Shown: positions 1 to 20,803 of the stretch, piece by piece | Layout: the number at the start of each line of letters is the position of its first letter | Position numbering within the stretch: position 1 is the first letter of the stretch | Translations under genes and position numbers: made by a program | IMG/VR virus record: IMGVR_UViG_3300043410_000639 | Coordinates: 1 to 20,803 of that record | DNA length: 20,803 nucleotides | Source of the DNA: a virus | Strand: one strand, 5' to 3' | The notes under the pieces: model-generated | Databases searched by the model: none | The model's input: the letters and a program-made list of their open reading frames with translations, nothing else | What the model was told of the DNA's origin: nothing

Positions 1-345
1 ATCAGAAGAAACGTCTTTTGCGAGTGCGTTAGTAATTGCCTCATGAGACTTACTTGAGTTCAAGTCAGTTTGAATGAACTCGACAATATTACGTTTGGCT
101 CGCATGGTAGCAACGTTCATTGCTTGCTCCAAAGCAGCATTGTCAGTAAGAGGGATGGCAGAAGTGCCAGTTGATTTTAGGGTTTCCCATTCACCCTTAT
201 CGTTGAAAGTGATTTCAACTTTACCAAATTCCTGCGTGTACTTTACGGCATCTTTCGATGTGTCGTTAAGGTCGACGGATTTGTTAAAAGTGCTACAAGC
301 TGATAAAGCAAGAGCAATAGCAGATACAAGAATCAATTTTTTCAT
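1..345 (-). CDS. Exported lipoprotein, C-terminus cut by window edge
   Basis: This reading frame is open for 115 codons from ATG at 345 to the window edge, so its C-terminus lies outside. The N-terminus is a classic lipoprotein signal: MKKLI, a hydrophobic stretch, then the lipobox LSAC with the lipidated Cys at residue 17. The mature part is polar, with an alanine/arginine-rich helical stretch (residues ~75-100, including AMNVATMRAKRNIVEF) that loosely recalls LPP20-type lipoproteins. That family link is inference. The start is preceded by GAGG at good spacing and lies 6 bp after the stop of the exported protein upstream, with which it shares the promoter at 694-722. The protein should sit in the host envelope, anchored by lipid. 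A role in superinfection exclusion or lysis is possible but not shown by the sequence. Confidence 0.85.
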   Translation of the reverse strand, partial: MKKLILVSAIALALSACSTFNKSVDLNDTSKDAVKYTQEFGKVEITFNDKGEWETLKSTGTSAIPLTDNAALEQAMNVATMRAKRNIVEFIQTDLNSSKSHEAITNALAKDVSSD

Positions 346-351
346 AATAAA

Positions 352-666
352 TTACCTCACAGTTGTTGAATAAACTACTACATCATCACGTTTGTATAGA
401 TCTTTCATTTTCTGAACCATAGATTGGTCAGACAATTTCAAACCTAGACGGTCTGGTGATTTCGGGTCGACACGTTCGATTTGGATACTGCGATCTTCCA
501 CTGGGACAGATACATTACCAACTTTAGGAACATCAGCGTCAACTTTAACACTCACCTTTGAAGCCAATTTGGCAAAGTCGTTTGCAAACTTAGCCCATTC
601 GGTTTCAAAGTCCAAAGCCATAGCGTTGGTAGAAACCAACATAGTAGCAATAATCAATTTTCTCAT
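352..666 (-). CDS. Small secreted (periplasmic) protein of unknown function
   Basis: The protein is 104 aa. Residues 1-17 form a Sec signal peptide ending in AMA, followed by a polar mature chain of ~87 aa with an amphipathic helix (WAKFANDFAKLASKVSVKV) and a charged C-terminus. There is no lipobox. The frame stays open upstream, but I place the start at ATG 666: it gives the signal peptide, has GGAG at proper spacing, and lies directly downstream of the promoter at 694-722. The longer frame would run into the preceding gene. It is co-transcribed with the lipoprotein that follows 6 bp later, so the pair are probably envelope-targeted partners. I do not recognise the family. Confidence 0.85.
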   Translation of the reverse strand: MRKLIIATMLVSTNAMALDFETEWAKFANDFAKLASKVSVKVDADVPKVGNVSVPVEDRSIQIERVDPKSPDRLGLKLSDQSMVQKMKDLYKRDDVVVYSTTVR

Positions 667-693
667 AATAAATCTCCAAGTATTTACAATTAT

Positions 694-722
694 ATTATAC
701 CTGAATCTTGAATTAAAGTAAA
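694..722 (-). promoter_or_regulatory. Sigma70-like phage promoter (TTTACT-N17-TATAAT)
   Basis: On the minus strand, -35 TTTACT (722-717) is separated by exactly 17 bp from -10 TATAAT (699-694). It sits just upstream of the secreted protein starting at 666. Its spacer and -35 flank (701-725) match the promoter region 8141-8165 at 24 of 25 positions. The -35 overlaps the end of the gene at 713-1144. Confidence 0.8.
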
Positions 723-1144
723 GGGGTTTTTGCTTCCTTTTTCGGGAGTTCTGGGATGACTCCAGCCTTTTCCAAAAGTTTTCTTGTAATTTTAGGGTAT
801 AATTTATGCAAAGTTTGGTCTTTGACAGCCATGAGCATTTTGGCTTCTGTTGGGTGTACACCCTCAAGGAAACTAATAAACAATGACTCACGTTTAATCG
901 GTTTCAAATCTGCACGGCAGAATACATACATACGACGCAACTCACTGAATAGATTAGTTGGTGTCATACCTAATGGTTCAGCTGAAGGTTTGAATGGTGG
1001 TTCACCTTCAGGAAGAATAAATTTCTTCGCAGGGTCAAATGCATATTCAAAGATAATCTTTAGAGCAGCATCAGTTTTATATTTTTCAATCAGTGTTGGA
1101 TCTTTATTAATTTCATCCAACATTTCTGTAACATATTTTCTCAT
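713..1144 (-). CDS. Conserved phage protein, DUF6433-like
   Basis: A 143-aa soluble, mostly helical protein. Its centre (TPTNLFSELRRMYVFCRADL, then RESLFISFLEGVHPTEAKML) and the pattern of a helical domain ending in a basic tail resemble a protein family common in T4-like phages of aquatic bacteria. I recall this as DUF6433; the name is from memory and not checked. No catalytic motif is visible and no function is known to me. The ATG directly follows the TAA of the RNase H gene, with GAGG 9 nt upstream, so the two are probably translated from one message. The 3' end runs into the -35 of the next promoter, which suggests a compact operon boundary. Confidence 0.8.
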   Translation of the reverse strand: MRKYVTEMLDEINKDPTLIEKYKTDAALKIIFEYAFDPAKKFILPEGEPPFKPSAEPLGMTPTNLFSELRRMYVFCRADLKPIKRESLFISFLEGVHPTEAKMLMAVKDQTLHKLYPKITRKLLEKAGVIPELPKKEAKTPLL

Positions 1145-2050
1145 TTAAAAGTCCTCAAGTTCATCAAGCAATAAACGACAACGGTGTTCAATCAGATAAT
1201 TCATAATAGTCATCTTGTCACCACTCGGCTTGCTATTTAGGTATGCCTCTAGGATTTCATCCTTAACAGATTTTGGAATGTTATCGAATGCAACTAGAGT
1301 AGCATTGCGTTGCCAGTTACGACGTTCTTCATCATTACGGCATGCATCAATACCTTTTTCATAAAACTCAGCAAGTCGTTTAGCACTAACTGGCTTTTGA
1401 CGATCTCCTGTTACAAACACATCATCCTTACTCAAGATATTAGGTACACCATCACCAGCATCACCCTTCACAATGTGTTCAATAGTAAAGTCCATGATTT
1501 CTTGTTTGCTGGCTTTGATGTATTTTTTCTGCATCGGTGACCACTGGCTTACATTACCACTGGAGAACGGTGCTAACTGTAACTGTTTAAAGTCTTTATC
1601 AGAGGAAAGGATAAGAACCTTTTGTGGTTCTTCCATCAAACCCTCTTGAATCAGTTCATTAGTTTGAGCATACTCAGTAAGAACAGCGATGATATCATCT
1701 GCTTCTGCACGGTCAACGCTGATAACCTTATAAGGAAATACACGTCGGATATCTTCACGCATTTCGCTTAGTGTATCAAAGATGAGTTTCCAATCCAAGT
1801 CAGAAGCATCACGTGCTTTCTTACGACTTGCTTTGTAGTGCTCAAATACTTCCTTGCGCCAATACTTGCGACCATCGGTACAAATAACGATTTGACCATA
1901 CTCTTTGCCATACTTTTTCTTGTATGACTTAATGGTTGATAGAGTCACGTGACGAATCAGATTCTTCACCTCACTCTCTGTTCCTTTCAACTCACGCTGA
2001 AAGGTTAAGATAGTGGCAAGTGCCACTTGGGAATAATCAATTAGAATCAT
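1145..2050 (-). CDS. rnh: T4-type RNase H (5'-3' nuclease, FEN family)
   Basis: A 301-aa protein, close to the 305 aa of T4 RNase H. In T4 this enzyme removes RNA primers from lagging-strand fragments and degrades DNA 5'-3'. The FEN-family acidic residues are visible: D5 (ILIDYSQ), D59 (CTDG), E116/D118/D119 (EADD), D151/D153 (SSDKD) and D197/D200 in GDAGDGVPN, the metal and helix-3-turn-helix region. The frame extends 8 codons further upstream, but ATG 2050 is preferred: it overlaps the previous stop as TGATG, has GGAG 8 nt upstream and begins directly with the first beta strand and D5. The upstream neighbour is a 370-aa unknown; a DsbA-like gene follows further upstream. In T4 rnh and dsbA are adjacent. 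Confidence 0.93.
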   Translation of the reverse strand: MILIDYSQVALATILTFQRELKGTESEVKNLIRHVTLSTIKSYKKKYGKEYGQIVICTDGRKYWRKEVFEHYKASRKKARDASDLDWKLIFDTLSEMREDIRRVFPYKVISVDRAEADDIIAVLTEYAQTNELIQEGLMEEPQKVLILSSDKDFKQLQLAPFSSGNVSQWSPMQKKYIKASKQEIMDFTIEHIVKGDAGDGVPNILSKDDVFVTGDRQKPVSAKRLAEFYEKGIDACRNDEERRNWQRNATLVAFDNIPKSVKDEILEAYLNSKPSGDKMTIMNYLIEHRCRLLLDELEDF

Positions 2051-3162
2051 CAAAATGCTCCAAGGATAATACACTCTTCATTGATACGACCATTCGGAGT
2101 GGTGGGTTTAGTTTTAATTGTTTTGATACCAGCGTTCAGTCCACGCTTACCAAGCGCAAGTCCTTTGAAGAATTCCTCAGGTTTGCGTAGTGTAACAGAC
2201 TTAGATTCAGCAACATCGAATCCTACCAGTGTCGTACCCTTAACAGTAAGACCGTGTTCAGATTTGTAGACCTGAAGTTTACGATATTTCGTATTATAGA
2301 TCCAAACCTCTTTGGCTTCAACGAGATTAGTCGGAGCAACTGATTTCAGTTTAAGTTCCTCGAATTCCTTCATGTACTTAACCTTAGCAACTTGCTTGCC
2401 AATAGGCACAGGTTTACGTTTACGAGGAGCACGATTTGCTTTCGCAGTCTGAACCATTTGGTTACAGTCAGCAATAATCTGTTCAACGAACTCAGCGAAT
2501 TTCTTCAATTCACGTTTAGTGAAATTTGAATAACCCTCTACAAGTTGCGCATCAGATCCCTCAATGGCTTCCCTAATTTCTCTGGCAGTCGGTACGAAAA
2601 ACTCTCCAATGCGTTTAGCAATGGGTCCAGCAACTTGATTTGCCAATAGATAATTCTTTGTCGAAAATTCACTTTTACATCCATTCAATACAAAGTCATC
2701 AATGGCACCTTCGATCTCACCAGCGAGATCGTGGGCTTTCTCTTCCATACGTTGTTGGATAGAGATGACGTTAGTTTCTGTTTGGGGTTTCTTTTCAGCT
2801 TTGACCTCAGATTTCTGTTTAACACCAACTTGTTCTTTCAAGAACTCAACACGTTTCTCAAAGTAGTCGGCTTCCTTTTGCTCAAGGACAGAACCACCGT
2901 CCATAATGCGAGCCAAAACACCCGCATGACGGAAATGGTATTCATCAATCTTAAGAAATTGCACTGCAAGTTTCTTATCAATCTTAGCATAGTGGCTGAT
3001 GAACCACTTTTTCTTTTCTTTGTCGTCATGATTTGCGTTGTAATAATTTAACGCTTGTAGCAAGTCACGACGATAGGTTTCGGGAGAGAGTTGTGTTTCT
3101 ACTCCCTTTGAAATTGCGTTTGCTTTCGCAATAAGTTTTGCACGTTTAACTGCAGTAGCCAT
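2050..3162 (-). CDS. Unknown 370-aa phage protein
   Basis: I do not assign a function. The N-terminal ~110 residues are helical and basic. Residues ~113-140 form a charged, Lys/Gln/Glu-rich linker. Residues ~140-240 are helical. There is a very basic patch (RAPRKRKPVP) near residue 245, then a beta-rich C-terminal domain (EVWIYNTKYRKLQVYKS onward). There is no signal peptide or membrane segment. The basic patch suggests nucleic-acid binding, but this is inference. The start has GGAGG at good spacing and lies just downstream of the promoter at 3191-3219. The stop overlaps the RNase H start (TGATG), indicating translational coupling and perhaps a replication-related role. Confidence 0.85.
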   Translation of the reverse strand: MATAVKRAKLIAKANAISKGVETQLSPETYRRDLLQALNYYNANHDDKEKKKWFISHYAKIDKKLAVQFLKIDEYHFRHAGVLARIMDGGSVLEQKEADYFEKRVEFLKEQVGVKQKSEVKAEKKPQTETNVISIQQRMEEKAHDLAGEIEGAIDDFVLNGCKSEFSTKNYLLANQVAGPIAKRIGEFFVPTAREIREAIEGSDAQLVEGYSNFTKRELKKFAEFVEQIIADCNQMVQTAKANRAPRKRKPVPIGKQVAKVKYMKEFEELKLKSVAPTNLVEAKEVWIYNTKYRKLQVYKSEHGLTVKGTTLVGFDVAESKSVTLRKPEEFFKGLALGKRGLNAGIKTIKTKPTTPNGRINEECIILGAF

Positions 3163-3190
3163 AGGATAAATCCTCCAAGTTTATAGAAGT

Positions 3191-3219
3191 ATTATACCCT
3201 ATTTGCGAATAAAAGTAAA
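3191..3219 (-). promoter_or_regulatory. Sigma70-like phage promoter (TTTACT-N17-TATAAT)
   Basis: On the minus strand, -35 TTTACT (3219-3214) and -10 TATAAT (3196-3191) are separated by 17 bp. It lies between the DsbA-like gene and the 370-aa gene and should drive the latter, RNase H and the DUF6433-like gene. It shares the TTTACTTTnATTC extended -35 with the promoters near 700 and 8150. Confidence 0.8.
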
Positions 3220-3220
3220 G

Positions 3221-3478
3221 TTATTTTTTGCTGACGGTTTCGTCATAAATCTCCATGAATTCCTCATGTTCAGCTTCTACTTGAGCACGATTTTGTTTAT
3301 GATAAGTTTTTGCAATCTTATTAATGATTTTCTTACTAATCTTGAATTCATCAGATTTCTCTTTTACAATTTCTCGAATCAAATCACGTTCAGCCTCAAT
3401 ACGAATCATTGAGTTACTCATTTCTTGAACCGCACCCATAAATTTCTTGCGGTCTTCTTCAGTTGAAAACATAGCCAT
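3221..3478 (-). CDS. dsbA: DsbA-like dsDNA-binding late transcription protein
   Basis: An 85-aa, highly charged helical protein. The central part (RIEAERDLIREIVKE, then ISKKIINKIAKTYHKQN) matches my memory of the phage DsbA family, where T4 DsbA (89 aa) binds double-stranded DNA and affects late-promoter transcription. The length and the vicinity of rnh agree with this. It has no signal peptide; it is not the disulfide oxidoreductase that shares the name. The start at 3478 overlaps the upstream stop as TAATG, and AAGGA is present. The assignment rests on motif memory and context, with no search run. Confidence 0.75.
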   Translation of the reverse strand: MAMFSTEEDRKKFMGAVQEMSNSMIRIEAERDLIREIVKEKSDEFKISKKIINKIAKTYHKQNRAQVEAEHEEFMEIYDETVSKK

Positions 3479-3693
3479 TATTTGTCATCCTTTTTGGTTG
3501 TAGAAATATTAGTTTTGAATGCAGCTGGGATAATAAATGCAGCCAGCCAAGTTTCAATTGTAAGTGGGATATTAAGAACAGGAAATAATGTATTTAATGC
3601 CCAGATAGTTGCAATTGGCATGCCAATAACTACCAGTAATGCAACTCCAATAATAAAACCAATACCATATGCATTGAACGGTAATTTAATCAT
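3478..3693 (-). CDS. Small two-span membrane protein
   Basis: A 71-aa protein with two hydrophobic segments (residues ~9-33, GIGFIIGVALLVVIGMPIAT, and ~43-61, ETWLAAFIIPAAF) separated by a short loop, and a polar Lys-rich tail (TTKKDDK). It should lie in the host inner membrane. The frame extends four codons upstream to a TTG, but ATG 3693 is chosen because GGAG precedes it at good spacing. Its start overlaps the 3' end of the WYL_2-like gene by 8 bp and its stop overlaps the DsbA-like start. Function unknown; similar short membrane proteins occur in T4-like phages. Confidence 0.8.
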   Translation of the reverse strand: MIKLPFNAYGIGFIIGVALLVVIGMPIATIWALNTLFPVLNIPLTIETWLAAFIIPAAFKTNISTTKKDDK

Positions 3694-4000
3694 TTTTTTC
3701 TCCAATAGTAAATGTTACGTTTTTGATTGAGTCCCAACGGAAAGATCTCCACTCTCCTTTGTCTGTATCGAATACACGAAGTGCGGATCCTGAATCGCTG
3801 GAACTTTGCTGGATTTTCGGTTGTTTATCGGAGGGGATCCGACTTTCGGAGAGGGTGCAATGCATTTCCCTTTCCGTACCGTCTTTTTTGGTAAAAGTAA
3901 TGCACAAATCTTTTGTGATGTCGTCATGGAGTAGTCCTCTTAGCCATTCTTGTCCTTCAGGGGTTGTAAAAGCGTGTGGTTTACTTGTTGCCGATTTCAT
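3686..4000 (-). CDS. Sm-like/WYL_2-type (DUF2693-like) small protein
   Basis: A 104-aa protein. The pattern KDLCITFTKKDGTEREMHCTL in the N-terminal half, followed by VFDTDKGEWRSFRWDSI near the end, is typical of the small phage family I know as DUF2693/WYL_2, proposed to have an Sm-like SH3 beta-barrel fold, possibly a ligand- or nucleic-acid-binding regulator. I chose ATG 4000 because AAGGA lies 7 nt upstream; the frame continues upstream to a TTG at 4027. It overlaps the preceding gene by 20 bp. The middle of the gene (about 3740-3870) uses many C-ending codons such as TCC, ATC and CCC, unlike its AT-rich neighbours. Confidence 0.75.
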   Translation of the reverse strand: MKSATSKPHAFTTPEGQEWLRGLLHDDITKDLCITFTKKDGTEREMHCTLSESRIPSDKQPKIQQSSSDSGSALRVFDTDKGEWRSFRWDSIKNVTFTIGEKND

Positions 4001-4175
4001 CTTCAATCCTTTCATAATATGATACAAGTGGTTTCCAAAATTCTAAAAATGTTTGCTTATCTGCATAAAACTCTTTTATAGTTGTATGCTCTCCGATTTC
4101 AGATTCAATACGAACCTGAATAGTTCCTGCTGGTACAGGAATTTCTTTAATATCAATTTTGTGTGGATAGTTCAT
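3981..4175 (-). CDS. Small hypothetical protein
   Basis: A 64-aa acidic protein. Residues ~5-25 suggest beta strands (KIDIKEIPVPAGTIQVRIES), followed by a helix (ADKQTFLEFWKPLVSYYERI). No motif is recognised. The ATG overlaps the stop of the radical SAM gene as ATGA, so translation is probably coupled, and its end overlaps the WYL_2-like gene. The overlaps on both sides and the coherent composition support a real gene. Confidence 0.7.
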   Translation of the reverse strand: MNYPHKIDIKEIPVPAGTIQVRIESEIGEHTTIKEFYADKQTFLEFWKPLVSYYERIEDEIGNK

Positions 4176-5668
4176 ATTGATAGTTTCCTTTCTTTATACG
4201 CATCAATTTTAGAATCTCTTACAACAGAAGCCATATATGTTGTTGCACTATCAGCAAGTCTTGATGTCTTTCCTTCAAACCTTTGTTTAAGAGTTTTTGA
4301 ACCATGCATAATATTAGCGAGTTCAAAATTATCAAACTTATTATCCATTAATAAATCAAATTCATTATTATTAAATAATTCGTTAACAGTGTTTTTTGCT
4401 TGAACATAATTCATATATTCATTTTTCCATCGCAAACTATCTTTATGTACATCATTTAAATTTTTTCTGCTATCATCAAAATTTGTATTTAAAATTTCTT
4501 CTTCAGTCATTTTAGAATACCCATATTTGGTATAATCTGAAAATTTAGATTGAATATCAATTTCATTTTCAGGTATAGACAATGCCCATGCTAATAATGA
4601 TTGAGACTTCCAATTATCTAATAACCACTGTCGAGTTTGCTTTAAAGAATTTACATCCTCATGAGGTAAACCAACAATTATACTAATTGTTCCACGATAT
4701 AGACCAGTTGATTCAAAATACTTTCTAATATCAATCAACCCCTGTTTCACTCTGTCTGGGTGCATACCCTTACCAACAGACTTTGCAGTTCTATGATTGA
4801 AACTTTCGATACCATAATAATGACCACGTAAATTCATTCTGGCCAAATCTTCAATTTCACCTTTTCTAGAAATCATTAAGTCAGCTCGAACGAAACCACT
4901 AAAGAAAGTTTGAAAGTTTAATTTCTCGACAACATCTGCAAACTTTTTAATTTTTTCTGTTCTATCGTTAAATGTTTCATCAGTGACTATGTAATTTTGA
5001 ACACCCCATCTATCATAGTTCTTTTTCATTTCCAAGTCAAAATTATCAGCATCACGAGTCATATCACCCTTCAACCCAATTAATGGAAAATTGCAGAAGT
5101 CGCAAGAGAACATACATCCTCTTGAAAATTCTACACTCAACCACTCCCAAGGTTGAATAAAATCTCTTTCTTCATATTCAACACTTAAATCTCTCATTGG
5201 GTATGCAGGATAATCAGCAATCGCATTAATAATTTTTCTTCCAGTATTCAACCAAAACTTTGGTCGTTCACCATTACTGAATAGATAATTCAATAAAGTA
5301 AGTGTTGCGTTTTCACCATATCCCTGAATGTAATAATCAATTTGATTAGATTTAAAAAATGGATTAACTGCACTCCCACTTATATACTTCAATGAAGGAT
5401 ATTGTTTCCTACTCCATTTTATAAAATCTTCAAGTGTATCTGACCAAATGCTAAACAGATGACTGAACCCGAAAAACTTTGTATTTGATGTTACTCGACT
5501 TTTACAAAGTTCCTGTAATTCTTTTAAAGACCAACTCATTGCATAGTCAATAACCTCAACATCCCAACCTTCTTTGCGTAGAAAATGTGCAATCCTATAA
5601 ACACCAGCAGTTCTACCTGATCTATGTTTTTCTGGATCTAATACATTAAATAGCAAACAATGATTCAT
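4172..5668 (-). CDS. Radical SAM enzyme with B12-binding-like N-terminal domain
   Basis: A 498-aa protein. Residues ~1-160 look like the Rossmann-type B12-binding domain of class B radical SAM proteins: a Rossmann-like start, FFGFSHLF near 65-72, SGSAVNP at 97-103 and IDYYIQGYGEN at 110-120. The cobalamin-ligating DxHxxG motif is not seen. The radical SAM core carries the [4Fe-4S] cluster motif CMFSCDFC with Cys 185, 189 and 192 (CX3CX2C), then DETFNDR (230-236), YYGIES (284-289) and VGLPHED (332-338). The C-terminal ~120 residues are charged and helical, with no extra Cys cluster. It should bind S-adenosylmethionine and generate a 5'-deoxyadenosyl radical; the substrate is unknown. The start overlaps the upstream stop as ATGA. 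The gene is visibly more AT-rich than its neighbours, which suggests separate acquisition. Confidence 0.88.
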   Translation of the reverse strand: MNHCLLFNVLDPEKHRSGRTAGVYRIAHFLRKEGWDVEVIDYAMSWSLKELQELCKSRVTSNTKFFGFSHLFSIWSDTLEDFIKWSRKQYPSLKYISGSAVNPFFKSNQIDYYIQGYGENATLTLLNYLFSNGERPKFWLNTGRKIINAIADYPAYPMRDLSVEYEERDFIQPWEWLSVEFSRGCMFSCDFCNFPLIGLKGDMTRDADNFDLEMKKNYDRWGVQNYIVTDETFNDRTEKIKKFADVVEKLNFQTFFSGFVRADLMISRKGEIEDLARMNLRGHYYGIESFNHRTAKSVGKGMHPDRVKQGLIDIRKYFESTGLYRGTISIIVGLPHEDVNSLKQTRQWLLDNWKSQSLLAWALSIPENEIDIQSKFSDYTKYGYSKMTEEEILNTNFDDSRKNLNDVHKDSLRWKNEYMNYVQAKNTVNELFNNNEFDLLMDNKFDNFELANIMHGSKTLKQRFEGKTSRLADSATTYMASVVRDSKIDAYKERKLSI

Positions 5669-5922
5669 TTGCGACGAATATAGTCGATAATTTCTTTTGC
5701 TTCTTTGTAATCAGAAACCTCAACTGCTTGATCAATCATATCAAGTTGCATTGTGTGTAATTCATTTAACAGTTTATCAACTGCTTGACGTTGTGGTGTA
5801 ACGTTTACGGTATATGATACCGAACCATAGGATTTTGGTTTATATAAATTAGCAAGTTCAGCTGGGGTCAATTCAACCCAACCTGCGAATTTGTCTTGAG
5901 ACATTCTACGTTTCTTATTCAT
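5665..5922 (-). CDS. Small hypothetical protein
   Basis: An 85-aa protein with a basic start (MNKKRRMSQDKF), a short middle section (ELTPAELANLYKP) and a long helical C-terminal half (residues ~47-84) rich in Asp, Glu and Lys. No known domain is recognised. GAGGG precedes the ATG. The ATG overlaps the stop of the 52-aa gene upstream, and its own stop overlaps the radical SAM start as ATGA, so it may be co-translated with that enzyme. Confidence 0.75.
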   Translation of the reverse strand: MNKKRRMSQDKFAGWVELTPAELANLYKPKSYGSVSYTVNVTPQRQAVDKLLNELHTMQLDMIDQAVEVSDYKEAKEIIDYIRRK

Positions 5923-6077
5923 TTTGAATCCCTCTGATGTTTATATTCACGTTTGAGCCACCATTTGTATTTTTGAAAATACTCAGCTAGATTAACTTCT
6001 GGAATAGAATGCCACTCATAACATTCTTCCTTATGCTCCATCCAAATTTCTTGAAGCCAATGTCTAAATGTTTTCAT
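5919..6077 (-). CDS. 52-aa Trp-rich hypothetical protein
   Basis: A short gene of 52 codons plus stop: MKTFRHWLQEIWMEH at the start and KYKWWLKREYKHQRDSK at the end. It has five Trp and a strongly basic C-terminus, with a helical amphipathic character. GGAG precedes the ATG at 6 nt, the start overlaps the upstream stop as TGATG (a second ATG lies one codon earlier), and its TGA overlaps the next start as ATGA. These tight overlaps and the full use of an otherwise empty 140-bp gap are good evidence that it is real. No function is assigned. Confidence 0.7.
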   Translation of the reverse strand: MKTFRHWLQEIWMEHKEECYEWHSIPEVNLAEYFQKYKWWLKREYKHQRDSK

Positions 6078-6430
6078 CATCCTCTCCTCATTGTAGCGAT
6101 TTCTACTGCTTGCTCATCTGAAAAGATAGGTATGGCATTAGACTTATGCATAGTGCCGATACCTTTAATCATTGTACCAGTGTAAACAGGATTTTCTTTA
6201 CGAGTTGCCACACCCAATCCAGTATCCAAAGAAGGGATGCTGCGAGTGCTGCGGACATAAGGACGTGTAACAACAGGATTATAGTTTGAATCCAGTTTGG
6301 TAGTTTTTCCAGTCGGTCGTTTAGTTTCATATTTCTTAAGCAATGCTTCCCATGATGCTTTCAACTCACGCTGTTTAGCATTAGGTTTACGTTTCTTGGA
6401 ACGACCAAGTGATGTATGAATCATTTGCAT
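6077..6430 (-). CDS. Conserved phage hypothetical, basic 117-aa protein
   Basis: The N-terminus is very basic (SLGRSKKRKPNAKQREL), followed by a helix. The C-terminal half has the order YVRSTRSIPSLDTG, VYTGTMIKGIGTMHKSNAIPIF and EIATMRRG, which I recall as a widespread small protein of T4-like aquatic phages with no known function. Two ATGs are possible: 6430 (MQMIHTS) and 6424 (MIHTS). The frame also opens further upstream only through a TTG at 6466, which I reject. A promoter (6438-6466) ends 7 bp before ATG 6430, so a message from it would begin at or next to the start codon. GGAG lies 13 nt upstream of 6430 for read-through messages. Confidence 0.82.
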   Translation of the reverse strand: MQMIHTSLGRSKKRKPNAKQRELKASWEALLKKYETKRPTGKTTKLDSNYNPVVTRPYVRSTRSIPSLDTGLGVATRKENPVYTGTMIKGIGTMHKSNAIPIFSDEQAVEIATMRRG

Positions 6431-6437
6431 AGATATA

Positions 6438-6466
6438 ATTATACTCCAAAAATTATTGCAAGGCAA
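6438..6466 (-). promoter_or_regulatory. Putative sigma70-like promoter (TTGCCT-N17-TATAAT)
   Basis: On the minus strand, TTGCCT (6466-6461) is 17 bp from TATAAT (6443-6438). It lies across the end of the 74-aa gene and the 22-bp gap before the next gene. It lacks the extended -35 seen in the other phage promoters, so it is less certain. Confidence 0.5.
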
Positions 6467-6677
6467 ATTTCTTTAGATAATCTTTTGCTTCAACGCACTG
6501 ACCGATTAGGTTGTCCATCTCTGCAAGAATAACCATTTCTGCTAGGGACTCTGCCATTTGGCGATCTTCGCTGTTGAGTGTATCAAGATAGTCGCAGTAT
6601 TCCTCATAGGATTCTAACGACCACATGATGTCAAGCATCTCAACTTGCTCAGGGGTTAAATTTTCAATTTGAATCAT
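6453..6677 (-). CDS. Acidic small hypothetical protein
   Basis: A 74-aa strongly acidic, helical protein. It begins MIQIENLTPEQVEMLDIMWSL and has a pattern of Glu/Asp with aromatic residues (ESYEEYCDYLDTLN), then a leucine/methionine-rich helix. It resembles a small acidic protein frequent in T4-like aquatic phages, but I know no function. AAGGA lies ~10 nt before the ATG, and the gene overlaps the 46-aa membrane gene upstream by 14 bp. Acidic mini-proteins of this sort are often host-takeover factors; that is inference only. Confidence 0.78.
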   Translation of the reverse strand: MIQIENLTPEQVEMLDIMWSLESYEEYCDYLDTLNSEDRQMAESLAEMVILAEMDNLIGQCVEAKDYLKKFALQ

Positions 6678-6804
6678 GACGAATTTCCTTTACACAAGTT
6701 ATACGATCTGGACTGTACATTAAAACAAAATCCCCAAAACCGAATGTCCCAAGGATACCTAAAATGACAACAAAGCCACCAATAAAAGCCAAAACTGTTT
6801 TCAT
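6664..6804 (-). CDS. 46-aa single-span membrane protein
   Basis: A short gene with an N-terminal hydrophobic helix (residues ~3-29, TVLAFIGGFVVILGILGTFG) and a polar tail (YSPDRITCVKEIRHDSN). The ATG overlaps the stop of the phosphatase gene as ATGA and GGAG lies just upstream. The end overlaps the acidic 74-aa gene by 14 bp. It fills an otherwise unexplained ~120-bp gap. Likely an inner-membrane peptide; function unknown. Confidence 0.65.
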   Translation of the reverse strand: MKTVLAFIGGFVVILGILGTFGFGDFVLMYSPDRITCVKEIRHDSN

Positions 6805-7292
6805 TCAAAATCTCCATTAGGCATAACAATTCCTGACTCGGACACCCAACCATTAGTCCATGATGTCTTTTCATCGGCATCATAGGTTAATCCAAGAGCC
6901 TTCATCATGAAGTGCTTGACTCTTAAATTTGGCATACGGAATCTTTCTGTTGGAGTAAAGCCCATCATAGAACCAACTTCAACCACTGCGCCACTGCGAC
7001 AGATACCAGCATGGCAGTGAACCAACACATTCATAGAATTATCCAAAGCATGCTTTAACAAACGAACGATTTCATCTGCTTGCTCCTGACTAATAAGGCA
7101 TTCCTCTGGAAACCTATCAGTGTCATCAGCGTCAAGAAACTCGAACTGATGCGTTTCTTTGAATGCGTGCTTTGGAACTGGAAAGAATGTAGCTGGATCA
7201 GCAATCTGAATCAGCATAGCATTCTGCCCCATATCACTATGGTGTCCGTTCTTCACGGCATCCCAGCTAACATTTTCAATCCAACGAATCAT
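6801..7292 (-). CDS. PTP/dual-specificity-like phosphatase
   Basis: A 163-aa protein with the cysteine phosphatase signature VHCHAGICRSG (H92, nucleophile C93, R99, S100), matching HCX5R. An acidic loop before it (LDADDTDRF, residues 53-61) could supply the general acid. A single catalytic domain of this length fits small dual-specificity phosphatases that remove phosphate from Ser/Thr/Tyr or from nucleotide- or RNA-like substrates; the true substrate is unknown. The ATG overlaps the stop of the upstream 54-aa gene (ATGA). Only a weak ribosome site (GAAAG) is present, so translation is probably coupled. It sits among small early-type genes beside a MazG-like hydrolase, which suggests a host-signalling or nucleotide role. 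Confidence 0.85.
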   Translation of the reverse strand: MIRWIENVSWDAVKNGHHSDMGQNAMLIQIADPATFFPVPKHAFKETHQFEFLDADDTDRFPEECLISQEQADEIVRLLKHALDNSMNVLVHCHAGICRSGAVVEVGSMMGFTPTERFRMPNLRVKHFMMKALGLTYDADEKTSWTNGWVSESGIVMPNGDFE

Positions 7293-7453
7293 TTGTTTCT
7301 TTCAGAAAAAGTTTCCATCCATTCTTGCAAGATAGTTCTTGCTTCACTTCGACTTAAATCATACATCTCTGCGAGATACGGAGCAGCACCAAACATATTG
7401 GTCACACCACTATCGCGCAGTTGATCAAGATATCTAAAATAGGTTTCTTTCAT
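7289..7453 (-). CDS. 54-aa conserved small phage protein
   Basis: A 54-codon gene beginning MKETYFRYLDQLRDSG, with the middle VTNMFGAAPYLAEMYDLS and a helical end (RSEARTILQEWMETF). I recall near-identical small proteins in T4-like aquatic phages, without function. The layout (two helices around a short turn) could be a small helix-turn-helix-like fold, which is inference. GGAG lies ~10 nt upstream of the ATG, the start overlaps the MazG-like stop, and the stop overlaps the phosphatase start as ATGA. Confidence 0.75.
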   Translation of the reverse strand: MKETYFRYLDQLRDSGVTNMFGAAPYLAEMYDLSRSEARTILQEWMETFSERNK

Positions 7454-7716
7454 TTGATATTGCTCCATTTTCTAAGTTTATCACGTTTCTTTGCAGAAGC
7501 ATCAATTACATTTTCCCAATTGATTAGGTTTGCTTCACGCATCAAGTCAACCATACACATCAAGTCACCGATTTCTTCTTCAAGGTGTTGACGGTTATTC
7601 CTACCATTATGTTCCGATAAGAATCCGAAACGAAATACCTTACTAATTGCTTGGGTAACCTCAGCGCATTCTTCTTGGGTGATCAGCATCACCTCGCGAT
7701 CCAAATCAGTTATCAT
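7450..7716 (-). CDS. MazG-like nucleotide pyrophosphohydrolase
   Basis: An 88-aa all-alpha protein with the MazG-superfamily metal motif: EE(C)AE at residues 15-19 (E15, E16, E19) and EEIGD at 47-51 (E48, D51), giving EExxE...ExxD. Such enzymes cleave (d)NTPs to NMP and pyrophosphate and may act on non-canonical nucleotides or alarmone-related pools. The length fits a single-domain phage version. The start ATG 7716 lies in the end of the 62-aa gene (11-bp overlap), with AGGAAG ~12 nt upstream. It pairs functionally with the dNTP synthesis genes at the right of the window, but whether it tunes host or phage pools is inference. Confidence 0.82.
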   Translation of the reverse strand: MITDLDREVMLITQEECAEVTQAISKVFRFGFLSEHNGRNNRQHLEEEIGDLMCMVDLMREANLINWENVIDASAKKRDKLRKWSNIK

Positions 7717-7894
7717 GACTCATTACTTCCTGTTGCTTTTGTTGTTCCAAATTGTAGCGTTGTTCGATCGCATGCTCAGCCCACTCATAGGGGACATCAA
7801 GAGTAACTGCGATAAACTTCGCACTCATACCTTGCTCAACAAGGTCATCGATTTCCATTGCGATATCGGACATAGATCTACGTCTCAATCCCAT
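7706..7894 (-). CDS. Small conserved phage hypothetical protein
   Basis: A 62-aa helical protein: basic start MGLRRRS, then SDIAMEIDDLVEQGMSAKFIAVTLDVPYEWAEHAIEQ, which reads as a helix-turn-helix-like pair of helices, and a Gln-rich tail. The pattern resembles small DNA-binding-like proteins common in T4-like aquatic phages, with no proven role. GGAGG is at good spacing to ATG 7894. It overlaps both neighbours by about 10 bp. Confidence 0.75.
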   Translation of the reverse strand: MGLRRRSMSDIAMEIDDLVEQGMSAKFIAVTLDVPYEWAEHAIEQRYNLEQQKQQEVMSHDN

Positions 7895-8109
7895 GACTTT
7901 TTACCTCCATGATTTTCATTCCAGTAATAACCAGCAAAATAAGCATCATATTCAGCTGAACCAATTGGGGGATAGATGGGATCTGACTCATAGGTGCCAC
8001 CCTCATAATAATGGGGGTTGTGGGGGCGACTATACCAACTGTCAGCAGCACCACGGTCAAAAGGACCACCGTGACGGTCATCATAGGTTTTACCTTCAAA
8101 ATTAGTCAT
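7885..8109 (-). CDS. Conserved small phage protein rich in Tyr/Gly/His
   Basis: A 74-aa, strongly polar protein, rich in Tyr, Gly, His and Pro. The string DRGAADSWYSRPHNPHYY followed by GGTY, then EYDAYFAGY and ENHGGKKSW, matches a small family I recall in phages and bacteria with no known activity. AGGAGAT precedes ATG 8109. It is the first gene after the tandem minus-strand promoters at 8134-8239, so it heads the operon that runs to ~3200. Being the first gene, it may be highly expressed early. Confidence 0.82.
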   Translation of the reverse strand: MTNFEGKTYDDRHGGPFDRGAADSWYSRPHNPHYYEGGTYESDPIYPPIGSAEYDAYFAGYYWNENHGGKKSWD

Positions 8110-8133
8110 AACGATCTCCTATTTAATACCTTA

Positions 8134-8162
8134 ATTATAGCTGATTCTTGAATTAAAGTAAA
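8134..8162 (-). promoter_or_regulatory. Sigma70-like phage promoter (TTTACT-N17-TATAAT)
   Basis: On the minus strand, -35 TTTACT (8162-8157) and -10 TATAAT (8139-8134) are 17 bp apart. The region is nearly identical to the promoter at 694-722. It drives the leftward small-gene operon starting at 8109. Confidence 0.82.
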
Positions 8163-8210
8163 GGGATATTTTGCAAGTCTAAAGTATTACTTTTCAAACC
8201 CTACACGGTT

Positions 8211-8239
8211 ATTCTACCCCAAAGTCAAATAAAAGTCAA
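8211..8239 (-). promoter_or_regulatory. Second sigma70-like promoter in tandem (TTGACT-N17-TAGAAT)
   Basis: On the minus strand, -35 TTGACT (8239-8234) and -10 TAGAAT (8216-8211) are 17 bp apart, and TTTTATTT follows the -35 as in the other phage promoters. It lies ~77 bp upstream of the first and would give the leftward operon a second start. Confidence 0.7.
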
Positions 8240-8250
8240 GTCATTTTTTC

Positions 8251-8258
8251 ACTAAATA
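8251..8258 (+). promoter_or_regulatory. Late-type promoter box (ACTAAATA) for the lysis cassette
   Basis: The T4 late consensus is TATAAATA; this box keeps TAAATA and is followed by GT as at two other late boxes in the window (13779-13786 and 15358-15365). Using T4 spacing, transcription would start near 8264, leaving a ~41-nt leader before the endolysin ATG. No other plausible plus-strand promoter was seen in 8160-8304. Confidence 0.6.
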
Positions 8259-8304
8259 GTTGTATGTCTAAATGGGCATATAATTACAACAAATTGGAGT
8301 GAGG

Positions 8305-8928
8305 ATGGAATTAACATTACAACAACTAAAACAGTTGCTTCCAAAGAACCCTTACGTTGAACACTGGCACCGTGCTTTAGCCCAGTTGCTACCAGATTAT
8401 GAAATAAATACACCCCAACGAATCGCTGCATTTATCGCTCAATGTGCGCACGAGTCGGGTGGTTTTATGGTTCTAAAAGAAAACCTTAATTATAAGGCTG
8501 CAACTCTAAGAAAGATTTTCCCCAAATACTTCCCAACCGATGCTATGGCTGCAGAGTATGCTGCAAAGCCAAATAAACAAGAAGCAATCGCAAATCTCGT
8601 TTATGCCAATCGTATGGGTAACGGTGGACCAGAAACTGGAGACGGCTATCGTTTCTGCGGACGTGGTCTAATTCAACTTACTGGTAAGCAGAACTATTCT
8701 TGGTTCGCTGCTTCTATCGATATCTCAGTAGAAGAAGCATCAGAATACCTACAAACTTTTGAAGGTGCTGCTCAATCAGCTTGCTGGTTTTGGGAATCAA
8801 ATAACTTAAATCGATTCGCTGATGTTGGCGATATTAAAGGTTTAACTAAAGCAATCAACGGTGGCTTTATTGGTCTAGAAGATCGTATCGCCCACTATGA
8901 GCATGCGTTGCATGTGATGGGAGCTTAA
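8305..8928 (+). CDS. Endolysin, GH19 chitinase-like muramidase
   Basis: A 207-aa single-domain enzyme of the glycoside hydrolase 19 type that degrades host peptidoglycan at the end of infection. Catalytic glutamates are visible: E50 in AQCAHESGGF and E59 in VLKENLNY. The conserved RGLIQLTG follows at residues 120-127. It has no signal peptide, so it needs a holin for release. I choose ATG 8305, because GGAG sits 5 nt upstream; the earlier GTG at 8299 overlaps that site. It starts the only plus-strand gene group in the window and lies ~41 nt downstream of the predicted late start. The next gene begins immediately after its TAA. Confidence 0.93.
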   Translation: MELTLQQLKQLLPKNPYVEHWHRALAQLLPDYEINTPQRIAAFIAQCAHESGGFMVLKENLNYKAATLRKIFPKYFPTDAMAAEYAAKPNKQEAIANLVYANRMGNGGPETGDGYRFCGRGLIQLTGKQNYSWFAASIDISVEEASEYLQTFEGAAQSACWFWESNNLNRFADVGDIKGLTKAINGGFIGLEDRIAHYEHALHVMGA

Positions 8929-9213
8929 ATGAATGACCGCAAGTTAGTAAGATATCTATTATTGCTACTTCTATTCCCATTAGGTTTAGCAATGTGTAGT
9001 CAAGAGCAGTTTAGATATCCATGTCAAAACCCAGCAAACTGGGATAAAGATATTTGTAAGAAACCATTGTGTGATGTGACTAGAACTTGTCCAGAACATG
9101 TTTTTAAAGGGGGTCGTGACCCCAGATTAGGAATGCCAGATGAACAAAATACTATCAAATCTACGCCAGCACCTGCTGGATCTGTTAACCAAGGAGTCAG
9201 CTGTGGAAAATAA
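8929..9213 (+). CDS. Cys-rich exported or membrane-anchored small protein (lysis cassette)
   Basis: A 94-aa protein with an N-terminal hydrophobic segment (residues ~8-21) reaching LGLAMC. This could be a weak lipobox (Met at -1 is unusual) or a signal anchor. The exported part has Cys at 22, 31, 42, 47, 53 and 91 and the pattern RYPCQNPANWDKDICKKP, suggesting disulfides in the periplasm. Its position between endolysin and holin-like genes makes an outer-membrane spanin-like role thinkable, but no spanin signature is seen. The ATG follows the endolysin TAA, with GGAG 6 nt upstream. Confidence 0.75.
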   Translation: MNDRKLVRYLLLLLLFPLGLAMCSQEQFRYPCQNPANWDKDICKKPLCDVTRTCPEHVFKGGRDPRLGMPDEQNTIKSTPAPAGSVNQGVSCGK

Positions 9214-9679
9214 AGATACCTTTATATACACTGAAGATCAGTTGATGGCTCGACTGAAATTCTTTATTGGTATTTGTTTGACACTTACATTATTCGGTAT
9301 CGTATTCGTTGTACTTTACTCTTTGATTTTCGTTACCCAACCATTGAACGCTATCAGCCCTATCGACCAGAAGTTCTTTGAGTTGATTGTGCCTATTGCT
9401 ACATTTTTAACTGGTACTCTATCAGGTATCATGTTAGCTGGTCAAAAACCAGAAGACCAAAAAGCAATGTTAGAAGCACAGAAACAAGCTCAAGCAAATG
9501 CCGACGCTGCAGCTAAAATGACAATTGAACAGGCAAAAGTGTTAAACCCAACACCACCACCTGCTCCAGTTGTAGTAGCAACACCTGTTTATGCTCCACC
9601 TGCTAACTTTCAACCGCAAGTAATGATGAGCTCGACTGGTAAGCCAATGCCTGCACAACCTGATCATCCAGAGATTTAA
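9203..9679 (+). CDS. Two-span membrane protein, holin candidate
   Basis: A 158-aa protein with transmembrane segments at ~20-46 and ~58-80, an Ala/Gln-rich amphipathic helix (~84-115) and a Pro-rich tail. I choose GTG 9203 as the start: AAGGAG lies 7 nt upstream, and the protein then begins MENKDTF. A longer frame opens at ATG 9140, but that would overlap the previous gene by 74 bp without a good ribosome site. It may be a holin, forming pores that let the endolysin reach the wall. The long soluble tail is unusual for a holin, so a virion or anti-holin role is also possible. Confidence 0.75.
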   Translation: MENKDTFIYTEDQLMARLKFFIGICLTLTLFGIVFVVLYSLIFVTQPLNAISPIDQKFFELIVPIATFLTGTLSGIMLAGQKPEDQKAMLEAQKQAQANADAAAKMTIEQAKVLNPTPPPAPVVVATPVYAPPANFQPQVMMSSTGKPMPAQPDHPEI

Positions 9680-9680
9680 A

Positions 9681-9728
9681 ATGCAAAACGAAGATTGCCC
9701 AATCTGTGGTGGAAAACATAAAAAATGA
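9681..9728 (+). CDS. 15-aa CxxC mini-ORF (possible microprotein or coupling leader)
   Basis: ATG 9681 begins a 15-codon frame (MQNEDCPICGGKHKK) in the 45-bp gap between two membrane genes. Its TGA overlaps the next ATG (9725) as ATGA, the same junction style used by real genes here. CPICGGKH could bind zinc, with two Cys and a His. Only a weak GAGA ribosome site is present. It could be translated to couple its neighbour or be a chance ORF. Confidence 0.4.
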   Translation: MQNEDCPICGGKHKK

Positions 9729-9955
9729 GTTTTTGGAAAAGCATGTTAAAAGATGGCCATGATGGTTCGTGGAGTAGTAAACGTATTATTACTCTACTTG
9801 CTTTCATTCTGGTGGCTATTTCTTTTACAGCTGATCAATTCTCAATATATAAAGCAAACGAGAAATTGTTTGATTCAATAATCTATCTGGTTATAGCAGG
9901 TCTAGGATTTACTGCTTCAGAAAAATTCGCAAAAAAGGAGATCCCTCATGAGTAA
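9725..9955 (+). CDS. Small two-span membrane protein, holin-like
   Basis: A 76-aa protein: polar N-terminus (DGHDGSWSSKR), transmembrane segments at ~20-37 and ~50-66, and a charged tail (EKFAKKEIPHE). Size, topology and position after the endolysin fit a class II-type holin, and the GLGFTASEKF end is similar to holin-like proteins I recall from T4-like phages. The 158-aa protein upstream is the alternative holin. The start is coupled to the 15-codon mini-ORF by ATGA, and the end overlaps the next gene by 8 bp. Confidence 0.78.
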   Translation: MSFWKSMLKDGHDGSWSSKRIITLLAFILVAISFTADQFSIYKANEKLFDSIIYLVIAGLGFTASEKFAKKEIPHE

Positions 9956-10148
9956 ACTAGCAAAAGTATTAATTGCTGCAAATCTAGTTATTTGGTCTGT
10001 TGTTGGCGCTGAGATAGCACATGCTGAAGCCAAGAAAGAAAAAGCATGCGTTGAAGTTAAAGACGCTAAGACTGGTAAAGTAACTGAACAGTGTAAAGAA
10101 ATCAAGAAACATAAGAAACTTGAAGTAGAAAAAGATACAAAGAAATAA
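9948..10148 (+). CDS. Secreted Lys-rich small protein
   Basis: A 66-aa protein with a Sec signal peptide (LAKVLIAANLVIWSVVGAE) ending in AHA and a mature part of ~40 residues rich in Lys and Glu, with two Cys (CVEV and QCKE). It would be a small, highly charged periplasmic peptide, whose disulfide might form after export. AAGGAG lies 7 nt before ATG 9948. It is the last gene before the terminator. Function unknown, but its place suggests a lysis role. Confidence 0.75.
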   Translation: MSKLAKVLIAANLVIWSVVGAEIAHAEAKKEKACVEVKDAKTGKVTEQCKEIKKHKKLEVEKDTKK

Positions 10149-10149
10149 A

Positions 10150-10178
10150 AAAGGGAGCGTTAAGCTCCCTTTCTTTTT
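10150..10178. terminator. Bidirectional rho-independent terminator
   Basis: Perfect 9-bp stem (AAAGGGAGC/GCTCCCTTT, 10150-10158 and 10164-10172) with a 5-nt loop, followed by CTTTTT on the plus strand. The minus-strand copy is followed by TTTTTT, so it can end both the lysis cassette and the leftward 10278-14909 message. Confidence 0.9.
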
Positions 10179-10277
10179 GCGCAAGACTGTAAGTCGTTTT
10201 CTGTCATTTTGCCTGCTATAAAGTATGGCGCAAAGTACAGATGTAGTAAAGTATTAATCCATAAATCTAATAATAGA

Positions 10278-10814
10278 TTACTTACCATTTGCTAAAGGAT
10301 TATCCAAAGCACGTTGGATTTTCTTATCTACGTTAGCATTGGTATCTTTAATAGCAATATCAAGTTCTTTGCGTGTTTGACGTAGTTCGCTTTGAACTTC
10401 TTTCACGCTAATATCTGTTTCACGTTGTGATTGTTTAGAGCCACGCTCTACTGAATCAACAACTCCCTCTAAACGACGAATGTCGCTCTTCAAATCATTC
10501 TTGATGTCTTGTGTATATTGAACAGACTTCTCAGACTTTTCAACAACAATATCCATCTTAGCGTTTAAATCAGACAAGTCTGGAGCCACGTATTCTGCAA
10601 TACGTTTCTTCATAGACTGATAGTCTTTATAAACTTCAAATGCGCCATACAATCCACCAAGAGTTGATGACACAATTGTGAATGCTACCATTAATTTAGC
10701 TGGTGTGAATTCATAACCACCGATGCTGATAACAGTATCTTTACTAGCATACTTCTTTACAGCAGCTTCTGCTTCATCAATCTTGGCATTGACGTCTTTA
10801 ATTTCTTCTGACAT
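10278..10814 (-). CDS. Membrane-anchored coiled-coil protein
   Basis: A 178-aa protein: an N-terminal acidic/basic helix (residues 1-25), a short beta-like segment (VISIGGYEFTP), one transmembrane helix (~40-62, MVAFTIVSSTLGGLYGAFEV), then ~110 residues of heptad-like charged coiled coil ending NPLANGK. It should be anchored in the inner membrane with the coiled coil on one side. GAGGAA precedes the ATG. It follows the 751-aa secreted protein by 1 bp, so it belongs to the same late envelope module. I do not know a function. A small hairpin at 10264-10279 covers its stop codon. Confidence 0.82.
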   Translation of the reverse strand: MSEEIKDVNAKIDEAEAAVKKYASKDTVISIGGYEFTPAKLMVAFTIVSSTLGGLYGAFEVYKDYQSMKKRIAEYVAPDLSDLNAKMDIVVEKSEKSVQYTQDIKNDLKSDIRRLEGVVDSVERGSKQSQRETDISVKEVQSELRQTRKELDIAIKDTNANVDKKIQRALDNPLANGK

Positions 10815-10815
10815 T

Positions 10816-13071
10816 TTAATTTCCTCTGTTATATTGAGATGCTACGATTTGTTCATGTACTCTATCTGAGGCACCAGATAATCCTCTCATCAATCTAGCA
10901 TTATCTACGGTCTTCTGATTATTGTAGACACTATATGGTTTATAACCAATAACGTCTGGGACAAATGCTTTACCATAAGCGTCAAATCCTGGCACAAAGT
11001 TCATTGCAGCAACCACTACACCTTGTACTGCTTTTTGTGCTTCAAGGTCTTTTGCGTTACCAACTGTTCCTGCTAGGTTTTTACCTTCTTCAACTGCTTT
11101 TTGTTTAGCAGCTTCCAATCTACGTTCAGCCAATGCTTGACGATTAGTTGGTTGTGGTTTCTCACCACCTTGTTGACCACCTTGTGGTTGCGGACCACTT
11201 GCTTGCTGTTGCCCACCACCTTCTGGTTTCTTTTCAGCCTGTTGACCACCTTCTGGTTTCTTTTCACCTTGTGGTTCTTGGCGAGCCATTTGTTGTTGAG
11301 GTGCTGGAGCAGCTTGCACTAACTGGACAGGAGCAGCAGGTGCAGCTGCAGTATTTGTTGTGCTAGTTGGAGCAGCAACTACTTTATCAACAGTAGCGTT
11401 ACCTGTTGATGAAGATGTGGTTACTGTACCATCATTACTTACTGTGGCTGTGCTAGTGCTAGGTGCATTAGCAGCAACAACACCAGCGGTGGCAACAATG
11501 CTAGCAGTACCTTGTTGCTCGAGAACCATTTTGGTAGCATAAGCAGAAGAATAATTAGGGCAAAGTCTATCATAGAGTCCATTCAGAGAACATTGTTGAT
11601 CGAAATATGCTTTAGCATATCCTGTACATCCAACATCATATAATGGATTAGCTGTGCATTGTTGAACATAATAAGCATCAGCATATCCTTGACAATCAGT
11701 CATATAAAGCGGATTTAATGAACACTGTTGGTCGTGATATGCTTGTTCATATCCAGGACATTGTGTAGAATATAATGGATTCGCTGAACATTGATAATTC
11801 AAATAAGCAGATGCATATCCTGGACATGAAGGGTCATATAAAGCATTAATAGAACACTGTTGTGTATAATATGCAGCTGCATATCCTGGACAGCTAGGAC
11901 TACTTAATGGATTTGAATAACAAAGGTTAGTTTCTGTCCCAGTAAAAGTAATCACTGAGCCTGCAGTATATGGGAATATATTTCCTGGACCATTATAATA
12001 TTGACTATATTGACCTTGAGATAAATCACCAGCAATACCAGTCGTTACGTTATGATATTGAACATTTATAGAATCATGTTGAATACCAATATAGCCAGTT
12101 GGTTTAATTGTAGTGCTGAATGTGTTTAAATTATTTGTGCCATACTCATTGATGTTTTGCCAAGCATACTTCATGTATGAAGAATTATCAGTTTGTGTAT
12201 AAAATTTAGCATTAGCATTTGATGCAATTAGATCTGTCTGTAGAGCATAGATAGCAAAATGCCACGGAGACCCAGGATTATTTTCTAAGTTTACACCATC
12301 ACAACAAAAACTATTCCAATGTGTGGTAGGGTCTAAGAAACCAACTACACCATTAGAAAAGAAATACGATTGAGTAAAATTTCTACCATAAAATGGAAAC
12401 GTGAATGGTAGAGCAACAGGAACATAACCATCGTCAGCTATGCTATAATAGGTCTTAGGATCAGAACCGTATGTTAATTTTAAGTAAGGATCTTTGACTT
12501 GCGGACCATAGTAACCAGCCCAAAAACGAGAGTCCTTACCTGTAATAGACATTGCAACATTACCCAAATTGGCAAGAGCATAGGGATTAGTGAATGTCTG
12601 GGTTTGATCAAACTGTTGCCAAGCAGAGTTTTGAGTATTGAAAGAATGATTATATGTTTGTAATGTTGAACCAGTATTGCTGGTAACATTAACATTCATA
12701 CTCAATGTGCCGTATGAATCAGCTCCATTTAAGTATGTCATACCATACTGAACACCATTCACCTGAACCCCACTACCTTGTAAAGCATTATTAATTGCTA
12801 TTGAAGTGGCAATAGTTCTTTGTGTATAACCAAAGTAGTATGTGTTAGTCGAAGAGTTGTAACCAACGCTGCTGCCCCCAGAATATCCTCCTGGAGCAGT
12901 AGCATTAACGGTAGATGTTAGTGGGGAAGTTATTAAGTTGGCTGTTGTATTATTGTCAGTGACAGTGTTTACAACTGAACCAACTTGTGCTTGTGGAGCG
13001 ATGATGTCCGCACTCCACACAGCCACAACTGTGAGCATCCAATAAAAGAATACTACAACTGAGCGTAGCAT
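10816..13071 (-). CDS. Large secreted protein with six 22-residue Cys repeats
   Basis: A 751-aa protein with an N-terminal Sec signal peptide (hydrophobic ~4-20, ending near WSA). Residues ~60-200 are Ser/Thr/Asn/Tyr-rich beta-type sequence. Residues ~205-380 contain PFTFPFYGRNFTQSYFFSNGV, typical of NIDO/beta-sandwich adhesion-type domains. Residues 384-513 are six copies of a strict 22-residue Cys repeat (C-x9-C-x11). Residues ~515-650 are a low-complexity Ala/Thr, then Pro/Gln/Gly/Lys linker with repeated EKKPEGG, followed by a helical C-terminus. The ATG follows the previous TAA directly, so it is coupled to the secreted 220-aa gene. It should be outside the cytoplasm; surface, virion or exclusion roles are all open. 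Confidence 0.88.
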   Translation of the reverse strand: MLRSVVVFFYWMLTVVAVWSADIIAPQAQVGSVVNTVTDNNTTANLITSPLTSTVNATAPGGYSGGSSVGYNSSTNTYYFGYTQRTIATSIAINNALQGSGVQVNGVQYGMTYLNGADSYGTLSMNVNVTSNTGSTLQTYNHSFNTQNSAWQQFDQTQTFTNPYALANLGNVAMSITGKDSRFWAGYYGPQVKDPYLKLTYGSDPKTYYSIADDGYVPVALPFTFPFYGRNFTQSYFFSNGVVGFLDPTTHWNSFCCDGVNLENNPGSPWHFAIYALQTDLIASNANAKFYTQTDNSSYMKYAWQNINEYGTNNLNTFSTTIKPTGYIGIQHDSINVQYHNVTTGIAGDLSQGQYSQYYNGPGNIFPYTAGSVITFTGTETNLCYSNPLSSPSCPGYAAAYYTQQCSINALYDPSCPGYASAYLNYQCSANPLYSTQCPGYEQAYHDQQCSLNPLYMTDCQGYADAYYVQQCTANPLYDVGCTGYAKAYFDQQCSLNGLYDRLCPNYSSAYATKMVLEQQGTASIVATAGVVAANAPSTSTATVSNDGTVTTSSSTGNATVDKVVAAPTSTTNTAAAPAAPVQLVQAAPAPQQQMARQEPQGEKKPEGGQQAEKKPEGGGQQQASGPQPQGGQQGGEKPQPTNRQALAERRLEAAKQKAVEEGKNLAGTVGNAKDLEAQKAVQGVVVAAMNFVPGFDAYGKAFVPDVIGYKPYSVYNNQKTVDNARLMRGLSGASDRVHEQIVASQYNRGN
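11533..11922 (-). repeat. Six tandem 66-bp units encoding a 22-residue Cys repeat
   Basis: The Cys at residues 384, 406, 428, 450, 472 and 494 and at 394, 416, 438, 460, 482 and 504 of the 751-aa protein are all spaced by exactly 22. A typical unit reads QQCSLNPLYMTDCQGYADAY. The DNA units are diverged, so the protein pattern rather than the DNA is conserved. This argues for selection on the fold and against recent duplication. Confidence 0.9.
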
Positions 13072-13734
13072 TTACTGACATCCGTATCTAGCCTTGATTA
13101 CAGGATCAGAGCCAGAATAAGCAGGACAGAGGGGACTTGCCACCACAGATGATTGGGGCTTGATTGGAAAGGTATCTGCATTTGACTTGCTAGAAGTCGC
13201 CTGCGCCTCCTTATCATTTTCTTTCTTGCCTGTTTCTCTAATTGGTTCTTCTTTTGCTTTTTCAGGTGTTTGTTTTACAATGTCTTTTTCATTAACACGA
13301 CCACGTTGAATCCAAACTTCTTTTGCTTGTTCGCCAATCTTACCTTGTACTGGACATGGTGTGCCTGCGTCAATCATTGCCTGAAAAACTCTATCATCTT
13401 GACATAGAGTAGCAACTGCTGCTACTTTCATGCCCATATCATAAAGATTTTTAGATAGTTTAATTCTTTCACAATTCATATCTCTAACTGTACCACCCAT
13501 AGAGATACCAAGAATTTGTGTTTGTACTGCACCAGATGCTGCTGTGGCGCAAACGTCATTATTAATTACTGTTACAGCTGGAGCCACCGCTGTTGGTGGG
13601 GGTGAAATAACCCTAGTTGTTGAATCAGATTTTGTTGTGCTGTTGGATGTCGAATCAGTTACGATTGGGTCTACTGCCCAAACGTTTAATGTAAACATAG
13701 CAAAAAGCACGCTTGTGGCGACCTTTTTGTACAT
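13072..13734 (-). CDS. Secreted protein, partner of the Cys-repeat protein
   Basis: A 220-aa protein with a Sec signal peptide (residues ~1-20, ending VWA) and no lipobox. A Ser/Thr-rich stretch is followed by PPPTAVAPAVTVINNDVC and a compact domain (residues ~60-135) with QTQILGISMGGTVRDMNCERIKL, CQDDRVFQAMIDAGTPCP. I recall this domain from T4-like and related phages without a known function. A long Lys/Glu-rich linker leads to a C-terminus with PLCPAYSGS, similar to half of the Cys repeat in the next protein. GAGG precedes the ATG. It has a late-type promoter 45 bp upstream, and the next gene starts immediately after its TAA. Confidence 0.85.
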   Translation of the reverse strand: MYKKVATSVLFAMFTLNVWAVDPIVTDSTSNSTTKSDSTTRVISPPPTAVAPAVTVINNDVCATAASGAVQTQILGISMGGTVRDMNCERIKLSKNLYDMGMKVAAVATLCQDDRVFQAMIDAGTPCPVQGKIGEQAKEVWIQRGRVNEKDIVKQTPEKAKEEPIRETGKKENDKEAQATSSKSNADTFPIKPQSSVVASPLCPAYSGSDPVIKARYGCQ

Positions 13735-13754
13735 TTTTTACCTCTGGATAACAA

Positions 13755-13770
13755 TGGACTTAATTGTCCA
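13755..13770 (-). other. Leader hairpin of the late transcript
   Basis: On the minus strand TGGAC-6 nt loop-GTCCA forms a 5-bp stem. It sits at the very 5' end of the transcript predicted to start near 13773. It could stabilise the late mRNA or be incidental. Confidence 0.35.
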
Positions 13771-13778
13771 TTTAATAC

Positions 13779-13786
13779 TATTTAGG
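13779..13786 (-). promoter_or_regulatory. Late-type promoter box (CCTAAATA)
   Basis: The minus-strand box CCTAAATAGT lies 45 bp before the secreted 220-aa gene. T4 spacing would put the start near 13773. The TAA stop codon of the 375-aa gene (13784-13782) is the first half of the TAAATAG core, just as at the nuclease gene. Confidence 0.6.
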
Positions 13787-14909
13787 GTTTTAGTTTATTT
13801 AAATCTTCAACTTCTTGCTCAATCTCACCAACTTTATTTAAAAATGATTGAACTTTACGTTTCTTCTCTTGTTCTAATAATTCAGACTCAAATCTACCAA
13901 GTTCTTTTTCTGGTTGTGGTTGATTAATACGTTTATATAACTCGGGTTCCCAATCTTTCTTTTCTACAGAAACTTGTTCTTCAAATAATAGATCGTCTTG
14001 AGTATCAATAACTTTAGTGGGTTCTTCAATAATTTCTTTCTTTTCTTGCTCTGTTGGTTTTTCACCAACATCAGCAATCCAAGCATCAGGTTTAATTTCT
14101 TCTGGCTCTGGAAAGTCTTCAGCTTTTTCTTTTTTAAAGAAATCAGTCCAAGATGTTTTGTTTTGATTGCGTAAGTTCCAGTTAGCTGCTACTAAAAGTA
14201 AAACAGCTAATGGATCAAATACCGCAACAATCATTAATATTACTATGCGGACTGCTTTTTCGAGGAAGTCTGCGTCTTGCGCTTCTTGTCCGTAGATGAG
14301 TTGCGCGATGTATTTGATTGGTCCGACTTCGGCTTCGACTTTTCGGACTTCGCTGGCGATTGGCGCACGTTCTTCGTTGAGTTTTGCGATTTTACTTTGG
14401 GCATTACCGATTTCGTTAAGGATTCTGGCTCGATCTTTTTGCTGTCCTCTACGGATGGCAATGGCTCGTTCTGTTCCTTTGGCGTCGTCTGTTCTTGCGA
14501 TGGTTTGATCAACTTGAGAATCGAGTTGATTAAGTTCTTTACGACTTGCATTTAAGTTCTCCTTTTCGGTCTTTATCTTTTCATCTATCAAAGCCAACTT
14601 AGCTGATACATCTCCTGTTGGAATTGCTTGATCTAAATGTGCCTTTGATAAGAAGCCAAAGATACCCATTGATGTTAGCATCATTAAGATAACTAACGCT
14701 GTTGTGAAATAGATCTTCATCAAACGTGGTACATCTTTCCACGAGCGATAAAGCCATGATGCTACTACAAGTTTTGATGCTTCAAGTAATGAACCCATAA
14801 TAAAGATGGGTGTGGCTGCAGCAGCAAAAATTGCTACCAAGCCCATGATTGAATAGTAAGCAGCAACTGCAGATAAACCTAGTGCTGTTACAAATAGAAG
14901 ATATGTCAT
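13782..14909 (-). CDS. Four-span inner-membrane protein with long coiled-coil loop
   Basis: A 375-aa protein. Transmembrane helices are at ~3-30, ~33-52, ~65-88 and ~220-243 (IVILMIVAVFDPLAVLLLV). Residues ~105-205 form a long charged coiled coil between spans 3 and 4, and residues ~250-375 are an acidic, Pro/Glu-rich soluble tail. The start is ATG 14909 (MTYLLFV): it overlaps the nuclease stop as ATGA and GAGGAAAG precedes it. The frame runs 12 codons further upstream, which I reject. The coiled-coil segment has an abrupt shift to C- and A-ending codons (see the nested ORF). Similar four-span proteins occur in T4-like phages, function unknown. Confidence 0.85.
   Translation of the reverse strand: MTYLLFVTALGLSAVAAYYSIMGLVAIFAAAATPIFIMGSLLEASKLVVASWLYRSWKDVPRLMKIYFTTALVILMMLTSMGIFGFLSKAHLDQAIPTGDVSAKLALIDEKIKTEKENLNASRKELNQLDSQVDQTIARTDDAKGTERAIAIRRGQQKDRARILNEIGNAQSKIAKLNEERAPIASEVRKVEAEVGPIKYIAQLIYGQEAQDADFLEKAVRIVILMIVAVFDPLAVLLLVAANWNLRNQNKTSWTDFFKKEKAEDFPEPEEIKPDAWIADVGEKPTEQEKKEIIEEPTKVIDTQDDLLFEEQVSVEKKDWEPELYKRINQPQPEKELGRFESELLEQEKKRKVQSFLNKVGEIEQEVEDLNKLKP
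14243..14551 (-). CDS. Candidate nested overlapping gene (102 aa, +1 frame)
   Basis: Inside the 375-aa membrane gene, ATG 14551 in the +1 frame has AAGGAG at ideal spacing (7 nt) and opens a 102-codon frame ending TAG at 14243. The product is polar and low-complexity, rich in Lys, Ser, Gln, Thr and Pro (for example SKKIEPESLTKSV), with a short hydrophobic N-terminal helix (VVKNLINSILKLI). The host frame's codon usage changes near this ATG and returns to normal directly after this TAG. The alternative is that a foreign coiled-coil segment with different base composition simply happens to lack stops. Treat as a hypothesis. Confidence 0.35.
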   Translation of the reverse strand: MQVVKNLINSILKLIKPSQEQTTPKEQNEPLPSVEDSKKIEPESLTKSVMPKVKSQNSTKNVRQSPAKSEKSKPKSDQSNTSRNSSTDKKRKTQTSSKKQSA

Positions 14910-15331
14910 AACTTTCCTCTGATGTGTGATCCGTGTATTCTGCACATAATATTGTTATTATAGTAGTCGTCGCTTTCTAATACTTTGCGAGCGAATTGTT
15001 CACGTGCTTCAATATAACTACATTCTGCTTTACTTTTGCAGAAAAATAAAATCTCTCGGGTGAATTGATCCTTCCCGAAAGTCACTATATCTTTATTTAG
15101 TTCATTAGAAGAACCGTAGTATTCCTGCCAATCGGAGTCAATCTTATCACGGATCTTTTTCTTCTTCTTATTTCCGTTTTTCAGAGTTACGGTTTTATAT
15201 TTGGTGCGAGAGAACTTGGCTAATTTCTTTCCCACATACTTCTTACCATTCGTCAGGTTTGTAATTAGATATACAAACCCAACGCAGTCTTCAGGTAATT
15301 CAGTTAATTGTTCTTTATTATAAATCCACAT
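14906..15331 (-). CDS. GIY-YIG-like endonuclease
   Basis: A 141-aa protein. GFVYLITNLTNGKKYVGKK (residues ~18-36) corresponds to the two GIY and YIG half-motifs (here FVY and YVG). A very basic loop follows (residues ~37-63, including NGNKKKKKIRDK). Then DWQEYYGSSNEL, REILFFCKSKAECSYIEAREQF and DYYNNN fit the rest of the fold, with a candidate catalytic Glu in the SYIEAREQF helix. It resembles free-standing Seg/homing-type nucleases and a family of small T4-like phage nucleases. It may cut DNA of competing phages or of the host; the target is unknown. The late box 15358-15365 and a hairpin lie just upstream. No strong ribosome site is near the ATG. Confidence 0.75.
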   Translation of the reverse strand: MWIYNKEQLTELPEDCVGFVYLITNLTNGKKYVGKKLAKFSRTKYKTVTLKNGNKKKKKIRDKIDSDWQEYYGSSNELNKDIVTFGKDQFTREILFFCKSKAECSYIEAREQFARKVLESDDYYNNNIMCRIHGSHIRGKL

Positions 15332-15338
15332 TAGAATA

Positions 15339-15362
15339 AAATAGTTCCAAAAGAAACTATTT
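15339..15362 (-). other. Hairpin overlapping late promoter before the nuclease gene
   Basis: On the minus strand AAATAGTT (15362-15355) and AACTATTT (15346-15339) form a perfect 8-bp stem with an 8-nt loop TCTTTTGG. The 5' arm overlaps the late box, so a transcript starting near 15352 would lack it while read-through RNA would keep it. Confidence 0.55.
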
Positions 15363-15365
15363 ATT
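15358..15365 (-). promoter_or_regulatory. Late-type promoter box (AATAAATA)
   Basis: AATAAATAGT on the minus strand matches T4 late TATAAATA at 7 of 8 positions. The TAA stop of the Zn-ribbon gene (15363-15361) lies within it. With T4 spacing, RNA would begin at ~15352, 21 nt before the nuclease ATG. Confidence 0.6.
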
Positions 15366-15507
15366 CTTCTTCGTCATAGTCCTCTTCTTCGTAAATGTCT
15401 CCAGAACATACAGGGCAGTAAACAATATCTTCTAATCTTTCTTCAGATTTTAAGATAATCTTACCACGTGCTCCACATTCTTCACATTCAAACAACTTCG
15501 TTGTCAT
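15361..15507 (-). CDS. 48-aa zinc-ribbon protein
   Basis: A 48-aa protein with CEEC at residues 8-11 and CPVC at 31-34, separated by a strand-turn-strand stretch (GARGKIILKSEERLEDIVY): a single zinc-ribbon knuckle. It has a very acidic C-terminal tail (EEEDYDEEE). Such small zinc ribbons may bind nucleic acid or a polymerase; the tail argues for protein contact. AAGGAAAAG precedes ATG 15507. It overlaps the cupin-like gene by 20 bp, so it is co-transcribed with the ribonucleotide reductase genes. Its stop codon sits inside the late promoter of the nuclease. Confidence 0.8.
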   Translation of the reverse strand: MTTKLFECEECGARGKIILKSEERLEDIVYCPVCSGDIYEEEDYDEEE

Positions 15508-15976
15508 CTACTTTTCCTTTTGCTAGACTAATAATTAAATAAGATCTAGCCATTAATGGTTTGAAACTGTATTCTATTCCTTTTGGTATATACAGTAAAT
15601 CTCCTGGTTCAACTGTGCGTTGTTCTTCAGCAAATCTAAAATCACTATAACCAATCACATTGTATAAAAGAATATCATTATTGCTTTTATATTTTGTATC
15701 ATTCTGTGTAGTTAAAGAAACGTACATGTCAGTACCAAGAATTTCTTCTTTTAAATTTTCACTTAGATATGTCACAACTGGCTTAACACTATCAATTTGA
15801 TCAGCCATTGGTAATTTATATTCCAAAATTCCAATAGGTTGACCAGCTAGGTTATCAGCGCAATGTTGTAAATAACCAACAGCAGTATCCCACTGATATG
15901 TTGGTTGAATCGCTTTAGACACCAAAGTTGGTGCGTTTGATTCAATTCTTTCTTGTAGTTGTTCCATTAAGCCCAT
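15488..15976 (-). CDS. Cupin-like protein, function unknown
   Basis: A 162-aa protein. The C-terminal half (LLYNVIGYSDFRFA, then VEPGDLLYIPKGIEYSFKP and SYLIISL) is the typical second cupin half-barrel: PGD, a hydrophobic strand, IPKG and a closing strand. The usual His metal ligands (HxH and PxGxxH) are not evident, since IPKGIEYSF has Glu-Tyr where many cupins have His. So a metal-dependent enzyme cannot be claimed. ATG 15976 is chosen because GGAG lies 6 nt upstream; a second ATG at 15967 overlaps the NrdB stop as TAATG. Its operon neighbours suggest a role in nucleotide metabolism or cofactor handling, which is inference. Confidence 0.7.
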   Translation of the reverse strand: MGLMEQLQERIESNAPTLVSKAIQPTYQWDTAVGYLQHCADNLAGQPIGILEYKLPMADQIDSVKPVVTYLSENLKEEILGTDMYVSLTTQNDTKYKSNNDILLYNVIGYSDFRFAEEQRTVEPGDLLYIPKGIEYSFKPLMARSYLIISLAKGKVDDNEVV

Positions 15977-16947
15977 ACATCACTCCATGTTCCACTCAAT
16001 GCACCTTTAGCATAATCAGTAACACGATTCTCAAAGAAGTTACCATGCACTGGTGCGTTAATCATTTCCTCAACCCATGGTAGAGGATTCTTCTTGCGTT
16101 TGAAAATACCTTTTAAACCCATAGTGATCAAACGACGATCAGCGATGTAACGGATATATTCTTTAAGGTCTTCAGCTTTCAAATCACGCATTTCACCATT
16201 CTGATAGCACAAGTCGATAAACTTATCTTCTAGTGCAACCATCTTTTCAGCAATGGTATAAATTTTACTCTTCAATTCATCATTCCAAATCTCTGGATTT
16301 TCTTTGATATAGGTTTTGAATAGTTGAAGCATTGACTCAGTATGCATCGTTTCATCAACGATAGACCACGTAACAATTTGACCCATACCTTTCATTAAGC
16401 CATGACGAGGAAAATTAAGCAACATAATAAAACTACTAAAAAGCTGCATGCCTTCAGTAAACGCAGAGAAGACAGCAATATGAGTAGCAGTGCTAGCAGC
16501 GTCACCGTTTCTTGAACTAATGTCGAGGACATAGTCATGTTTATCTTTCATCTCCTGATATTCTAAAAACTGATTGTATGTTGTCTCAGGAAGTCCCAAC
16601 GTTTCAATCAGATGACTATATGCAGCAATATGTAATGCTTCACGTGCTGAGAAACCAAGAAGCATCATACGAATTTCTGGCTGCTTAAAATATGGTAAAT
16701 AATTCTTAACATAACCACCAGCTACGTCAATATCTCCTTGTGTGAAGAAACGGAAGATGTTAGTAAGGAATTCTTTTTCTTCCTTTGTTAATTTCTTCTT
16801 CCAATCTTTAACGTCTTCAAGCATTGGAACTTCAGTGTGAAGCCAGTGCGCTTGTTCATGCTTCAACCATGCATCATATGCCCATGGATAGTTAAATGGT
16901 TTAAAATTTGTACGGTCATCCGTAAGTCTAGTTGCTTTTTTAATCAT
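15967..16947 (-). CDS. nrdB: Ribonucleotide reductase small subunit (R2, class I)
   Basis: A 326-aa di-iron protein that holds the radical needed by NrdA to make dNDPs. All R2 ligands can be placed against E. coli R2: D72, E103, H106 (REALHIAAY), E165 (FTEGMQ), E199 and H202 (DETMH). The radical tyrosine corresponds to Y110, 7 residues after E103 as in E. coli (E115 to Y122). The E165 to E199 gap (34) also matches. The C-terminal WSDVWA is a typical tail that docks to the large subunit. ATG 16947 overlaps the previous stop by ATGA. nrdA lies two genes upstream. Confidence 0.95.
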   Translation of the reverse strand: MIKKATRLTDDRTNFKPFNYPWAYDAWLKHEQAHWLHTEVPMLEDVKDWKKKLTKEEKEFLTNIFRFFTQGDIDVAGGYVKNYLPYFKQPEIRMMLLGFSAREALHIAAYSHLIETLGLPETTYNQFLEYQEMKDKHDYVLDISSRNGDAASTATHIAVFSAFTEGMQLFSSFIMLLNFPRHGLMKGMGQIVTWSIVDETMHTESMLQLFKTYIKENPEIWNDELKSKIYTIAEKMVALEDKFIDLCYQNGEMRDLKAEDLKEYIRYIADRRLITMGLKGIFKRKKNPLPWVEEMINAPVHGNFFENRVTDYAKGALSGTWSDVWA

Positions 16948-17132
16948 TCGTTGTCCAATTCTAATTCGATCATGTTACCATTTATTCTTACATTAACGAC
17001 TTCTCGATATCCGTCGTCAGTCAATACAATAACTTTTATTTTTTGTTTGTCTTTAATAATATCGCCAGAGTTCTTAGGAACTAATTCTACCCAACACTTC
17101 TGAATTTTTTGAAAGATATCCCAAGCGTCCAT
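16944..17132 (-). CDS. Small hypothetical protein between the amidotransferase-like gene and nrdB
   Basis: A 62-aa protein. The N-terminus is helical (MDAWDIFQKIQKCWVELVP), then a beta-rich part (KIKVIVLTDDGYREVVNVRINGNMIELEL) that reads like a small SH3- or OB-type barrel. It has one Cys. No known family. The start overlaps the amidotransferase-like stop (TAATG) and the stop overlaps nrdB (ATGA), so it is firmly part of the ribonucleotide reductase operon. Confidence 0.75.
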   Translation of the reverse strand: MDAWDIFQKIQKCWVELVPKNSGDIIKDKQKIKVIVLTDDGYREVVNVRINGNMIELELDNE

Positions 17133-17764
17133 TACTTTATAACCTCTTTAACAAATTCTAAGAGTAGTTGCTGTTTAGGTACATACTTACCTTTCAACCA
17201 ACTATACGAGTCATACCAAAATTGTTCTGCTTCAGGGTGACAACCAATCAGACCAATGTTGCCTTGTATAATTGCCATTGGGTCACCGTTCATGTATCTT
17301 GCGTATGTTCTAAAATTTTCTTCACTTCCTGTAACTGCAAATCCATCGTAAAAGAACATTCTTTCCCGTCTACCGTTCCAGTCAACTTCCAAGTTTTTTG
17401 CGTGCGGTCTTCTTGTATCTGTTCCTGGGCGAGTAATATACTGTACTGTATCACAGCTACTAAGTACATTAAAATAATCAGACCCTGCCCAATAACCTCC
17501 CATACATATACCAATGTAGGGTCTACCTGACCTGACAAATTCCCTGATACGATTTCCATTGTTGATAAACAAATGACGGAAAGAATCGCTATCACCGAAC
17601 CCACCCCCAAAACATACTGCATCAACCGTCTCAAAGAATCCATCTTCAACCTCATGTTTAGTAAATAATCTAAAATTATAATGATCAGATAATGCTTTCA
17701 TTATTCCATTATCTGATTGTGTGGAACAATACGGTTGGGCAACAAACAACCCGATTGTTTTCAT
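17132..17764 (-). CDS. Class I glutamine-amidotransferase-like protein (BPL_N-type)
   Basis: A 210-aa protein with the flavodoxin-like fold of class I glutamine amidotransferases. It has VCFGGGFGDSDSFRHLF near residues 50-65, the nucleophile elbow PYIGICMGGYWAG (C87), FYDGFAVTG (138-146) and GLIGCHPEAE with H176 and E178 as the rest of the triad. The overall order resembles the N-terminal domain of some biotin-protein ligases (BPL_N) more than a carbamoyl-phosphate or GMP synthase domain. It could supply ammonia or act as a Cys hydrolase; no synthase partner is seen here. It lies 0 bp from nrdA and overlaps the next gene (TAATG). Confidence 0.8.
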   Translation of the reverse strand: MKTIGLFVAQPYCSTQSDNGIMKALSDHYNFRLFTKHEVEDGFFETVDAVCFGGGFGDSDSFRHLFINNGNRIREFVRSGRPYIGICMGGYWAGSDYFNVLSSCDTVQYITRPGTDTRRPHAKNLEVDWNGRRERMFFYDGFAVTGSEENFRTYARYMNGDPMAIIQGNIGLIGCHPEAEQFWYDSYSWLKGKYVPKQQLLLEFVKEVIK

Positions 17765-19582
17765 TTAACCCTCGCAGGCAATACAAGCAGAATCTTCGCT
17801 AGCAAGCGCAGTTAAATCAATCTCTTTAATAACTTCACGTTCAATCTTTTTGGCTACTTTGTCAGCTTTAGCAATCTTATCTGAACGACAATAATACATA
17901 GTTTTAAGTTTTTCTTTCCATGCCATAAAGTGAACAGCGTGAATATATTTGATATGACTATCTGGTCTGAAGAAGACATTTAGTGACTGTGCTTGGTCTA
18001 TATATACTTGCCTGTCTGCGGCATGCTGGACGACCCAACGCTGGTCAATTTCCATAGACGTTTTGAAAACATCTTTTGTCCAGTCGTCCATCCAATCGAG
18101 GTGCTGAACCGAACCATCATTCGCAATAATACTACGCCAGATTTCATCATATTTCTCCGAAGAAACTGCACCAAAATCTTCATCTTTACCCAAATAGTCT
18201 TTAATAACTTTATCAAGATAACGATTCTTATTTAAGTGAGAACCCGATAGAGTGTCCTGACGATAAGCGTTAGCCCTATAAGGTTCAATACTAGGAGAGG
18301 TATTGCCCATAAGAATGGAAGATGAAGCATTGGGAGCAATTGCCATGAGATGGCTGAAGCGATTGCCAGTGCCTTCAGCGTCTGGTGCCTCACCTCTTTC
18401 CAATCCAAGTTGCTTATTAGCTTCATCTAATTTCCCTCTGATTGTTGAGAATATTTGTTTGTTGAGTCCAACCGCCATGGCTGATTCCCACGGGAGATTC
18501 TTTCGTTGCAATAAAGCATGCCAACCCAAAGCACCAATACCAATGCTACGTTCACGCATAGCAGAATACTTGGCACGAGCAATAGGTTTAGGAGCATGAT
18601 CAATAAAATGCTGAAGGACGTTATCAAGCATTTCGGCAACGTCGCGAAGGAATAATGTATCATCTTTCCAATCATCATAATACTCCAAGTTTAAAGAAGA
18701 CAAACAACAAACTGCAGTGCGCTTTTCGTTTGTTGGTAAAATAATTTCAGAACATAGATTGGACTGATGAACCTTCAACCCTTTATCTTTTAGCCACTGA
18801 GGTAATGCTGCATTAGAGTGATCAATAAAATGTAGGTATGGTTCGCCAGTTTGCATACGCATTTCTAAAATACGTTGCCATAATTCTTTTGCTGATACAG
18901 TTTCACGAACTTCATTTGAAGCTGGATCAATTAATTGCCATGAATCATCAGCCTCATGATCAAGCATACATTTCTCAATAATATGCATAAACGAATCAGG
19001 GATATTAATTCCGTGATGCATATTTAATGTGCGCATATTTTGATCGCCTGTCGGCTTGCGCATTTCTAAAAAGTTAATAATGTCAGGGTGAGAAATGTCG
19101 AGATAAGCAGCATAAGACCCACGACGAGTGCGTCCTTGACGATAAGCCAATGACGATGCGTCATAGATTTTGAGGTGAGGCATAACTCCAGTAGACTTAT
19201 CGTCTGCGCTACGGATACCAAAACCAATACCCACGCCACCACCAAGCATAGATAACCAATTAGTTTCAGAAAGATTATCAACTAAACCCTCCGCTGTATC
19301 TTCAATGTAATTTAAAAAACAACTGATAGGCAGACCTCTCTTACTTCTGCCGAAGGATAAGATTGGGGTTGAGTATGACAACCAATGTTTCGAGGCATAA
19401 TCATACAAGCGTTGAGCATGCTCAGGATTAGAACCAAACTTACTCGATACATATGCGAATCTTTCCTGTGGGGAAGTTTCGTCTTCCCTCATATAACTTT
19501 CTTTTAATCTTATTTTTCCTAGTTCATCGAACAAATTATCTTTAGTGTAGTCTACCTTTATGCCATGCACTACGTCTTGCAT
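17765..19582 (-). CDS. nrdA: Ribonucleotide reductase large subunit (R1, class I), without ATP cone
   Basis: A 605-aa enzyme that reduces ribonucleoside diphosphates. Active-site residues are all visible: C88 (PISCFLN) and C292 (AVCCLSSLNL) as the redox pair, N275, C277 (thiyl radical) and E279 in NLCSEI, Y563 and Y564 (MYYCRSD) for radical transfer, and C600/C603 at the C-terminal tail (CIACEG) for re-reduction. E. coli NrdA has 761 aa; the N-terminal ATP-cone is absent here, so overall dATP inhibition is probably missing. AAGGAAA precedes ATG 19582, 16 bp after thyX. It should work with NrdB encoded 3 genes downstream. Confidence 0.95.
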   Translation of the reverse strand: MQDVVHGIKVDYTKDNLFDELGKIRLKESYMREDETSPQERFAYVSSKFGSNPEHAQRLYDYASKHWLSYSTPILSFGRSKRGLPISCFLNYIEDTAEGLVDNLSETNWLSMLGGGVGIGFGIRSADDKSTGVMPHLKIYDASSLAYRQGRTRRGSYAAYLDISHPDIINFLEMRKPTGDQNMRTLNMHHGINIPDSFMHIIEKCMLDHEADDSWQLIDPASNEVRETVSAKELWQRILEMRMQTGEPYLHFIDHSNAALPQWLKDKGLKVHQSNLCSEIILPTNEKRTAVCCLSSLNLEYYDDWKDDTLFLRDVAEMLDNVLQHFIDHAPKPIARAKYSAMRERSIGIGALGWHALLQRKNLPWESAMAVGLNKQIFSTIRGKLDEANKQLGLERGEAPDAEGTGNRFSHLMAIAPNASSSILMGNTSPSIEPYRANAYRQDTLSGSHLNKNRYLDKVIKDYLGKDEDFGAVSSEKYDEIWRSIIANDGSVQHLDWMDDWTKDVFKTSMEIDQRWVVQHAADRQVYIDQAQSLNVFFRPDSHIKYIHAVHFMAWKEKLKTMYYCRSDKIAKADKVAKKIEREVIKEIDLTALASEDSACIACEG

Positions 19583-19598
19583 AGAATTTCCTTTTATT

Positions 19599-20267
19599 TT
19601 AATTATTAATAAATTCCGTTGACATTGGGAATGCTTCAGAAATTACCTGAGCGCATTCACGTGCAACTTCCATGTGTTCTTTTTGTGTACCATTACCACT
19701 ACGCAAGTCAATAAAGTGAATCCATGAACGCAATGTTCCATTCATGTATAAACGACTAACTGTATTTCCTTCTGGTAGAATTGCCCTTGCTTGTTCTTTA
19801 GCAATACCTTTTTCAATCGCTTCAGCATATGTTGATTTAACATAATCAATTAAGAATTTTTGCTTGGCATCCCACCATGCTTGTAATTGTACATCATCGG
19901 TTTCAATACTATTTTGTCGATTCTTTGTGTCTTGTAATCTTGCTTCTCTTAGGACGAAATCTAAGTCCTTAGTTGGATCAGCATAACGTTGGCTGAACTC
20001 TTGGAATGAGAAGGAACGATGACGTAGAATCTGTCGGGCGATGTCACGTGTAGTTGTGATTTCAAGACATGCTGAAACCATTTCTAGTGGTGACCAGTGT
20101 TTGTGTTTGATCAAATAACGAATCAGCTTATCAGCTGTTTCCATATTGAATTGATTTGATGGATTAGAAACTCGTGCGCAGAAAGCGATTAACTCCTGCG
20201 CATCTGTTAATCCTTCATCATACATACCACGTGCTGGTTTGCTATAACTGATTAACTTTACTCTCAT
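19599..20267 (-). CDS. thyX: Flavin-dependent thymidylate synthase
   Basis: A 222-aa enzyme that makes dTMP from dUMP with FAD and methylenetetrahydrofolate. The ThyX motif is exact: R82-H83-R84, seven residues, S92, in RHRSFSFQEFSQRY. The C-terminal half includes LPEGNTVSRLYMNGTLRSW, where the Arg and Asn contact substrates in known ThyX. The length fits the family (~215-250 aa). The ATG overlaps the VWA stop as TAATG. It precedes nrdA by 16 bp, giving one operon for dTMP and dNDP supply. No signs of truncation. Confidence 0.95.
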   Translation of the reverse strand: MRVKLISYSKPARGMYDEGLTDAQELIAFCARVSNPSNQFNMETADKLIRYLIKHKHWSPLEMVSACLEITTTRDIARQILRHRSFSFQEFSQRYADPTKDLDFVLREARLQDTKNRQNSIETDDVQLQAWWDAKQKFLIDYVKSTYAEAIEKGIAKEQARAILPEGNTVSRLYMNGTLRSWIHFIDLRSGNGTQKEHMEVARECAQVISEAFPMSTEFINN

Positions 20268-20803
20268 TAAGCACCTGTATTAGAAACTGCTTTTAATTTA
20301 TCTTGATCAGTAAAGTTAATTGCTTGACCAGTTGCTGCGTATGATGTAGTATATGCTGATAGGGTATCAAAACCACGAGCAAGATTACCTGCTGCGATGT
20401 TCATTGTTTTGCTACCAACAACACCCAAACCACCAGAAACAGACTCAACTGCATCAAAGTTAGCACCAAGGAAGATTACTTCCCACTTCTTATCTTCAAA
20501 TTGTTTTACTTTTGCTTTGATAGATGCTTGGTTATGTTCTTTGGAAGCATTCTCATATCCATCAGTCATAACAACTAGAATAGTTTTCTTTGCTTCATCT
20601 TCTTCAGCTTGTGCCATAATCTTGCCACAAGAGTCATAGAGAGCAGTAGTTCCTCGTGGTGTTGCATCCTCATCAGTAACATCATCCCAATCTTTTACCT
20701 TACATTCACGGATGATTTCATATTCACTATCAAACACTGCCATATGGATGTTATCAGTTCTTTTTAACTTCTTAACATAACCATTAATGGAGCCTAATGC
20801 TTC
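20267..20803 (-). CDS. VWA-domain protein, N-terminus cut by window edge
   Basis: The frame is open from the window edge for 178 codons to the TAA at 20267. An internal ATG at 20743 exists, but the sequence before it (EALGSINGYVKKLKR) clearly continues the domain, so the gene starts outside. Two VWA metal-site loops are visible: TPRGTTALYDS (the conserved Thr) and VVMTDGYENAS (the TDGxE Asp). The first loop (DxSxS) should be just beyond the edge. The C-terminal ~50 residues are polar with Gly/Ala/Thr. VWA domains bind Mg and protein partners. It could be a scaffold for the neighbouring nucleotide enzymes, which is inference. Confidence 0.85.
   Translation of the reverse strand, partial: EALGSINGYVKKLKRTDNIHMAVFDSEYEIIRECKVKDWDDVTDEDATPRGTTALYDSCGKIMAQAEEDEAKKTILVVMTDGYENASKEHNQASIKAKVKQFEDKKWEVIFLGANFDAVESVSGGLGVVGSKTMNIAAGNLARGFDTLSAYTTSYAATGQAINFTDQDKLKAVSNTGA

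Follow-up and report, generated by a model that had tools for sequence, protein, structure and literature searches.

An out-of-frame gene very probably nested within a phage membrane-protein gene

Introduction

Does an open reading frame that lies out of frame and wholly inside a phage membrane-protein gene encode a protein of its own, or is it a passenger of the codons that the surrounding gene uses? Most out-of-frame nested genes demonstrated so far come from small viruses with tightly packed genomes or are isolated examples, and disordered, basic products are typical of overprinted genes. One general account of overprinted viral genes describes a younger frame born within an older gene, together with constraint on host-synonymous change (PMC8227390), and the embedded sgl lysis genes of ssRNA phages, as treated in a second source, offer a parallel case of overprinting (PMC7693330).

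The locus that raises this question lies on an IMG/VR virus fragment carrying T4-like genes for RNase H, NrdA/NrdB, ThyX, and SegE; the whole 20,803-nucleotide stretch analysed is referred to here as the window. The initial annotation had described a 102-codon ORF in the +1 frame of a membrane-protein gene, with AAGGAG 7 nt upstream of its ATG, and had offered either a dual-coded gene or an imported coiled-coil segment as the explanation. The ORF and its start signals are exactly where they had been placed. Here, we present comparative evidence that the ORF is very probably a real protein gene, located out of frame inside a phage membrane-protein gene. This confidence refers to the existence of the nested gene and is separate from the function proposed for its product.

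Results

The host gene, the nested ORF, and their immediate surroundings are composed of the following features:

13782..14909, minus strand: host gene, encoding a polytopic membrane protein of 375 aa whose C-terminal tail is acidic and whose third hydrophobic stretch is separated from the fourth by a coiled-coil hairpin
14292..14615, minus strand: residues 99-206 of the host protein, predicted to form a coiled-coil hairpin; most of the nested gene falls within this span
14243..14551, minus strand: putative nested gene, a 102-codon +1-frame ORF kept in every window-clade relative
14549..14551, minus strand: nested start ATG, at host codons 120-121 (AAT/GAT G..)
14559..14564, minus strand: Shine-Dalgarno (SD) sequence AAGGAG, with a 7-nt spacer to the nested ATG
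14906..15331, minus strand: SegE-like GIY-YIG endonuclease gene (PF19835, E 1e-34), whose adjacency is kept across the clade

The nested ORF is wholly contained in the host gene (nucleotide offset 358, +1, of 14909..13782(-)) and ends with a TAG at host codons 222-223. The stop of segE overlaps the start of the host gene (ATGA), and the host and nested frames are therefore probably carried on the segE mRNA; no T4-type late promoter (TATAAATA) was found in the window. The gene order across 13072-15331 and 8299-10148 is nrdB, a cupin-like gene, segE, the host gene with its nested frame, and genes for proteins of 220, 751, and 178 aa, and the run containing segE and the host gene is convergent with genes for a GH19-type endolysin and for proteins of 94, 179, 76, and 66 aa. 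Several window-clade loci preserve the order from nrdB to the 178-aa gene together with the convergent endolysin group. The proteins of 220 and 751 aa appear to be secreted, with Cys-rich repeats in the larger one, and neither matched a family of known function. Two overlapping small genes after the endolysin gene (8929-9213 and 9140-9679) encode possible spanin or holin parts: a protein of 94 aa whose hydrophobic N-terminus ends in LAMC, and a membrane protein of 179 aa. At 4172-5668, this T4-like phage fragment also encodes a radical SAM protein with a B12-binding-like domain.

The structural model of the host protein contains helices at residues 99-139, 143-155, and 157-206, with pLDDT mostly 81-94. 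Searches of Pfam, NCBIfam, and PHROGs assigned it no function and returned only weak Tetraspanin and SMC-like coiled-coil matches; the Pfam Tetraspanin assignment was rejected at 20.1 bits, against a gathering cut-off of 32.1. A Foldseek comparison of the model with the PDB gave nothing below E 0.03, and its convincing matches in BFVD were all uncharacterised phage proteins.

A scan of viral contigs yielded 80 relatives at 59-95% identity and a second query 56 further loci; one of these (L170) is the same contig as another (L080), and the window clade thus comprises about 135 contigs. All of them keep the nested ATG at host codon 120 with an AGGA core a few bases upstream, and all have an open +1 frame of 72-112 codons, the shortest being that of L043. 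An early +1 stop or a missing ATG or AGGA, which the initial annotation had named as counting against a nested gene, occurs in no member of the clade. At the base of the window clade, the 64% relative L267 has a closed +1 frame. Among 54 representatives, the window-clade sequences below 95% nucleotide identity, host codon 120 is always AAT or GAT, the nested ATG is present in 54/54, and Lys116, the source of the AAGG, is encoded by AAG in 54/54, as opposed to 29% AAG in the flanks. Only the +1 frame, out of the five other than the host's, is open in every representative; no stop interrupts the host-register antisense frame in 36/54, and the remaining frames are free of stops in 0-3/54. The antisense ORFs of the same stretch were rejected as candidates, as their conservation is absent among the 54 representatives.

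The initial annotation had proposed that synonymous sites be compared among homologues, and within the window clade synonymous change is clearly reduced across the overlap. Over pairs with the same amino acid, synonymous codon identity reaches 0.83 across the common overlap, compared with 0.59 and 0.63 in the two flanks, and kappa, chance-corrected for codon usage, is 0.60 versus 0.26 and 0.21. The sliding profile of synonymous identity rises at the nested start and falls again near codon 195-200, where the nested frame of most genes stops. Its maximum, 0.87, covers codons 121-135, the first 15 nested codons; because this peak sits in ordinary codon composition, the constraint amounts to more than a codon regime. 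In the overlap, diversity at third positions falls to 0.23, from 0.43-0.50, the first and second positions being like those of the upstream part. Relative to other host-synonymous changes, those that would introduce a stop into the nested frame have a rate of 0.06, compared with 1.05 and 1.12 in the flanks, although these counts partly restate the openness of the frame and come from non-independent sequence pairs. OLGenie-like NN/NS ratios were too noisy, with overlapping bootstrap intervals.

The main competing account of these observations is that a codon-usage regime or an imported coiled-coil segment, of foreign origin or tied to mRNA decoding, leaves the +1 frame open as a passenger. Regional codon usage does leave the frame of a single gene open fairly often: after permutation of codons within the region it was open in a median 0.83 of permutations. 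The ORF of any one gene is therefore unremarkable, and the evidence lies in its conservation across relatives. When synonymous codons were redrawn from each gene's flanks, the +1 open run averaged 14.7 codons, and the observed run was attained in a median 0.5% of redraws per gene. We also simulated evolution along the tree under GY+F3X4, taking codon frequencies and rates from a fit to the overlap and starting from the window sequence. Even with this regional codon usage the simulations failed to hold the frame open, giving a mean of 5.1/54 and a maximum of 30/54 open frames, and a maximum of 34-42/54 when branches were shortened until host identity was at least as high as the real one, against 54/54 observed. 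The nested ATG was retained on average in 28-41/54 simulated sequences (maximum 53/54), compared with 54/54 in the real ones. A BLOSUM comparison of real with simulated nested residues was discarded as uninformative, since the simulation under-conserves the host protein too.

The codon usage of the host frame bears further on this account.

14243..14503, minus strand: codon-switch zone, with C/A-ending third positions in the host frame (T at third positions down to 4-20%), ending at the nested stop

The initial annotation had reported an abrupt codon-usage switch matching the nested ORF. The switch is real and ends at the nested stop, but it covers host codons 136-222 and is thus narrower than the ORF: host codons 121-135, already within the nested frame, remain T-rich (8/15 T-ending). 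The nested frame across codons 121-135 encodes a hydrophobic amphipathic helix, while the remainder of the nested product, a disordered tail, is encoded in the codon-switch zone. Each host third position doubles as a nested second position, and a polar, stop-free nested product excludes T there, which accounts for the odd host codons; removal of T at these positions would force ATC, CTC, GTC, GCC, and GAC.

The position of the nested stop divides the 54 representatives into 39 in which it lies at host codon 195-201 and 15, the window included, in which it lies at 220-225. Over codons 200-222, third positions of the short-nested group are 43% T and 17% C, as in its own flanks, and those of the long-nested group are 4% T and 52% C, with a synonymous identity of 0.73 versus 0.44-0.52 in its own flanks. 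Regime and constraint thus end at each clade's own nested stop, indicating that it is the nested gene, rather than the coiled coil, that the codon regime tracks. By itself, this co-shift can be read either way, because relaxed codons bring stops back; in combination with the start signals, the simulations, and the helix segment, it supports a nested gene. A codon regime also leaves it unexplained that codons 121-135, ordinary in usage, have the highest synonymous identity, and that a second clade, described below, stays open without a codon switch. An imported segment, the other explanation of the initial annotation, is contradicted by the coiled coil itself, which is alignable throughout the family, including relatives that lack the regime, and by a regime end that moves with the nested stop. 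We therefore regard a passenger frame as highly improbable and the dual-coded reading as supported.

The conserved frame might instead be entered by +1 frameshifting from the host frame, producing a fusion of the membrane domain with a basic tail. In 35/54 representatives no +1 stop occurs within the 7-27 codons ahead of the ATG, but such a stop lies directly before the ATG in the other 19/54, including the window, which makes frameshifting unlikely. The conserved signals, moreover, are an SD sequence and an ATG, and in many of the genes with another start the new ATG has its own SD; on this evidence frameshifting is hardly credible. An RNA-level element constraining third positions, either a structure or a C-rich, G-poor Rho-type site, is extremely improbable, for although the third positions are C-rich and G-poor and the region is constrained, folding is no better than in shuffles (z -0.21 for the overlap, 0.46 for the start region), and such an element predicts neither the invariant ATG and SD, nor the universal absence of +1 stops, nor an end linked to the stop.

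A second clade, at approximately 50-60% identity, was drawn by identity to three members and spans more than one side of a tree branch. In this set, 78/91 representatives have a +1 frame that stays open over 60 codons or more; matched simulations reached at most 18/91, and at most 26/91 with slower rates. The 91 representatives have neither a C-ending bias nor raised synonymous identity, so that what is supported there is openness, not a fixed protein sequence. They nevertheless shun precisely those codons that would produce nested stops: their Ile, Leu, and Val codons are A-ending in 58/151 cases before a pyrimidine and in 1/362 before a purine; in closed relatives, the latter figure is 33/102. 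The same ATG is present in 45, with an SD sequence in 36 of these 45, and in many of the genes without the codon-120 ATG a different ATG, preceded by an SD of its own, lies at -12 or -2. In one subclade (L373-L394) the nested start lies 12 codons upstream, with AAGGA or AAGGT before the ATG, and in another an ATG 2 codons upstream is mostly accompanied by GGAG. The frame is closed in 13/91 second-clade representatives, as it is in L267, indicating that the nested gene is dispensable in some phages.

The host protein belongs to a four-TM coiled-coil family whose members include Mosig QOI69118.1, Salicola phage SCTP-2 gp195, XacN1 ORF242, and immuto_86; it is 28-47% identical to these homologues and shares with them a common TM/coiled-coil/TM plan and a VGPI..DPLA motif. 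In Mosig-type relatives (47-50% identity) and most GenBank relatives the +1 frame is interrupted by stops, and Mosig (a Pelagibacter phage), SCTP-2, XacN1, and RAS14 differ in this respect from the window clade. Flavobacterium phage immuto (L089, 2926-4071) has a 72-codon +1 ORF in nearly the same place, lacking an SD, which is possibly an independent or remnant nested frame. Outside both clades, L271, L316, and L471 carry +1 ORFs (69-101 codons) close to this place, that of L471 with an SD, and these are possibly further births. No cultured phage was found to carry the window-clade version of the nested gene; a scan of genome contigs returned no relatives and hence no bacterial host. A weakly resolved tree built from 102 host proteins requires the frame to have opened or closed at least 17 times, which implies either many gains and losses or one old origin followed by many losses.

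The nested product was characterized by prediction.

14504..14548, minus strand: residues 2-16 of the nested product, predicted (AlphaFold2, hydrophobic moment) to form an amphipathic helix at its N-terminus

The product encoded in the window has a pI of 10.1, a net charge of +12, and a GRAVY of -1.4, and is rich in Lys, Ser, Pro, and Gln. The initial annotation had expected a polar, Lys/Ser/Pro-rich protein; the tail is Lys/Ser/Pro-rich, and the first 15 codons give the hydrophobic amphipathic helix. AlphaFold2, supplied with 41 relatives, predicted one confident helix at residues 2-15 (pLDDT ~85) followed by disorder. The helix is strongly amphipathic, with a hydrophobic moment of 0.69 versus 0.52 (sd 0.12) in a recoded null, and the host frame accounts for part of this amphipathicity. 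Residues M1, V4, S65, S69, S72, K73, and K75 are invariant. No match to the product was found in Pfam, PHROGs, or NCBIfam, or by tblastn against 50,697 phages, and it contains no Cys in the window, no conserved Cys in relatives, and no signal-like hydrophobic N-terminus. These models predict a small cationic protein with a short N-terminal amphipathic helix and a disordered tail. The composition differs between the clades, being Ser/Pro/Lys-rich in one and Arg/Trp-rich in the other.

Discussion

The comparisons described here support an internally initiated, selected reading frame within the host gene. We infer that it is translated from the segE-host message by SD-driven internal initiation: ribosomes on this polycistronic mRNA would start at the AAGGAG-7 nt-ATG signal and then read the +1 frame for approximately 75-110 codons. 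Standard annotation very probably misses this gene, and no nested gene is annotated in the Mosig, SCTP-2, XacN1, and immuto homologues.

With respect to function, the nearest known arrangement is that of lambda Rz/Rz1, in which, as in the window, a small +1 gene with its own start lies wholly inside the gene for a coiled-coil membrane protein (PMC6139136). Rz1, one subunit of this embedded two-component spanin, carries a lipobox Cys and a proline-rich region and is exported as an outer-membrane lipoprotein (PMC6139136); richness in disorder-promoting residues is common to Rz1 and the nested product. The initial annotation had drawn this comparison, which holds for the nested arrangement and fails for the product. 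An Rz1-like o-spanin, or a dedicated lysis protein encoded in an i-spanin-like gene, would be in keeping with this nesting, with a cationic amphipathic helix, and with the endolysin/holin-like genes that the window clade carries in convergent orientation 2-5 kb away. The window product, however, lacks a signal peptide, lipobox, and Cys, as well as a membrane-spanning hydrophobic segment and an Rz1-like proline-rich block, and is, unlike Rz1, strongly cationic. The nested gene occupies 0.32-0.59 of the host gene, compared with approximately 0.4-1.0 of Rz for Rz1. As to placement, the lysis genes of the window clade are nearby but convergent and separated from the host gene by three genes, other contexts are found in other relatives, and in most of these the nested gene is not adjacent to lysis genes. 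The absence of a lipobox or Cys, together with the different position and, less clearly, the context, indicates that the nested product is not an Rz1 o-spanin, and a lysis role, which competes with our proposal for function only, is very unlikely. Pseudomonas phage Fc02 has out-of-frame overlapping small genes, one encoding a superinfection-exclusion protein (PMC9936078); their arrangement and host gene differ from those of the window, and we cite them as a functional analogue only and claim no sequence relation. Our own proposal is tentative and may well prove wrong: the nested product might be a membrane-surface protein of the inner membrane that works with the coiled-coil membrane protein or another acidic partner. 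The helix would lie on the inner membrane, and the basic tail would contact the co-produced coiled-coil protein or that other partner.

The history of the frame can be read in two ways. It may be an old nested family, ancestral to both clades, that was repeatedly lost and restarted at a new ATG and SD while its protein sequence turned over, a history to which we assign somewhat less than an even chance. The alternative to a single old origin is parallel births at the same spot, which, if true, would be as notable as one old family.

In contrast to typical overprinting, the nested gene occurs in large dsDNA phages, with genomes of up to hundreds of kb, in which coding space is not short, and, unlike the cases described for overprinting in general, it is patchy across a large family and its start site has relocated. 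Hundreds of relatives of the host gene are present in environmental phage contigs, so that the nested gene combines abundance in such contigs with genomes that have room to spare. Clades with long, short, moved, and lost nested frames serve as internal controls, making the origin, persistence, and death of an overlapping gene testable by sequence alone. The nested and host genes together point to an unstudied phage membrane-protein system.
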